From contig NZ_FQVU01000001.1 in NCBI RefSeq assembly GCF_900129455.1, positions 62,001 to 126,000 of the forward strand: 64,000 nucleotides of DNA, in the 5' to 3' direction. The notes under the pieces are model-generated. The model was not told where the DNA came from and ran no database searches. It worked only from the letters and a program-made list of their open reading frames with translations. The stretch comes from Jatrophihabitans endophyticus. GTDB lineage: Bacteria; Actinomycetota; Actinomycetes; Mycobacteriales; Jatrophihabitantaceae. This document shows, one piece after another, positions 1 to 64,000 of the stretch; position 1 is the first letter of the stretch, and the number at the start of each line of letters is the position of its first letter. The position numbers and the translations under genes are program-made.

Positions 1-2
1 GC

Positions 3-1490
3 GTCAGCCTGCCGGGGCAGCCCGCCGCGAACGCGATGCTGCTGTCGGCGCAGGTCGTCAACGCCTACGCGAGCCTGCTGCCCGCCGGCCGCGCGCGCCG
101 CGCGAGCTGGGACTTCGAGGAGGAGTCACCCCTGCGCGACGCCCGCGGGTTCGACCTCGGCGGCGGCAGCGGCACGGTGGCGCAGGAGTTCATCGAGGCC
201 GAGGAGGACGCCGGCATGGCCAACGTCATCCTCCCCAACGGCGCCCGGCTCTACGTCGACCACGCCCATCCGGAGTACTCGAGCCCCGAGGTCACCAATC
301 CGCTGGACGCGGTGCGGTGGGACAAGGCCGGCGAGCTCGTCATGCTCGAGGCGGTGCGGCGGCTGCCGACGCTGCCCGGCGTGAACCCCGTCATCAACCT
401 GTACAAGAACAACACCGACAACAAGGGTGCGTCCTACGGCGCCCACGAGAACTACCTGTGCAGGCGCGAGACGCCGTTCGCCGCGCTCGTGCGGCACCTC
501 GTCCCGTTCTTCGTGACCCGGCAGGTCATGTGCGGGGCGGGGCGCGTGGGGCGCGGGCAGGACGGCCGTACGTCCGGGTTCCAGATCGCGCAGCGCGCCG
601 ACTTCTTCGAGGTCGAGGTCGGTCTCGAGACCACGCTCAAGCGTCCGATCGTCAACACCCGCGACGAGCCGCACGCCGACGCCGACCGTTACCGCCGGCT
701 GCACGTCATCATCGGCGACGCCAACATGTCCGAGATCTCGACACTGCTCAAGGTCGGCACCACCGCCCTGGTGCTCGACATGATCGAGGCCGGCTACCTG
801 CCCGACGACCTCGCGATCTCGCAGCCGGTGCGCGAGCTGCACGCGGTGTCGCACGACCCGTCGCTGCGACACGCGATCACGCTGGCCGACGGCCGCACGA
901 TCACCGCGCTCGACCTGCAGGGCGAGTACCTCGACCGGGCCCGCAAGTTCGTCGACGACCGGCAGGGCGACGACGCCGACCCGCAGACCCGCGACGTCCT
1001 CGAACGCTGGGAGTCGGTGCTCGCCCGTCTCGCGACCGACGCGATGCAGCTGGCCCGCGAGCTCGACTGGGTGGCCAAGCTGCGGCTGCTCGAGGGCTAC
1101 CGCGACCGCGACCACCTGGACTGGGACGCGCCGCAGCTGCAGCTCGTCGACCTGCAGTACTCCGACGTGCGTCCCGAGAAGGGGCTCTACCACCGGCTCG
1201 TCGGCCGCGGCGCGTTCGAGACGCTGCTGCCGGCCGGAGCCGCCGCCGCGGCCGTGACCGAGGCGCCCGAGGACACCCGCGCCTACTTCCGGGGCGAGTG
1301 CCTGCGCCGGTACGGACCGTCGGTCGCCGCGGCGTCCTGGGACTCGGTGATCTTCGACGTCGGGCGCGAGTCGCTGGTGCGCGTGCCCATGCTCGAGCCG
1401 CTGCGGGGCACGCGCGCGCACGTCGGCGAGCTGTTCGACCGCTGCGCGACGGCCGGCGACCTCGTCGAGGCGCTGAACGGCGCTCGCTGA
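3..1490 (+). CDS. dop: Depupylase/deamidase of Pup (Dop), 5' end outside window
   Basis: Dop deamidates the C-terminal Gln of Pup and removes Pup from substrates of the actinobacterial Pup-proteasome system; it is a cytosolic ATP-dependent carboxylate-amine-ligase-fold enzyme. The frame is open from base 3 and reads [20 protein letters not shown] before the first internal ATG at 36, which matches the N-terminal part of Dop, so the true start lies upstream. Family blocks include [16 protein letters not shown] (the Dop-specific loop region), [14 protein letters not shown] and [20 protein letters not shown]. The loop before [10 protein letters not shown] separates it from the ligase PafA. A convergent methyltransferase follows, and no pup gene lies downstream in this window. 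Confidence 0.93.
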
Positions 1491-1511
1491 CGGGGCGCCG
1501 ACCGGCGCCGG

Positions 1512-2189
1512 TCAGCCGATCCAGGAGGGGTCGATGTGGCCGCGCTTGCGGCCGACGAAGGCGATGTAGTCCAGCGGCTCGCCGGCGACCGACAGCCGGT
1601 GCCGGTAGCGCGTCTGCCGTGCCTCCTCGAGCACTCCCTCGGCCACCATGCGTTCGAGCAGCCGGGCGAAGTCGCTCGGCGAGTCCATGTAGCGGTCGCG
1701 CAGGTTGAACGCGACCCAGCCCTGCTCGCCGATCGCGTTGAACGCGGCCGCGAACGCCGCGGGCGGGATGTCGTCGAAGCCGAGCGCGGCCACGCACGTC
1801 ATGCAGTTCAACCCCGCGTCACGCAGCATCGCGCGCTGGGTGTCGTCCAGCGCGGTGACGTCCTGCGCCAGGTAGTCGCGGTAGACCTCGGGCCGGTCGC
1901 GCAGCGCGGCCTCGCACGCCTCGGGCAGCAGGTCGCAGCCGATGACGACCGCGGCGCCGAGGGCGACGAGCTCCTCGCCCACCATGCCGTTGCCGGCGCC
2001 GAAGTCGAGCACGCGCAGATCCGCAGCACGCTCACCGGCCGCCTCGAGCGACTCGGCCAGCAGGCCGGTGATGACCTCGGGGGAGCGGCACTGGAGCAGG
2101 CCGGCGAACAGCTGCTCGTACATGCCGGGGATCCGGTAGATCTCGGCGTAGTCGTGGAAGCGGATACGGCGGGCCTCGCCGTCGACCAC
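1512..2189 (-). CDS. Class I SAM-dependent methyltransferase (start probably further upstream)
   Basis: Predicted cytosolic methyltransferase of unknown substrate. The SAM-binding motif I is VLDFGAGNGMVGEEL, followed by an acidic GCDLLPEA strand. The coordinates use the first conventional start (GTG at 2189). However, the frame stays open to about 2349 and the upstream codons encode plausible protein (EPSESALSITLPDAADL). An AAAGGA Shine-Dalgarno sits seven bases before an ATC codon at 2279, and a TAGTAT -10-like hexamer lies at 2333-2338. The protein therefore probably begins at 2279 with a non-standard ATC codon, or the sequence has a base error there. It is convergent with dop; an inverted repeat at 1500-1513 overlaps its stop. 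Confidence 0.85.
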   Translation of the reverse strand: MVDGEARRIRFHDYAEIYRIPGMYEQLFAGLLQCRSPEVITGLLAESLEAAGERAADLRVLDFGAGNGMVGEELVALGAAVVIGCDLLPEACEAALRDRPEVYRDYLAQDVTALDDTQRAMLRDAGLNCMTCVAALGFDDIPPAAFAAAFNAIGEQGWVAFNLRDRYMDSPSDFARLLERMVAEGVLEEARQTRYRHRLSVAGEPLDYIAFVGRKRGHIDPSWIG

Positions 2190-2286
2190 GACGTCGCAGT
2201 ACTCCTCGTTCTGGTCGAGGTCGGCCGCGTCGGGCAGCGTGATGGACAGGGCGGATTCGCTGGGCTCGATGAGGGAGATGGTGGCG

Positions 2287-2292
2287 TCCTTT
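2287..2292 (-). promoter_or_regulatory. Shine-Dalgarno (AAAGGA) supporting an upstream ATC start
   Basis: On the minus strand AAAGGA is followed by seven bases and then ATC at 2277-2279, in frame with the methyltransferase. No comparable ribosome-binding site precedes the GTG at 2189. Together with the TAGTAT hexamer at 2333-2338, this argues that translation starts at 2279. Confidence 0.5.
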
Positions 2293-2530
2293 CGCGTCGG
2301 GCGGCGGGCCGGCGGCCGTGTCGGTTTCAGGAATACTATGGCTATTCTTCAGCCCTGCTTCATCCGCGAGCGGGCGCGGGGTGGCGCGCGTGGTCGGCCT
2401 CACCCCGACACGCCCGGGCGGCTGACCGGTTTGACAGGGTTCCGCCGGGCTCGGCACCGTGGGGTCACGGCCGGTATCACCTGCGACGAACGAGCGGGAC
2501 TGCCGAATCAGCGACGAAAGGAATCCGACC

Positions 2531-2812
2531 GTGACCCTGACCCTCACCCAGACCGCCGCCAGCGAGATCCGCAACCTGGTGGCCCAGCCCGAGGTGCCCG
2601 ACGACAGCGGCGTGCGCATCGCGAGCTCCGGCGACGGCGCGCTGACGCTCTCGCTCTCGACGGCGCCCGACGCCGGTGACGCCGTCATCGACGACCAGGG
2701 CGCCCGGGTCTTCCTCGAGCCCACCGCCGGGGAGCTGCTCGACGACAAGACGCTGGACGCCGCGGTGGATCCGCAGGGCCAGGTGCAGTTCAGCCTGGCC
2801 GAACAGGTCTGA
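2531..2812 (+). CDS. HesB/IscA-like small protein without cysteines
   Basis: A 93-residue protein of the actinobacterial HesB-like group (N-terminal LTLTQTAASEIRNLV; C-terminal ARVFLEPTAGELLDDKTLDA). Canonical IscA/HesB A-type carriers bind an Fe-S cluster or iron through three conserved cysteines. This protein has none, so a cluster-carrier role is doubtful and the function is unknown. The GTG start at 2531 is chosen because GAAAGGAA lies just upstream and the following residues match the family N terminus; a longer reading from 2459 would add unrelated residues. It is monocistronic and ends in a strong hairpin terminator. Confidence 0.8.
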   Translation: MTLTLTQTAASEIRNLVAQPEVPDDSGVRIASSGDGALTLSLSTAPDAGDAVIDDQGARVFLEPTAGELLDDKTLDAAVDPQGQVQFSLAEQV

Positions 2813-2832
2813 CGCACCGCAGCACGCCAACT

Positions 2833-2865
2833 ACCGCCCGCACCGGCCCGTCCGGTGCGGGCGGT
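2833..2865 (+). terminator. Perfect 14-bp stem, 5-nt loop terminator hairpin
   Basis: Arms 2833-2846 (ACCGCCCGCACCGG) and 2852-2865 are exact reverse complements around a CCCGT loop, 21 bases after the HesB-like stop codon and before the convergent DUF2277 gene. No U-tract follows, which is usual for high-GC actinobacterial hairpin terminators. It may serve both strands. Confidence 0.8.
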
Positions 2866-2913
2866 GGTGCGTCCGGGGGTTCTGCCGGTTCGGGACCGGG
2901 TGGCTCGCGGCGC

Positions 2914-3186
2914 TCAGGCGCGGGCGTACCGCTCGGCGGCGCGGGCGCGGGCCTTCGTCGCCTCGGTCTCACGGTCTTTCGGCGGCGCGGTCGTCACGAG
3001 CGCGTCGAGCAGGTGCCGCGTGACGTGCGCGATCTCGTGGACGGCGGCGTCGAACGCGGCCTGATTGGCCTGCGAGGGCTTGCTGGCACCGCTGACCTTG
3101 CGCACGTACTGCAGCGCGGCCGCGTGGACCTCGTCGGTCGTGGCCGGCGGCTCGAAGTTGTGCAGGACCCGGATGTTGCGGCACAT
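2914..3186 (-). CDS. DUF2277 family protein
   Basis: A 90-residue protein that begins MCRNIRVLHNFEPPAT and continues with AALQYVRKVSGASKPSQAN and LLDALVTTAPPKDRE, the hallmark blocks of DUF2277. The family is common in actinobacteria and of unknown function; the fold is predicted all-helical and cytosolic. The length matches the family. The ATG at 3186 is supported by the conserved N terminus. It lies downstream of the flavohaemoprotein gene on the other side of a 63-bp gap in its upstream direction, with no evident operon partner. Confidence 0.88.
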   Translation of the reverse strand: MCRNIRVLHNFEPPATTDEVHAAALQYVRKVSGASKPSQANQAAFDAAVHEIAHVTRHLLDALVTTAPPKDRETEATKARARAAERYARA

Positions 3187-3249
3187 GCCGCCACTGTGCC
3201 ACGGGCGCCGGCGCCGCGGGAGGGCGTCGCCGAAGGACGTGCGTGATCG

Positions 3250-4764
3250 TCAGGAGGAGGTGTCGTACTGGTCGAAGTGGATCCGCTCGCTGCGCACGCC
3301 GCGCCCGACCAGGCTGAAGACCGTCGTCGAGATCATGGTGTCGGGACCGGCGACGAGGACGTCGACGTCGAGCTGCGCCCAGTCCTTCAACGTCGGCACG
3401 ACGTCCTCCACCTTGCCCCGCAGCCCGGTGTAGCCGGGGTCCTGCGACACCACGCCGTAGACCTGGACCACGTCGGCGCGGCCGGCCCGCTCGACGGCGC
3501 GGGCGAGCAGCTCGGCCGGGTAGAGCTCGGCGGCCGAGCGCGCACCCACGAAGACCTGCGTCGCCGGGCACTGCGGGTGGCCGAGCAGTGACTCGACGAC
3601 CGCGACCATCGGGGCCGCACCGGTGCCGGCGCAGACGCACAGCAAGCCGCCGGGCCCGAGCGTCCCCGGCTCGACGACCAGGCCGTTGCCCCGCGGCGGC
3701 CCCAGCCGCACCCGGTCGCCGACCGTCGTGTGCATGACGAGGGCCGCGGCCACCCCGGTCGCGTTCACCGCGCGCACGTGCAGGTCGACGGTGTTGTCCG
3801 GCCGGGGCGCGCTCGCCATCGACATCCGCCGCCACTCGCGCCGTCGCGTCGCGAGCTCGATCGTGAGGTACTGGCCCGGCCGGAAGGAGTACGGACCGTC
3901 GGGCTGCAGCCGCACGACGGCGAAGTCACGCACCGGGCGCTCGTGCGCGACCACGGTGGCGCCCCAGGCCGCGGGCTCGTCGCGCCGGGCCAGGGCGCCG
4001 TCGATCATCGTGCTGGCCAGCCGGGTGTAGCTGCCGGTGATCGCCCGGTCGATCTCATCGGTCCAGGCCTCGCCGAGCAGGGTGCGCCATGTGCTGCGCA
4101 GTGCTTGGGCGGCGAGGTCGTAGTGCCGCGGCTCGACGTCGAACTTGCGGTGGTCGGCACCGAGTTGGGCGAGGTGCGCCGACATCGACTCGGGATCGTC
4201 GGCGACCACCCACTGCACCAGTGCCCGGCCGAAGTCCTCGCGCTGCGCGCTCATGCTCACCGGGAACATCCGGAAGGCGTCCTCGCCGAGGAGCAGGAAC
4301 AGCTCGGCGTAGAAGTTGCGGACGAGCGTGTCCGCGCGGTCGGCGACGAGCTCCCACGCATGGCGCACCAGCGCACGGTCGTAGGGGCGGGCGTCGGCGG
4401 CGTAGGAGCGGGGGAGCGCCGGGTCGACGCGCCGCAGCTCGGCGGGACCGACGACGAGGCCGGCGACCGGGCCGGCGACCGGGCCGGCGGCGGGATCGGG
4501 CGCCGGAGCAGCAGCGGGAGCCGCCGGAGCGGGATCCGCCGGAGCGGGGGTCGTCGAAGCCGGAGCAGCCGGCGCCGCGGCGGACCGGGGTCGGGAGTCG
4601 GCGGCGACGACGGGGGCGTCGGTGGGGATGAGCTCCCCGGTCGCCGGATCGGCCTGGTGCCGGTGCACCCGCGCCGGGGCACGGTCGGCACGGCCGCCGG
4701 CACGCTCCGCGCGTGGGTCCCCGTCCGAGCCGCGCCACCGGCCGAAGGCCTGACGGAGCCCCAT
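3250..4764 (-). CDS. Flavohaemoprotein-like globin/FAD/NAD(P) oxidoreductase
   Basis: Predicted nitric-oxide-dioxygenase-type protein. Residues 1-120 are a Pro/Ala-rich extension. A globin domain covers about 125-255, with proximal His 205 in DHRKFDVEPRHYD. A ferredoxin-reductase-type FAD domain has RPGQYLTIEL (295-304) and RRMSMAS in place of the usual RxYS. The NAD(P) domain carries CAGTGAAPM. Flavohaemoglobins convert NO to nitrate using O2 and NAD(P)H; this reaction is inferred from the architecture. At 504 aa it is about 100 residues longer than E. coli Hmp because of the low-complexity N terminus, whose role is unknown. Transcribed alone, divergent from the PPOX gene. Confidence 0.85.
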   Translation of the reverse strand: MGLRQAFGRWRGSDGDPRAERAGGRADRAPARVHRHQADPATGELIPTDAPVVAADSRPRSAAAPAAPASTTPAPADPAPAAPAAAPAPDPAAGPVAGPVAGLVVGPAELRRVDPALPRSYAADARPYDRALVRHAWELVADRADTLVRNFYAELFLLLGEDAFRMFPVSMSAQREDFGRALVQWVVADDPESMSAHLAQLGADHRKFDVEPRHYDLAAQALRSTWRTLLGEAWTDEIDRAITGSYTRLASTMIDGALARRDEPAAWGATVVAHERPVRDFAVVRLQPDGPYSFRPGQYLTIELATRRREWRRMSMASAPRPDNTVDLHVRAVNATGVAAALVMHTTVGDRVRLGPPRGNGLVVEPGTLGPGGLLCVCAGTGAAPMVAVVESLLGHPQCPATQVFVGARSAAELYPAELLARAVERAGRADVVQVYGVVSQDPGYTGLRGKVEDVVPTLKDWAQLDVDVLVAGPDTMISTTVFSLVGRGVRSERIHFDQYDTSS

Positions 4765-4938
4765 GTCGTCGCCTCCAGGTCAACTGGAGCTTCACTGTAG
4801 CGGTCGGGGTAGCGTCCGCGGGAGACTCGAGTGGGCCGGATTCGGCGACGCCGCCGTCGCCGACCGGACGGCCGCTGGCAAGGCGTCGTCCCGGCCGAGG
4901 ACGCCGACGCAGAGCACGCACACGATCGGGAGCGAACG

Positions 4939-5589
4939 ATGGCCGACGACGTCGAGGCGCCGGCACCCGAGCGGCCCGGGTCGGTGGGGGAGCACCTGCT
5001 GCAGGACCGGTACGGCACCCGCGAGCGCGCCGACCGCTTCTACCGCGAGCAGATGCTCGACTCCCTCACCCCCCGGATGGCGGCGTTCATCGCGGTGCAG
5101 ACGCAGCTGGTGGTGGCGACCGCCGACCCGGAGGGCCGCCCCGACGTGTCGGTGCGCTTCGGCGAACCGGGCTTCGTGCAGATGATCGACCGGCACACGC
5201 TGTGCTGGCCGGAGCTGCGCGGCAACGGGGTGATGACGACCCTCGGCAACCTGACCACCAACCCGTGGGCCCACCTGATGTTCCTCGACGGCGACGAGCG
5301 GATCGGCCTGCACGTGCGCGGCGAGACCCGCATCGTCGAGGCCGAGCAGATGGCCGTGGAGCATCCCGCCGTCGTCGCCGTGCCGATGAGCGGGCGGCCC
5401 CCCGACCGCTGGGTGGTGCTGCGGCTGGCGAGCAGCTACGTCCACTGCCGCAAGCACTTCCCCCGTTCCGACGCGCCGGTGGAATGGGGCACCGACGACG
5501 TCCGGGCCAAGGGGGGCGACTACTTCGGCGCGCGGGACACCCCGTCGGCGTGGGCGCCGCGGCCGCCGCGGAGCCGGCCGGCCGGCTGA
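4939..5589 (+). CDS. PPOX-class (pyridoxamine 5'-phosphate oxidase-like) FMN/F420-binding family protein
   Basis: A 216-residue split-barrel protein: RMAAFIAVQTQLVVATADPE, GRPDVSVRFGEPGFV and GNLTTNPWAHLMFLDGDER are typical of PPOX-family strands that line the flavin pocket. Substrate and cofactor (FMN or F420) cannot be told from sequence. The ATG at 4939 is preferred because GGGAG lies eight bases upstream; an earlier in-frame start at 4831 would add Arg-rich non-family residues. First of three plus-strand genes with gaps of 51 and 7 bp, so perhaps an operon. Confidence 0.75.
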   Translation: MADDVEAPAPERPGSVGEHLLQDRYGTRERADRFYREQMLDSLTPRMAAFIAVQTQLVVATADPEGRPDVSVRFGEPGFVQMIDRHTLCWPELRGNGVMTTLGNLTTNPWAHLMFLDGDERIGLHVRGETRIVEAEQMAVEHPAVVAVPMSGRPPDRWVVLRLASSYVHCRKHFPRSDAPVEWGTDDVRAKGGDYFGARDTPSAWAPRPPRSRPAG

Positions 5590-5640
5590 CGCCCGCGCGC
5601 CCCGCGGGGAGCCGGGCGGCGCCCCGCGTCGACGTGCGGC

Positions 5641-6051
5641 ATGCTCTGGCGTGTGGACGCCGTCCTGCACCGGATCGAGGCCCTCCCCGGCGAGGGTCGC
5701 TACGCCGTCACCTTCCGCCGTCACGACGGGGTGGAGCAGACCGCGGTCGCCCAGGTCGGCGCGACCGACGTCGAGATCGCCGAGTCCGCCCTGCCCGTGG
5801 GGTGGACGCGCGACTCGACGGCCGCCCGCGCCACCGCCGAGGCGGTGACCGCCCTGGACGCCGCCCGGCGGCTCGCCGACCCGAGCGGCGCGACCCTGCG
5901 CGACGTCGACGGCGGCTGGGACGTCGGGCTCGGCAACATCGTGCTCGACACGGCCGGGACGCCCCGCTGCACCGCTCACGGCCCGCTCGCCGACGAGGGC
6001 GACGGCGCATGGGCGTGCCCGGAGTGCGGCGCCCGCGCGCTGTACGGGTGA
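5641..6051 (+). CDS. Hypothetical protein with C-terminal zinc-ribbon-like CxxH/CxxC
   Basis: 136 residues, family not recognised. The C terminus has a Cys-x2-His element (CTAH) and, 17 residues on, CPECGARALYG, which together could form a zinc ribbon. The N-terminal 80 residues look like a small beta domain (VLHRIEALPGEGRYAVTFRR). The start is uncertain: ATG 5641, or GTG 5653 in the same frame; neither has a strong ribosome-binding site. It ends 7 bp before the DinB-type gene, so the two may be cotranscribed. Confidence 0.6.
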   Translation: MLWRVDAVLHRIEALPGEGRYAVTFRRHDGVEQTAVAQVGATDVEIAESALPVGWTRDSTAARATAEAVTALDAARRLADPSGATLRDVDGGWDVGLGNIVLDTAGTPRCTAHGPLADEGDGAWACPECGARALYG

Positions 6052-6058
6052 GTCATCG

Positions 6059-6583
6059 GTGACGACGCCGCGGGGGTGGGTGGTGCCCACGCCGCGGCCG
6101 GCGGACGGGCCGACCACGGGCGAGGAGCGTCCCCTCCTGGTCGGCTACCTCGCCTGGCAGCGCGCCACGCTGGTGAACATCTGCGCCGGGCTGGGCCCCG
6201 GGCAGCTCGCGCTGCGCCCGGTGCCGTCGTCCGCGCTCTCCCTGCTCGGGCTGCTGCGGCATCTCGCGAAGGTGGAGCGGATCTGGCTGCGACAGCGGGT
6301 GGCGGGCGAGGACGTCCCGCCGCTGTTCCACGGCACCCGCGACGCGACGGACTTCGACGCCGGGACGGCCGCGGACGCGCCGTCGGCGGTCGAGCTGTTC
6401 GACGACGAGTGCCGGCGCGCCGACGCCGCCGTCGCGGCGGTCCCGTTCGAGCACGAGATCACGGTGCACGGGCAGGTCATGTCGCTGCGGATGGTGTACG
6501 TCCACCTGATCGGGGAGTACGCGCGGCACAACGGCCACGCCGACCTGCTGCGCGAGGCCATCGACGGCGTCAGGGGTCGCTGA
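6059..6583 (+). CDS. DinB family (DUF664) putative metal-dependent thiol transferase
   Basis: A four-helix-bundle DinB-fold protein of 174 aa. Likely metal ligands are His in LLRHLAKVERIWL and the two His in GEYARHNGHADLLRE, the usual three-His arrangement. Members of this superfamily in actinobacteria include mycothiol- or bacillithiol-dependent transferases and detoxification enzymes; the substrate here is unknown. GTG start 7 bp after the preceding gene. Two further DinB-type genes lie in this window. Confidence 0.8.
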   Translation: MTTPRGWVVPTPRPADGPTTGEERPLLVGYLAWQRATLVNICAGLGPGQLALRPVPSSALSLLGLLRHLAKVERIWLRQRVAGEDVPPLFHGTRDATDFDAGTAADAPSAVELFDDECRRADAAVAAVPFEHEITVHGQVMSLRMVYVHLIGEYARHNGHADLLREAIDGVRGR

Positions 6584-6590
6584 CCCCGGC

Positions 6591-7049
6591 TCACCGCGGG
6601 TCGACGCCGGCGGCGTACAGGTCGCGCAGCAGCCCGATCGCCGCCCCCTGCCCGACGAGCTCGTCGAGCACGTGCAGGGCGAAGGCCAGCCGGCTGCCGC
6701 CGGCGTACTCGCCGCCGGCCGGTCCTACTGGGACGCGGAGCGCCGCGTCGTCGAGGGCGACGAGGTGGCCGCGCCACTCGGCGTAGGCGGCCTCGAGCTG
6801 AGCCACCGCCTCGCCGGCGTCCGCGGCCGGCTTCGGTTCGACGGCCCCCGGCGCCCGGCCGAGCAGGGTCGCGTTGCGCGGGTCGCGCAGCATCGCGGCG
6901 AGGACGTCGAGTCGGCGCCGCAGGCCGAGGTCGGGGTCGTCGCCGGGCTGCCGGCGCCACTCGTCGTCGGTGAGCCCGAGCAGCCGATGACGCACCCGGG
7001 CCCACGCGTGGTCGCAGCGCGTCCGGACGTCCTCGCTCGTCGTCGGCAT
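6591..7049 (-). CDS. DinB/maleylpyruvate-isomerase-like small protein
   Basis: 152 residues from an ATG at 7049 (MPTTSEDVRTRCDHAWARVR). Upstream in-frame sequence to 7172 would cross the tetR operator and is rejected. Helical pattern LGLTDDEWRRQPGDDPDLGL and a late HVLDEL His resemble the DinB/MDMPI bundle, but the metal-binding His set is not clearly complete. It is convergent with the DUF664 gene (7 bp apart) and divergent from tetR, so the operator at 7140-7168 could affect it too. Function unknown. Confidence 0.6.
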   Translation of the reverse strand: MPTTSEDVRTRCDHAWARVRHRLLGLTDDEWRRQPGDDPDLGLRRRLDVLAAMLRDPRNATLLGRAPGAVEPKPAADAGEAVAQLEAAYAEWRGHLVALDDAALRVPVGPAGGEYAGGSRLAFALHVLDELVGQGAAIGLLRDLYAAGVDPR

Positions 7050-7139
7050 CGGGCCATCGTGCGCCCACGACGATGTGGCCGCGCTGCGCGGCCCTCCCCG
7101 GCGTGTCGTGGCGAGGCACGACCGGGTGCTCCGGTTGCC

Positions 7140-7168
7140 GAAGCAGTGAACCACTGGTTCACTGCTTC
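7140..7168. promoter_or_regulatory. Perfect 29-bp palindrome, probable TetR operator
   Basis: Arms GAAGCAGTGAACCA (7140-7153) and TGGTTCACTGCTTC (7155-7168) are exact reverse complements around one central C, ending two bases before the tetR ATG. The core TGAACCA-C-TGGTTCA has the usual form of a TetR-family operator. Its position suggests autoregulation of the tetR-aidB pair and possibly of the divergent gene at 6591-7049. Confidence 0.85.
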
Positions 7169-7170
7169 GC

Positions 7171-7773
7171 ATGCCCTACCGGCGCACCGCGGCCGTCCAG
7201 GCCCGCCTCGACGCGCAGCACGAGCGCATCATCGCCGCGGCGGCGGCGCTGCTGGCCGAGCACGGCTACGCCTCGTGCACGGTGGCCGCGGTCGCCGCGC
7301 GCACCGGCATCGCCACCGGCACCGTCTACAACCACTTCGCGAGCAAGGCCGACCTCGCCGCCGCGGTGTTCCGCACCGTCGTCACCCGTGAGGTCGAGGT
7401 CGTCCGCGCCGCCGCCCGCGCGCACGACGACGTCGCCGGGCAGCTCACCGCGATCGTCGAGACGTTCGCCGGCCGCGCTCTCAAACAGCCCCGCCGGGCG
7501 TACGCGCTGCTGGCCGAACCGGTCGACGCCTGCGTCGAGTCGCTGCGACTGGACTTCCGCCGCGCGTTCCGTGACGTCATCGCCGAGGCCGTCGCCGACG
7601 GGGTCCGCTCCGGCCGGCTGCCGCCGCAGAACGCCGACGTCGTCGCCGCCGCCCTCGTCGGCGCCGTCGCCGAGGCGCTCGTCGGCCCGCTGGCCGTCGG
7701 CCACGACGACCCCGACACCCTGCCCACCCTCGTCCGCTTCGCGCATCGCGCCGTCGGAGGCACCCCGTCATGA
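7171..7773 (+). CDS. TetR family transcriptional regulator
   Basis: 200 residues. The N-terminal helix-turn-helix is HERIIAAAAALLAEHGYASC followed by VAARTGIATGTVYNHFASKA, the canonical TetR DNA-binding domain. The C-terminal ligand domain (FAGRALKQPRRAYALLAEPVD) is typical of regulators that sit next to acyl-CoA dehydrogenases; the ligand is unknown, an acyl-CoA being one guess. The ATG at 7171 follows the palindromic operator immediately. Its stop overlaps the acyl-CoA dehydrogenase start by 4 bp (ATGA), so the two are translationally coupled. Confidence 0.93.
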   Translation: MPYRRTAAVQARLDAQHERIIAAAAALLAEHGYASCTVAAVAARTGIATGTVYNHFASKADLAAAVFRTVVTREVEVVRAAARAHDDVAGQLTAIVETFAGRALKQPRRAYALLAEPVDACVESLRLDFRRAFRDVIAEAVADGVRSGRLPPQNADVVAAALVGAVAEALVGPLAVGHDDPDTLPTLVRFAHRAVGGTPS

Positions 7774-9425
7774 CCACCCCGCCCGGCCGTCGACCCACCC
7801 ACGACGTCACCAACCAGGTGCCGCCGATCGTGGGTCGCGACATCACGACCCACCCCGCCCTCGTCGAGGGGATGACCCGCGAGGGTGCGGGCTGGGCGGT
7901 GCCGGAGGTCGCGGACCTCGGTCGCCTCGGCAACAGCGAGCAGTGGCAGCAGGCGGGCCGGCTGGCCAACGAGCACCCGCCGGTGCTGCACACCCACGAC
8001 CGCTACGGCAATCGTGTCGACGAGGTCGAGTACCTGCCGCAGTACCACGACCTGATGGCCGCCGCGGTCGAGCACGGCCTGCACGGGGCGGCGTGGGCCG
8101 ACGATCGACCCGGCGCGCACGTCGCGCGCGCGGCGAAGATGATGGCCTGGGGAGTCACCGACGCGGGCCACCTGTGCCCGGTCTCGATGACCTACTCGGT
8201 CGTGCCGGCGCTGCGGGCGGCACCCGAGCTCGCGGCGGCCTACGAGCCGCTGCTCACGAACCGTCACTACGACCGCGAGCTGCGCGCGCCGCTGACCAAG
8301 GCCGGCCTGATCGCCGGCATGTCCATGACCGAGAAGCAGGGCGGGTCGGACGTGCGGGCGAACACGACGCGCGCCGTCCCGAACGCCGACGGCAGCTACG
8401 CGCTGACCGGTCACAAGTGGTTCACCTCGGCGCCGATGTCCGACGTGTTCCTGACGCTGGCCCAGGCCCCGGGCGGGCTGTCGTGCTTCCTGGTGCCGCG
8501 GGTGCTGCCCGACGGCACCCGGAACGCGTTCTTCCTGCAGCGGTTGAAGGACAAGCTCGGCAACCGGTCCAACGCCTCGAGCGAGGTCGAGTACGACGGC
8601 ACGCTCGGCTGGCTCGTCGGCGACGAGGGGCGCGGTGTCGCCACCATCATCGAGATGGTCACCATGACCCGCCTCGACTGCGCGCTGATGGCCGCGGGCG
8701 GCATGCGCCTCAACATCGCCCACGCGCTGCACCACGCCACGCACCGGCGGGCGTTCGGGCGTCGGCTCGCCGACCAGCCGGCGATGACGAACGTGCTCGC
8801 CGACCTCGCCGTCGACGCCGAGGCCGCGACGACGCTCGTCCTGCGCGTCGCCGGCGCGGTGGATCGCGCGACGCGCGGCGACGACGCCGAGCGGTCGTTC
8901 CGGCGCGTCGCGCTGGCGGTCACGAAGTACTACCTGTGCAAGCGGCTGGCGTCGCACACCGTGGAGGCGCTCGAGTGCCTCGGCGGCAACGGCTACGTCG
9001 AGGACTCCGGCATGCCGCGGCTGTACCGCGAGGCGCCGTTGATCTCGATCTGGGAGGGCTCGGGCAACGTCGCGGCGCTCGACACGGTGCGGGCGATGGC
9101 ACGCCAGCCGGCGGCGGTGACGGCATTCCTCGAGGAGCTGGACCTCGCGGTGGGCGTCGACAGCCGCTACGACGACGCGCTGGCCGTCCTGCACAAGGAG
9201 CTCGCCGGCGGCGACCCGCTGGAGCTGCAGTACCGCGCCCGGTACCTGGTCGAGCGGATGGCGCTGCTGCTGCAGGGTTCGCTGCTGCTGCGCCACGGCG
9301 ACCCCGCGGTCGGGGACGCGTTCGTCGCGTCGCGGCTGGCGGGGGACTGGGGGACCGCCTACGGGACGCTGCCCGCCGGGGTCGACACCGCGGCGGTGCT
9401 CGCCCGGGCGGCCGTGCCCGAGTAG
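7770..9425 (+). CDS. Acyl-CoA dehydrogenase family protein, AidB-like
   Basis: A 551-residue flavoprotein close in length to E. coli AidB (541 aa). Diagnostic blocks are AGMSMTEKQGGSDVRANT, a FAD-binding HRRAFGRRLADQP, and the catalytic-region RLYREAPLISIWEGSGNV with its Glu. AidB binds DNA and is induced by alkylation in E. coli, with weak isovaleryl-CoA dehydrogenase activity; in actinobacteria the physiological substrate is not established. Expression is probably controlled by the TetR protein encoded in the overlapping upstream gene. Confidence 0.88.
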   Translation: MTTPPGRRPTHDVTNQVPPIVGRDITTHPALVEGMTREGAGWAVPEVADLGRLGNSEQWQQAGRLANEHPPVLHTHDRYGNRVDEVEYLPQYHDLMAAAVEHGLHGAAWADDRPGAHVARAAKMMAWGVTDAGHLCPVSMTYSVVPALRAAPELAAAYEPLLTNRHYDRELRAPLTKAGLIAGMSMTEKQGGSDVRANTTRAVPNADGSYALTGHKWFTSAPMSDVFLTLAQAPGGLSCFLVPRVLPDGTRNAFFLQRLKDKLGNRSNASSEVEYDGTLGWLVGDEGRGVATIIEMVTMTRLDCALMAAGGMRLNIAHALHHATHRRAFGRRLADQPAMTNVLADLAVDAEAATTLVLRVAGAVDRATRGDDAERSFRRVALAVTKYYLCKRLASHTVEALECLGGNGYVEDSGMPRLYREAPLISIWEGSGNVAALDTVRAMARQPAAVTAFLEELDLAVGVDSRYDDALAVLHKELAGGDPLELQYRARYLVERMALLLQGSLLLRHGDPAVGDAFVASRLAGDWGTAYGTLPAGVDTAAVLARAAVPE

Positions 9426-9441
9426 GCCGGGCGCACGCGGC

Positions 9442-9690
9442 TCAGCTGGCGCGGCGGTGCGGGGAGGCCAGCAGCAGGTCGGCGCGGCGGGCGGCGACGC
9501 TCTGACCGTTGGGCAGCAGCTCGCCGAAGTCCTCGAACGCGACGACGCCGTTGCACAGCAGGCTCCAGCCCTGCTCGGGATGGGCCGAGACGACATGGGC
9601 GGCGTGGTGGTCGACCGCGTCGGCCGTGGGGCAGCAGGGCACGTGCGCGCAGGAGTAGGCGGCGGAGTGCTCGATCGGGGTGTCGATCAT
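9442..9690 (-). CDS. DUF5999 family small protein
   Basis: 82 residues with CAHVPCCPTADAVDHHAA, HPEQGWSLLCNGVVAFEDFG and ELLPNG, the pattern of the actinobacterial DUF5999 family. Cys and His residues near the N terminus might bind a metal (inference). The ATG at 9690 is preceded by AGGA six bases upstream, which decides against an earlier ATG at 9810. Function unknown; monocistronic, with an AT-rich leader containing two dyads. Confidence 0.82.
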   Translation of the reverse strand: MIDTPIEHSAAYSCAHVPCCPTADAVDHHAAHVVSAHPEQGWSLLCNGVVAFEDFGELLPNGQSVAARRADLLLASPHRRAS

Positions 9691-9840
9691 GTTCGTTCCT
9701 GTAATCGCTTCCGGGTGAGGAGTCGACCCAAGTGTGCACTGTTTCCGGTGCAGATCCAGGACACTTGCTCGGGACGCGTACAAATGATCCATCGGCGTGA
9801 CCTGAACCACAAGTAAAGCCCGGATGGCATCGTTACCTAA

Positions 9841-9866
9841 CCGATATCAAACATCGGGCATATGCC
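9841..9866. promoter_or_regulatory. AT-rich dyads upstream of the DUF5999 gene
   Basis: CCGAT (9841-9845) and ATCGG (9853-9857) form one dyad, and GGCATATGCC (9857-9866) is a perfect 10-bp palindrome overlapping it. They sit in an unusually AT-rich patch between the end of the HAD gene and the DUF5999 gene, about 150 bp from the latter. They may be protein-binding sites or the transcription end of the HAD gene. Confidence 0.4.
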
Positions 9867-9870
9867 TGTT

Positions 9871-10413
9871 TTACGTGCGACCCTCGCGATCCTGTGCGCG
9901 ACGCAGCCTTCGCGTCCGGGGTACCCAGTCGGCGAGCACCGCGGGGAAGCCGGCGGCCAGCGCGGCCGCGACCACTTCGTCGTCGTCGTCGACGACCGCA
10001 TGCACGCCACGGGGAGCGAGCCGTCGCAACGCCCCGAGCTTGTACGCCGGCGCGGGCCGGAAGTCGCCGTCCGGGCGCATGACGAGCTCCCCGGCGGGCA
10101 GGCCGTGCTCGGCGAACCATCGCGCGGTGACCTCGCGCAGCCACTCCGGCCGCCCGGTCAGCCACACGATCTCGTGGCGGGAACCGAGGTCGGCGACGAG
10201 CCGGGCCCCCTCGGGCAGCAACCCGTCGTCGCCCGCCGCCCGGAAGAACCGGTGCCACGCGCCGCGGTCGAGGTGGTGCAGCCGGTGCCGGACGTCGGCC
10301 ACGACACCGTCGACGTCGAACACGGCGAGGCCGGACACCACGCCGCCCCGGGGGCCGGCGGGCGTCCCCTCGCCGGCGCTCTGCGCGTCCGGGCGGACGT
10401 CCGGGGAACCCAC
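9871..10413 (-). CDS. HAD superfamily phosphatase, PNKP-phosphatase-like
   Basis: HAD motifs in order: FDVDGVVADVRHR (motif I), IVWLTGRPEWLRE (motif II), a Lys in RPAPAYKLGALR (motif III) and HAVVDDDDEVVAAAL (motif IV). The MRPDGDFRPAPAYK block is like the 3'-phosphatase domain of polynucleotide kinase-phosphatases, so a nucleic-acid or nucleotide phosphatase is possible. The start is uncertain: GTG 10413 lies only 25 bp from the divergent guaB1 start, while GTG codons at 10341 and 10338 would start nearer motif I. Confidence 0.75.
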   Translation of the reverse strand: MGSPDVRPDAQSAGEGTPAGPRGGVVSGLAVFDVDGVVADVRHRLHHLDRGAWHRFFRAAGDDGLLPEGARLVADLGSRHEIVWLTGRPEWLREVTARWFAEHGLPAGELVMRPDGDFRPAPAYKLGALRRLAPRGVHAVVDDDDEVVAAALAAGFPAVLADWVPRTRRLRRAQDREGRT

Positions 10414-10426
10414 ACCGCCAGCGTAG

Positions 10427-11878
<1,452 letters not shown>

Positions 11879-11887
11879 CCCGCTTCC

Positions 11888-11918
11888 CGCGAGTGGTCGC
11901 CGAGAACGCGAGTGGTCG
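11888..11918. repeat. 12-bp direct repeat between guaB1 and the WS/DGAT gene
   Basis: CGCGAGTGGTCG occurs at 11888-11899 and again at 11907-11918, with a period of 19 bp, just after the guaB1 stop. A related CGCGACC follows at 11926. This could be an operator array or part of a terminator; nothing else is evident in the 98-bp gap. Confidence 0.5.
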
Positions 11919-11976
11919 GCAATATCGCGACCTCCGGCCGGCGTAAACGAGCACTCGAGGGGGCAGGATCGAGGCC

Positions 11977-13344
11977 ATGCTGCTGCCGATGTCGCCGACG
12001 AGCTCGATGTTCCTCATCGCCGAGTCGCGAGAGCACCCGATGCACGTCGGCAGCCTGCAGCTGTTCAAGCCCCCGGAGGGCGCCGACGCGTTCGACATCC
12101 GCACGCTGCTGCGCGAGCGGATGGCCGACGACGCGGTGGCGCCCGTGCTGCGACGCCGACCCCGTCGGTCGGTGACCACCCTGGGGCAATGGGGCTGGGA
12201 GGTCGACCAGGCCTTCGACCTCGAACACCACGTGCGCCACAGCGCGCTGCCGCGCCCCGGCCGCGTCCGCGAGCTCCTGGAGCTCGTGTCGCGGCTGCAC
12301 TCGACGCTGCTCGACCGGTACCGGCCGCTGTGGGAGATGCACCTGATCGAGGGCCTCGACGACGGCCGCTTCGCCATCTACAGCAAGGTGCACCACTCGG
12401 TCGTCGACGGCGTCTCGGCGCTGCGGATGCTCGCCTCGATGCTGAGCGAGGACGCCGAGGAGCGGGACATGCCCGCCCCGTGGGCACCGCGCGAACGCTC
12501 CCCGCGCCGCCCCCGCACCGGCAACCGATCGGTCAACGCCGTGGCCAAGGTCGTCGGCGACACCGCCGGCCTCGCGCCGTCGCTGGCCCGCACGGTGACG
12601 CGCGCGGTGCGCGAGCAGGGCGCCACGATGTCGTTCTCGGCGCCGCAGTCGATCTTCAACGTCAAGATCACCGGAGCGCGGCGCTTCGCCGCGCAGTCGT
12701 GGCCGATGGAGCGGTTGCGTGCCGTCGGCAAGGCCGGCGGCACGACGCTCAACGACGTCGTGCTCGCGATGTGCTCCGGCGCGCTGCGCCGCTACCTGCT
12801 GGCCATGGACGAGCTGCCGACCACCTCGCTGATCGCGATGGTCCCGGTGTCGCTGCACGGCGACGGCGAGGGCGACATCGACGGCGGCAACGCGATCGGG
12901 CTCGTCACCTGCCGGCTCGGCACGGACCTCGACGACGCCGGGGAACGGCTGGCCGCCGTCCACCGCTCGATGACGGAGGGCAAGGAGTCGCTGTCGGGCA
13001 TGAGCCGGCTGCAGATCCTGGCCATGAGCGGCATCGGCATCGCGCCGCTCGGGCTGTACCCGGCGCTCAAGCTCGTCGACACCGTCCGCCCGCCGTTCAA
13101 CCTGATCATCTCGAACGTGCCGGGCCCCCGGCGGCCGCTGTACTGGAACGGCGCCCGGCTCGACGGTCTCTACCCGCTGTCGATCCCGCTGGACGGGCAG
13201 GCCCTGAACATCACGTGCACCAGCTACACCGACGAGGTGGCGTTCGGCCTCACCGGATGCCGGCGGACGGTGCCGCACCTGCAGCACCTGCTGACCTATC
13301 TCGACGACGAACTGCGCGACCTCGAGCTCGCGACCGGCGCCTGA
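11977..13344 (+). CDS. Wax ester synthase/diacylglycerol acyltransferase (WS/DGAT) family
   Basis: 455 residues. The N-terminal MSPTSSMFLIAES block and the catalytic HHxxxDG motif (YSKVHHSVVDG, His139-His140, Asp144) define the family. Later blocks LNDVVLAMCSGALR and FNLIISNVPGPRRPLYWNGA are also typical. Such enzymes transfer acyl-CoA to diacylglycerol or fatty alcohols for storage lipid, at the membrane or lipid-droplet surface. ATG 11977 has a GAGG upstream; ATG 11989 is an alternative. It runs alone on the plus strand and is convergent with the macrodomain gene, 3 bp from its end. Confidence 0.9.
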   Translation: MLLPMSPTSSMFLIAESREHPMHVGSLQLFKPPEGADAFDIRTLLRERMADDAVAPVLRRRPRRSVTTLGQWGWEVDQAFDLEHHVRHSALPRPGRVRELLELVSRLHSTLLDRYRPLWEMHLIEGLDDGRFAIYSKVHHSVVDGVSALRMLASMLSEDAEERDMPAPWAPRERSPRRPRTGNRSVNAVAKVVGDTAGLAPSLARTVTRAVREQGATMSFSAPQSIFNVKITGARRFAAQSWPMERLRAVGKAGGTTLNDVVLAMCSGALRRYLLAMDELPTTSLIAMVPVSLHGDGEGDIDGGNAIGLVTCRLGTDLDDAGERLAAVHRSMTEGKESLSGMSRLQILAMSGIGIAPLGLYPALKLVDTVRPPFNLIISNVPGPRRPLYWNGARLDGLYPLSIPLDGQALNITCTSYTDEVAFGLTGCRRTVPHLQHLLTYLDDELRDLELATGA

Positions 13345-13347
13345 CCG

Positions 13348-13854
13348 CTACCCGAGCGCGTCCGCCCAGGCGCGGTGGGTCCGCTCGTCGAACGCGACGA
13401 GCACGCAGCGCGTGACCCGGGTCGTGGCCGTGCGCAGCGCGGCGACGCTGACCGCCGCGGCCGCGGCGAGCGGGTAGCGGTAGACGCCGGTCGAGATCGA
13501 CGGGAACGCGACGCTGCGCGCCCCCACCTCGTCGCAGCGGCGCAGTGACTCGACGTACGCGCCGTGCAGCAGCTCGGCCGCCGGTTCGTCGATGCCGTGG
13601 CGGGGACCGACCGCATGCACCACATGACGCACCGGCGGATCGAGGTCGAAGGCGGGCGTGACGACGGCCCCGCCCGGCGGGCAGGGCGCGAGGGGGCGCA
13701 GCGCCGCGAGCAGCCGCGGTCCGGCCGCCGCGTGGACGGCCGCGTCGACCCCGCCGCCGCCGACCAGCGCTGAGTTCGCGGCGGTGACGATCGCATCGAC
13801 GGCGATCGCGGTGATGTCGCCGCGGACGAGGTCCAGCCGCGGTGCCCCGGTCAC
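13348..13854 (-). CDS. Macrodomain protein, probable O-acetyl-ADP-ribose deacetylase
   Basis: 168-residue stand-alone macrodomain: [17 protein letters not shown], the [15 protein letters not shown] ribose loop, HVVHAVGP and [13 protein letters not shown] are the ADP-ribose-binding loops of MacroD-type hydrolases. Predicted to hydrolyse O-acetyl-ADP-ribose or remove mono-ADP-ribose from proteins or nucleic acids in the cytosol. The active-site Asn and the Gly-rich loop are present. It lies 9 bp after the STAS gene on the same strand, so the pair may be cotranscribed. Confidence 0.9.
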
Positions 13855-13863
13855 GCCGGGTTC

Positions 13864-14244
13864 CTACCCGCGCCGCGCGGCGTCGAGGGAGTCGAAGAGC
13901 CGCAGCCGCTCGTCGAGCCCGGTGAGCGTCAGCGGCCGGCGGACGGCGCGGGTGCCGGCGACGATGCGGACCTCGCAGCCGCGAGCGGTGCCGAGCACGT
14001 CGACGGCCAACAGCATCTCCATGGCCGCCGCCGAGAGCAGGGTGACCTCGGAGAGGTCCAGCACCAAGGTGGCGGCACCGTCGACCCGGTCGAGCAGGTC
14101 GCCGCGCAGCCGCGGCGTGACGACGTAGTCGAGCTCGCCGCCGACCCGGGCGACGCGAACCCCGTCGCCGTCGACGTCGCCCTCGGCGATCTCGGGGTCG
14201 AGCACGAACCGCCGGGGCGGGTCGAGCGACGGGTAGGGCGGCAT
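13864..14244 (-). CDS. STAS-domain protein (anti-anti-sigma-factor-like)
   Basis: 126 residues from ATG 14244. A STAS fold is indicated by RVARVGGELDYVVTPRLRG and LVLDLSEVTLLSAAAMEML. In anti-anti-sigma factors the phosphorylated Ser lies in a DSSG turn; here the corresponding turn reads SAAA, so classical control by a serine-kinase anti-sigma factor may not operate. The upstream in-frame extension to 14748 runs through non-coding sequence and is excluded. No kinase or sigma gene is adjacent. It is divergent from the secreted lipase across 253 bp. Confidence 0.75.
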   Translation of the reverse strand: MPPYPSLDPPRRFVLDPEIAEGDVDGDGVRVARVGGELDYVVTPRLRGDLLDRVDGAATLVLDLSEVTLLSAAAMEMLLAVDVLGTARGCEVRIVAGTRAVRRPLTLTGLDERLRLFDSLDAARRG

Positions 14245-14497
14245 GGCTCCTCGCGGCAGGCAGTGATCCAGCTCCGGTCGTCGGCCCTCGTGGCCGGCGG
14301 CTGGAGACACGGCTGGCTGCGTAACCGCGCAGCAGATCGTACGGTCTGCCGCCGACGGCGGCGACCCGGACGCCACGCCCGGTGCCGGCGCTACCCGCCG
14401 AACCAGTGGCTGCCGTGTCCCGGCCCGCGATCGTGGGACGACGGATCGGCTACCGAACGGTAATGTCCGCTTCGTCCACCTACCGAGGAGCCCCGTG
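14245..14497. other. Divergent intergenic region between STAS and lipase genes
   Basis: About 250 bp with no credible ORF. The part nearest the lipase is less GC-rich and contains GGTAATGTCC, a possible -10 region, followed by GAGGAG as the lipase ribosome-binding site at about 14485. I see no strong dyad or riboswitch-like structure. Confidence 0.4.
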
Positions 14498-15523
14498 ATG
14501 CGCACCGCTGCCCGCCCGGCCCGTCCTGTCAGCCGCGGTGTCCCGGCCGCCCTCGTCGCCGTCGTCGGGGTGCTGCTGGTCCTCGCCGGCACGCTCGTCG
14601 GCGCCGGTCGTGCGGGCGCCGCGGCGGGCCCGCCGCTGACCGAGCCACCCGCGGCGCTGTCGGCCGCACTGGCGTGCGACGGCGACCTCGCCGCCGGGCC
14701 CACGCCGGTGCTGCTCGTGCCCGGCACGACCCTCACCCCGGACGTCAACTTCTCCTGGAACTACGAGAAGGTCTTCTCCGCCGCCGGCCGCCCGTGGTGC
14801 GCGGTCACGCTGCCCGGGCACGCGATGGGCGACATCCAGGTGGCCGCGCAGTACGTGACGGCCGCGATCAGGACCATGCACGAACGGGCCGGTCGCGCCG
14901 TCTCGGTCGTCGGGTTCAGCCAGGGCGGCATGGTGCCGCGCTGGACGCTGAAGTACTGGCCCGACACCCGCACGATGGTCGACGACGTCGTCGGCATCGA
15001 CCCGTCCAATCACGGCACCTACGACGCGCACGTCGTGTGCGCGGTCGGCGGCTGCGCTCCCGCGATCTGGCAGCAGCGCACCGGCTCGGCGTTCCTGACC
15101 GCGCTCAACACCGGCGGCGAGACGTTCGCGGGACTGTCCTACACGCAGATGTACACCGCGCTCGACGAGGTCGTGGTGCCGAACTTCGACCCGGTGGCGA
15201 GCTCGGCGCTGCACACCGGGTCGGGCCGGATCAGCAACGTCCTCGTGCAGTCGATCTGCCCGGGGCACGTCGCCGAGCACCTGTCGATGGGCACGTTCGA
15301 CCCGGTGGCCTACGCACTGGTGATCGACGCGCTGACCCACGCCGGGCCGGCCGACCCCGCGCGTGTCTCGCGCTCGGTCTGCCTGCGCGCCAGCATGCCC
15401 GGCGTCGGCGCCGCGACGGTCGCGACCCGTTTCCCGGGCGTCGTCGCGACCGCCGGCCAGCAGCTGCTCACCTACCCGCACGTCGCCGCGGAGCCGCCGC
15501 TCGCGCCGTACGCGGCCGGCTGA
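14498..15523 (+). CDS. Secreted lipase/esterase (alpha/beta hydrolase)
   Basis: 341 residues. A Sec signal peptide covers about 1-43 (hydrophobic ALVAVVGVLLVLAGTLVGAG then an Ala-rich cleavage region). The mature enzyme has TPVLLVPGTTL (oxyanion strand), SVVGFSQGGMVPRW with nucleophile Ser141, and a CPGHVAEHL His late in the chain. It resembles extracellular lipases of the CalB/lipase-2 type; substrate is inferred. Several paired cysteines fit secretion. The ATG at 14498 is chosen because GAGGAG lies seven bases upstream; GTG 14495 is adjacent. Confidence 0.85.
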   Translation: MRTAARPARPVSRGVPAALVAVVGVLLVLAGTLVGAGRAGAAAGPPLTEPPAALSAALACDGDLAAGPTPVLLVPGTTLTPDVNFSWNYEKVFSAAGRPWCAVTLPGHAMGDIQVAAQYVTAAIRTMHERAGRAVSVVGFSQGGMVPRWTLKYWPDTRTMVDDVVGIDPSNHGTYDAHVVCAVGGCAPAIWQQRTGSAFLTALNTGGETFAGLSYTQMYTALDEVVVPNFDPVASSALHTGSGRISNVLVQSICPGHVAEHLSMGTFDPVAYALVIDALTHAGPADPARVSRSVCLRASMPGVGAATVATRFPGVVATAGQQLLTYPHVAAEPPLAPYAAG

Positions 15524-15532
15524 CCCCGCTTC

Positions 15533-16564
15533 TCAGGCGCCGTGCCCCGCGGCGACCTCCTCGCCCGCCGCGACCGGGCCGGGCGGCGTGCCGTCGCCGA
15601 ACGGCCGCCCGCCGAGGTCGCCGCGACCGTGCGCGGTGAGCCAGTTCCCGAGCTCGGGGCCGGCGGGGACGACGCCGGTCGGGTTGATCTCCTTGTGCAC
15701 CAGGTAGTAGTGCTCCTTGATCTGGACGAAGTCGGTGGTGTCACCGAAACCCGGGGTCTGGAAGAGGTCGCGCGCGTACGCCCACAGCACCGGGAACTCG
15801 GTGAGCTTCTGCCGGTTGCACTTGAAGTGGCCGTGGTAGACGGCGTCGAAGCGGGCCAGCGTCGTGAACAGCCGCACGTCGGCCTCGGTGATGGTGTCGC
15901 CGACGAGGTAGCGCCGGTCGCGCAGTCGGTCCGAGAGCCAGTCCAGCCGGGCGAACAGCGCGTCGTAGGCCCGTTCGTAGGAGCGCTGGCTGGTGGCGAA
16001 GCCGCACTTGTACACGCCGTTGTTGACGTCGTGGAACACCAGTTCGGCGACCTCGTCGATCTCGTCGCGCAGCGGTTCGGGGTAGAGCTCGGGCGCGCCG
16101 TCGCGGTGGAACGCGGTCCACTCGAGCGAGAGGTCGATCGTGAGCTGCGGGTAGTCGTTGGTGACGACCTGACCGGTCGGGACGTCGACGATCGCGGGCA
16201 CGGTGATGCCGCGGGGGTAGTCGGGATACCGCGCGAAGAAGGCCTGCTGGAGGCGCTCGATGCCCAGCACCGGGTCGACGCCGCCCGGGTCGAGGTCGAA
16301 CGTCCAGCTGCGCTCGTCGTGTGTGGGGCCGCAGATGCCCATGGACAGCACGGGTTCGAGACCCAGCAGCCGCCGGACGATGATCGCGCGGTTCGCCCAC
16401 GGGCACGCCCGGGCGACGACCAGCCGGTAGCGGTCGGCCTCGACCGGGTAGCCGTCACGGCCGTCGGCGGTGATGCGCGTGGTGATGTAGTTCTGGTCGC
16501 GCTCGAACGAGCCGTCCGAGCCCATGTCCTTGGTTGCCGATGTGGTGGCGCTGTCGTTGCTCAC
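15533..16564 (-). CDS. Glutathionyl-hydroquinone reductase family (YqjG/ECM4-like)
   Basis: 343 residues from GTG 16564. The thioredoxin-like N-terminal half has the catalytic ACPWANRAIIVRRLLGL motif; the GST-C half includes NNGVYKCGFATSQ and LFTTLARFDAVYHGHFKCN, hallmarks of the omega/xi-class GST reductases. In proteobacteria these reduce glutathionyl-hydroquinones. Actinobacteria generally use mycothiol, so a mycothiol adduct may be the real substrate (inference). It converges with the lipase gene 9 bp away and diverges from the alpha/beta hydrolase. Confidence 0.88.
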   Translation of the reverse strand: MSNDSATTSATKDMGSDGSFERDQNYITTRITADGRDGYPVEADRYRLVVARACPWANRAIIVRRLLGLEPVLSMGICGPTHDERSWTFDLDPGGVDPVLGIERLQQAFFARYPDYPRGITVPAIVDVPTGQVVTNDYPQLTIDLSLEWTAFHRDGAPELYPEPLRDEIDEVAELVFHDVNNGVYKCGFATSQRSYERAYDALFARLDWLSDRLRDRRYLVGDTITEADVRLFTTLARFDAVYHGHFKCNRQKLTEFPVLWAYARDLFQTPGFGDTTDFVQIKEHYYLVHKEINPTGVVPAGPELGNWLTAHGRGDLGGRPFGDGTPPGPVAAGEEVAAGHGA

Positions 16565-16643
16565 GACGGCAGTGTGCCCACCCGGCGGCCTCGGCGACGT
16601 CGCCGACAGCCCGTTCCCAGCCGCCGCGGTTAGCGTGGGTCCG

Positions 16644-17411
16644 ATGACGGCCGTCGGCGCGCCCCGCCTCGATCTCACGAGCGACCACGTGCCGGTCAGG
16701 GGCGCCCGGGCGGGGGAGCTACGGGCCTACGGCCGCATGGTGCGCATGGTCGGCCGCGGCGTCCCGCAACCGCCGGCGGGTCTCGGCACCCCGACCCTGC
16801 TGGTACCCGGGTTCCTGTCCGGCGACGTGTCGCTCACGCTGCTGTCGCGCGAGCTGCGGCGCCGGGGTCACCGCACGTTCCGCAGCGACATCGGCGCCAA
16901 CGTCGGCTGCACCGAGCCCATGGTGCGGCGCCTGCTCGACCGCCTCGAGGTGGTCGCGGCGGCGGAGGGCGGCCCGGTGACCCTGGTGGGTCACAGCCGC
17001 GGCGGCATGGTGGTGGCTCTCGCCGCGCGCCGCCGCCCCGACCTCGTGGCCGGCGTCGTCGCGCTGAGCGCGCCGGTGACGGGCTCGCTCAGCGTCGCGC
17101 CGCACGTGCGCAGGCAGCTGGAGCTGCTGTTCCGGCTCAACCGGCGGGGTCTCACCCGGGTGCTGGGCGCCGACTGCGTGACCGGCGACTGCGCGCTGCG
17201 GGTGGCCGCCGAGCTGACCTCGCCCTTTCCGGCCGCCGTGCCCTTCACGTCGGTCTACTCCCGCGACGACGCGATCATCGACTGGCGCACCTGCCTCGAC
17301 CCCGCGGCCGAGCTGGTCGAGGTCCGGTCCGGGCACGTGGGCATGGCGACCGACCCGGCGGTCGTGCGCATCGTCGCCCGGCAGCTGGCGGCGATCGCCA
17401 CCACGGGCTGA
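16644..17411 (+). CDS. Alpha/beta hydrolase (esterase/lipase-like)
   Basis: 255 residues from ATG 16644. The fold is shown by TLLVPGFLSGD, nucleophile elbow VTLVGHSRGGMVVAL, an acidic residue in YSRDDAIIDW and a His in RSGHVGMATDP, giving a complete Ser-Asp-His triad. There is no signal peptide, so it is probably cytosolic. The substrate is unknown. In-frame sequence upstream to 16524 overlaps the divergent gene and is excluded. The next gene, the broken DNA glycosylase, starts 44 bp after its stop. Confidence 0.8.
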   Translation: MTAVGAPRLDLTSDHVPVRGARAGELRAYGRMVRMVGRGVPQPPAGLGTPTLLVPGFLSGDVSLTLLSRELRRRGHRTFRSDIGANVGCTEPMVRRLLDRLEVVAAAEGGPVTLVGHSRGGMVVALAARRRPDLVAGVVALSAPVTGSLSVAPHVRRQLELLFRLNRRGLTRVLGADCVTGDCALRVAAELTSPFPAAVPFTSVYSRDDAIIDWRTCLDPAAELVEVRSGHVGMATDPAVVRIVARQLAAIATTG

Positions 17412-17455
17412 CCCGTCCCGACCGCCTGCGGGGGACGCTCGGGCAGACTGAGGCG

Positions 17456-18265
17456 GTGCCCGAGCTGCCCGAGGTCGAGTCCGCCCGCTCGGTCATCGCG
17501 GGGTCAGCCCTGCACCGGCGCATCGACGACGTCGACGATCGCGACACCTACGAGTGCCGGCCGCACCCGCCGGGGGAGCTCCGTGACGCGCTGGTCGGAC
17601 GGACCATCGTGGCCGCGCACCGGCGCGGCAAGCTCATGTACTGCGAGACGTCCGACGACGGGCCGTTGCTCGGCATCCACCTTGGCATGGCCGGCCGCAT
17701 CCTGGTCACCCGCCCGTCGGGCGAGACCGACGAGGGCGGTGACTACGCCGGGTCGGGACGAGGACGGAGCGCGAACGCGCGCAAACCCGAGTGAGACCGC
17801 TTCACCGTCTCCTTCGCCGACGGTGGGACGCTGCGATTGTTCGACAAGCGACGGCTCGGTCGCGTGTATCTCGACCCCGACGTCGCTGCTCTCGGCCCCG
17901 ACGCCGGCGAGGTGGGGGTCCGCGAGTTCCGGGAGATCGTCGGTGCGAGCGCGGCGCCGGTCAAGGCCCGGATCATGGATCAGCACGCGCTGGCCGGGGT
18001 CGGCAACCTGCTCGCCGACGAGGCGCTCTGGCAGGCCGCGATCGACCCGAGGCGTGCGGCGCGGGAGCTGTCGCACGACGAGCTCGGCGCGCTGCACCGG
18101 GCGCTGCGTACGGCCATCCGCTCGGCGATCCGGCAGGGCGGCGTGCACACCGGCGTCGTCGTCGCGCACCGGACGAAGGGCGGTCACTGCCCGCGGTGCG
18201 GCGCCGAGATGGCACGCGCCACCGTGGGTGGGCGCACCACGTGGCGGTGCAGCCGGGAGCAGTGA
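17456..18265 (+). pseudogene. Fpg/Nei-family DNA glycosylase interrupted by an in-frame TGA
   Basis: The frame begins GTG then PELPEVE, giving the catalytic N-terminal Pro2 and Glu3 of formamidopyrimidine/endonuclease VIII glycosylases, with the Lys of HRRGKLMY. It is open to codon 112, hits TGA at 17792-17794, and continues in the same frame with DRFTVSFADGGTLRLFDKRR, LAGVGNLLADEALW (H2TH region) and a C-terminal zinc-finger segment to 18265. A Trp (TGG) is expected at the stop, so one base change explains it. The zinc finger also lacks its fourth Cys: CPRC, 16 residues, then CSRE. Probably a young pseudogene; readthrough or a sequence error are alternatives. Confidence 0.85.
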
Positions 18266-18281
18266 ACCGGGCGGCCGGACG

Positions 18282-20468
18282 TCAGCGGCCGACCGGACCG
18301 GTGCCCGAGATCCCGAGGGCGGTCGCGACGCCCTGCTTGGCGACTGGCTTGGTGGCCGGCTTGGTCGTCGGCTTGGGGGTGGCCGCCGTGGAGCCGCTCG
18401 TCGGCTTCGCCGCGCTCGTGGCCTCGCACGACCCGGGCGAGGTCGTGGCGAGCCGGCCGATGTCGTCGGCCCCGAGCGCCTTCGGGAAGACCGTCAGGCC
18501 GGCCACCGCGCCGCGGAACCCCGAGGACAGCGCGCCGACCTCGACGCCGGTCAGTGCGGCGGCACCGCTCGCCACCGTGCCCTGCGCGACGCCGTCCACC
18601 GCGAGCGTGGCCTTGCCCCCGCCGACCGACAGCGTGACGAGGTGCCAGGTGCCGGCCAGGGCCTGCCCGAACGTCTCGGTGCCGTAGGACGCCCCGGCGG
18701 CGGGCAGGCCGTACCCGGACAGCTGCACGTGCGACGCGGCGTCGCCGGTCGTGTCGTAGGTGCGCACGAAGCCGCCGGCCGGCGCGCCGGAGGCGCCGAC
18801 GGCGCGCACGAACGTCGAGAAGTCGGCGGCGCTCGCGTCGGTGCGTTCCCAGAGCGCGATCGTCCAGGACGTCGGCGACCCCGGCACGCCCACGCGTCGC
18901 TGCTGACCGGCCGCGGTGACCTCGGCGCCACCGGTGACGCCGTCGGGCACGTCCGTGGCCGCGACCGGCGAGCCCGACCACCCCGTGCCGCGGGCGAGGT
19001 CGCTGCTGGCGACGGCACCGAGCTGGCCCGCGAGCGTGGCGTACCCGGGCGCCGCGGTGCACGAGGTCGTGGCCGCGGCGGCCGCGGTGGCCGTCGTGGT
19101 GGCGGTCGTCGGCGCGAGGTGCAGCAGCGTCACGCCGCCGTCGACCGGGACGGTGAAGCCGGTGCCGGTGCCGACGCTCGTCTCGGCGTTGCCGCGTGAG
19201 GGCTGGCGCACCGTGGCGGTGTGCGTCCCGGACACCTGCACGCGAACCGCGCGCGAGGTGTCGGCGACGCGGTCGTGGGTGGCCGCGTCCTCGACCGGCG
19301 TGGCCAGCCAGAGCGCGAGCGTCTCGCCGCCACCGGCGGGGTCGGTGATCGACAGCGTGCGCAGCAGGCTGCCGCCGCCGCGCACCGACGTCACGTCCGA
19401 GGCCCGGGCGGCACCGGCGGCGACCGACGCGGGGGAGCCCAGCGCGACGTCGGCGAGCAGGTTGCGCACCGCGGTGTAGGCGGGCTTGACGGTGCCGTCG
19501 TAGCGGACGAGGCCGTAGTGCTGCTCGGGGTCGGTGTTCGCGGCCTGCGGCTTCTCGTCGAGCAGCTCGTAGAGGTAGGTGCGCGCGACGCCGAGGCGAG
19601 CGGCGTCCAGCAGCGTGCGCACGGTGTAGTCCGCGGCGGTGGCGTCGGTGGCCGCGAACTGCGTCGGGCTCATCGCGGTCGCGTCGGTGTAGCCGGCCTC
19701 GGTGACGACCAGGGGAAGGGACGGGTCCTGGGCCTTGGCCGCCGCCGGGAGCCGGCTCTCGAGGGCGAGCTCCGGGGCGGCGCCGCCGCTGTAGGTGTGC
19801 ACGTTGGTCACGCTCGCGAGACCCTGGACCGACCCGAACTGCGCGATCGACCCCGGACGGCAGAACGCGGGGGCGAAGACGCCGAGCCGGCGCAGCTCGT
19901 CACTCGACTGCAGCTGCTGCACCAGCGCCTCGGCGTAGGCGCGCTGGTGGGCGGCCCAGGCGGAGTCGCCGGAGCAGTCGTACTCGTTGGTCGGCTCCAC
20001 CGCGTCCACGTAGGGCGCCACCTGCGTGAGCGCCGACAGCTGCGCGGGGTCGACCGACTGCGTGCTCGCGTCCTTCGTCCCGCCGACGATGAGCGACGAG
20101 CGGATGCCGGCCGCGCCGAGCTGGCGCAGGGCGGCGACCTCGTCGGGCCGGTCGGCCACCAGCCCGTCGCGCACGTGCCGCACCCCCAGCCCCTGCAGCA
20201 GGGAGCGGACCCGGTCGGTGTCGGCGTAGGCGGTGTCGTTGTAGTAGGTGTGCACGTTGACGCCGACGGACTCGATGAGGTCGTTCGCGGTGACGACCCG
20301 ACGCTCGGCCGCTGCCGGGATCGACACGGTGCCCGCGGCGGCCGGCACGGCACCGGCGACCCCGCCGGCCAGCAGCCCGGCCACGACCGTCAGGGCCACG
20401 CCGGCCCCCACGAGGCGACGACGGCGCGCGGAAGGGGCGACGGGAGCGGTGCGGCGGCGCTGGATCAC
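18282..20468 (-). CDS. Secreted glycoside-hydrolase-like protein with LamG/concanavalin-like C-terminal domain
   Basis: 728 residues. Signal peptide at 20-45 (LVGAGVALTVVAGLLAGGVAGA). A TIM-barrel glycosidase domain covers about 60-345, with acid/base Glu162 in AVEPTNEYD and nucleophile Glu257 in LVVTEAGYTD. A beta-rich linker domain follows, then a LamG-like lectin domain (about 480-665: SWTIALWERTDAS, TWHLVTLSVGGGKATLAVDG). The tail is Thr/Pro/Lys-rich (PKPTTKPATKPVAK) and may contact the wall. It probably cleaves an extracellular polysaccharide. The GTG start at 20468 has AGAAGG upstream. It lies beside the polysaccharide locus. Confidence 0.82.
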   Translation of the reverse strand: MIQRRRTAPVAPSARRRRLVGAGVALTVVAGLLAGGVAGAVPAAAGTVSIPAAAERRVVTANDLIESVGVNVHTYYNDTAYADTDRVRSLLQGLGVRHVRDGLVADRPDEVAALRQLGAAGIRSSLIVGGTKDASTQSVDPAQLSALTQVAPYVDAVEPTNEYDCSGDSAWAAHQRAYAEALVQQLQSSDELRRLGVFAPAFCRPGSIAQFGSVQGLASVTNVHTYSGGAAPELALESRLPAAAKAQDPSLPLVVTEAGYTDATAMSPTQFAATDATAADYTVRTLLDAARLGVARTYLYELLDEKPQAANTDPEQHYGLVRYDGTVKPAYTAVRNLLADVALGSPASVAAGAARASDVTSVRGGGSLLRTLSITDPAGGGETLALWLATPVEDAATHDRVADTSRAVRVQVSGTHTATVRQPSRGNAETSVGTGTGFTVPVDGGVTLLHLAPTTATTTATAAAAATTSCTAAPGYATLAGQLGAVASSDLARGTGWSGSPVAATDVPDGVTGGAEVTAAGQQRRVGVPGSPTSWTIALWERTDASAADFSTFVRAVGASGAPAGGFVRTYDTTGDAASHVQLSGYGLPAAGASYGTETFGQALAGTWHLVTLSVGGGKATLAVDGVAQGTVASGAAALTGVEVGALSSGFRGAVAGLTVFPKALGADDIGRLATTSPGSCEATSAAKPTSGSTAATPKPTTKPATKPVAKQGVATALGISGTGPVGR

Positions 20469-20756
20469 GGCGGTACTGCCTTCTGACGGTCATGACGGGA
20501 CGTAGGTCCCGCCGTCGGCCCCCGCCGGACTATCACTGTAAGGCCTTTAGTCCCGATCTACCTAACACGGATTTTGCATCTGACAGACATTGTCCGAATA
20601 ACCCGGTTCGCAGGACGTGGCGGACGGCCGCTTCGCGACGCGCTCGGCCGGGGATTGCCCGGTCTCGGCGCGCCGCACCGGCATGATCGAGGCCAGGCCG
20701 ACACCCGGCCGACGACCCCCGCCAGGCGTGCCCCGCGCCGGAGAGAGGACCCGGCC
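20469..20756. promoter_or_regulatory. Divergent promoter region between the two glycosidase-like genes
   Basis: The middle (about 20530-20605) is strikingly AT-rich for this genome and should hold the promoters for both exported proteins. A GGGAC-N4-GTCCC dyad (20497-20510) lies in the leader of the leftward gene, and AAGGCCTT is an 8-bp palindrome at about 20542. No credible ORF is present. Confidence 0.45.
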
Positions 20757-22031
20757 GTGCCCCCCTCGGCGCAACCCCCGCCGCAGCCGCAACTGCCGCA
20801 GCCGCAGGCGTCCACGCCGCCGCCGGCCGGGTCGCGCCGGCGCCGGGCCGCCGTCCTCGCCGTGGGCGTCGTCGCGGTCGCGGTCATCGTGGTGGGGATC
20901 GTGGTGGCCCTGCGCGCCGACCCCGACGGTGGCACCGCGGCGCGCCGGACGTCCGCCGGCACCGCTCCGCGGACCACCGTCGGGACCATGGTCCCGACGG
21001 CGTCGCCGAGCCGGGTGCCCGCCGGCCTGCCGGCGCGGGCCGGCGTCACCGTCGGCAGCGCGCTGTACCAGCGTTCGCCGGCCTCGCTCGCGCGCGCCCT
21101 CGACGACGTCGTCGACCTGCACCTCGGCTGGATCCGGATCGACCTGTCGTGGGCCGAGATCCAGCCCGATTCCGCCGCGCGCTTCCGGTGGGAGGACGTC
21201 GACACCGTCGTCGCCGCGGCACGGCGCCGTGGCCTGCAGGTGCTCGGCCTGCTCACCTACACGCCCGCGTGGGCCCGGGCCGACGGCTGCCGGGGCTTCG
21301 TGTGCCCGCCCCGCAGCACCGCCGAGTTCGCCCGCTTCGCCGCGGCCGCCGTGGCCCGGTACGCGCCGCGCGGCGTGCGCACCTACCAGCTCTGGAACGA
21401 GCCGAACATCGCGCAGTTCTGGGCCGACCCCGACCCCGTCGCGTACGGCCGGCTGGTGACCGCCACCGTGCCGGCGATGCGCGCCGCGGCGCCGGGCCTG
21501 ACCGTCGTGCTCGGCGGGCTGGCCTTCGCCGGCACCGACGACGACGCCCGGGACCGGGGGGACGTCGACGCCGGCCGCTTCCTCGCCCGCGCGTGCGCCG
21601 ACCGCCGCTGCCCGGTGGACGCGATCGGCTACGACCCCGACACCTACCCGGCGCTGCCCAGCGCCACCACGCAACCGCCCAACGCCTGGCAGCTCATGAC
21701 CCGGCCGGCATCCGGACGGGTGGCGCTCCGCACGGCGATGGCCCGGGTCGGGCTGGGCAGGACGCCGGTCTGGGTGACCGGCTTCGGTGCCCCGACCCGC
21801 TACGCCGGCGCCCGCAGCAGGCGGGTGGTCGCCGAGTCCACGCAGGCCCGCATCCTGCTCGACGGCGCCCGGTTGGCGGGACGCCGCGACTCGGGCGTCG
21901 CGGCCTACTTCGTCGACACCCTGCGCGACACGGCTCGGCACGGCAGCCTGCGCGACCACTTCGGGTTGGTCACCGCCGACGGCCGTCGCAAGCCGGCGTT
22001 CCGCACGCTGGCCCGCGCCTTCGGCGGCTGA
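20757..22031 (+). CDS. Membrane-anchored glycoside-hydrolase-like protein lacking the nucleophile Glu
   Basis: 424 residues from GTG 20757, chosen because GAGAGGA lies upstream. A Pro-rich cytoplasmic N terminus (1-25) precedes one transmembrane helix (about 31-50, AAVLAVGVVAVAVIVVGIVV), giving a type II anchored exodomain. The TIM barrel resembles clan GH-A enzymes such as GH5/GH39 and PslG: LGWIRIDLSWAEIQP, LGLLTYTPAWAR and TYQLWNEPNIAQFW with acid/base Glu215. The second catalytic site normally reads TEFG; here it is WVTGFGAPT with Gly342, so ordinary retaining hydrolysis is not expected. Possible roles are glycan binding or modulation of the nearby polysaccharide machinery. Confidence 0.75.
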   Translation: MPPSAQPPPQPQLPQPQASTPPPAGSRRRRAAVLAVGVVAVAVIVVGIVVALRADPDGGTAARRTSAGTAPRTTVGTMVPTASPSRVPAGLPARAGVTVGSALYQRSPASLARALDDVVDLHLGWIRIDLSWAEIQPDSAARFRWEDVDTVVAAARRRGLQVLGLLTYTPAWARADGCRGFVCPPRSTAEFARFAAAAVARYAPRGVRTYQLWNEPNIAQFWADPDPVAYGRLVTATVPAMRAAAPGLTVVLGGLAFAGTDDDARDRGDVDAGRFLARACADRRCPVDAIGYDPDTYPALPSATTQPPNAWQLMTRPASGRVALRTAMARVGLGRTPVWVTGFGAPTRYAGARSRRVVAESTQARILLDGARLAGRRDSGVAAYFVDTLRDTARHGSLRDHFGLVTADGRRKPAFRTLARAFGG

Positions 22032-22036
22032 ACCCC

Positions 22037-22207
22037 TGCCCCTCGCTGGTGATCGACATCCATTCTCCGCCGTCCTGACGACGGCAAGCGGATGTCGATC
22101 ACCGGCCCGGGCCGACGGTCCCGTGCCCCTCGCTGGTGATCGACATCCATTCTCCGCCGTCCTGACGACGACAAGCGGATGTCGATCACCGGCCCGGGCC
22201 GACGATG
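22037..22207. repeat. Two tandem 87-bp copies of a palindromic element
   Basis: Near-identical units start at 22037 and 22124. Each has perfect 14-bp arms GGTGATCGACATCC and GGATGTCGATCACC (first copy 22048-22061 and 22090-22103) around a 28-nt loop with a smaller nested hairpin. The copies differ by a base in the loop. The element lies exactly between the convergent ends of the glycosidase-like gene and the polysaccharide operon, so it could terminate both transcripts. Confidence 0.85.
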
Positions 22208-22227
22208 ACCACGGCCGTGGGGCCGGG

Positions 22228-24549
22228 TCAGGACCGCAGCGTGGTGTAGACCGCCTCGGCGCGGTCGGCGATGCGCTCCCAGTCGTAGTCGGCGGCCACC
22301 GCGGCGGCGCCGGCGGCCAACTCGTCGAGCCGCACCCGGCAGGCCTCGACCGCGGCCGCGAACGCCTCCGGCGTCGGGGGGCAGACGGCGCCGCTCACCC
22401 CCGGCTGCACGAGGTGGCGGGCGAAGTTGTCGGGGTGGTCGCTGGTGATCACCGGCGTCCCCATCGCCATCGCCTCGAGCGCCACCATGCCGAAGCCCTC
22501 GCGCACGGTCGGGAAGAGCACGAGGTCGGCGGCCGCGAGCTGGGCGAGCAGGTCGGCGTGCTCGGGCACGAACGGCAGGAAGTCGACGTGGGGGGCGACG
22601 CCGAGCTCGCCGGCCAGCGCGACGAGGGAGTCCGCCGCCGGTCCCTCGCCGATGACGGTCAGCCGCGCGGCCACCCCGTCGGCCCGCAGCAGGGCCAGCG
22701 CCCGGATCGCGACGTCGACCTTCTTGTGGTCGAGCAGCCGGCCGGCGCAGACCAGGCGCAGCACGTCGCCGCCGGGCTCGATGACGTCGGCCTCGGAGCG
22801 CAGCGCCGCCGGCGAGATGCCCGGCGTCACCACCTGCACGTCGAGGTCGCGCGAACGCACCTCGCGCAGCCGTTCGGCGGTGCCGTCGGAGGCCGCGACG
22901 ATGCGGTCGGGCAGGCGGATGGCGGTGCGCTCGACGAACGCCGCGAGCCGGCCGGTCACGCCGAGGTACTCCGACCAGTAGTGCGCGCCCCAGTACTCGT
23001 GCCAGGTGACCGTCATCGGCCGCCGCCGCAGCCAGGCCACCACCCGGGCCGGGAACAGCGGCAGGAACGGGATCGCATCCACCTCGAGGACGTCGAAGCG
23101 ACGCGTCACCATGCGCAGCGTCGCGGCGGCGAACACGAGCGCCTGCACGATCGAGCGACGCCCCTTCGTGTACAGCGGGACGAGCGGGCAGATCGCGTGG
23201 AAGGTGACCCCGTCACGCTCGATGCGGCGGGCGCGGTCCTCGTCGCGCCACCACTGCATCGTGTAGACGTCGACCCGGTAGCCCCGCGCGGCGAGGCGGG
23301 TGAACAGCTCGTCCTGGCGTCGTTCCTTGCCGCCCGTGCTCCACGGGGACACGGCGTCGGTGACGACGGCGATGCGCGGCCGGCGCCGGCCCGGGGCCGT
23401 TCCGGTCGTGGCGGCCGTTCCGGTCGTGGCGGCCGTGCGCAGCGTGTCGAGCGTCCGCTCGCGTTGGCGCTGCCAGTCCCACGTCGCGACGGCGGCGCGA
23501 CGCCCTTCCCGACCCAGCGCCGCGGCGAGACCTGGATCGGTGAGGACCCGGCCGAGCGCGGTGGCGAGCGCGACGACGTCGCCGGGCGGGACGAGCAGCC
23601 CGTCGACACCGTCACGCACCACGTGCGGGATGCCACCGACCGCCGAGCCGACGACCGGCGTGCCCGTCGCCATCGCCTCGATCAGCGACATGCCGAACGA
23701 CTCGCTCTCGGTCAGCGACGGCAGGACGGCCACCCCGGCGCCCGCCAGCACGGCGGCGACACCGGCCGGCGGCAGCGCCCCGTGCCACCGCACGCGCTCG
23801 CCGATCCCGGCGGCACTCGCACGGCGTCGCAGCTCGGGGACGGCATCACCGTCGCCCACGATCTCGAGGACGGCGTCGGGCACCTCGCGAGCGACCCGGG
23901 CGAACGCGTCGACGAGCACCGGCAGGCCCTTCCACGCGGAGGTCCGCTCGACCCGTCCGACGAACACGACCGAGCGGGCTCGCCCCACGCCGTCGGCCGG
24001 CGGACAGAAGGCGGTCGTGTCGACGCCGGGGGTGATGGTGACGGCGCGTCCGGTGCGCAGGTTGGTGGCGACGGGGGAGACCGCGACGTGTGCCCCGGCG
24101 CGGCGGAAGACGCGCGGCAGCACGTGGCGCTCGTAGGCCCGCAGCGCCGCGTCCACCACGCCGCCGCTGCCCTTGACGAGCGAACCGGCGTGGTACGTGA
24201 GGACCGTCGGGGTCGCACCCGCCGCGAGGATCGCGACGTCGGCGAGGTAGGGCACCGGCGAGTGCGCGTTCACGACGTCGACGCGCAGCCGGCGCAGCAA
24301 CCGACGCAGCTGCCCGAACCACAGCGGGTTGACCGGCGTGTTGGACAGCGTCAGCCACGTGCCGAGCCGGACGACCCGGACGCCGTCGAGCGTCGTCTCG
24401 TCGCGGCCCGGCCCGGCCTTGGTCGAGACGACGACGACCTCGAAGCGGTCGTCGTCGCGCAGCCAGCCGGCCACCCGACGGGCGTAGTTCTGCATCCCGC
24501 CGACCTCGGTGTAGCGCGGCGCGACGATCGCGACCCTGGTGACGTTCAC
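22228..24549 (-). CDS. Fused double GT4-family glycosyltransferase
   Basis: 773 residues holding two complete GT-B glycosyltransferases. The first (about 1-375) has VAPRYTEVGGMQNYARR, VVFVGRVERTSAWKGL and SLTESESFGMSLIEAMATG. The second (about 395-773) has TDAVSPWSTGGKERRQDELF, LVCAGRLLDHKKVDVAI and FPTVREGFGMVALEAMAMG. Both keep the EX7E-type Glu residues of GT4 enzymes. The linker (TAATTGTAATTGTAPG) is encoded by a tandem 18-bp repeat at 23395-23430. Probably adds two sugars in succession to a lipid-linked oligosaccharide on the cytoplasmic face. GTG 24549 overlaps the upstream flippase stop by 4 bp, so an earlier in-frame start is rejected. Last gene of the operon. Confidence 0.88.
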   Translation of the reverse strand: MNVTRVAIVAPRYTEVGGMQNYARRVAGWLRDDDRFEVVVVSTKAGPGRDETTLDGVRVVRLGTWLTLSNTPVNPLWFGQLRRLLRRLRVDVVNAHSPVPYLADVAILAAGATPTVLTYHAGSLVKGSGGVVDAALRAYERHVLPRVFRRAGAHVAVSPVATNLRTGRAVTITPGVDTTAFCPPADGVGRARSVVFVGRVERTSAWKGLPVLVDAFARVAREVPDAVLEIVGDGDAVPELRRRASAAGIGERVRWHGALPPAGVAAVLAGAGVAVLPSLTESESFGMSLIEAMATGTPVVGSAVGGIPHVVRDGVDGLLVPPGDVVALATALGRVLTDPGLAAALGREGRRAAVATWDWQRQRERTLDTLRTAATTGTAATTGTAPGRRRPRIAVVTDAVSPWSTGGKERRQDELFTRLAARGYRVDVYTMQWWRDEDRARRIERDGVTFHAICPLVPLYTKGRRSIVQALVFAAATLRMVTRRFDVLEVDAIPFLPLFPARVVAWLRRRPMTVTWHEYWGAHYWSEYLGVTGRLAAFVERTAIRLPDRIVAASDGTAERLREVRSRDLDVQVVTPGISPAALRSEADVIEPGGDVLRLVCAGRLLDHKKVDVAIRALALLRADGVAARLTVIGEGPAADSLVALAGELGVAPHVDFLPFVPEHADLLAQLAAADLVLFPTVREGFGMVALEAMAMGTPVITSDHPDNFARHLVQPGVSGAVCPPTPEAFAAAVEACRVRLDELAAGAAAVAADYDWERIADRAEAVYTTLRS
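23395..23430. repeat. Tandem 18-bp repeat encoding the inter-domain linker
   Basis: GGCCGTTCCGGTCGTGGC occurs twice in direct succession (23395-23412, 23413-23430), followed by a partial third copy. It encodes the Ala/Thr/Gly linker between the two fused glycosyltransferases, consistent with linker growth by replication slippage. Confidence 0.85.
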
Positions 24550-25874
24550 GGCACGGCCTCCATCGGGGGCAGCTGGTCGGCGCTCATGTCGGCGAGCCCG
24601 TCGGCCATCGGGGCGATCGTGCGGCTGACCGTGTACCCGACGACGCCGCCGGCGAGCTGGCCCGCGCCCCACGCCGCGGCGACCCAGGCGATGCCGTGCG
24701 CGGCGGCCACCGCGGCCAGGGCGATCATGAGCGCGGTGGTGAACAGCTGCACGACCACCATCGCCCGCAGGTGGTGGGCGATGCGCAGGCGCACCGCCGA
24801 CCAGTAGTTGAACGCGACGCCGACCGTGCCGAGCGCGAGGACCCGCAGCGTGGTGGTGCCGCCGTCGGAGTAGCCGCCGCCGAAGACGAGCAGCACCAGC
24901 GGCGCCGCGAGCACGAGCACCACGATGCCCGCGGCCGACGCCGCGGCGATCGTCCGCCCCGCCTTCGCGACGATCGCCTCGCCGCGATCCGGGGCTCGCG
25001 ACACCTCGGCGTACATCGAGTTCGAGATCATGTACACGCCGTGGTTGAGCAGGGTGACGATCTGGAACGCGATGAAGAACAGCGCGCTGTCGGCCGGCCC
25101 GCGCGCGTTGATGATCAGGACGGGGAACACCAGCTGCGGCGCGATGTAGAGGACGTTGGACAGGTAGCCCGCGCCGGCGAGCCGGATCGACCCGGTGAAC
25201 GCGGCCGAGGGGCGCAGCCTCGCCCGGCCGTGGGTGCGGCGCAGCCGTCGCAGGATCACCGCGAGGCTCACGACGGCCGCGAGCAGCGCGGAGCCGCCGA
25301 TCGCCCCGAAGATCGCGAACGCGCCGGCGCCGGCGAGCGTGAAGGGCAGCACGAACCGCACGATGCTGAGCAGCACCCCGTTGACGACGAAGTTGTCGAC
25401 GACGCGGTCGATGGCGAGGAACACGCCGTCGGTGAGCTGGTTGAGGGCGGTGCCGGCGACGAACACGGCGAACAGCGGGACGGCCACCGGCCAGCTCACG
25501 ACGTCGGCGAGGTCGGGTGCCACCGCGGGCAGCAGCGCGGCGTAGGCGACCGCGAGCACGGCCGCGGCGAGGCCGACCACCACGGTCGCGACGGCGGTGT
25601 CGGAACCGGGACGGTCGCTACGCGGCATGCTGCGCAGCAGGCTCACGTTCAGTCCCAGCTGCGCGAAGATGGCGAGGGCCTCGGTGGTGGCCACCAGCGA
25701 GCTGGCCAGCCCGACCTCACCGCGCGAGGCGACCCGCGCGGCGACGACCCAGAACACGGCGCCCACGAGGGCCATGGACAGTGTCGTGACCAGCATGAGG
25801 GCCGAGTTGCGGATCAGCGGGTCGCGCAACGAGGCCCGCAGCCGCGCCACGCGGCCGGCCGCCGGGGTGGTCAT
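24546..25874 (-). CDS. Polysaccharide flippase (Wzx/MOP superfamily-like)
   Basis: 442 residues with about twelve predicted membrane helices (for example LIRNSALMLVTTLSMALVGA and IGGSALLAAVVSLAVIL), resembling lipopolysaccharide/exopolysaccharide exporters of the MOP superfamily. It should translocate undecaprenyl-linked oligosaccharides across the cytoplasmic membrane. Start and stop overlap the neighbouring genes by 4 bp each (25871-25874 and 24546-24549), showing translational coupling in the operon. No regulatory features within. Confidence 0.85.
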   Translation of the reverse strand: MTTPAAGRVARLRASLRDPLIRNSALMLVTTLSMALVGAVFWVVAARVASRGEVGLASSLVATTEALAIFAQLGLNVSLLRSMPRSDRPGSDTAVATVVVGLAAAVLAVAYAALLPAVAPDLADVVSWPVAVPLFAVFVAGTALNQLTDGVFLAIDRVVDNFVVNGVLLSIVRFVLPFTLAGAGAFAIFGAIGGSALLAAVVSLAVILRRLRRTHGRARLRPSAAFTGSIRLAGAGYLSNVLYIAPQLVFPVLIINARGPADSALFFIAFQIVTLLNHGVYMISNSMYAEVSRAPDRGEAIVAKAGRTIAAASAAGIVVLVLAAPLVLLVFGGGYSDGGTTTLRVLALGTVGVAFNYWSAVRLRIAHHLRAMVVVQLFTTALMIALAAVAAAHGIAWVAAAWGAGQLAGGVVGYTVSRTIAPMADGLADMSADQLPPMEAVP

Positions 25875-28396
25875 CGGTAGATCCTCGTCCCGGCCGTGCT
25901 GTACACGAGATCGAGCCGCCCGCCGACGGCGTCGCGCGGGTAGCGGTAGGTCAGCAGGTCACCGGTGAAGAACACCGTGCTCTGCCCGCGCGTCGACTGC
26001 TGCGGGCCCAGGAAGACGTAGGTGTCCTTCGTGAGCTGCAGCGGCAGGTAGTTGCCGGTCACGGTCACCGACCGCGGGAGGAACATCTGCAGTCGCGTCA
26101 CCGAGACGATGTCGGCCGCGGCGACCGTGTTCAGACCGCGACCGCGGGTGTCGGCGGCGAGCCAGCGGGCGGCGGCGAGCTGCGGCGTCCGCGCGTACAG
26201 CAGGTCGTAGTACTGCCCGGAGTCGCTCTGGCTCAGCTGCGCGTAGTAGCCGCCGAGCAGCGCGGGCTGGGCGCCGGTCAGCACGAGCCCCATCGCCGCG
26301 ACGACGCCGGCCACGAGCACCAGCGTCGGGCGCCGCCGGCGCCGCACCACCCGGGACGCGACCGCGAAGACACCGACGGCCACGAGCGGGGCGGCGAACA
26401 GCAGCGTCTGCTGGAACGCCCGCAGCACGCCGTAGTCGGCCGAGACACCGGGCACGACCACGACGGTCGCCAGTGCGCCGATGCTGCCGGCCACGAGCCA
26501 GAACTGCTCGCGGGTGATGCGACGCGTGCTCCGCGCGCGCAGGGCGAGGGCGAGCAGGCCCAGGACGAGGAAGAGCTGCAGCAGGCCGGCCGCGCCCGTC
26601 CGCAGCAACGCGTTCACGCCGCGCACGTTCAGCCCGGCACCGTCGACGGCGCGGCCGGCCGCCGTGAGGGGCAGGTACTCGCGCTCGACGAGGGGCGGGA
26701 GCAGCACGTTCCCGCTCGGCCGGGGGAACACGTAGAGCCCCGGGTGCGCGGTGCCGCGGGCATCGCTCGCGAGCTTCACGTAGCCGGCGAAGCGCTGGGC
26801 GGGCGTGGGGCCGCCCCCGCCGAACACGCTGTACTTGAGGTCCGACGACCCCGCCACGGGATTGCCCGAGATGAGCGTCTCGGTGAGCTTGTCGACGGTG
26901 TCGGCGAGATGGCCGCCCGAGTGCGTGGCCGGCGAGCTCCACGCCCAGGCGGTCGCGGCCAGCGCGAGCACGAGCAGCGGATGCAGCAGGACGGCCGGGG
27001 TCGGTCGTCGGGGCGCCGGTGAGCGCAGCAGCCGGCGCCGCTCGCCGACGGACTGCTCGTGCCGGCCGGTCGGCCGCTCGGCGGCGCGGCGGTCGCGTCC
27101 CGCGGCCCGGCGCTGCAGCCGCGGTTCGGCGCGCCGTCGCCAGAGCGCGCCGGCAGCCGTTCCCAGCAGCCCCAGGATCAGCGTGATGACGAGGACGTAG
27201 GTCGTCGAGTAGTGGGACAGCACGACGCCCACCCCGAACGCGAGGACGAGCCGGCGCCGTACGCGCACCGACCAGCCCCGCTGCGTCGCACCGAGCAGGA
27301 CGAGCGCGAGGAACAGGTACGCGGTCTCCTGCCGGGTGAGGAACGGCATGTCGGTGTAGAAGGTGGGAAAGAGCGCGAACACCGCCGGCGCCAGCATCGC
27401 CATCCGCCGCGGAACCGTCCGTCGCGCGGCCACGTACACGCACACGGGCACGAGCGCGAAGACGAGCTGCAGGACGACCTTGAACACGAACACCCCGCCG
27501 ACGCCGAGGTACTCGACCAGCACCGACGGCAGGATGTTCACGCTCAGGCACGCGTTGTACGGCGACGGGTAGGCGCTCATCACCCAGTGCCCGGCGTCGT
27601 GCGTGTAGAGGAAGGCGAGGTACTCCTGCTGGATGTCGTGCCCGGTGACGAACCAGCCCCGCAGGGACGTGCCGAGCAGCAGCGCCAGACCGGCGAGGTA
27701 CACCACCGCGGCATCGCGCGCGGGAACGGCCGACGCGCGCCGATCGCGCACGAGCGCCGCCGCGAAGGCGGCCACCGCGACGGCGTGGGCGAGCGTCGCG
27801 ACCGTCCCGCCCAGGCCGTTGTTGAGCCGGACCGCACCAGCCACCGCGAGCACGACGGCGCCGACGGCGAGGACCACGGCGGCGTCGAGACGGGCCCGCA
27901 GCCCCGCCCGCAGCGCGGCGCGCAGGCGTGCCGGCACCGCCAAGGGCGTGCGCGAGGGCACGAGCAGCAGCACGGTGTCGACGACGGCCGACGCCACGAC
28001 GAGCACCGTGCGCGCGAGCGGAGCACCGACGCCGAACCACGGCAGGACGGTGTTCAGCCCCAACGGCACGACGATCAGGCCGAGGGCGGTCGTCCCGATC
28101 GCGTACAGGACGCGCGGCAGCGGGTCGGGCACGCGGGCGAACGCGCGGCGAGCGAGCACGAGGACGGGCACGCCGACGAGCAGCGCGGCGGCGAGCAGCG
28201 GCCGCAGGACGGGGACGTCGAGGTCGGCCAGCACGAGCGCCTGGCCGGCGAGCATGACCAGCACGGCGAGGACGGTCGTGTCGGCGGGGCGCCGCGCCGG
28301 TCGCCACCGGCGCAGGCGGGGTGCGAGCCCGCGCAGCGCGCCCCGTTCGCGACGGGCGTCGACGGGTGCGGCCGAGGCGGCGGCAAGGGTCGTCAC
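25871..28396 (-). CDS. Large polytopic membrane protein of the polysaccharide operon
   Basis: 841 residues with about 14-18 predicted membrane helices and an extracytoplasmic loop carrying GHDIQQEYLAFLYTHDAG and YNACLSVNILPSVLVEYLG. This resembles DUF2206-type membrane proteins and GT-C glycosyltransferases or polymerases, where acidic residues in the first loop act in catalysis. The HDIQQEY motif is the best candidate catalytic site. A role in assembly or polymerisation of the glycan is inferred from the operon. A charged cytoplasmic loop (RRRAEPRLQRRAAGRDRR) lies near the middle. It overlaps the flippase gene by 4 bp. Confidence 0.7.
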   Translation of the reverse strand: MTTLAAASAAPVDARRERGALRGLAPRLRRWRPARRPADTTVLAVLVMLAGQALVLADLDVPVLRPLLAAALLVGVPVLVLARRAFARVPDPLPRVLYAIGTTALGLIVVPLGLNTVLPWFGVGAPLARTVLVVASAVVDTVLLLVPSRTPLAVPARLRAALRAGLRARLDAAVVLAVGAVVLAVAGAVRLNNGLGGTVATLAHAVAVAAFAAALVRDRRASAVPARDAAVVYLAGLALLLGTSLRGWFVTGHDIQQEYLAFLYTHDAGHWVMSAYPSPYNACLSVNILPSVLVEYLGVGGVFVFKVVLQLVFALVPVCVYVAARRTVPRRMAMLAPAVFALFPTFYTDMPFLTRQETAYLFLALVLLGATQRGWSVRVRRRLVLAFGVGVVLSHYSTTYVLVITLILGLLGTAAGALWRRRAEPRLQRRAAGRDRRAAERPTGRHEQSVGERRRLLRSPAPRRPTPAVLLHPLLVLALAATAWAWSSPATHSGGHLADTVDKLTETLISGNPVAGSSDLKYSVFGGGGPTPAQRFAGYVKLASDARGTAHPGLYVFPRPSGNVLLPPLVEREYLPLTAAGRAVDGAGLNVRGVNALLRTGAAGLLQLFLVLGLLALALRARSTRRITREQFWLVAGSIGALATVVVVPGVSADYGVLRAFQQTLLFAAPLVAVGVFAVASRVVRRRRRPTLVLVAGVVAAMGLVLTGAQPALLGGYYAQLSQSDSGQYYDLLYARTPQLAAARWLAADTRGRGLNTVAAADIVSVTRLQMFLPRSVTVTGNYLPLQLTKDTYVFLGPQQSTRGQSTVFFTGDLLTYRYPRDAVGGRLDLVYSTAGTRIYR

Positions 28397-28406
28397 GCGC
28401 GGCCCG

Positions 28407-29705
28407 TCACGCGGGGCCGGCCGGGCGCAGGTCGGCGAGGACCTGCCGCGGGCCGGCCAGGAAGGCCGACACGGACTCGCGGACGACGGCGTCGTCCCAG
28501 ATGTCGGGGAAGAAGGCGAGCCCCACCGAGAGCCGGCCGGCGCACTCGACCGCGGAGACGGTGACGGACTCGACGCCGTTGGGGCGCGCGTGCGTCCCGA
28601 TCTCGGTCTCGCCGACGCGCAGGCCCGGGAACAGCGGGTCGACGAGATGGGCCTGGGTGTAGGACATCGTGAGCCGCGGCGCGCCCTCGGCGCGCGGCAT
28701 GGTGACCGTCGTCGGGTCGGCGTGCCGCGCCCGCGCCCGCAGCGACGCGTGGGCGAGCTCGGCCAGGCCGGACGCGCGGACGCGGGTCATCTCCGCGGCG
28801 ACGGCGGCGGGGGAGAGGTCGTCGGCCGGACGGATGTACACCCCCGCCGACCAGTTGCCCCAGCACGACGCCGTCCCCGCCGCCTCGGACCGCGTGTTGT
28901 ACAGGCACTCGAAGCCCGGTCGGGGGGCCGGCAGCGACGAGCGGGTGAGCGCTGCCCGCAGCCCCACGGTCGCGACCACCGCGGCGGACGTGCCGGGGAA
29001 CCAGTCGTCGCGCACCGCCCGCAGCTCGCGCAGGAACCCGGTGTCGCTGACGAGGGTGACAGTGCGGTCGGCCAGCCGGTCAGCGTGGGCGGCGGCCGGT
29101 TCGTAGACGCCGCCGGCGAGCTCGCGACGGTGGCGGACGGCGTGGGCGAGCGTCGGGAGCCGGGTGAGCGCGGCCCGGGCGATCACGAGGTCCCGGCGGC
29201 GCTGGGACAGCACCGTCCACGACACCGGCGCGCGGCGATCGGCCGCCCGGGCGAGCAGGTGGCCGAGGAAGGTGTTCACCGTCCACCCGTCGCCCATCGC
29301 GTGGGACATCCGCACGCCGATCCAGTCCGGGCCGACGAGCACCCGCAGCGGCACGCGCTCCAACGGGGCGCGGTTCAGCGCGAGCACGCGATCGGTGTCG
29401 GCACCGCCCTCGACGCTCACGGCGATGACGTGCTCGAGCCATTCGTCTCGCTCGGCGGGCTCGACCCGGCGCCAGCGGGGCGGGACCGGCATCGTCCAAC
29501 GGCCGATCTCGGGACGCTCGCGGCCGAGGTCGGCGAGCGCCCGGCGCACGTCGGCGGCGGGCGGCATGTCGATCCGGGTGACGGCCCGCACGTAGACGAT
29601 GCCGCACCACGCACGGTCGGAGGCCGCCAGATCCCGCCAGCGCGGTGCCGGCGTGGGGTGGGGGTCCACGCCGGCACCGGGCTCGCGGGATCGGGGGCTC
29701 GTCAT
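28407..29705 (-). CDS. Condensation/acyltransferase-like (HxxxDG) protein
   Basis: 432 residues. The motif MSHAMGDGWTVNTFL matches the HxxxDG active site of the CoA-dependent acyltransferase superfamily that includes WS/DGAT, PapA and NRPS condensation domains. Other supports are the length, EPAAAHADRLADRTVTL and a C-terminal SYTQAHLVDPLFPGLRVGE block that resembles the structural DFGWG-like region loosely. In this operon it probably acylates the glycan or its lipid carrier, as PapA proteins do for mycobacterial trehalose lipids (inference). ATG start 10 bp upstream of nothing else; the membrane-protein gene follows after 10 bp. Confidence 0.7.
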   Translation of the reverse strand: MTSPRSREPGAGVDPHPTPAPRWRDLAASDRAWCGIVYVRAVTRIDMPPAADVRRALADLGRERPEIGRWTMPVPPRWRRVEPAERDEWLEHVIAVSVEGGADTDRVLALNRAPLERVPLRVLVGPDWIGVRMSHAMGDGWTVNTFLGHLLARAADRRAPVSWTVLSQRRRDLVIARAALTRLPTLAHAVRHRRELAGGVYEPAAAHADRLADRTVTLVSDTGFLRELRAVRDDWFPGTSAAVVATVGLRAALTRSSLPAPRPGFECLYNTRSEAAGTASCWGNWSAGVYIRPADDLSPAAVAAEMTRVRASGLAELAHASLRARARHADPTTVTMPRAEGAPRLTMSYTQAHLVDPLFPGLRVGETEIGTHARPNGVESVTVSAVECAGRLSVGLAFFPDIWDDAVVRESVSAFLAGPRQVLADLRPAGPA

Positions 29706-29732
29706 CGTGTCGTCTCGGTCAGCGGTCGCCGG

Positions 29733-30218
29733 TCAGCAGTGCAGGGTCAGTCGTTCGGGGCGGCCGCCGAGGGCGATCGTCGCGGTGTAGTGCCGGGCCG
29801 GCGGGGTCAGCCGGACGGTGAAGCCAGCGGCCGCGTCGGGCCGGCTGTCGATCGTCCCACCGGTGTGGCGGACGGTGGTGCCGGTGGCGCCGCTCGGTCG
29901 TGCCGTCGCGTTCCAGTTCAGTTGTCGGGCGGCGGCGAGGTGGCTGCGCACCGTGACCCCCAGCGCGAGGTCGCCGGTCGTGGTGACCGGGCAGGTGCGG
30001 GCGGTCCGTTCGTCGTCGAAGTACAGCTCCACGTAGCTCTCGTGCTGTCGGGCGAAGGAGCGGGCGAGCTCGTGGCGCAGGGCGGGTGAGGCGAGGAGGG
30101 CGATCGCGACGACGGCGGCCAGGGCACCGGTCACCGGCAGGGCCCCGGTGAGCAGCCGGCTCCGGCTCGGGGTCGCGCCCCCTGCCGCAGCGGGGTCGAC
30201 CGGCTCGCGGTTCGCCAT
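29733..30218 (-). CDS. Small single-pass membrane protein, DUF1616-C-like exodomain
   Basis: 161 residues: a short cytoplasmic N terminus, one transmembrane helix (about 22-44, LLTGALPVTGALAAVVAIALL) and a secreted beta domain with HESYVELYFDDERTARTCPV and a C-terminal LTLHC, allowing one disulfide. The exodomain resembles the extracytoplasmic part of DUF1616 proteins found in archaeal and actinobacterial glycan loci, but I am not certain. Gaps of 11 and 27 bp to its neighbours place it in the operon. Function unknown. Confidence 0.6.
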   Translation of the reverse strand: MANREPVDPAAAGGATPSRSRLLTGALPVTGALAAVVAIALLASPALRHELARSFARQHESYVELYFDDERTARTCPVTTTGDLALGVTVRSHLAAARQLNWNATARPSGATGTTVRHTGGTIDSRPDAAAGFTVRLTPPARHYTATIALGGRPERLTLHC

Positions 30219-30229
30219 GCGGACTGCGA

Positions 30230-31333
30230 TCAGGCGGCTTCGAACACGCTGCGGCCGAAGGCGGCACGGCGGGCGGCGGCCGCACCGGTCACGGCGTCCT
30301 CGATGAGCAGCTCGGGGCGGACCTCGACCGGGGCCTGGCCGAGGTAGGCCAGCCGGCCGGCCTCGTACCGCGTCTTGCGGGTCCCGTCGAGCACGAGACC
30401 GATCATGGTCGACAGCGCGGCCAGCGTAAAGAGCGCCGGCGTCGCGTAGGCGATGCCCAACGGCGCCGTCACGCCACCGAGCAGCGCGAGCAGGGCCGCG
30501 AAGGCGCCGTAGAACGGGACCGGGCGCTCGTGGCGAGCCAGGTTGACGATGAGGCTGAGGATCTTGAAGCCGTCACGGTAGGTGCGCAGCTTGGACTCGC
30601 TGCCGGCGGGCCGGTCGCGGAATCCGACCTTCACCGACGTGGTCGGGACACGGGTGGACAGGCAGTGGACGGTCAGCTCGGTCTCGATCTCGAACTCCCG
30701 CGAGGCGGCCGGGAAGCTCTTCACGAAGCGGCGGGAGAAGACGCGGTAGCCGCTGAGCATGTCCTCGACGTTGGTGCCGAACACCTTGCCGACGACCGCG
30801 TTCAGCATGCGGTTGCCGTTCTCGTGACCGGGGCGGTAGGCGTCCTCGCCGGTCGTCTCGGGCTCGCGGATGCCGAGCACGTGGTCGTGCGGGCCGTCGA
30901 TGAGGGCCTGGATCATGGCCGGCGCGGCCGCGGCGTCGTAGGTGTCGTCGCCGTCGATCATGAGGTAGATGTCGGCGTCGATGTCGGCGAAGGCGCGGCG
31001 CACGACGTTGCCCTTGCCCTTGAGATTCTCGCGGCGGACGATCGCGCCGGCCTTGCGGGCGACCTCGGCGGTGGCGTCGCTGCTGCGGTTGTCGTAGACG
31101 TAGATCTCCATGCCCGGGACGGTGCTGCGCAGGTCGCGCACGACCTTGCCGATCGCCGCCTCCTCGTTGTAGCAGGGCACGATGGCGGCGACGCGGTAGC
31201 CGGGGAAGCGGGCGCCGGTGAACTCGTCCTCGACCCGGACGTGGGTGGCGGCGAAGGTGCGCAGGTCGATCTCGGCGCTCGTCATGCTCTCGGTGCCGAT
31301 CGCGGTCTCGGTGCTGGTCATCTTCTCGGTCAA
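30230..31333 (-). CDS. GT2 family glycosyltransferase, polyprenyl-phosphate-sugar synthase-like
   Basis: 367 residues. A GT-A domain begins VAAIVPCYNEEAAIGKVVRD and includes IYVYDNRSSDATAE and the metal-binding MIDGDDTYD; C-terminal helices PFYGAFAALLALLGGV and ALFTLAALSTMIGLV anchor it in the membrane. It resembles dolichol-phosphate mannose/glucose synthases, which load a sugar onto a lipid phosphate as donor for GT-C enzymes; the large membrane protein downstream may use that donor. The start is uncertain: TTG 31333, or ATG 31321 with GAGAGGG further upstream. First gene of the six-gene operon. Confidence 0.85.
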   Translation of the reverse strand: MTEKMTSTETAIGTESMTSAEIDLRTFAATHVRVEDEFTGARFPGYRVAAIVPCYNEEAAIGKVVRDLRSTVPGMEIYVYDNRSSDATAEVARKAGAIVRRENLKGKGNVVRRAFADIDADIYLMIDGDDTYDAAAAPAMIQALIDGPHDHVLGIREPETTGEDAYRPGHENGNRMLNAVVGKVFGTNVEDMLSGYRVFSRRFVKSFPAASREFEIETELTVHCLSTRVPTTSVKVGFRDRPAGSESKLRTYRDGFKILSLIVNLARHERPVPFYGAFAALLALLGGVTAPLGIAYATPALFTLAALSTMIGLVLDGTRKTRYEAGRLAYLGQAPVEVRPELLIEDAVTGAAAARRAAFGRSVFEAA

Positions 31334-31677
31334 CCCTCTCTAGGCCCCACCTGGGTTGGTCCCCGCGATCTCCCGCGGCCTGCAGACCCGCCAACTCGTT
31401 GTTAGCTGCTTGTGAGTTTGCAGGGGGGATAGGTCGTGCGCGACCCTTTCGTCCTCACGCGAGACTTACGTCGGACATCCCGGACCGGAGGTCCCGAAAC
31501 CCACCGGACCAAAGGTCCCGCGAGGCGCGGGAAGGCCGTGCGTCGCATCACACCGGAAGCGCTTTCCAGCGCTGCCGGTCGGGACCGCGCGACGGGGTGC
31601 CGCACGCCGGCACGACGCGCGGCCGCGATCGCCGACGCCGGCACGACCGCGGCGCCGCGTCCTGGAAGAATGGCCGC
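31334..31677. promoter_or_regulatory. Divergent control region of the polysaccharide operon and its regulator
   Basis: 344 bp without a credible gene. Two related dyads, GGACC-GGA-GGTCC (31482-31494) and GGACC-AAA-GGTCC (31506-31518), share flanking C/G bases and have centres 24 bp apart, so they face nearly the same side of the helix. A third dyad GGTCG-N4-CGACC lies at 31432-31445 beside an AT-richer patch (31395-31430) likely to hold the leftward promoter. The twin dyads are the probable operators for the adjacent regulator. Confidence 0.6.
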
Positions 31678-32763
31678 GTGACCGAGCGGTCGTTACTCGC
31701 CGTCGCCGGAATGAGCGAGATCGGTGAGCGCGTCTACCTGTTCGTCCTCCATCACGGCAGGACGCATCCCACCGACGTCGCCGAACGGTTCGGCATCGAG
31801 CCGGCCGCCGCGGCCGCCGAACTGGAGCGGCTCCGTCACGCCGGCCTCGTGGCCCGCTCGGGCGGCTCCCACGACGCGTACGGCGCCGTCGATCCCCGCT
31901 CCTCGCTGAGCTCGATGACCGACGGACTGCTCGCCGCGGTCCAGCGCATCCGCGAGCGCATCCCGTCCCTGGCCGACCAGTACGACCGCAGCCTGGTCCT
32001 GGAGGCCGAGCACGACCGCACCCGGGTCGTCACCGACGCGGGCGCCATCGCCGCCTGGTACGTGCGGTTGCAGCAGCAGGCCAAGCGCGAGGTGGTCGTG
32101 TTCGACCGGCCGCCCTACGTCTCCTCGCCGCTGGAGCCCCTGGAGACCGTCGGCATGGCCCGCGGCGTGACGTGGCGGGCGATCTACACGCCGGACAGCT
32201 TCACCCGCGACGGTGCCTGGGAGGAGACGCTGCGCCTGGCCGAGCAGGGCGAGCGGGCACGCATCGTCGCGTCGCTGCCGGTCAAGCTCGTGATCTGCGA
32301 CGAGTCGGCCGCCCTGCTGTCGCTGAGCCTGGACGGGGTCAGCAAGGACGCGCTGGTCACCGAGTCGGCGCCGCTGGTCGCGCTGCTCTACGAGGTGTTC
32401 CAGGCGTACTGGACCCGGGCGCTGCCGCTCACCGAGCAGGGCCGGCGGGCCGCCGCGGCCGAGCCCGACGCGACCGACCCCAACGCGACCGACCCGAACG
32501 CGACCGACCCCGACACGAGCCGGGTCGCGACGCCCCCGGGCTCGCGACGCCGGGGCGCCGCGTCCGGGTCGCGACCGGCCACCGCCGAGGAGCAGGCCAT
32601 CCTGGCGCTCATCGGCTCCGGACTGACCGACGAGGCCATCGCCGCGCGACTGGACATCTCGGTCCGCTCCCTGCGCCGGCGCAGCCAGCGACTGCTGGCC
32701 GAGCTCGGCGCCGAGAACCGCTTCCAGGCCGGCGTCGAGGCCGCACGCCGGGGCTGGGTCTGA
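31678..32763 (+). CDS. TrmB-like/LuxR-HTH transcriptional regulator
   Basis: 361 residues from GTG 31678 (GGAAGA upstream). The N terminus is a winged-helix of TrmB type (GERVYLFVLHHGRTHPTDVA, then AAELERLRHAGLVARSGG). The middle domain (LVLEAEHDRTRVVTDAGAI to LPVKLVICDESAALLSLSL) resembles the PLD-like effector domain of TrmB regulators. The C terminus is a LuxR-type helix-turn-helix: EEQAILALIGSGLTDEAIAA, then SVRSLRRRSQRLLAELGAEN. The linker ATDPNATDPNATDPD is made of three 15-bp repeats (32470-32514). Being divergent from the polysaccharide operon, it probably controls that operon. Confidence 0.8.
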   Translation: MTERSLLAVAGMSEIGERVYLFVLHHGRTHPTDVAERFGIEPAAAAAELERLRHAGLVARSGGSHDAYGAVDPRSSLSSMTDGLLAAVQRIRERIPSLADQYDRSLVLEAEHDRTRVVTDAGAIAAWYVRLQQQAKREVVVFDRPPYVSSPLEPLETVGMARGVTWRAIYTPDSFTRDGAWEETLRLAEQGERARIVASLPVKLVICDESAALLSLSLDGVSKDALVTESAPLVALLYEVFQAYWTRALPLTEQGRRAAAAEPDATDPNATDPNATDPDTSRVATPPGSRRRGAASGSRPATAEEQAILALIGSGLTDEAIAARLDISVRSLRRRSQRLLAELGAENRFQAGVEAARRGWV

Positions 32764-32951
32764 CGCGGCACGTTCCCGGGCGTGAGCCGCGCGTGTGCCG
32801 GAGACGCGGCGAACTCCGGCAAACCGGACAGCTCGACCGGTCCGCATGTCCGGCTGCGGACAGTGGCCGCCCGCGGCCACGACGGGCCGGTTAGCGTGCC
32901 GCCGAGCCCGACCGAGCCAGCGCCGGGCAGCCCCGTCGAACGGACCACCTC

Positions 32952-35900
32952 TTGTCCCGTCACCTGCCCCGCGCCGCCCTGCGCCCCGCCCTCCGGCTGA
33001 CCGTCGTGGCGTCGCTCGTCCTCACCGGTCTCGGGGCCCTCGCGGCACCCGCCGGGGCGGACACGCCCGACCTGCGCCCCGCCGGACGGCACGGCACCGC
33101 TGCCGCCGCGCAGCCGGCCACGCCGAGCGCGGACTACCGCGCCGGACGCTACGTCGTCGTGCTGCGCGACGACGCGACGACGACCTACGCCGGCGGGGTG
33201 CCGGGGCTGCGCCGCGTGCTCGGGTCCACCCGCCGTTTCGACGCCCGCAGCACGCCGGCCCGGGACTACGCGTCCTACCTGCGGACGCGGCAGCGGCAGG
33301 TGGCGGCGTCGGTCGGGGTGACCCCGCTGGCGACCTACACGCTCGCGACGAACGGCTTCGCCGCCGACCTGTCGGCGAAGCAGGCGGCGACGCTCGCGGC
33401 CGACCCCCGGGTCGCGAGCGTCGTCGCGAACACCATCCACAAGGTCGCCGACGCGGGCACCTCGACCGGCTACCTCGGCCTCGAGGGCCAGGGCGGCGTG
33501 TGGCAGTCGGTGGGTGGTGTCGCCGCGGCCGGCAAGGGCATCGTCGTCGGGGTCGTCGACACCGGCATCGCGCCCGAGAACCCGTCCTTCGCCGGCCCGG
33601 CGCTCGGCACCGACGCGGGCAGCGAGCCCTACCGCGACGGCGAGGACATCGTCTTCGCCAAGAGCGACGGCAGCGCGTTCCGCGGCACGTGCCAGACCGG
33701 GACGCAGTTCCCGGCGTCGGACTGCAGCACCAAGATCGTCGGCGCGCGGTACTTCGTGGACGGCTTCGGACGCGGCAACATCGGCGGCACCGCCCAGGGG
33801 GAGTACGTGTCGCCCCGCGACGGGTCGAGCCACGGCTCGCACACCGCCAGCACGGCCGCCGGCGACGCCGACGTCGCCGCCCGCGGCGCGCACATCTCCG
33901 GCGTCACCCCCGCGGCCAAGATCGCCGTGTACAAGGCCTGCTGGTCAGGCCCGGTCGCGACCGCGGAGGACGACGACGGCTGCGCCACGGCCGACCTGCT
34001 GTCCGCCATCGACGCCGCGGTGCACGACGGCGTCGACGTCATCAACTACTCGATCGGCGCGGGCGCCGCGAGCACCACCGACTCGGTCACCGACCAGGCG
34101 TTCATGCGGGCGGCCGCCGCCGGCATCTTCGTCGCCGCAGCGGGCGGCAACGCCGGACCGGACGCCTCGACGCTCGACAACGCCAGCCCGTGGATCACGA
34201 CGGTGGCGGCGTCCACCATCCCGGCCCCGGAGGCCACGGTCGAGCTCGGCGACGGCACGAAGGCCCTCGGCGCCTCGGTGGGCGTGCCCGCCGCCGGGGT
34301 CACCGGCACGCTGGCCCAGGCCGCCGACGTGGCCACGGCCGGCGCGAAGGACCCCGAACTGTGCGCACCCGGCAGTCTCGACCCGGCCAAGGCCGGGGGC
34401 AGGGTCGTCCTCTGCGACCGGGGGACCTACGACCGCGTCGCGAAGTCGGCCGAGGTGAAGCGCGCCGGCGGCATCGGCATGGTGCTGGTCAACCCCGAGC
34501 CCAACTCGACCGACCTCGACGACCACGCCGTGCCCACCGTCCACGTCGACGCGCAGTACTACCCGGTCCTGCACGCGTACGCCAAGCGCGCCGACGCCAC
34601 CGTCACGCTCCGCGCGGGCAACACCACCGGCACGCCGTCGGTCCCGACACCGCAGGTGGCGGGCTTCTCGTCCCGGGGGCCGGTGGAGGCCGACGGCTCC
34701 GACCTCGTCAAGCCCGACGTCGCCGCCCCCGGCGTGAACATCCTCGCCGCGGAGGCGAGCGCCGAGGGTGCCGCCCCCGAGTGGGGTTACATGTCCGGCA
34801 CGTCCATGGCGTCGCCGCACGTCGCCGGTCTGGCCGCCCTCTACCTCGGCCGGCATCCGAACGCGACCCCGGCCGAGATCAAGTCCGCGCTGATGACCAG
34901 CGCCACCGACACCGTCGACGCCGAGGGCGCTGCCGTCCACGACCCGTTCGCGCAGGGCAACGGCCAGGTGCACCCGCCGGGCTACCTGGACCCGGGCCTG
35001 CTCTACCTCAACGACGTCGACGACTGGAACGGCTACCTGCAGGGCATCGGCGAGGAGCGCGGCGTCACCGCCATCGACGGCTCGGACCTCAACCTGGCCT
35101 CCATCGGCGTCGGCAGCCTGCCGGGGACGCAGACGGTCACCCGCACCGTCACCGCCACCGCCGCCGGGACGTTCACGGCGCACGTCACCGGGCTGGCCGG
35201 GGTCACCGCGACCGTCTCGCCGTCGACCCTGACCTTCACCGGGGCGGGGGAGCGCAAGTCGTTCACCGTCACCTTCACCCGGGACGACGCCGCGCTCGGC
35301 GAGTTCGTCACCGGGACGCTGACCTGGACCGACGGCACCACCAGCGTGCGGAGCGCGCTCGCCGTCCGCCCCGTCGCCTTCGACGCGCCGAAGGCGGTCG
35401 CGGGCACCGGCACCGTCGGCTCGGCCGCGATCCGCGTGCACGTCGGCGACCCCGCCGACGTCGCGCTGCGCAGCGAGGGGCTCGCCCACGGCGCGCGCGC
35501 GTCCGGCACCGGCACCGTGGGCGGCGACCACCACCGCTACGGCCTGACCGTGCCCGAGGGGTCGACCTTCCTGCGCGTCGACCTCGACGCCGGGGACGAC
35601 ACCGCCGACCTCGACCTCACCGTGTACCGCCGCACCGGCCCCGGTCTGCTGTCCGAGGTCGCGCAGTCGGCGACCGGCAGCGCGGACGAGCGGGTCGACG
35701 TCGACGGCGTGAGCAGTGGCGACTACGTCGTCGACATCGCGTTCTACGCCGCGGGCACGGACCACGCGACCGACCAGCGCTACCAGCTGACCAGTTACGT
35801 GGTCGACCCCGCCGCGGGCGACGGCTCCTTCACGACGTCCCCGGCGACGATCGCCGGCACGATCGGCGACACCCCGACCGTGACCGCGACGTGGCACGAC

Positions 35901-37739
35901 CTCGAGCCCGGCCCGTATCTCGGGGTCGTCCGCTTCGGCGACACCGGCATCAGCACCGTGGTCACGGTCGACGCCGGCGAGGACGTCCCCGTGGCGCCCG
36001 GCACGCCGCAGCTCCGACTCGTCACCGACGACGGCTGGGTGGGCCAGGGCAAGGAGCTCGGCGTCCGGGCCAGCGGTCTCACCCCCGGCGAGACGTACGC
36101 GGCGGCGATCGACGACGCGGCACCGGCCCGCAGCGGCACCGCGTCCTCGCGCGGCACGCTCGACTGGCTCGTGCCGGTGCGTGCGACCGTCTCCCCGGGC
36201 GCACACGTCCTGCACCTCACCGGGGCCGGCGCGAACCTCAGCGAGCCGTTCACGGTGACTCCGGTGACCGTCGTCGACGGGTACGGCTCGCCGGCCACCG
36301 CGTTCACGGGCGCGCCGTACGCACGCCTCGCCGTCACCTTCGCCGGGTCGGGCCGGCTGCGGCTGGTCATGAAGGACCCGGGCAGCGGCAAGGTCTACCT
36401 GGACGAGGTCCGGACGGTGACGACGCCGGCGACGTTGCAGACCTTCGTCGCCGAGTCCTCGACGGTCCGGGTCGCGGCGGGTGACGTCGCGGCGAGCGCG
36501 ACCGTCGTGCTCGCCGACGGGTCCACCGGGCCGACGTACACCTTCCCGACGTTCACGGCCGAGTCGGCCGCCCCGGGCACGATCCGGGTCTCGCGGTCGG
36601 CGAAGGACCCGGACGCGGTGGACGTCGCGGTGCAGAACAACGCCGGGACGAGCTTCAACCCGATGGTGCGCTACTACGGCTGCGACAACCGGCTGGTGGT
36701 GGCCAACGGCTACCTGAAGGACGGCGCCTCCACCCAGCGGTGGGACCTCACCGGCTTCCGCCGCGTCGACGTGGTCGACGACTACGGCAACCGGTTGCTC
36801 TCCCACGCCAACACCGGCCCGCACCGCTGCGACGAGGCGCACATCGACGTCGCGCAGAACTACTGGGCGACCGCGACGGCCACGCCCCGGAGCGCGCACG
36901 GCTACGACGCGAAGCATCCGATCTCCCTCACGATCAGCAATCGCTACGCCGCCTACAGCGCCGGCTTCGACCTGGTCGTCGGCGAGGGGACGCACCGGGT
37001 GCGGGGCACGGAGCTCTACTACGAGCAGATCCCGACGCCCCAGGTGACGGCGCCCGGCCCGGTCGTGTCGCGCACGGTCGCGATCCGCCCCGGCGCCGCG
37101 GTGTACGCCTCGTCGGTGTGGGAGGCGCAGAACCCGGCCAACGGCATCCACGTCCTCGCGACCGGATGGGTGGACGTCCCGGCGCTCACGATGGCCGCCC
37201 TGACACCGCCGACGATCACGGCGGGCACGCCACAGCTCACCGGCCACCGCACCGTCGGCTCGCTGCTGCGGGTGGATCCCGGCCGCTGGCGACCGGCGGG
37301 CACGAGGTTCGCGGTGCGCTGGCTGCGCGACGGAAAGGCGATCGGCGGCGCCACCGCGGCGCGCTACCGGCTGACCGGCAAGGACGCCGGTCACCGGATC
37401 GCGGCCGCCGTCACCGGCTCGCTCGACGGCGCGGCCCCGGTCACGAAGCGGACCGCGGCCGTGACGGTGCTGCGCACCCTCACGACCACGCCGCGGCCGC
37501 GACTGCACGGTGCGGCGCGGGTGGGCGAGCGGCTGACGGCCGTGACCGGGCGCTGGCGACCCGCCGCCACGCTGCGTCTGCGGTGGCTGCGCGACGGTCA
37601 CGTCATCGGCTCGGCGCACGGCACGCACTACCGGCTGCGCAAGGCCGATCGCGGCCACCGCATCACCGTCGCCGTCACCGGCCGGCGCACCGGCTACCTG
37701 TCGGTGACCCGCACCAGCCCCGCCCGCCGCGTCCGCTGA
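32952..37739 (+). CDS. Large secreted subtilase (S8) with PA domain and C-terminal Ig-like repeats
   Basis: 1595 residues. Signal peptide about 1-37. An inhibitor-I9 propeptide follows ([18 protein letters not shown]). The S8 domain has Asp203 in [12 protein letters not shown], His294 in [10 protein letters not shown] and Ser618 in [15 protein letters not shown], split by a PA domain (about 430-540, [15 protein letters not shown]). Fn3-like domains follow, a long beta-rich region, then two C-terminal modules of about 80 residues ([20 protein letters not shown] and [20 protein letters not shown]). An extracellular protease. It starts at TTG 32952; no strong ribosome-binding site, but the signal peptide fits. 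No LPxTG anchor. The modules recur in the 1447-aa exoprotein. Confidence 0.92.
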
Positions 37740-37765
37740 CGCAGGTCTCGTTCGGGCACTGTCCT

Positions 37766-37807
37766 ACGGCCCGTGTGCAGCCCGTATACGCGCTGCACAC
37801 GGGCCGT
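37766..37807. repeat. 42-nt near-perfect palindrome after the subtilase gene
   Basis: Perfect 16-bp arms ACGGCCCGTGTGCAGC (37766-37781) and its complement (37792-37807) enclose ten bases whose core CGTATACG is itself palindromic, leaving one mismatched pair. An outer GGTCTC/GAGACC pair (37744-37749, 37821-37826) extends the symmetry. It lies 27 bp after the subtilase stop and is a likely terminator or cruciform-forming element. Confidence 0.85.
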
Positions 37808-37853
37808 GTGACACCCGCGAGAGACCCGTGACGCCGTCGACCATGATCGAGGG

Positions 37854-38894
37854 GTGCGCGTGACGGTGGTGGGCGGCGGGATCAGCGGGCTCGCGACGGC
37901 GGCGCGGCTGCTGGCGGACGGAGCGGCCGTGACCGTCGTGGCGGCCGACGAGCCGGCGCACACCACCTCCTGGCTGGCCGCCGCGGTGTGGTTCCCGACC
38001 CACGCCGGGCCGCCCGAGCTCGTGGCGCGCTGGGGTGGCGAGACCTTCGCCGCGTTCGAGTGGCAGGCGGGGGAGCGGGTGCCCGGGGTGACGATGCGCG
38101 AGTCGCTCGCCCTGTACCGCGAGCCGCCCGGGGCCGCGGACTGGCACGGCCTCGTCGCGTCGCTGCGTTCCGCCCGCTCCGACGAGCTGCCCCCGGGGTA
38201 CGCGCACGGCCTGCGCTTCCGCGTCCCCGCGATCGAGATGCCGCTCTACCTGCCGTGGCTGTTCCAGCACGTGACCGACGCCGGGGGCAGGTTCGTCGCC
38301 CGGCGGCTGGACACGCTCGCCGAGGCCTGGGACGTCGCACCGGCCGACGTCGTCGTCCACTGCGCCGGGCTCGCCGCCGGTCGCCTGACCGGCGACGACA
38401 GCGTCTACCCGGTCCGCGGGCAGATCGTCCGGGTTCCCAATCCCGGCGTCACCATGTCGGTGCGCGACGAGGCCCACCCCGCCGGCCGGGCGTACGTGCA
38501 TCCGCGCTCGCACGACTGCATCCTCGGCGGCACCCTCGACGAGGGGCGCTGGGACACCGAGCCCGACGCCGCCACGACGGCGTCGATCCTGCGACGTTGC
38601 GCCGACCTCGTCCCCGCGCTCGCCGGGGCGCGCCCGATCGAGGCCGTGGCCGGGCTGCGTCCCGGGCGGCCGACCGTCCGGCTCGCCGTCGAGCAGACCG
38701 ACCGCGGCCCCGTGGTGCACAACTACGGGCACGGCGGGTCGGGGGTGACGCTCGCCTGGGGCTGCGCCGCGGCGGCCGCGGCCCTGGTCACCGCGACGAC
38801 AGTGCCGTCCACGACAGTGCCGTCCACGACAGTGCCGTCCAGCCGCCGAGACAGCGGCGCCGACGACCACGGCCGCGGCCCGGAGCTGTCGTAG
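37854..38894 (+). CDS. FAD-dependent D-amino-acid oxidase-like protein
   Basis: 346 residues. The N-terminal Rossmann motif VTVVGGGISGLATAARLL binds FAD. TTSWLAAAVWFPTH, YPVRGQIVRVPN and the C-terminal VVHNYGHGGSGVTLAWGCA are characteristic of D-amino-acid/D-aspartate oxidases, which deaminate D-amino acids with O2 to give H2O2. The tail after residue 315 contains three TTVPS units encoded by a perfect 15-bp tandem repeat (38796-38840). The start is GTG 37854 or 37860; AGGGG suits the latter. The aromatic-lyase gene follows 9 bp later, so an amino-acid catabolic pair is likely. Confidence 0.85.
   Translation: MRVTVVGGGISGLATAARLLADGAAVTVVAADEPAHTTSWLAAAVWFPTHAGPPELVARWGGETFAAFEWQAGERVPGVTMRESLALYREPPGAADWHGLVASLRSARSDELPPGYAHGLRFRVPAIEMPLYLPWLFQHVTDAGGRFVARRLDTLAEAWDVAPADVVVHCAGLAAGRLTGDDSVYPVRGQIVRVPNPGVTMSVRDEAHPAGRAYVHPRSHDCILGGTLDEGRWDTEPDAATTASILRRCADLVPALAGARPIEAVAGLRPGRPTVRLAVEQTDRGPVVHNYGHGGSGVTLAWGCAAAAAALVTATTVPSTTVPSTTVPSSRRDSGADDHGRGPELS
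38796..38840. repeat. Three perfect 15-bp tandem repeats in the oxidase C-terminal tail
   Basis: ACGACAGTGCCGTCC is repeated three times in direct succession, encoding TTVPSTTVPSTTVPS beyond the normal end of the D-amino-acid-oxidase fold. Copy number may vary by slippage. Confidence 0.9.
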
Positions 38895-38903
38895 CGTGCG
38901 GCC

Positions 38904-40364
38904 GTGAACACGATCCGGGTGGACGGGCAGCACCTGTCCGTCGACGAGCTGGTGCCGCTGGCCGGCGGGCCGCTGCGGGTGAGCGTCACCGACGAGGCGC
39001 GTGACCGCGTCCGCCGCTCGCACGAGTGGGCGGTGCGGCTCAGCGACGAGCGACCGATGTACGGGCGGAGCACCGGGGTGGGCGCCAACCGCGAGGTGCG
39101 GATCGAACCGTCCGTGGCGGCGGCGCAGGCGCTGCTGACGAGCCACGCGACCTCGGCCGGTCCGCCCCGGAGCCCCGACCGGGTGCGGGCGCTGCTGCTG
39201 GTGCGCCTCAACCAGCTGTGCGCCGGCGGCTCGGGCGTCTCCCCGCTGGTCGTCGACGAGCTCGCCCGGCTGATCTGCGACGACGCCCTCCCGGTGATCC
39301 ACGAGCACGCCGGGGTGGGCACCGCCGATCTGTCCGCACTCGCCGCGACCGCGCTCGCGGTGCAGGAGCACTCCCGCGGCCACCTCGTCGAGCCGCTGCT
39401 GCTCGGCCCGGACGACGCCCTGCCGTTCCTGTCCAGCAACGCGGCCGCGCTGGCCGACGCCGGCCTCGCGCTCTCGCGCTACTCGCGCGCCGCCCGCAGC
39501 GGGTTGGCCGTCGCTGCGCTCAGCTTCGACGCCCTCGGCGGCAACATCGAGGCGTTCTCCCGCGCCGTCGAGCGGGTGACGCCGATGCTCGGCGCGCGCG
39601 CCACCTGCCGGGCGATGCGGGCACTGATCGGCTCCGAGGCGAGCCACGCGCTGCGCATCCAGGACCCGTACGGTCTGCGCGCCCTGCCGCAGAGCCACGG
39701 TGTGCTGCTCGACTCGCTGGCCGCGCTGCGCGACGCCGTCGACGCCTACGTGAACGCGCCGTCGGAGAACCCGGTCGTGCTGCCCGACGGCGCGGTCGCG
39801 CACCACGGCGGGTTCCACGCGTCGTATCTCTCGGTCGCGAGCGACACCGTCCGCAACGCCGCGGTGCAGTCGGCGCAGCTCGCCCTGCACCGACTCACCT
39901 ACCTCAGCGAGCCGCAGCACACCGGGCTGACCCCGTTCCTCGGTGACGGCACGCCCGGCGCGTCCGGCGTGATGCTGGTGGAGTACGTCGCGGCGTCCGC
40001 GCTCGGCGACCTGCGTGCCGCCGCCGCCCCGGCGGCGGTGCAGACGACGAGCCTGTCGCGCGGCGCGGAGGACACCGCCAGCTTCGCCTCACTCGCCGCC
40101 CGCCAGCTGCTCGACAGCGCGGAGAGCTACGAGCTGCTGGTCGCCGCCGAGCTGCTGAACGCCGTCCGGGCGCACCGGCTGCGGGGTCGCGCGCCGGACG
40201 GGCCGTTGCGCGACGTGCTGGCCGCCTGCGCCGGGCTCGCCGACGACCACCGCGACCGCGACCTCACCGCCGACCTCGAGACCGCCCGCACGCTGATCGC
40301 GCCGCTCACCGAGTTCGTCGACCTGCAGCTGCCCGACACGAGCTGGGAGAACGACCTGGGTTGA
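38904..40364 (+). CDS. Aromatic amino acid lyase family protein with altered MIO triad
   Basis: 486 residues of the histidine/phenylalanine ammonia-lyase superfamily. YGRSTGVGANREV (catalytic Tyr53), SSNAAALADAGLALSRYSRA, and NAPSENPVVLPDGAVAHHGGF are family blocks. The MIO cofactor of these enzymes forms from Ala-Ser-Gly in a GASGDLAPLA context. Here the aligned stretch is VGTADLSALA, that is Gly139-Thr140-Ala141, so MIO formation is doubtful or would have to use Thr. It could be a divergent lyase, an aminomutase or an inactive homologue. GTG start; paired with the D-amino-acid-oxidase gene. Confidence 0.82.
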   Translation: MNTIRVDGQHLSVDELVPLAGGPLRVSVTDEARDRVRRSHEWAVRLSDERPMYGRSTGVGANREVRIEPSVAAAQALLTSHATSAGPPRSPDRVRALLLVRLNQLCAGGSGVSPLVVDELARLICDDALPVIHEHAGVGTADLSALAATALAVQEHSRGHLVEPLLLGPDDALPFLSSNAAALADAGLALSRYSRAARSGLAVAALSFDALGGNIEAFSRAVERVTPMLGARATCRAMRALIGSEASHALRIQDPYGLRALPQSHGVLLDSLAALRDAVDAYVNAPSENPVVLPDGAVAHHGGFHASYLSVASDTVRNAAVQSAQLALHRLTYLSEPQHTGLTPFLGDGTPGASGVMLVEYVAASALGDLRAAAAPAAVQTTSLSRGAEDTASFASLAARQLLDSAESYELLVAAELLNAVRAHRLRGRAPDGPLRDVLAACAGLADDHRDRDLTADLETARTLIAPLTEFVDLQLPDTSWENDLG

Positions 40365-40431
40365 CCCGTCCGCGCCGATCGTGGAGCGACATGCTCGCCG
40401 ATCGAGCAGAATGCTCCACGATCGGGTTGAC
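40358..40431. repeat. Palindrome with nested hairpin, flanked by 8-bp direct repeats
   Basis: Arms CCGATCGTGGAGC (40375-40387) and its complement (40413-40425) enclose a smaller GCTCG-ccgat-CGAGC hairpin. GGGTTGAC occurs at 40358-40365, overlapping the lyase stop, and again at 40424-40431, as if a target duplication. The element separates the lyase gene from the VOC gene and may terminate the lyase transcript. Confidence 0.75.
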
Positions 40432-40439
40432 TGGCCGCC

Positions 40440-40832
40440 GTGCACCGCATCCTGCTGCGCGAGCTCGTCATCGACGCGCCCCCGGAGAGCTTCGCGGCGA
40501 CCCGCGACTTCTGGGCCGCCGCCCTGCTGAGCGAACCCCGGCCGGTCGACGAGTACCCCGAGTTCACTGCGCTGCCCGACCCGGCGTCGCTGTCGTGGGT
40601 GGGCCTGCAGCAGCTCGAGGGCGGCGCCGCTCGCGTGCACCTCGACGTCGAGACCGACGACGTGGACGCCGAGGTGGCGCGACTCGTCAGACTCGGAGCG
40701 ACGAGGGTCGCCGACGGCCGGACGTGGGTGGTGCTCCGCGATCCGGCCGGCCTGCTCTTCTGCGTCGTCCCCGTCGAGTCACCCTGGTTCGCCGAACGCT
40801 CGCGGGTCGTCCCCGACGCCGATTCCCCGTGA
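40440..40832 (+). CDS. VOC superfamily (glyoxalase/bleomycin-resistance fold) protein
   Basis: 130 residues. Two beta-alpha-beta-beta-beta repeats are suggested by RELVIDAPPESFAATRDFWA and VHLDVETDDVDAEVARLVRL with the closing DPAGLLFCVVP. Metal ligands are not clear-cut, so enzymatic activity is uncertain; family members include dioxygenases, isomerases and drug-binding proteins. GTG start at 40440. Its stop lies inside the left edge of the next palindrome. One of four VOC genes in this window. Confidence 0.72.
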   Translation: MHRILLRELVIDAPPESFAATRDFWAAALLSEPRPVDEYPEFTALPDPASLSWVGLQQLEGGAARVHLDVETDDVDAEVARLVRLGATRVADGRTWVVLRDPAGLLFCVVPVESPWFAERSRVVPDADSP

Positions 40833-40882
40833 TCAACAGCGGGTTACCGTCGCCAGGGCGACGACAACCCGCTGTTGATCAC
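40829..40882. terminator. 54-nt palindrome at the convergent VOC/aldehyde dehydrogenase junction
   Basis: Perfect 17-bp arms GTGATCAACAGCGGGTT (40829-40845) and complement (40866-40882) enclose CGTCGCC-AG-GGCGACG, a second perfect stem. Only two base pairs in between are mismatched. It begins at the VOC stop codon and ends 10 bp before the stop of the opposing gene, so it can act as a bidirectional terminator. Confidence 0.85.
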
Positions 40883-40892
40883 CCCCGGGTGG

Positions 40893-42344
40893 TCAGAACG
40901 GGTAGTGGCGCGGGCCCTCCTGGACGGTGATCCAGCGCAGGTCGGTGAACTCGTGGACGCCGGCGAGGCCGCCGAAGCGCCCCCACCCGGACGCCTTGAC
41001 GCCGCCGAAGGGCATCTGCGCCTCGTCGTGCACCGTCGGGCCGTTGACGTGGCAGATGCCGGACTCGATGCGGCCGGCGACCTCGAGGGCCCGGGCGGTA
41101 TCGCGACCGAAGACCGCGGCGGACAGCCCGTAGTCGGTGTCGTTGGCGGCCGCGACCGCGGCGTCGACGCCGGCCACCGTCATGATCGACTTCACCGGCC
41201 CGAACGACTCCTCGCGCCAGATGCGCATCTCGGCGGTGACGTCCGCGACGAGCGTGGGCGCCATCAGCGTGGAGTCGGCCCGACCGCCCACGGCGACCCG
41301 CGCGCCCTGCGCGACGGCGTCGTCGAGCAGCTCGTTGCACCGCTCGACGGTGTCGCGGTCGATGACCGACCCGAGCACCACGTGGCCGGACGGATCACCC
41401 GTCGGCAGCCCCCCGGCCTTGTCGGCGAGCTTGGCCACGAACTCCTCGGCCACCGCCTCGTCGACGACGATCCGCTCGGTCGACATGCAGATCTGCCCGG
41501 AGTTCGCGAACGCGCCGAAGGCGGCGGCGTCCACCGCGGCGTCGACGTCGGCGTCGTCGAGGACGACGAGCGGCGCCTTGCCGCCGAGCTCCAGCACGCT
41601 GGGGGTCAGGTGCTCGCCGCACAGCCGGCCGATGACGCGCCCGACCGCGGTCGAACCGGTGAAGTTCACGCGCCGCACCGCAGGATGGCCGATCATGGCC
41701 TCGACCACCGCCGGCGCGTCGTCGGCCGCGTGCGAGACGAAGTTGACGACGCCGTCGGGCAGCCCCGCCGCGAGCAGCGCGTCGACGATCAGCCGGTGGA
41801 TGCGCGGGCACTTCTCGCTCGCCTTGAACACGACGGTGTTGCCGACGGCGAGGGGAGTCGCGAGCGCGCGGACGCCGAGGATGATCGGCGCGTTCCACGG
41901 CGCCATGCCGAGCACGACGCCGGCCGGTTGCCGCACCGCCATCGCGAGGCTGCCCGGCACGTCGGACGGGATGGTCTCGCCGCGTACCTGCGTGGTGAGC
42001 GACGCCGCCTCGCGCAGCAGCGAGGCACCGAGACCGATGTTGAACTTGGCCCAGTGCGCCGGCGCGCCGGTCTCGGCCACGGTGGCCGCGGCGAAGTCCG
42101 GCGACAGCGCCTGGAGCCGGTCGGCGGCCGCGAGGAGCAGGCGGCGCCGTTCGCCCGGGCCCGTCGCCGCCCAGGCGGGGAACGCGGCGGCGGCGGCCTC
42201 GACGGCCGCGACCGCGTCCGCGGGCGTCGCCGCCGCGGCGGTCGTCGCGACCTCGCCCGTCACCGGGTTGCGGCGCTCGAAGGTCGCGCCGGCGGACGCG
42301 TCCGCGTCGGCGCCACCGATGGACAGCTGCACGTTGTCGGTCAT
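40893..42344 (-). CDS. Aldehyde dehydrogenase (benzaldehyde/salicylaldehyde/vanillin DH-like)
   Basis: 483 residues of the NAD(P)-dependent aldehyde dehydrogenase superfamily. Nucleophile Cys lies in FANSGQICMSTERIVV, general base Glu in VLELGGKAPLVVL, and NAD-binding residues in GMAPWNAPIILG and FTGSTAVGR. FKASEKCPRIH is close to the aromatic-aldehyde group. It oxidises aldehydes to acids in the cytosol; an aromatic substrate is inferred. ATG start, monocistronic, divergent from the DGPF-sigma pair with about 150 bp between. Confidence 0.9.
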   Translation of the reverse strand: MTDNVQLSIGGADADASAGATFERRNPVTGEVATTAAAATPADAVAAVEAAAAAFPAWAATGPGERRRLLLAAADRLQALSPDFAAATVAETGAPAHWAKFNIGLGASLLREAASLTTQVRGETIPSDVPGSLAMAVRQPAGVVLGMAPWNAPIILGVRALATPLAVGNTVVFKASEKCPRIHRLIVDALLAAGLPDGVVNFVSHAADDAPAVVEAMIGHPAVRRVNFTGSTAVGRVIGRLCGEHLTPSVLELGGKAPLVVLDDADVDAAVDAAAFGAFANSGQICMSTERIVVDEAVAEEFVAKLADKAGGLPTGDPSGHVVLGSVIDRDTVERCNELLDDAVAQGARVAVGGRADSTLMAPTLVADVTAEMRIWREESFGPVKSIMTVAGVDAAVAAANDTDYGLSAAVFGRDTARALEVAGRIESGICHVNGPTVHDEAQMPFGGVKASGWGRFGGLAGVHEFTDLRWITVQEGPRHYPF

Positions 42345-42496
42345 GGCCCCACGCTATGGGCCGGGACGGGCGAGGGGGAGAGGTGAGTCGCGAACCGGTC
42401 GCGCCGGCGCCGCGACCGATGTCGAGAACCGGGTGCGGGCTCCGTCATCACCGTGTCGGACGGCATCATGGCCGTCCCGAGGAAAGAGGGAAGTCC

Positions 42497-42904
42497 ATGC
42501 CGAAGTTCCTGCTGCTCAAGCACTACCGCGGCGGCCCGGAGCCCCTGCCCGACTGCACCCCCATGAGCGAGTGGACCCCCGAGGAGATCAGCGCCCACAT
42601 CGCGTTCCAGCACGAGACCGGCCGCATGCTGCGCGAGAACGGCGAGTTCGTGGACGCGCAGGGACTCAGCCCCGACGGCAGCTACGTGCGCTTCGGCGGT
42701 CCCGACGCACCGCCGGTGACCGACGGGCCGTTCCCCGAGGCGAAGGAGCTGATCGCCGGCTGGTTCCTCGTCGACGTCGACTCCGAGGCACGTGCCCACG
42801 AGATCGCCGCGTACGTGTCCTCGGCACCGGGCCAGGGCGGCCGACCCATCTACGAGTGGATCGAGGTGCGCCAGATCATGGGCGCCCCCGCCCAGGACGT
42901 CTGA
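42497..42904 (+). CDS. YCII-related DGPF-type protein, partner of the ECF sigma factor
   Basis: 135 residues from ATG 42497, preceded by GAGGGAAG. The PVTDGPFPEAKELIAGWFLVD block is the DGPF signature of YCII-related proteins; the fold is a small ferredoxin-like dimer. Such proteins are encoded next to ECF42 sigma factors throughout actinobacteria; they are proposed sigma-associated proteins or small enzymes, with no established reaction. The sigma gene starts 10 bp after its stop, so they are cotranscribed. Confidence 0.88.
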   Translation: MPKFLLLKHYRGGPEPLPDCTPMSEWTPEEISAHIAFQHETGRMLRENGEFVDAQGLSPDGSYVRFGGPDAPPVTDGPFPEAKELIAGWFLVDVDSEARAHEIAAYVSSAPGQGGRPIYEWIEVRQIMGAPAQDV

Positions 42905-42914
42905 CCCGCCGCTC

Positions 42915-44066
42915 GTGGACGACGCGCTGCTCCGTCGCCTCGTCCCCGAGGTGCTGGGCGTCCTCGTCGGCCGCGGCATCGACTTCGCGGCGGCCGAGGA
43001 TGCCGTGCAGGACGCACTGCTGGCGGCGCTGCGCACGTGGGACGAACGCCCCCCGAGCGATCCGCGGGGGTGGCTGATCCGCGTCGCGCAGCGCCGCCTG
43101 GTCGACACGTGGCGGGCCGACGCGGCGCGACGCCGGCGCGAGCTCGCCACCGTCGCCGAACCGGGCCCGGGACCGGCCGCGCAGACCGACGACACCGTGC
43201 TGCTGCTGGCGCGATGCTGTCACCCGTCGCTGTCACCCTCGTCGGCCGTCGCGCTCACGCTGCGTGCCGTCGGCGGGCTCACGACGCGGCAGGTCGCCGA
43301 GGCGTTCCTCGTGCCGGAGGCCACCATGGCCCAGCGCATCAGCCGGGCGAAGCGCACGATCGCCGGGGAGGGGATCGGCGCGTCGGGCGACCTGGCCGTC
43401 GTCCTGCACGTGCTCTACCTGATCTTCACCGAAGGGCACACGGGGTCCGTCGACCTCGCCGCCGAGGCGATCCGGTTGACCCGCATGCTCGCCCGCGGCA
43501 CGCCCGACCCCGAGGTCGCCGGGCTGCTCGCGCTCATGCTGCTGACCCACGCCCGGCGCCCGGCGCGCACCGACGACAGCGGCCTGCTGGTCCCGCTCGA
43601 CCGGCAGGACCGCTCCCGGTGGGACACCGCGACGATCGCCGAGGGCGTAGGCATCCTGCAGCGCGCGCTCGCACTCGACCGGCGTGGGCCGTACCAGCTG
43701 CAGGCGGCGATCGCGGCGCTGCACGACGACGCCTCGAGTGCCGACGAGACCGACTGGCCGCAGATCCTCGCGTGGTACGACGAGCTGCTGGCGCTCGGCG
43801 ACAACCCGGCGGTGCGGCTGAACCGGGCCGTCGCGGTGGGCGCCGTCGACGGTCCGCACGCCGGGCTGCGTGCCCTGCAGGGTCTCGACGAGCAGGTGCC
43901 CGAGCTGTACCGGGTGGACGCGGTGCGCGCCCACCTGCACGAGCGGGCGGGGGACGCCGAACTCGCCGCGCAGCTGTACCTGCGGGCCGCCGACCGCACC
44001 CCGCGCTCGGCCGAGCGCACCCACCTGCTGACACAGGCCGCCCGGCTGCGCCGGCCCGTTCGCTGA
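42915..44066 (+). CDS. ECF42-type RNA polymerase sigma factor
   Basis: 383 residues from GTG 42915. Sigma region 2 is AAEDAVQDALLAALRTW with DPRGWLIRVAQRRLVDTWR. Region 4 is LTLRAVGGLTTRQVAEAFLV followed by PEATMAQRISRAKRTI. A long helical C-terminal extension (about 185-383, with TPR-like repeats such as RLNRAVAVGAVDGPHAGLRA) is the DUF6596-type extension known in group ECF42, which is needed for activity there in place of an anti-sigma factor. No anti-sigma gene is adjacent. It probably directs its own DGPF gene and perhaps stress genes. Confidence 0.9.
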   Translation: MDDALLRRLVPEVLGVLVGRGIDFAAAEDAVQDALLAALRTWDERPPSDPRGWLIRVAQRRLVDTWRADAARRRRELATVAEPGPGPAAQTDDTVLLLARCCHPSLSPSSAVALTLRAVGGLTTRQVAEAFLVPEATMAQRISRAKRTIAGEGIGASGDLAVVLHVLYLIFTEGHTGSVDLAAEAIRLTRMLARGTPDPEVAGLLALMLLTHARRPARTDDSGLLVPLDRQDRSRWDTATIAEGVGILQRALALDRRGPYQLQAAIAALHDDASSADETDWPQILAWYDELLALGDNPAVRLNRAVAVGAVDGPHAGLRALQGLDEQVPELYRVDAVRAHLHERAGDAELAAQLYLRAADRTPRSAERTHLLTQAARLRRPVR

Positions 44067-44096
44067 CGAGTCATCGGCCGGGCGACCCGCTCGTCA
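44064..44096. terminator. Hairpin between sigma factor and DinB genes
   Basis: TGACGAG (44064-44070, overlapping the sigma stop) pairs with CTCGTCA (44090-44096) across a 19-nt loop in the 33-bp gap between convergent genes. It is a weak candidate for bidirectional termination. Confidence 0.4.
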
Positions 44097-44099
44097 TCG

Positions 44100-44672
44100 T
44101 CAGCTCGCCGGCGCCCAGGGCTGGACGAACTCGTTGCCCTCGCGGCCCTCCACGGCCATGAGCAGCGACGCCGCGTCGGCGGCGTCGAGCTGCTCGCGCA
44201 CGATGTCGGCGTGGCCGGCGTGCCGCGCGAACTCCTCGACGTGGTGCAGCAGCTCGAAGCGCTGCACCGACTCGGTCGGGCCGTACACGCCGTCCCAGGG
44301 CGCCGGCGGTGCCGTCGCGGCGGCGCCGGGATCGGTGGCACGCACGTCGCCCAGGTACGCCTCGACCGACCGGTCGAAGTCGTCGAGCGCGCCGGCGAGC
44401 GTCTCGCCGTCGGTGAGCGCGAAGCTGCCGGCGAAGCGCGCGAACGCCGCGGCGTCCAGCGCGGGGGCGGGGTCGGTCTTGCGCTGCTCGCGCTGCTGCA
44501 TGACGTACGTCGCGTGCTTGACCAGCCCGCCGACGGATAGCGCGCTGCGGCAGGGCGTCGCCCGTGCCTGCTCCTCGGTGAGCCCGAACGCCGCGGCGCG
44601 GATCGCCGCGAGCTGCTGCTCGAGGAAGCCTGCGATGGCCTGACCCTCGGTGTAGACACCCGGACCGAACAT
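44100..44672 (-). CDS. DinB family protein (mycothiol-transferase-like)
   Basis: 190 residues. FLEQQLAAIRAAAFGLTEEQ, VGGLVKHATYVMQQ and LLHHVEEFARHAGHADIVRE give the DinB four-helix bundle with three His metal ligands (one in VKHATY, two in HHVEEFARHAGHAD). Families of this type in actinobacteria include mycothiol-dependent enzymes; the substrate here is unknown. ATG 44672 with MFGPGVYTEGQAIA as a typical N terminus. Divergent from the 1447-aa exoprotein gene. Confidence 0.85.
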   Translation of the reverse strand: MFGPGVYTEGQAIAGFLEQQLAAIRAAAFGLTEEQARATPCRSALSVGGLVKHATYVMQQREQRKTDPAPALDAAAFARFAGSFALTDGETLAGALDDFDRSVEAYLGDVRATDPGAAATAPPAPWDGVYGPTESVQRFELLHHVEEFARHAGHADIVREQLDAADAASLLMAVEGREGNEFVQPWAPAS

Positions 44673-44923
44673 GACGACCTCTTCTCCACGACGACGTGCT
44701 GACGAGAGGCAGTCAACCCGGGAATCAGGAACGTCGGCTTCCGCTTACCGGTCGCAGTGACGGATTCCTGCCACACCGACGGCTCCGTCGCTGCGCCGTA
44801 ACACGGTGTCCGGTTCGTGCCCGACCCCGCGCGCGGCCGGAACGCTGCCGCAACATCGACCACATGAAAGCTCCTTAGGTTCCGCTCGTCTGGTCAAACC
44901 TTCAACCACGAGCGAGGACCTGA
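44673..44923. promoter_or_regulatory. Divergent leader of the giant hydrolase/beta-helix gene
   Basis: 250 bp without a credible gene. The 90 bp before the GTG at 44924 are AT-richer and contain an inverted repeat CGCTCGT (44883-44889) and ACGAGCG (44908-44914) directly before the GAGGAC ribosome-binding site, so it might affect translation initiation. No known riboswitch consensus is apparent. Confidence 0.4.
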
Positions 44924-47900
44924 GTGAAGCTGTCACCCGGCCGGAGGACGAGGGTGCGCGTCGCGCTGCCCTTGGCCGTGGCCCTGAGCGTGTCGGTGCT
45001 GTCACCGATCGCGAACGCGACCCCCACGACCACCGCTCCCGCGGCGAGCCCGGCGGCCGCCGAGGCCACCACGCTGCCCGACCCGACGGCGCGCGGCACC
45101 GAGACGATCAAAACGATCCAGGAGGTCAAGCTCGGGCTGGCCGACCTGCAGGAGCCGAACTCGTCGGGCGCCGCGCCGGGGACGGGGCAGGCACAGTCGG
45201 CCGAACGATTCGAGATCCGTGGCGCGCTCTACTACCCGGCCGAGCGCAGCGAGCCCTCGCCGCTGATCGTGCTCGTCCACGGCAACCACGGCTCGTGCGA
45301 CGCCGGGCAGGACTCGACCACCGCGACGTGCACGTCCTTCAAGCGCAACGAGGCCGGCTACGCCTACCTCGGCGAGAACCTCGCGACGTGGGGCTACACC
45401 GTCTTCTCCCTGTCGCAGGACCAGCTGATGATGCGCCAGGACAACAGCAAGGGGAAGGGCATGCACCAGCGGCGCATGCTGATCGCCAAGGCCCTCGACG
45501 CGCTGTCGGCCGCGAACAAGCCCGGCGGCCTGACCGACGACGCGCACACCACCATCGGCGACACGCTCGCAGGCAGGCTCGACCTGACCCGCATCGGACT
45601 GATGGGGCACTCCCGCGGCGGCGACGCCGTCACCAGTTTCATCGACTACAACCGCATCCGCACCGACGGGCCGCGCTATCCGATTCGTGGCGTCATCTCG
45701 CTGGCGCCGGTCGACTACGAGCGCAAGGCGCCCTACGGCATGCCGTACATGACGATCCTGCCGATGTGCGACGGCGACGTCTCCAACCTGCAGGGCGCCC
45801 GCTTCTTCGAGCGCAGCCAGTACGCGAACCCGAACGACCCCTTCCCGCGCATCCAGGTCGAGCAGCTGGGCGCGATCCACAACTGGTACAACACCGTCTG
45901 GTACGCCGACGGCAGCGCGGACGGCCAGAACAACAACGACGCGGCGTGCGGCAACTCCACCCCGTTCGCCGACACCAACGTGCATCCGCACAACCTGCGG
46001 CTGTCGGGCGCCGCGAGCTACACCGACCCGGCGAAGAACTACGCGGTGAACAACGGGGCCGACAACGCCGACACCTACGACCCGGCCGTCAACACCAAGA
46101 TCTCGGGCGACCCGGCGCGCATGGGCGACCAGGAGAAGCTCGGCCTGGCCACCATGGCGGCGTTCTTCCGACGCTACGTCGGCGGTGAGGGCGCCTTCGA
46201 GCCGTACCTGACCGGCGAGCTCTCCGACACCGACTCGCACCTGCAGGTGCCCGCGTCCGCGTGCCCGACGAGCGACTCCGGTACCCGGATCGCGTGCTCG
46301 GAACGGGTCAACACCACCTACGTGGCGGCGCCGAACGAGCGGGTGGACCTCATCCGACCCGAGGTCGAGAACCCGCTCACGCTCGACGCGCTCGGCGGCT
46401 CGCTCACCGGCTCCGGCTTCGCCGACCCGTACGCGCAGGCCGCCGGCGTCACGCCCACCCCGAAGGCGACCGCCACCGGCTACGACTGGTGCAACCCCGA
46501 ACCGGACGACTTCGCCCCGTCGCAGCTCGGCAAGAGCACGCTGCCGACCGCGGCGAAGGCCTGCCCGCTGCCCGCCGCGAGCGCGCTGGGCGGCCAGAAC
46601 GGCATCCGCGAGAACGGTCCGGTCAACCAGTCCTACGGCCGGCAGCTCACCATGGCGTGGGAGCAGTCGAGCCCGGCCAGCCTCACCGCACAGATCCCGG
46701 CGGCGTCGAAGGACGTCAGCGGGCTGAAGGCGCTGGCGCTGGACGCGGACGTCAACTTCTTCGACACCCGCAACCCCGGCGCCGACGACCGCGGTGACAG
46801 CACCAAGGTCGGGTCGGACTGGCCGAACGAGAAGCCGACGTCCTACGACCCGACGGCCACGACGCAGGACTTCCTGATCGACCTGACCGACACCGACGGC
46901 CACGTCGCGACGGTGCACGCGAAGGACCCGCGCTGGGGCAACGCCCTGCACATGTCCACCGGCACGAACACGCCGAACACGCACATCGTGCTCGACCAGA
47001 TCCGTGTGCCGCTCACCGAGTTCACGAAGCAGGGCGTCGACACCGCCTCGCTGGCCTCGCTGCGGTTGCGCTTCGGGGCGGCGGGGACGCCGGCGTCCGG
47101 TTCGATCCAGCTCGCCGACGTCCGCTTCCAGGAGGCGACGGCCGGCTCGGCCGTCTACTCCGACGGCGACGTGGCGGACGGCGCCGGCTCGGGCCTGCCC
47201 ACCTCGGGCCCCGACCCGGTCGCGGTGCTGAACGGCACCGACAACACCGCCGGGAACGTGAAGCTCGTGGACACGGTGGGCAACGCCAAGGGCAACAGCA
47301 CCTGGGTCGTCGACGACGACAAGCAGCAGTGCCCGAACGCGAACTTCGCCAAGATCCAGGACGCCGTCGACCACGCCGCGCCGTGGGACACGATCGTGGT
47401 CTGTGCCGGCGTCTACCAGGAGTCGTCGACACCGGTCTACAGCGCGAGCAACCCGGTCGCGACCGGTGCCACGAACGGCCTGACGATCACGAAGCCGCTC
47501 AAGATCAAGGGCGCGGGCGCCGACAAGGTGACGATCGAGCCGGACCAGTCGCTCGACACGCTGGCCGGGGTCACCCCCTACCTGCGCGACGGCGGCGGCA
47601 ACGTCATCACCGTGTCGCGACAGTCGCTCGGCTCGACGGACACCAACGAGATGTTCGTGGACATCTCCGGGGTCACCGTGACCTCAGGGAACACCTTCGC
47701 CGAGGCCGGCATCGCGTACTTCGGGACGGCCGGCCGCGTCTCGGAGAGCGTGGTCGGACCGATGAAGGCTGCGAGCACGACGGCCGAGCTGGCCGACAAC
47801 CCCCACGGCTGGGGCATCGTGCGCACCGGTCTCGTGCTCGGCTCCGGCCCGGGCACGGTCGAGAGCGAGCTGACCGTCGCGAACAGCCTCGTCACCGGGT

Positions 47901-49267
47901 ACCAGGCCGGTGGCATCCTGTTCGACGGCGGCCGCGGCAAGGACGGCAGTGCCGACAACACCGTGCGCACCGGCATCCGGGCCCACGGGTACGTGACCGG
48001 CACCGTGGTGAGAGGCAAGCCCAACTCGCTTTTTGCGCAGACGGGCGTGAAATACGCCAGCGGCTTCGACGGGTTCGTACGCGGCAGTCGGATCACGGGC
48101 AACTACTTCAAGGCCGATCCCTCGAAGTCGTACGGCATCCTGCTCGCCGACGCGGGGACGGACACCACCACCGGGCTCTCCGGTTCGGGTGACGTCGTCA
48201 CCGGCAACGGGTTCGCCGTCTACAACGCCAACGCCGACAACAGCGCCGTCCGACAGTCGGCCCCGTTCGCGCTGTCGGCCAGCTACGTCGGGACGGGCGC
48301 ACCGGTCGCCGGGGGGCCGGCCGACCCGGCCGCGGGGACCGAGGCGATCTCCGGCCCGGACACCACGCCGGCGGCGACCGTCACCACGCCGGGCCGGCTC
48401 TCCTCGGCTCCAGCCTCGGTGCCGACCGCGGCGGGGAGCGTGGTCGACGCCGCGCCGACGGCCGCGCTCGCGGACCCCGTGGGCACGGCGAAGGTCGAGG
48501 CGGGCGCGACGCTCACGGCGCTCGCCCGGGCGACGGACGACCACGCCGTGCAGTCGGCGACGCTGCTCGTCGACGGCACCCCGGTGGCCACGACGGGGAT
48601 CGCGCCCTACCGGCTCACCTGGAGACCGGGCGCGGGCCTCGCGGGCAGGGTCGTCGACCTGCAGGCGCTCGTCACCGATTCCGCCGGGCAGCAGACCACG
48701 TCGGCTGCCGTCCGTACGACGGTGCTCGGTTCGTTCACCACCGCCCCGACGCCCCGCATCACCGGCACCGTCGCCGCGGGCCGGACGGTTCGGATCGCGG
48801 TGGGCACGTGGTCGCCGAAGCCGACGGCCTACGCCTACCAGTGGGCGGCCGACGGCACGGCGATCAAGGGGGCGACCCGGAGCAGCTACGTCGTGGCGAG
48901 GTCGCTGACCGGTCACCGGTTGACGGTGCGGGTCACGGCCACGCGGCCGAACTACGTGACCGCGTCGCGGACGTCCCGCCCGGCCCGGGTGTCCGGCGTC
49001 TTCGTCACCGCACGCCCGCGGATCACAGGCACGGTCGCGACCGGGCGCACGGTGAAGGCCGCGGTCGGGTCGTGGTCGCCCCGGCCGAGCGCCTACGCCT
49101 ACCGGTGGTACGCCGACGGCAAGGCGATCAAGGGTGCGACCCACGCGCGGTACACGATCGCGACCCGGTTCGCGGGCCGGGCGCTGACCGTGAAGGTCAC
49201 CGGCACGCGGTCGGGATACCTCACCGCGCGCGCGGTGTCGGCGAAGCGTCGCGTGGCCGCGTCGTAG
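44924..49267 (+). CDS. Giant secreted protein: alpha/beta hydrolase fused to beta-helix and Ig-like modules
   Basis: 1447 residues. Signal peptide about 1-33 (VALPLAVALSVSVLSPIANA). An alpha/beta-hydrolase domain covers about 65-420: PLIVLVHGNHGSCDAG, IGLMGHSRGGDAVTSF with nucleophile Ser230, and a His in LGAIHNWYNTVWYADG. A beta-sandwich-like region follows (about 560-740). A right-handed parallel beta-helix covers about 800-1100, starting ANFAKIQDAVDHAAPWDTIV. An Ig-like domain (about 1185-1265) and two modules of about 85 residues (TPRITGTVAAGRTVRIAVGT, RPRITGTVATGRTVKAAVGS) end the protein. Substrate unknown; an ester-bearing polysaccharide would fit. Ribosome-binding site GAGGAC. Confidence 0.85.
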   Translation: MKLSPGRRTRVRVALPLAVALSVSVLSPIANATPTTTAPAASPAAAEATTLPDPTARGTETIKTIQEVKLGLADLQEPNSSGAAPGTGQAQSAERFEIRGALYYPAERSEPSPLIVLVHGNHGSCDAGQDSTTATCTSFKRNEAGYAYLGENLATWGYTVFSLSQDQLMMRQDNSKGKGMHQRRMLIAKALDALSAANKPGGLTDDAHTTIGDTLAGRLDLTRIGLMGHSRGGDAVTSFIDYNRIRTDGPRYPIRGVISLAPVDYERKAPYGMPYMTILPMCDGDVSNLQGARFFERSQYANPNDPFPRIQVEQLGAIHNWYNTVWYADGSADGQNNNDAACGNSTPFADTNVHPHNLRLSGAASYTDPAKNYAVNNGADNADTYDPAVNTKISGDPARMGDQEKLGLATMAAFFRRYVGGEGAFEPYLTGELSDTDSHLQVPASACPTSDSGTRIACSERVNTTYVAAPNERVDLIRPEVENPLTLDALGGSLTGSGFADPYAQAAGVTPTPKATATGYDWCNPEPDDFAPSQLGKSTLPTAAKACPLPAASALGGQNGIRENGPVNQSYGRQLTMAWEQSSPASLTAQIPAASKDVSGLKALALDADVNFFDTRNPGADDRGDSTKVGSDWPNEKPTSYDPTATTQDFLIDLTDTDGHVATVHAKDPRWGNALHMSTGTNTPNTHIVLDQIRVPLTEFTKQGVDTASLASLRLRFGAAGTPASGSIQLADVRFQEATAGSAVYSDGDVADGAGSGLPTSGPDPVAVLNGTDNTAGNVKLVDTVGNAKGNSTWVVDDDKQQCPNANFAKIQDAVDHAAPWDTIVVCAGVYQESSTPVYSASNPVATGATNGLTITKPLKIKGAGADKVTIEPDQSLDTLAGVTPYLRDGGGNVITVSRQSLGSTDTNEMFVDISGVTVTSGNTFAEAGIAYFGTAGRVSESVVGPMKAASTTAELADNPHGWGIVRTGLVLGSGPGTVESELTVANSLVTGYQAGGILFDGGRGKDGSADNTVRTGIRAHGYVTGTVVRGKPNSLFAQTGVKYASGFDGFVRGSRITGNYFKADPSKSYGILLADAGTDTTTGLSGSGDVVTGNGFAVYNANADNSAVRQSAPFALSASYVGTGAPVAGGPADPAAGTEAISGPDTTPAATVTTPGRLSSAPASVPTAAGSVVDAAPTAALADPVGTAKVEAGATLTALARATDDHAVQSATLLVDGTPVATTGIAPYRLTWRPGAGLAGRVVDLQALVTDSAGQQTTSAAVRTTVLGSFTTAPTPRITGTVAAGRTVRIAVGTWSPKPTAYAYQWAADGTAIKGATRSSYVVARSLTGHRLTVRVTATRPNYVTASRTSRPARVSGVFVTARPRITGTVATGRTVKAAVGSWSPRPSAYAYRWYADGKAIKGATHARYTIATRFAGRALTVKVTGTRSGYLTARAVSAKRRVAAS

Positions 49268-49289
49268 GCCGTCTCTGCGCATCCCACGT

Positions 49290-49322
49290 CGCTGCCCCGG
49301 GTCGTCACGGCCCGGGGCAGCG
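49290..49322. terminator. 12-bp stem, 9-nt loop bidirectional terminator
   Basis: CGCTGCCCCGGG (49290-49301) and CCCGGGGCAGCG (49311-49322) are perfect complements around TCGTCACGG, 22 bp after the giant exoprotein stop and 33 bp before the end of the opposing gene remnant. Confidence 0.85.
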
Positions 49323-49355
49323 GCACGTCCGCACCCGGCCCCGCGCCCGCGCGGC

Positions 49356-49900
49356 TCAGGGCACCAGCACGATCCGGTCGGTGCTGTCGGCGGCCGCCGT
49401 CCACGCCTGCTCGACGTCGGCGAGCGGCACCGCGCGTGCCCGCACGTCGAACGCGCCGTCGGCCACCGCCGCCGCCAGCTGCGGGAGCTCGGCGAGGAAG
49501 TCCCGTCCCGGCACCGAGCCGATACCGCTGCCGACGAGCTGCACCCGGGCCGAGCGCAGCGCCGCGGACGGGATCGCGGCGGCGGGGCCGGCGACCGAGC
49601 CGATCTCGATCCAGGTGAGCGGCACGCCCCGGTCGCGGCGGGCGGTGAGCACGTCCACCAGCGCGCGTGCGGTGGGCTCGCCCCAGACGTAGTCGAGGAC
49701 GACGTCCACGTCGGCGGCCCGGTCGAGCTCGTCCAGGGTGCAGGTGACGTCGGCGCCGAGCGCCGCCACCTCGGCGAGCCGATCGGGGTCGCGGCCGGCG
49801 GCGACGACGTGTGCGGCCCCGAACCGCTTCGCGACCTGGACCGCCATGCGCCCGGCGTTCCCGGTCGCGCCGAGCACGAGCAGCGCGCGCACCACCTCGG
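49356..49900 (-). pseudogene. 5'-truncated quinone oxidoreductase (MDR family) remnant
   Basis: Only the NAD(P)-binding C-terminal half of a zinc-less medium-chain dehydrogenase remains: LLVLGATGNAGRMAVQVAKR, VLDYVWGEPTARALVDVL and ARAVPLADVEQAWTAAADS. The expected catalytic N-terminal half (about 140 residues) is absent. Upstream of about 49900 the frame enters sequence that codes, on the other strand, for a MarR protein that is itself missing its 5' end. No start codon or ribosome-binding site suits the remnant. This looks like one side of a deletion. Confidence 0.85.
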
Positions 49901-50141
49901 GCTGGACAAGTCCACGATGTCCGGGCTCGTCGAGCGCGCCGAGCGCCGCGGCCTGCTCGCCCGCGGCCCCAACCCCGACGACGGCCGCGCCGTCGACGTG
50001 GTCATGACGCCGGCCGGTCACGAGCTGGCCGAGCGGGTGTACGCGGACGTGCGGCGGGCACTCGGACCGCTGACCGAGGCCCTCGGCAGCCGCGAGCGGC
50101 AGGCGGTGACGCGACTGCTGGAGCGCATGCTCGAGCACTGA
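49893..50141 (+). pseudogene. 5'-truncated MarR family regulator remnant
   Basis: The sequence reads HLGLDKSTMSGLVERAERRG then NPDDGRAVDVVMTPAGHELA and LGSRERQAVTRLLERMLEH, the recognition helix, wing and C-terminal dimerisation helix of a MarR protein. The N-terminal 60-70 residues (dimerisation and first HTH helices) are missing. Left of about 49893 the same frame runs antisense through the quinone-oxidoreductase remnant. Facing truncated 5' ends mean that a divergent marR/oxidoreductase pair lost its whole shared promoter region. Confidence 0.85.
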
Positions 50142-50170
50142 CGCGCCGGTGCGACTCCGGCCCGAACCGG

Positions 50171-50524
50171 TCAGGCCGGCTGCCACAGCTCGATGCGATT
50201 GCCCTCGGGATCGGTCACCCAGCCGAACCGGCCGACACCGGCGAGGTCCTGCGTCTCCGCGGCCACGTCCGCGCCGTGGGCGCGCAGCTGCGCGAGCATC
50301 GCGTCCAGGTCGCGGACCCGGAAGTTCAGCATGACGGCCTGGCCGCGCGAGCCGAAGTAGTCGGTGTCGGCGTCGAACGCCGCGAACACCGTCACGCCGT
50401 CCTGCTGGCGCCACATGCCGTGCTCGTCGGCGGCCAGCCCCAGGCAGTCGCGGTACCAGGCGCTCAGGGCGCCCGGGTCGCCGGCTCGGACGAAGTACCC
50501 ACCGATGCCCAGCACGGATTCCAT
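50171..50524 (-). CDS. VOC family protein (glyoxalase/bleomycin-resistance-like)
   Basis: 117 residues from ATG 50524. GIGGYFVRAGDPGALSAWYR and DCLGLAADEHGMW begin the first half; GWVTDPEGNRIELWQPA closes the second, with the usual Glu metal ligand in IELWQP. DADTDYFGSRGQAVMLNFRV links them. Typical of small glyoxalase-like dioxygenase or resistance proteins; substrate unknown. A slightly earlier start (50542) is possible. It is transcribed alone, convergent with the marR remnant. Confidence 0.85.
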   Translation of the reverse strand: MESVLGIGGYFVRAGDPGALSAWYRDCLGLAADEHGMWRQQDGVTVFAAFDADTDYFGSRGQAVMLNFRVRDLDAMLAQLRAHGADVAAETQDLAGVGRFGWVTDPEGNRIELWQPA

Positions 50525-50560
50525 GCCGACATCCTGGCGCACCAGGGCGCCGGGCGCCTC

Positions 50561-50851
50561 TTAGGCGGTGGCGGTGTCCGGCGCCACGAGGTCGGGACCG
50601 GAGCGGACGTCGGGCTCGACGTGGGCGGCGAGCGTGGCGAGGTCGAGACCGAGGACGCCGCCGAGCGCGGCGACGGTGAAGAACGCCGGGGTGGGGATGC
50701 GGCCGGTCTCGATCTTGCGCAGCGTCTCGACCGGGACGCCCGCGGCGATCGCGACGTCGACCATGCTGCGCTCGCCCCGCGCCTGCCGCAGTGCCGCACC
50801 GAGCCGGCGGCCGCGGGCACGCTCGGCGGGGGAGAGGATCGGACGCACCAT
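50561..50851 (-). CDS. XRE family small helix-turn-helix regulator
   Basis: 96 residues from ATG 50851: RRLGAALRQARGERSMVDVA, IAAGVPVETLRKIETGRIPT and PAFFTVAALGGVLGLDLATL form a five-helix XRE DNA-binding domain with little beyond it. A TAGTAT -10-like hexamer at 50859-50864 would place the transcript start at the ATG, so the mRNA may be leaderless. It is divergent from map; a symmetrical operator lies between them and it probably represses itself and map. Confidence 0.85.
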   Translation of the reverse strand: MVRPILSPAERARGRRLGAALRQARGERSMVDVAIAAGVPVETLRKIETGRIPTPAFFTVAALGGVLGLDLATLAAHVEPDVRSGPDLVAPDTATA

Positions 50852-50855
50852 GACC

Positions 50856-50883
50856 GTGATACTAATACCGGTATAACAATCAC
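50856..50883. promoter_or_regulatory. Symmetrical operator between xre and map
   Basis: GTGAT (50856-50860), N4, ATACCGGTAT (50865-50874), N4, ATCAC (50879-50883): all three parts share one axis. TATAAC (50872-50877) is a plausible -10 for map, and TAGTAT on the other strand (50859-50864) for xre, so a bound dimer would cover both promoters. Confidence 0.7.
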
Positions 50884-50903
50884 GCTCATCGAGGGGACGC
50901 AGC

Positions 50904-51671
50904 ATGGTCGAGCTGAAGACGCCGGGGGAGATCGAGGCCATGGCGGCTGCGGGAGCGGTCGTCGCCCGGGCACTGGCCGCGACCCGTGCTGCCGCCGCGG
51001 TCGGAGTGCGGCTGGGGCAGTTGGACGAGGTCGCGCGGGGGGTGCTGCGCGAGGCCGGCGCCAGCTCGCCGTTCCTCGGCTACCAGCCGTCCTTCGCCGG
51101 CAGTCCCTATCCGGGCGTGGTGTGCCTGTCCGTCAACGACGCCGTTCTCCACGGCACCCCCACCCGTTACCGACTGCGTGACGGCGACCTGCTCAGCGTC
51201 GACTGCGGCGCGACGCTCGACGGCTGGACCGGTGACGCCGCGATCTCCTTCTGCATCGGCACCACCGGCCCCGCCGACGCCCGACTGCTCGAGCGCACCG
51301 AGGCCGCGTTGACGGCGGGCATTGCCGCCGCGCAGCCCGGGGCGCGCATCGGCGACATCTCCGCCGCGATCGGCGCAGTCGCCCGCGACGCCGGGTACGG
51401 GCTGTCGACGGACTTCGGCGGCCACGGCGTCGGCCACACCATGCACGAGAGCCCGCACATCCCCAACGACGGTCGTCCCGGACGCGGCATGCGCCTGGAG
51501 GCCGGACTCACCGTCGCGATCGAGCCGTGGTTCCTCGCCGGCGGGCAGGACGCCTATCGCGTCGACGACGACGGCTGGACGTTGCGCAGCACGGACGGCT
51601 CCCGCGGTGCGCACTTCGAGCACACCATCGCCGTCACCGACGACGGCCCGCGCGTGCTGACCGTCTGCTGA
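50904..51671 (+). CDS. map: Type I methionine aminopeptidase
   Basis: 255 residues. Removes N-terminal Met from nascent proteins, using two metal ions. Metal ligands are visible: Asp in SVDCGATLDG and GWTGDAA, His in GGHGVGHTMHESPH, and Glu in TVAIEPWFLAGG and HFEHTIAV. It lacks the N-terminal zinc/SH3-binding extension of the MapB type. ATG 50904 is preceded by GAGGGGAC. Genomes of this group usually carry a further map gene beside the translation operon (known from relatives), so this copy, under XRE control, may be conditional. Confidence 0.92.
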   Translation: MVELKTPGEIEAMAAAGAVVARALAATRAAAAVGVRLGQLDEVARGVLREAGASSPFLGYQPSFAGSPYPGVVCLSVNDAVLHGTPTRYRLRDGDLLSVDCGATLDGWTGDAAISFCIGTTGPADARLLERTEAALTAGIAAAQPGARIGDISAAIGAVARDAGYGLSTDFGGHGVGHTMHESPHIPNDGRPGRGMRLEAGLTVAIEPWFLAGGQDAYRVDDDGWTLRSTDGSRGAHFEHTIAVTDDGPRVLTVC

Positions 51672-51716
51672 CGCAACTGACCAACGCGACCCGGCCGCGC
51701 GGGGGAGGGACGCATG

Positions 51717-53012
51717 TCACGGCTGCGCCTCCCGAGCGGCGGGAAGGGACAGCGGCGGCGAGGACGGCGCGTGATCGTCGTCCGCCGGGCGCGGCACGAC
51801 CCGCCCCTGGGAGCGATCGACGAAGCGGGCGGGTTCGGTGAGCACCAGGCCGAGTGCACCCACCAGCGAGGCGCGTTCGCCGAGCGGCGAGACGCGGAGC
51901 TCCACCGTCGACCCGAACGGCAGCGCCCCCAGCTCGCGCCGGATCGGGTCGACGAGCAGATCGCCGAGGCCGGTGAGCTCACCGCCGAGGACGATGCGGG
52001 CGGGGTCCAGCACGACGGCGATGTCGGTGAGGGCGCGGGCGAGCGCGGCGGCGCCGTCGTCGACGACCCGGCGCCGCTCCCGCGACGCGCGGGCGCCGGC
52101 GACCAGATCGGGGATGGAGTCGGCGGCGGCGGCGGTGCCCGCGAGCCGGCGCAGCATGCCGTCGCCGCCGGCGTACAGCTCCAGACAGCCGCGGCGACCG
52201 CACCAGCACTGCTGGCCGCGCGGGCGCACGGTCACGTGGCCGAACTCGCCGGCATAGCCGTTGCGACCCCGGACGACCCGGTTGCCGCGCGCGATGCCGA
52301 GACCGATGCGGCTCGCGACCTTCACGAACAGGATGTCGCCGCCGCCCGCGGCCGGGCGCGCCAGCGCCTCGCCGAGGGCGCCGAGGTTGGCGTCGTTCTC
52401 GGTGACGACGGGGATTCCCCACCGCGCGGCCACGCTCTCGGCGAGCGTCGAGTCGGTCCAACCGGGTAGGACGCCGGGCACCGCGAGCCGGTTGCTGTCG
52501 GTGGCCACGGGCGCGGCGAGGCTGACCGCCGCACCCACCAGCTCCTCGGCGTCGACGCCGGCCTGCTCGATCGCCTCCTCGATGCTGCGCAGGACGAGAC
52601 GGGTGCCGCGCGCGGCGGCGTGCCCGCGCGGCGCGGTGACCCAGCGTTCGGCGAGCACGCTGTGCGAGAGGTCGCCGACCGCGACCGCGACGTGCCGGAC
52701 GCCGATGTCGACGGCGATGGCGGTACCCGCCGAGCGGTCCAACGCGACCCGGGCCGCCGGTCGGCCCATGCCGGCCCCGGCCGCCGACCGGCGCTCGGTG
52801 ATCAGCCCACGCTCGCCGAGCTCGCCGAGAACGCTCGACACCGTGGCGCGCGAGAGGCCGGTGTACTGCACGAGCTCCGCCCGCGTCGCGCCGCCTGCCT
52901 GCCGGAGTACGCGGACGACACTCGCTCGGTTCGCCGCGCGCAACGCGCCGCTCGTCTGCCGAACGGCGCGCTGGGCCGCGTCCTGGGATCCCGCACCGGT
53001 CTGCACGGGCAC
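51717..53012 (-). CDS. ROK family transcriptional repressor
   Basis: 431 residues. The N-terminal winged helix (ANRASVVRVLRQAGGATRAE, then YTGLSRATVSSVLGELGERG) is followed by a ROK sugar-kinase-like domain with AVDIGVRHVAVAVGDLSH and the zinc motif QQCWCGRRGCLELYAGG. VTENDANLGALGEA is the usual substrate-contacting segment. NagC/Mlc/XylR-type repressors of this family respond to sugars; no sugar operon is adjacent, so the target is unknown. GTG start at 53012. It is downstream of, and on the same strand as, the small secreted genes, with an 82-bp gap. Confidence 0.88.
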   Translation of the reverse strand: MPVQTGAGSQDAAQRAVRQTSGALRAANRASVVRVLRQAGGATRAELVQYTGLSRATVSSVLGELGERGLITERRSAAGAGMGRPAARVALDRSAGTAIAVDIGVRHVAVAVGDLSHSVLAERWVTAPRGHAAARGTRLVLRSIEEAIEQAGVDAEELVGAAVSLAAPVATDSNRLAVPGVLPGWTDSTLAESVAARWGIPVVTENDANLGALGEALARPAAGGGDILFVKVASRIGLGIARGNRVVRGRNGYAGEFGHVTVRPRGQQCWCGRRGCLELYAGGDGMLRRLAGTAAAADSIPDLVAGARASRERRRVVDDGAAALARALTDIAVVLDPARIVLGGELTGLGDLLVDPIRRELGALPFGSTVELRVSPLGERASLVGALGLVLTEPARFVDRSQGRVVPRPADDDHAPSSPPLSLPAAREAQP

Positions 53013-53094
53013 ACAGTCGCCGTCGGCCGACGTTCAGTCAATACTTCGACACAAGGGTGATCGTCCCCACGGGAGCTCCGTCACGCCGCCACTC

Positions 53095-53592
53095 TCATTC
53101 GTTCGTGCCGCGGGTGATCCAGCCGCTCCATTCAGACCAGTTTGCGAGCACGTTGCAGCTGTGGACCGAGGCGTCGCAGGTGCCCACGCGGTAGGTAATG
53201 GAGATGCCTTCGGTGAAGTCCTTGTTGCACTGGTGTCCGCCCTGGGCCGGCGATGTGACCACGACCGGATCGAAGACCGCGTCCTTGCCCGCGGTGTTGA
53301 CGCACATACCCGATCGACCGTCGGATGTCTTCCACCGGACACCCACTCTGCGACCGTCGACCTTCGTGTCACCGGGCTCGATCTGGTCGCCACTCGGGCG
53401 GAAGCAGCCCACCGCAGTCTGGTTGCTGGGTGTCGTGCCGTTGGAGACACAGAAGTGCGAGCCTGTCGACCACGCCGAGGCGGTCGCGGTCTCGAAACCA
53501 TCAGCGGCCATGGCCGGTGACGCGGTCGCGATCGCCGCTGTGGCCAGCGACAGCAACGAGGCGAAGGAGAGGGTGTACCGACGCTTGGACAT
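53095..53592 (-). CDS. Small secreted six-cysteine protein (second paralogue)
   Basis: 165 residues from ATG 53592. Signal peptide about 1-31 (LSFASLLSLATAAIATASPAMA). The mature part of about 134 residues has six cysteines and shares CVNTAGKD, CNKDF, RVG-CDAS-H-C and LANWS-WS-WI with the gene directly upstream. I do not recognise the family. A compact, disulfide-bonded secreted protein rich in Trp and Gly is expected; enzyme active-site motifs are not evident. It starts one base after the stop of its paralogue, so translation is coupled. Lower GC than the neighbouring housekeeping genes. Confidence 0.8.
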   Translation of the reverse strand: MSKRRYTLSFASLLSLATAAIATASPAMAADGFETATASAWSTGSHFCVSNGTTPSNQTAVGCFRPSGDQIEPGDTKVDGRRVGVRWKTSDGRSGMCVNTAGKDAVFDPVVVTSPAQGGHQCNKDFTEGISITYRVGTCDASVHSCNVLANWSEWSGWITRGTNE

Positions 53593-53593
53593 G

Positions 53594-54070
53594 TCAGCTC
53601 GCGTTCTTCCGGGAGATCCAGTCAGACCATTGGCTCCAGTTCGCAAGGTTCGTGCAGTCATGCGCGGAAGCGTCGCAGCTCCCTACTCGGAAGGTGATGG
53701 TGGCTCCTTCGCCGAAGTCCTTGTTGCACAGGTGCTTGCCGCTGGGTTGTTGAGTAGGGGGCGTAAAGCTGAAGTCCTTGCCGGCGGTGTTGACACACAG
53801 ACCCTTCCGGCCGCCACTGGTGGACCACTGCATGCCAGTGCGCCGACCGTCGGCCTTGACATCACCCACCTGGAGATAGTCGCCCCGTACCTCCAAACAG
53901 CCATACGCGCTGTTCTGGGCGTTGTTCACGCACCAATAGGTTCCGTTGACCCAAGACTGGTAGGTGGCAATGTCGTACTCGCCGCTCGCGGCCGCAGCCG
54001 GGGATGCTGCGATCATCAGGCCCGCGACACTTGCAGCGCCGACTCCGAAGGCTGTGCCTATCCGTCGCAC
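53594..54070 (-). CDS. Small secreted six-cysteine protein (first paralogue)
   Basis: 158 residues. The GTG start at 54070 is fixed by a textbook AAAGGAGG eight bases upstream, suggesting high expression. Signal peptide about 1-27 (FGVGAASVAGLMIAASPAAA). The mature protein has YWCVNNAQNSAYGCLEVRGD, DGRRTGMQWSTSGGRKGLCV, HLCNKDFGEGATITFRVG, and CDASAHDCTNLANWSQWSDW; the six cysteines align with those of the next gene. No known family or catalytic motif is recognised. Probably a tandem duplication. An XRE regulator is encoded 119 bp upstream on the same strand. Confidence 0.82.
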   Translation of the reverse strand: MRRIGTAFGVGAASVAGLMIAASPAAAASGEYDIATYQSWVNGTYWCVNNAQNSAYGCLEVRGDYLQVGDVKADGRRTGMQWSTSGGRKGLCVNTAGKDFSFTPPTQQPSGKHLCNKDFGEGATITFRVGSCDASAHDCTNLANWSQWSDWISRKNAS

Positions 54071-54189
54071 GAGCTTCCTCCTTTGGTTCGTCCCGGATCC
54101 GGTTTCGTCCGAAGTGGTCAGCTAGACGTTCGCGCATCCGCGCGTCGGACAGGTCGTTGCGGCCCAGCTCTTGCCGCAAAACTTGCCGC

Positions 54190-55044
54190 TTACGACCACG
54201 TCCAGCTGATGCCGACCATCCCCGGGGCAGTGACATGCCGCGTGACCGACGCCGATCCGGTCGGATCGAGGGAGATCGGGCCTTCGACACGCAAGTCGGC
54301 GGGGTTGGCGCCCGCCGTCGTCCACAACCGTCGTGGTGCTGAGGGGTCGACGAACGTGACGGACACCGTTGCCAGGTGGGGCACGTCGCGCCACCCCATG
54401 GCGAAGTCCGGCTCCGACGCGGGGGGAAAGTCTGCGAGATGCCGAAACTCCCATCGCACACCCACTTCGTGCATGACCCCCGGACGCAGCACCGGATCGA
54501 GGGCCACGCGCAGCGCGAGGAGGTCGTGGCCCGGTATCCGCAGCAAGGCGGCGACCGTCCCGCCGATCGTGACGTCGGCGCTCACTGCGTCGAGGTCCAG
54601 GCTCGGATCGTCACCCCACAGCAGCCAGTGGTGCGCGACCGGATGGTCCCTGCCCTCGAGCAACAGCGAGTGGTCCAGGTAGTGGGATAGTCGGTCCGGA
54701 CCGATAGTCATGCGGGCGTTCGACGACACCACGCGTGTGGCGCTGTTGAGCGGGCGCTGTCCGGTACCGAGGTAGGCGTCGACGTCGAGCGAGCGGCCGA
54801 CGACGGGAGCCAGGCGAGACGTCGTGGGGTTCGGCGCCGCAGACGCGAGGAAGGTGGCGGTCTGTGCGGTCGTGAACCCGAACGCGCGCGCCAAACACGT
54901 CAACGAGTGGCGCTGCGGCCGGCTCGTCGCGCCGCGCTCGATCGACCGCAGCGTACGGAGCGAGATCCCCGCCGAGTCAGCCAACTGCTGTTGGGACATC
55001 CCGCGTGCGGTTCGTGCTACCCGCACCTGGTGACCGAGATCCAT
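54190..55044 (-). CDS. XRE family regulator with large C-terminal sensor-like domain
   Basis: 284 residues from ATG 55044. The N-terminal HTH is LGHQVRVARTARGMSQQQLA, DSAGISLRTLRSIERGATSR. The C-terminal region of about 190 residues looks beta-rich (VTIGGTVAALLRIPGHDLLA; VLRPGVMHEVGVRWEF; VSVTFVDPSAPRRLW) and resembles the ligand or signal domain seen in some actinobacterial XRE regulators, but I cannot name it. It is probably the regulator of the two secreted proteins downstream. Upstream in-frame residues to 55071 are possible but lack support. Confidence 0.78.
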   Translation of the reverse strand: MDLGHQVRVARTARGMSQQQLADSAGISLRTLRSIERGATSRPQRHSLTCLARAFGFTTAQTATFLASAAPNPTTSRLAPVVGRSLDVDAYLGTGQRPLNSATRVVSSNARMTIGPDRLSHYLDHSLLLEGRDHPVAHHWLLWGDDPSLDLDAVSADVTIGGTVAALLRIPGHDLLALRVALDPVLRPGVMHEVGVRWEFRHLADFPPASEPDFAMGWRDVPHLATVSVTFVDPSAPRRLWTTAGANPADLRVEGPISLDPTGSASVTRHVTAPGMVGISWTWS

Positions 55045-55454
55045 GACGGAGATAGTGCAGGTCGAAGGCACGTCCGTCGAAGTCGACAGCGGGGCCCAGG
55101 TAGCGGGAGTCTGGGCCGATTGACATAATGTGCATTATCGGCGCGATGTGCTGGATCACCAGCCGACCCCGCCGCGGGACGGCAGCTGCCCGAGCGGACC
55201 TGCCGTCCCGCGATCCATGCGATGACGTACGCGCCTCATCATCCTGCACGCCGCTCGTCGATGAACGTCGCTCGTATGACGAACGCGCCGCACGGGTTCG
55301 GGTCGGCGCCGACCACACCGTATGGGACGCGGCGGCATTGTCCGGCGCGACCGCTCCCGGCTCCAGGCGTCCGGCGTCCACGCGGATCGGATTGACATAA
55401 CGTCTTGCGCAGACGGTCTCGGCCGTCGCGGTGCCGACGGAGCACGGCGGTGGG
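55045..55454. promoter_or_regulatory. 410-bp gene-poor region upstream of the XRE gene
   Basis: Contains two copies of GATTGACATAA[T/C]GT, at about 55116-55129 and 55390-55403. The first overlaps the dyad ATAATG-TG-CATTAT (about 55123-55136), a likely XRE binding site. A small plus-strand reading frame (55128-55400) between the copies has no ribosome-binding site or recognisable product, so I do not call it. The rest shows no structure I can identify; it may hold remnants of a degraded gene. Confidence 0.45.
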
Positions 55455-55847
55455 TCAGTGCCCGCCGGCGTAGGTGCCGAAACTCCAGCGGTTGTCCTCG
55501 GCATCGAGGATGCTGAAGCCGCGCGAGCCGTAGTCGGTGTCCTCCAGGTCGCGCACGAAGGCCGCGCCGACGTCCTTGGCGCGGGCGTGGACGGCGTCGG
55601 GGTCGTCGACGACGACGTACACCGAGCCGGCACCGCGCCCGACGGCGAAGGTGTCGTCGGTCTTGCCGCGGCTGGACAGCATCACCCGCCCGCCCTCGGG
55701 CCACAGCATCTCGCTGTGATGCACGGTCACGCCGTCGTCGGCGAAGTAGCAACCGCCCTCGACGAAGCCGAGGCGGAGCAGCCACGCGCGGACGGCGAGC
55801 GGGTCGTCGTAGGTCAGGCCGGGCCAGACGTTGTGATCGGTGGTCAT
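55455..55847 (-). CDS. VOC family protein coupled to AraC regulator
   Basis: 130 residues, ATG start at 55847 inside the AraC stop (ATGA overlap). WPGLTYDDPLAVRAWLLRLG, SEMLWPEGGRVMLSSRG and SVYVVVDDPDAVHARAKDVG, ending RGFSILDAEDNRWSFGTY, are the pattern of small glyoxalase/bleomycin-resistance proteins. It may sequester or modify a small molecule; ligand unknown. Last gene of a five-gene minus-strand run. Confidence 0.85.
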   Translation of the reverse strand: MTTDHNVWPGLTYDDPLAVRAWLLRLGFVEGGCYFADDGVTVHHSEMLWPEGGRVMLSSRGKTDDTFAVGRGAGSVYVVVDDPDAVHARAKDVGAAFVRDLEDTDYGSRGFSILDAEDNRWSFGTYAGGH

Positions 55848-56629
55848 GTCGACGAGTCTGCGGCCGTGGCCGGCGCATCGTCTTGAAGATTTGCGAACAC
55901 GTCATGGCGACGCCGCCGGGTGGGCGGGAGCCCGGCCAGCAGCGTCCACTCCCGGGTGAGGTGCGCCTGGTCGGCGTAGCCGCAGGCGTGCGCGACCGTC
56001 GCGAGCGGCTCGCCGCGGCGCACCCGGACACGGGCCGCCTGGAACCGCGCCAACCGCGCGAACGCCTTGGGCGCCATCCCGAACTCGGCCGTGAAGGCGC
56101 GCGTGAGCTGCCGCGAGGACCAGCCCACCTCGCGCGCCACGTCCGCGACACGACACCGGCCGTGCGAGCCGGCGACGAGCCGGTGCGCGTGCGCGACCTC
56201 GGGCCGGACGGCGCCACGCCGGCCGCCACCCCGCTCCCCCAGGAAGCCGGCGAGCAGGTCGACGCACGCGGCACCGTCCGGCGCGGCGGCGAGGCGGTCG
56301 ACGATGCGATCGGCACGCCGCGCGCCGACGAGGTCGGCGAGGTCGACGCAGCGGCCCGCCAACGACGCGGCCGGCACGCCCAGCAGGCGACGCGCGTCCA
56401 CCGGCGTCAGCGAGCAGAACACCCCGCGCTCGGAGCCCCCGGTGAAGATCGTGGCGGGCCGGTCGTCGAGGCCCGACACGCTCGCGTGCAACCGCCGCCG
56501 CCCCTCACTCGGGGTGGCGAGCTCCAACGGCCGGTCGAGCGCGAGCACGAGGACCAGCTCCGCGGACGGCAGCCCGACGTGCTCGCCGACCGGCACGTCC
56601 GCGTGCGCGTAGTAGCGCAGCGCCGGCAC
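55844..56629 (-). CDS. AraC family transcriptional regulator
   Basis: 261 residues. The N-terminal half lacks a clear cupin signature (DVPVGEHVGLPSAELVLVLA, GLDDRPATIFTGGSERGVFC). The C-terminal double HTH is CRVADVAREVGWSSRQLTRA followed by FTAEFGMAPKAFARLARFQA and LATVAHACGYADQAHLTREW, typical of AraC. GTG start at 56629, 7 bp after the UvrA-like gene. Its stop overlaps the VOC start, so it probably controls that gene and perhaps the whole run. Confidence 0.88.
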   Translation of the reverse strand: MPALRYYAHADVPVGEHVGLPSAELVLVLALDRPLELATPSEGRRRLHASVSGLDDRPATIFTGGSERGVFCSLTPVDARRLLGVPAASLAGRCVDLADLVGARRADRIVDRLAAAPDGAACVDLLAGFLGERGGGRRGAVRPEVAHAHRLVAGSHGRCRVADVAREVGWSSRQLTRAFTAEFGMAPKAFARLARFQAARVRVRRGEPLATVAHACGYADQAHLTREWTLLAGLPPTRRRRHDVFANLQDDAPATAADSST

Positions 56630-56636
56630 GCTCCGA

Positions 56637-58997
<2,361 letters not shown>

Positions 58998-59028
58998 GCG
59001 CAGGTCCTCCGTCCGGCGGCGGGCGGGG

Positions 59029-59439
59029 TCAGGACAGCTCCTGGACGCGGATCATGTTGCCCGCCGGGTCGCGCACGCCGCAGTCGCGCACGCCGTAGGG
59101 CTGGTCCGTCGGCTCCTGGACGATGTCGGCATCGGCGGCCTGCAGTCGTTCGAAGGTGACGTCGAGGTCCTTCGTGGCGAGGACGAGCATGGCGTAGGTG
59201 CCCTTCGCCATCATCTCGGTGACGACGCGGCGCTCCTCGTCGGTGAACCCCGGCCCGACCGCGGGCGGGGACAGGACGACCGAGGTGTCCGGCTGCGAGG
59301 GCGGCCCGACGGTCAGCCAGCGCATCGCGCCCTGGCCGACGTCCAACCGGACCTCGAAGCCGAGCACGTCGCGATAGAACGCGAGCGAGGCCTCCGGGTC
59401 GTCGTGGGGAAGGAAACTGGCCTGAATGGTGACGTCCAT
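59029..59439 (-). CDS. VOC family protein coupled to second AraC regulator
   Basis: 136 residues from ATG 59439: VTIQASFLPHDDPEASLAFY, RDVLGFEVRLDVGQGAMRWL and RDCGVRDPAGNMIRVQELS are standard for glyoxalase-like proteins. A GTG at 59448 overlaps the AraC stop by 4 bp (GTGA) and is an alternative start. Either way it is coupled to the AraC gene upstream. Function: probable small-molecule binding or dioxygenase; substrate unknown. Confidence 0.85.
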   Translation of the reverse strand: MDVTIQASFLPHDDPEASLAFYRDVLGFEVRLDVGQGAMRWLTVGPPSQPDTSVVLSPPAVGPGFTDEERRVVTEMMAKGTYAMLVLATKDLDVTFERLQAADADIVQEPTDQPYGVRDCGVRDPAGNMIRVQELS

Positions 59440-59444
59440 GGCGC

Positions 59445-59894
<450 letters not shown>

Positions 59895-59956
59895 GCCGAG
59901 ATGGTGTCACGTCCGGGCCCGTTCCGGGGTACTTGCGACGCCGCGGCCAAGTACAG

Positions 59957-60835
59957 CTAGGCCGTCGCCCGGCCGATCGACGCCGCGAGCTCGGCCGCGG
60001 CCCGGGAGAGCTCGACGCCGCTGCGCCGGGCGACCTGCACGGTGCGGGCGAGTCCGGGCGAGGCGAGGCGGGTCGTGCGGAACCGCTCCCCCACCACCGT
60101 GCTCGGCACCACGGCGACGCCGAGGCCCGCTGCGACGAACCCCAGCACGGCGTCCATCTCGCCGCCCTCGACGGCGAACGTCGGCTCGAACCCCTCGGCC
60201 CGGCACGCGGCGAGCGTGGTCTCGCGCAGGTCGTACCCCTCCCGGAACATGACCAGCTGCTTGCTGCGCAGCTCGGCGACCTGCATCCGGGCGCGGCGCG
60301 TGGGCGGCGGCGCGTCGAGGGCCGAGATGACGACGAGCTCCTCGACGAACAACGGCTCGGTGACCAGCCGCGGGTCGTCCTGCGCGCGCGAGTCGACCAG
60401 CAGCGCGAGGTCGAGGGCCCCCTCCGCCAGCAACCGCTGCAGGTCCCGGGACCCACCCTCGGTAATGACTATCGCCACACCCGGATGGCTGCGGTGGTAG
60501 TCGCCGATGATCTTGGGCACCAAGCCGGTGCACAGGCTCGGGGTGGCCCCCAGCCGCACCTTGCCACGCCCCAGCTCCCCCAGCTCGCGCAGCGCCAGAC
60601 GGGCGTTGTCGGCCTCGGCGAGCATGCGCCGGGCGATGGGCAGCAGCTCCGCCCCGGCGGCGGTCAGTTCGACGTTTCCGGGGCTGCGTGCGAACAGCGG
60701 CGCACCGAGGCTGCGTTCGAGGGCGCGGATCTGCTGCGACAACGTCGGCTGCGCGACGTCCATCTCGTCGGCCGCCCGGGTGAAGTGACGAATGTCGGCG
60801 ACGGCCACGAAGTAGGCCAGCTGTTGCAGCTGCAC
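59957..60835 (-). CDS. LysR family transcriptional regulator divergent from sdhCAB
   Basis: 292 residues from GTG 60835 (QLQQLAYFVAVADIRHFTRA, matching the usual LysR N terminus); a longer frame from 60877 would run over the T-N11-A box and is rejected. The winged HTH is EMDVAQPTLSQQIRALERSL. The effector domain of about 200 residues (LGATPSLCTGLVPKIIGDYH, EGYDLRETTLAACRAEGFEP) is a periplasmic-binding-protein fold. It is probably the regulator of succinate dehydrogenase in response to a metabolite; coinducer unknown. Confidence 0.9.
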   Translation of the reverse strand: MQLQQLAYFVAVADIRHFTRAADEMDVAQPTLSQQIRALERSLGAPLFARSPGNVELTAAGAELLPIARRMLAEADNARLALRELGELGRGKVRLGATPSLCTGLVPKIIGDYHRSHPGVAIVITEGGSRDLQRLLAEGALDLALLVDSRAQDDPRLVTEPLFVEELVVISALDAPPPTRRARMQVAELRSKQLVMFREGYDLRETTLAACRAEGFEPTFAVEGGEMDAVLGFVAAGLGVAVVPSTVVGERFRTTRLASPGLARTVQVARRSGVELSRAAAELAASIGRATA

Positions 60836-60843
60836 GAGCCCAT

Positions 60844-60860
60844 GATAGTCAGACGCTATC
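60844..60860. promoter_or_regulatory. LysR-type T-N11-A dyad between lysR and sdhC
   Basis: GATAG-TCAGACG-CTATC forms a 17-bp dyad containing T-N11-A (T60846, A60858), 9 bp upstream of the lysR GTG. A smaller GACA-GT-TGTC dyad lies at 60866-60875. The usual LysR geometry would give autorepression and coinducer-dependent control of sdhC. Confidence 0.65.
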
Positions 60861-60918
60861 GGGACGACAGTTGTCATCTGTTTCCCCTCTGATCGTTCGC
60901 GTCCTACCGTCGATCCAC

Positions 60919-61667
60919 GTGGTCATCACACAACCGAAGAAGCGCCAGGCCGGCCCCGGCCGTGGCACCGGCGGACGCTCCGCCCGCCGCAACCGCAGTG
61001 GCCTGCCGGCCTTCTGGCACAGCTCGATCGGCAAGAAGATCGTCATGGCGGTGACCGGCCTGGTCATGCTGTCCTGGCTGCTCGCCCACATGCTCGGCAA
61101 CCTGAAGATCTTCTTCGGCCGGCGCGACTTCGACCACTACGCCGACTGGTTGCGCACCGTCGGCGAGCCCGTCCTGCACGGTGGGTGGTTCCTCTGGATC
61201 TCGCGGGCCGGCCTGCTGGTGGCCGTCCTCCTGCACATCACCGCCGCCGCGCAGCTCTCGCGTCGTGATGTGAAGGCACGGCCGGTGAAGTACGCCGCCG
61301 GCCAGCGGGCCAAGGCCACGTTCGCCACCCGCACCATGCGCTACGGCGGGACCATCCTGGCGCTGTTCATCGTCTGGCACCTGCTCGACCTCACCGCCGG
61401 CGTGACCAACCCGGACTTCCACGAGGGCCAGGTGTACGACAACGTCACCGCGGACTTCCAGGTGTGGTGGATCAACATCATCTACATCGTCGCGATGGTG
61501 ATGCTCGGACTGCACATCAACCACGGCTTCTGGAGCGCGACGCAGACGCTGGGCATCAACAACCCCGTCCGTGACCGGGCCGTCAAGGCGGCCGGCTCGA
61601 CGATCGCCGCGGTGATCGCGCTCGGCTTCATCGCCGTCCCCGTCGGTGTCATGACTGGAGTGATCTC

Positions 61668-61671
<4 letters not shown>
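60919..61671 (+). CDS. sdhC: Succinate dehydrogenase cytochrome b558 subunit
   Basis: 250 residues from GTG 60919. A Lys/Arg-rich cytoplasmic N terminus is followed by five membrane helices ([100 protein letters not shown]). Several His residues (HMLGN, HITAA, HLLDL, HINHG) can ligate two haems b, as in Bacillus-type (type B) complex II, which has a single large anchor. It anchors SdhAB and passes electrons to menaquinone. It overlaps sdhA by 4 bp (GTGA). Confidence 0.92.
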
Positions 61672-63604
<1,933 letters not shown>

Positions 63605-63608
<4 letters not shown>

Positions 63609-63670
63609 AGAGCACCCCACGAAATCGCTCCACAAAACCGGTTACACGATTCCGCGGGGGCCCCGCATGA
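63605..63670 (+). CDS. 21-codon mini-ORF bridging sdhA and sdhB
   Basis: The ATG overlaps the sdhA stop (ATGA, 63605-63608) and its own TGA overlaps the sdhB start (ATGA, 63667-63670), so it tiles the 58-bp spacer exactly. The product would be a basic 21-residue peptide (six Arg/Lys). sdhB has only a weak ribosome-binding site, so translation through this frame could deliver ribosomes to it. It may be coincidental; I see no signature of a conserved peptide. Confidence 0.3.
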
Positions 63671-64000
63671 AGATCACCGTCCGCGTGTGGCGACAGAACG
63701 GCCCCGAGGCCGACGGCCGCTTTGTCGACTACCCGGTCGACGACGTCTCGGCCGAGATGTCGTTCCTGGAGATGCTCGACGTCCTCAACGAGCAGCTCAT
63801 CCTCGACGGCGAGGACCCGATCGCCTTCGACCACGACTGTCGCGAGGGCATCTGCGGCTCGTGCGGCATGTGCATCGACGGGCGGGCGCACGGCCCCGTC
63901 CAGACCACCACGTGCCAGCTGCACATGCGCGAGTTCTCCGACGGCGACACCATCGAGGTCGAGCCGTGGCGCTCGACCGCGTTCCCGGTGATCAAGGACC
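63667..64000 (+). CDS. sdhB: Succinate dehydrogenase iron-sulfur subunit, 3' end outside window
   Basis: The first 111 codons are present: [40 protein letters not shown] and the [2Fe-2S] cluster motif [17 protein letters not shown] with a further Cys in TTTCQLHMR. This is the N-terminal plant-type ferredoxin domain; the C-terminal [4Fe-4S]/[3Fe-4S] domain lies beyond the right edge. It passes electrons from SdhA to SdhC. The ATG at 63667 gives the conserved family N terminus. Confidence 0.93.

Follow-up and report, generated by a model that had tools for sequence, protein, structure and literature searches.

The window analysed here is a stretch of 64,000 nucleotides of Jatrophihabitans endophyticus DNA. 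Near its position 49,885 a quinone-oxidoreductase-like gene and a MarR-type regulator gene, on opposite strands, meet at truncated 5' ends. The question is how two genes came to lose their beginnings at the same point, and whether either is still a gene. The locus is very probably a double pseudogene left by one deletion of about 650 bp in a divergent marR/oxidoreductase pair. As such, it is an ordinary double pseudogene and a case of ordinary bacterial gene loss, clean and fairly fresh. The features concerned are as follows.

49356 to 49886, minus strand: C-terminal remnant of an MDR-superfamily, quinone-oxidoreductase-like oxidoreductase, about 176 codons and a stop, with about the first 135 codons gone
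49883 to 49886, no strand: deletion junction, bases assignable to neither parent gene, with about 650 bp missing
49887 to 50141 (start at 49887 or 49893), plus strand: C-terminal remnant of a MarR-family regulator, about 84 codons and a stop, with about the first 58 codons gone
About 50561 to 51671, to the right of the remnants: an HTH_31 regulator gene (minus strand) and a type I methionyl aminopeptidase gene (plus strand), overlapping and divergent

The remnants and the junction

A preliminary description of the locus held that both genes lack their N-terminal parts, and the profile searches agree. The oxidoreductase remnant matches Pfam ADH_zinc_N (E 9.4e-9). Its best NCBIfam match is TIGR02824 (PIG3-type quinone oxidoreductase), of which it covers positions 142 to 268 of 325 only, scoring 29.8 bits against a cut-off of 296.8. 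Since the intact homologue in genome G056, which covers positions 1 to 268, likewise falls under this cut-off with 71.1 bits, the intact family is PIG3-like only. The MarR remnant enters Pfam MarR_2 at position 29 of 61 (E 8.5e-10) and Pfam MarR at position 24 of 59, and shares 73.9% identity with the intact G056 MarR across 69 residues. Neither remnant has what defines its family when complete, which is an N-terminal part with a nucleotide-binding domain for the MDR oxidoreductases and a full winged helix-turn-helix with an N-terminal dimerisation helix for the MarR regulators. The frames holding both remnants extend into the antisense of the opposite gene, which means little because the DNA is 74-77% GC.

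The ends were placed by base-by-base comparison with up to 40 relatives per side. The match on the oxidoreductase side ends at 49882 and that on the MarR side begins at 49887, within a few bases of the earlier estimate of 49885 to 49905. The oxidoreductase remnant is at most 77% identical in protein to intact homologues, and because the closest relative reaches only about this level, the four bases at the junction are assignable to neither gene. The homologous points on either side are 6 bp apart in the window and 558 to 1,141 bp apart (mostly 633 to 806 bp) in 60 divergent pairs of relatives, so about 650 bp is missing. Measured on the intact G056 proteins (oxidoreductase 308 residues, MarR 146 residues), this amounts to about 135 oxidoreductase codons, the intergenic region and about 58 MarR codons. 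The intergenic region is 83 bp in G056, with a median of 91.5 bp over the 60 pairs.

It is unlikely that two or more successive deletions made the junction. The copy of the same pair in genome G034 does carry two separate deletions, but a single junction with about four unassignable bases fits one event, and no scrap of intergenic sequence survives between the remnants. The earlier claim of a single deletion of several hundred base pairs is thus upheld in size and as the simplest history, although its singleness is not provable, the G034 pair having been hit twice.

Short homology at the junction had been suggested as something to look for, and any repeat shared there is no more than a few bases long. 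This speaks against homologous recombination between repeats and also against collapse by the assembler. A copy of the missing segment elsewhere in the genome was considered and rejected. For the lost oxidoreductase N-terminus there are only two paralogues, of 28% and 38% identity, and for the lost part of MarR, besides the remnant itself, only paralogues at 29-40%. The absence of the segment from the rest of the genome is what would be expected of a pseudogene pair. A misassembly, with the segment present in the organism and skipped or collapsed by the assembler, is very improbable. The assembly is a 10-contig draft and 98.54% complete, but a collapse needs a direct repeat of about the k-mer length of the assembler, and at most a few bases can be shared at the junction. 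Furthermore, no other contig carries the lost coding segments, and a chimaeric join made at random would not bring together both halves of one divergent pair, correctly ordered.

The divergent pair and its control region

Relatives were sought in 101 genomes of the same order and in a collection of named genomes. The pair analysis covered 79 loci, 9 from the same-order genomes and 70 from the named collection, of which 78 are distinct (L150 was dropped as a duplicate of L073). In 57 of the 78, marR is divergent from and head to head with an intact oxidoreductase gene. Three more divergent pairs have a broken oxidoreductase (L138, L145 and L156), which brings the divergent total to 60. An intact oxidoreductase with no marR within the stretch examined is found at 12 loci and a broken one at two (L105 and L128). 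The marR gene is on the opposite strand, not head to head, at two (L089 and L091), on the same strand as the oxidoreductase at one (L107), and the G034 copy (L070) forms a class of its own.

An intact homologous pair in the same arrangement, as a pseudogene pair should have elsewhere, is therefore provided by the 57 loci. The proposal that an ancestral divergent pair was stripped of its two 5' ends along with the control region between them is borne out by these relatives, with their approximately 650 bp between the points that touch in the window. In none of the 78 distinct loci is the fused arrangement the normal one. The idea that two unrelated fragments came together by chance was rejected, as 60 of the 78 related loci have the pair.

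Comparison with close relatives, put forward as a check in the preliminary description, was fruitful in that the intact divergent pair was recovered, but not in a close sister. None of the genomes searched proved to be such a sister with the pair still whole at this site, and neither of the two same-genus genomes searched (76% and 79% complete) has an ortholog. The parental state is for this reason read from more distant relatives, which are at most 77% identical.

The oxidoreductase tree, from which L153-L155 were left out, is patchy. The window copy is in a group of 38 rows (support 100/98), mostly from Micromonosporaceae and Streptosporangiaceae, and the copies of the same-family genomes G011 and G015 fall elsewhere. 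No sister of the window copy is well supported, and the end branch leading to it, at 0.26, is slightly longer than the median of 0.22. Such a distribution suggests that the pair may have a history of transfer between lineages or of differential loss. The marR/oxidoreductase unit is accessory and often lost. The HTH/methionyl-aminopeptidase block beside the remnants, at about 50606-51671, is conserved in five genomes of the family at 77-88% DNA identity, and in these five the marR/oxidoreductase pair is absent beside it. This places the remnants at the edge of a variable stretch. On the other side, positions 44924 to 49267 of the window encode a 1447-residue protein with a Big_7 Ig domain, repeated C-terminal modules and a putative signal peptide, recognised by eye. 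This gene has little DNA-level similarity within the family.

Between the divergent genes of relatives, palindromes near GTTNGTAWTACNAAC are present in 49 of 58 intact intergenic regions, usually as two copies, and nine of the 58 have none. The count was made on relatives with an intergenic region of 0-300 bp (n=58), with L101 (-15) and L111 (556) dropped. Sites of this type number 99 inside the intergenic regions (11.7 per kb) versus 4 in the flanking DNA (0.010 per kb); the pattern was read from the same intergenic regions in which it was later counted, and only the contrast with flanking DNA is independent. Two or three palindromes per region are seen in L069, L093-L100, L103, L106, L108-L110, L112-L114 and others, and their commonest spacings are 28 bp and 22 bp.

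From their position and symmetry only, these palindromes are probably MarR operators. MarR autorepression has this established signature, with palindromes set in pairs in the gap between marR and the gene divergent from it. Because of this resemblance, the intact unit would most likely be an autoregulated divergon, with both genes kept repressed by MarR as long as no ligand is present. Palindromic putative operators are thus present in the divergent intergenic regions of relatives and absent in the window. At up to 3 mismatches, the 19-base palindrome has no match in the window or in the whole of its own genome, which indicates that the deletion removed the putative operators together with both promoters and the start of each gene. 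The idea that orphan operators survive somewhere in the genome was accordingly rejected. A single 15-mer match at window position 55270 (2 mismatches) was judged to be chance, given the background outside intergenic regions.

Coupled with the junction, the control region of the relatives suggests the following history. The ancestor would have had a MarR-family repressor gene on the plus strand and an MDR oxidoreductase gene on the minus strand, with start codons about 90 bp apart that flanked two palindromes presumably bound by the regulator. One illegitimate deletion of about 650 bp would have taken about 135 codons from the oxidoreductase gene, about 58 from marR and the entire promoter/operator region between them, so that what was left of the two coding sequences came to abut head to head. 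The probable mechanism is end-joining that needed little homology or none; Ku for it is encoded in the genome (E 8.6e-54). The oxidoreductase would then have been without its N-terminal part and the MarR without the first half of its winged helix. Having lost promoter, start codon and N-terminal parts, both genes would have become pseudogenes, with little mutation since.

A literature search, judged from the search results alone, returned no paper that evidently describes this MarR divergon. It is apparently undescribed; it has a strong putative operator motif and is widely distributed in actinobacteria. The comparison points to a conserved actinobacterial MarR divergon with a putative operator motif that can be tested.

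Age and preservation of the remnants

The C-terminal sequences had been called well preserved, and this is the case. Among near-invariant columns, conserved in at least 95% of relatives, 0 of 41 are changed in the oxidoreductase remnant and 1 of 16 in the MarR remnant. At columns conserved at 90%, there are two oxidoreductase deviations (V to L at the edge of the junction, and L to V). The test used 74 oxidoreductase and 60 MarR rows besides the window, with L070, L138, L145 and L156 dropped for a broken or split oxidoreductase match. Third-position GC is 96.6% in the oxidoreductase remnant and 95.1% in the MarR remnant, and there are no frame breaks in either.

When neutral change was simulated from the remnants as they now are, the probability of staying free of stops and of any additional deviation dropped to 0.03 at 3% substitutions per site. 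As the present sequence was the starting point, counting the one deviation seen as new shifts the limit to about 4-5%, a hand estimate from the simulation means. On the assumption of neutrality, the sequence has diverged by less than roughly 3-5% since the deletion. The event is thus recent, as had been proposed, in relative terms and not as a calendar date. Retained selection on the remnants would look identical, and there is no positive support for it. It is scarcely credible that the remnants still work as short proteins made from starts created by the fusion, one as an isolated nucleotide-binding domain and the other as the short C-terminal half of a MarR: both are in open frames with their conserved columns intact, and an in-frame GTG is present at 49890-49892 on the minus strand, but the arrangement is normal in none of the loci classified, long open frames are expected without selection at this GC content, the native promoter region and putative operators are gone, and youth explains the intactness equally well.

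Comparison with intact and broken pairs

The double pseudogene has the same genes, order and orientation as the divergent pairs of G056, Cellulomonas chitinilytica (L095), Micromonospora okii (L114) and Dactylosporangium sp. (L093), with identities of 67-74% for the oxidoreductase and 62-74% for MarR. Unlike these, it is without both 5' ends and the operator-bearing intergenic region.

Broken oxidoreductase genes, with frame changes or an internal deletion, are also found in five of the 78 loci besides G034 (L105, L128, L138, L145 and L156), all from other actinobacteria. Some of these may be draft-assembly or sequencing errors.

A close parallel is the G034 pair (L070, at about 4251-5198), from a same-order genome (f12) that shares its genus, g23, with G056. 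As in the window, the intergenic region and the MarR N-terminus are lost, leaving the two shortened 5' ends no more than a few bases apart. However, the breakpoints are different: what remains of marR begins at residue 35 and what remains of the oxidoreductase at residue 5, and a second deletion has removed about residues 140-212 of the oxidoreductase. Since the breakpoints differ, the two losses are independent. The independent losses in the window and in G034 might hint at a divergon that is readily and repeatedly inactivated by way of its common control region, perhaps under selection, but this is unlikely. If true, joint silencing would be favoured, for example where an unrepressed enzyme is costly once the inducer or substrate is gone.

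Bacterial pseudogenes that arise from deletion generally represent the loss of a dispensable gene by an illegitimate event. The locus in the window differs from these in that two divergent genes have been silenced together via their common control region. It is a clean case of one deletion silencing two divergent genes through a common promoter, caught before the remnants decayed.

What the first reader, a model, noticed from the sequence alone, without database searches (positions are those of the whole stretch)
53095..55140. XRE regulator with two tandem six-cysteine secreted proteins: possible undescribed secreted-effector or signalling cassette
Two paralogous small exported proteins, one base apart, share six aligned cysteines and blocks CVNTAGKD, CNKDF, CDAS and LANWS. 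The first has an unusually strong ribosome-binding site (AAAGGAGG). An XRE regulator with a large uncharacterised C-terminal domain lies 119 bp upstream on the same strand, and its own upstream region has an AT-rich dyad. I recognise no family for the secreted pair. Base composition is lower in GC than nearby genes, and remnants and deletions lie close by, so this is accessory DNA. The functional role (toxin, inhibitor, signal or wall protein) is pure inference.
Basis: partly seen in the sequence, partly recalled or inferred. Interest (0 to 1): 0.7.

Follow-up and report, generated by a model that had tools for sequence, protein, structure and literature searches.

The report
Regulator beside paired exported cysteine-rich proteins
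Two neighbouring genes make small exported proteins from a real but unnamed family that is scattered across soil bacteria; the regulator gene beside them is a local arrangement, not a conserved cassette, so the locus is fairly ordinary although the family's job is unknown.

Summary
S1 (158 aa) and S2 (165 aa) are tandem exported paralogues with six aligned cysteines, one base apart. An XRE gene lies 119 bp upstream, with an AT-rich dyad unique in the 4.48 Mb genome. The cassette reading does not hold. S1/S2 belong to a broad family of small exported proteins with no significant Pfam, NCBIfam, PHROG or PDB sequence match, found in 24 of 394 sampled genomes of the class and in the myxobacterium Archangium lansinium. 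Homologues elsewhere mostly stand alone and none has this XRE type beside it. The XRE C-terminal domain is itself widespread (36 of 247 genomes), on other N-termini, with no S1/S2 homologue within about 1.5 kb. Correlated cysteine loss supports disulfides C3-C4 (22 both, 0 single, 19 neither) and C1-C2 (21/1/11). AlphaFold2 predicts an Ig/fibronectin-III-like beta-sandwich (pLDDT 84.6); S1, S2 and the Archangium homologue carry a WSxWS box near the C-terminus. The locus fills a variable slot between conserved genes and is lower in GC. Best reading: exported, non-enzymatic binding domains with a local regulator. Function and regulation are inferred, not shown.

The parts
53594..54070 (-). S1: exported six-Cys protein, 158 aa, GTG start, strong RBS
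   Evidence: ORF; homologues; model
53095..53592 (-). S2: tandem paralogue of S1, 165 aa, ATG start (the 53661 start would overlap S1)
54190..55044 (-). XRE regulator: Cro/C1-type HTH plus a C-terminal domain shared with other actinomycete proteins
54071..54189 (-). 119-bp XRE-S1 gap with the S1 ribosome-binding site; no copy of the 55125 dyad; no sigma-70-like promoter or terminator found
55125..55138 (.). AT-rich dyad ATAATG-TG-CATTAT upstream of XRE, candidate autoregulatory operator, unique in the genome
51672..56636 (.). variable segment (ROK, S2, S1, XRE, VOC, AraC genes) between the conserved methionine-aminopeptidase-like and UvrA-like genes; replaced by other genes in relative G016

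Best explanation
S1 and S2 are a locally duplicated pair from a broad, unnamed family of small exported single-domain proteins. Shown: tandem paralogy, signal peptides, family relationship, co-varying cysteine pairs, accessory location. Predicted: an Ig/fibronectin-III-like beta-sandwich held by disulfides C1-C2, C3-C4 and C5-C6, with a WSxWS box before the last strand. Inferred: the two genes are co-transcribed; the XRE protein controls its own gene through the 55125 dyad and perhaps also S1-S2, with its C-terminal domain sensing a ligand; S1/S2 act outside the cell as non-enzymatic binding or surface proteins. The XRE gene is a local partner, not an obligatory part of a system.
For: Paralogy. 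Family members in the own genome, class genomes, Glycomyces, Phytomonospora, Streptomyces and Archangium. Cysteine co-loss: C3-C4 22 both / 0 single / 19 neither; C1-C2 21/1/11; mixed pairings show many singles. Model pLDDT 84.6, pTM 0.81; VIA-align best rows are mostly fibronectin-III domains, Z 7.4 to 6.2, model residues about 24-130. HTH genes sit upstream of exported-gene runs twice more: own genome C6 and G139. Variable spot and no match in 23 family relatives.
Against: Fold Z is below 8 and no Foldseek E is below 1e-3, so only a common sandwich arrangement is safe. The 55125 dyad is absent from the XRE-S1 gap, so control of S1-S2 by XRE has no sequence support beyond adjacency. C5-C6 co-loss is weak because of gaps. 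No ligand or activity is known.
Confidence: 0.5

Rival explanations
1. XRE and S1-S2 are unrelated neighbours brought together in a variable spot, with no regulatory link; S1/S2 are still exported family members.
For: The two families are unlinked in every other genome found to hold both; no shared operator; variable segment.
Against: Same strand and close; HTH genes precede runs of exported genes twice more.
Confidence: 0.35
2. S1/S2 are secreted inhibitors of extracellular enzymes, like the small disulfide-bonded inhibitors of streptomycetes.
For: Size, export and disulfides fit.
Against: No Pfam or NCBIfam inhibitor match; no conserved reactive loop evident; loops vary strongly.
Confidence: 0.12
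3. A dedicated XRE-controlled secreted antagonist or signalling cassette, with S1/S2 acting on other cells.
For: Same strand, 119 bp apart, strong RBS, accessory DNA; LuxR-type HTH plus runs of exported genes at two other loci.
Against: No XRE of this type beside homologues elsewhere and no homologues beside the XRE C-terminal domain elsewhere; no recognisable immunity gene; no match in the PADLOC library for S1/S2.
Confidence: 0.1

Closest known systems
Unnamed small exported protein family of actinomycetes (annotated 'hypothetical protein' on Streptomyces plasmids)
   Same: Core C..GC[FV]..xGD..xV.D...DG...v.W....R.G.C.N..G....CNKDF.EG; signal peptide; about 100-135 aa mature
   Different: Most members lack C5-C6, some lack all six cysteines; none has this XRE type beside it; mostly single copies
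Fibronectin type III / class I cytokine-receptor D2 domain
   Same: Predicted sandwich; WSxWS box between the last two strands, as recalled for receptor D2 domains
   Different: No Pfam fn3 match, Z below 8, three inferred disulfides, bacterial, exported as a single domain
XRE-DUF397 pairs of Streptomyces (PMC6262351, PMC10364602)
   Same: An XRE gene followed by small genes of unknown function (per their abstracts)
   Different: S1/S2 are exported and have no DUF397 match
PFNA operon FN3 protein of bifidobacteria (PMC8430577, PMC10688814)
   Same: Bacterial FN3-domain protein in papers that mention WSXWS (search hit)
   Different: A fn3 gene with several domains in a five-gene cluster; compared from the search listing only, papers not read

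Membership tests
S1/S2 small exported family (defined here) | Profile match over the mature domain (GD...D...DG...CNKDF.EG core) | tested here: met
S1/S2 small exported family (defined here) | N-terminal export signal | tested here: met
   read from sequences; no signal-peptide program was available
XRE plus tandem secreted pair as a conserved cassette | Pair accompanied by this XRE type in other genomes | tested here: not met
Fibronectin type III (fn3) | Sequence profile match | tested here: not met
   no Pfam family for S1/S2 at E up to 1; none for homologues
Fibronectin type III (fn3) | Fold | tested here: inconclusive
   Z 7.4 and below, no Foldseek E under 0.001
XRE-DUF397 pair | DUF397 domain in the small protein | tested here: not met
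XRE family regulator | Cro/C1-type HTH | tested here: met
   HTH_31 44 bits (cutoff 27), HTH_3 36.7 bits (cutoff 23)
Anti-phage defence system | Match of the exported proteins to known defence proteins | tested here: not met
   none for S1/S2 in PADLOC; XRE matches only around its HTH

The most novel reading that the evidence does not exclude
S1/S2 are bacterial, exported, cytokine-receptor-like fibronectin-III domains whose WSxWS box and flanking strands form a ligand-binding surface, with production switched by a ligand-sensing XRE protein: an extracellular binder-plus-sensor module not described in bacteria.
Probability: 0.06. Interest if true: 0.65.

Novelty: new member of a known kind. 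Interest (0 to 1): 0.3.

Why it matters
The family is real, crosses phyla (actinomycetes and a myxobacterium), has no curated model in the libraries searched and carries a testable disulfide pattern, so it deserves a family entry and one solved structure. The locus itself shows how lineage-specific exported proteins come to lie beside local regulators in variable spots.

Tried and rejected
Single-protein S1 scan of genome contigs and viral-contig scans with A5 and A6 found nothing; phage records none, plasmid records one weak hit. PHROGs and PDB sequence searches gave nothing significant. The viral structure library gave no E below 0.001. XRE C-terminal domain folded alone: pLDDT 38.9, not used. 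Shared operator between the XRE upstream region and the XRE-S1 gap: no shared word of 9 bases or more. Rfam: none. Promoter/terminator scan: none found, as expected by chance. Toxin-antitoxin reading rejected: no matching family and both small proteins are exported. Paper searches for a description of the family found none.

Full report
OBSERVATION. S1 is 53594-54070(-), 158 aa; S2 is 53095-53592(-), 165 aa; they are one base apart. All six cysteines align and the two are about 50% identical. The S1 ribosome-binding site AAAGGAGG is present. The XRE gene (54190-55044) ends 119 bp upstream. The dyad ATAATG-TG-CATTAT at 55125-55138 is the only AT-rich perfect 6-bp dyad in the window, and the pattern occurs nowhere else in the 4.48 Mb genome. 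It does not recur in the XRE-S1 gap.

FAMILY OF THE EXPORTED PAIR. S1 and S2 match nothing in Pfam or NCBIfam, and nothing significant in PHROGs or PDB sequences. The own genome has a third copy, S3, on contig C6. A profile of the three finds a tandem pair in a genome of another family (G162) and single copies in a genus that is probably Streptomyces. A scan of named genomes adds Glycomyces, Phytomonospora, Streptomyces and, across phyla, a lipoprotein-like homologue in Archangium lansinium. A 16-sequence profile finds members in 24 of 394 sampled genomes of the class; the loci held here contain 42 distinct matching sequences once a truncated duplicate is removed. No match was seen in 23 other genomes of the window's family with S1 as query, about half of which are incomplete. 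On Streptomyces plasmids the matching genes are annotated 'hypothetical protein'.

CYSTEINES. C3 and C4 are both present in 22 sequences, both absent in 19 and never single; C1 and C2 are 21 both, 11 neither, 1 single. Mixed pairings such as C1-C3 have eight discordant sequences. Relatedness inflates the p-values, but the contrast between pairings supports disulfides C1-C2 and C3-C4. C5-C6 is assigned by elimination.

FOLD. AlphaFold2 with ten sequences gives pLDDT 84.6 and pTM 0.81, nearly all beta. Foldseek finds no PDB match below 0.001. VIA-align's best rows are mostly fibronectin-III domains of cytokine receptors, Z 7.4 to 6.2 over model residues about 24-130; the tool warns that Z below 8 may mean only a common arrangement. 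S1 has WSQWS, S2 WSEWS and Archangium WSDWS (sequences). In S1 this is mature residues 117-121, between the strands at 96-105 and 124-127. In cytokine-receptor D2 domains the WSXWS box lies in the same place (own knowledge). Whether this is homology or convergence is open; other members have only forms such as SGW or SDWW there.

REGULATOR. The XRE protein has three full-length tandem paralogues in its own genome, with no exported-family gene beside them. A profile of the C-terminal domain hits 36 of 247 class genomes. In the 29 loci read, the N-terminus is not matched by this XRE HTH profile, and no exported-family member lies within the roughly 1.5 kb flanks held. Conversely no exported-family locus outside G000 has this XRE type in the flanks held, 1.5 to 6 kb. 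So the two families are independent.

OTHER HTH NEIGHBOURS. Three looser parallels exist: an operon on G000 C6 with a LuxR-type HTH, S3 and two further small exported ORFs with overlapping or close starts; a G139 locus with a weak GerE-like HTH before two tandem members; and a TetR-like gene about 0.2 kb upstream of the Glycomyces artemisiae copy (L080). XRE genes of other types lie 0.5 kb downstream of one Glycomyces luteolus copy (L085) and 2.6 kb from the G. dulcitolivorans copy (L079). HTH genes are common in these genomes, so single cases mean little.

CONTEXT. In the closed relative G016 the flanking methionine-aminopeptidase-like and UvrA-like genes are conserved in order at about 80% identity, while the roughly 5 kb between them is replaced by about 7 kb of other genes.

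MECHANISM. Shown: paralogy, export signals, family membership, cysteine co-variation, variable location. Predicted: sandwich fold. Inferred: co-transcription, XRE autoregulation at 55125, possible control of S1-S2, and a non-enzymatic binding role outside the cell. I give the combined reading 0.5, with mere adjacency of XRE and the pair the main rival for the regulatory part.

VERDICT. A correct observation of an unnamed but widespread protein family beside a local regulator. Not a new kind of cassette.

Noticed in passing
L005:6078-8177 (own genome C6): LuxR-type HTH gene overlapping by a few bases a small exported ORF, followed by S3 and a third small exported ORF with overlapping start: apparently an operon of a regulator and three small exported proteins.
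   Followed up: partly
L047:4834-7764 (own genome C5): Three tandem full-length paralogues of the XRE regulator, each about 290 aa, with no exported-family gene beside them.
   Followed up: partly
L078:5875-6426: Lipoprotein-like homologue with WSDWS in the myxobacterium Archangium lansinium, a cross-phylum member of the family.
   Followed up: partly
Streptomyces plasmid records, hits H3-H8: Family members lie within about 1 kb of the record ends on several plasmids of about 200 kb.
   Followed up: no
55118-55131 and 55390-55403: Direct repeat GATTGACATAAYGT upstream of the XRE gene, the first copy overlapping the dyad.
   Followed up: no
L049-L077: Widespread actinomycete proteins carrying the XRE C-terminal domain behind a different conserved N-terminus (FHxALRxAIxxRGLxLxRVQxHL); one of them (L051) has no Pfam family above cut-off.
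   Followed up: partly
44924-49267: Large 1447-aa ORF with an apparent export signal on the + strand.
   Followed up: no
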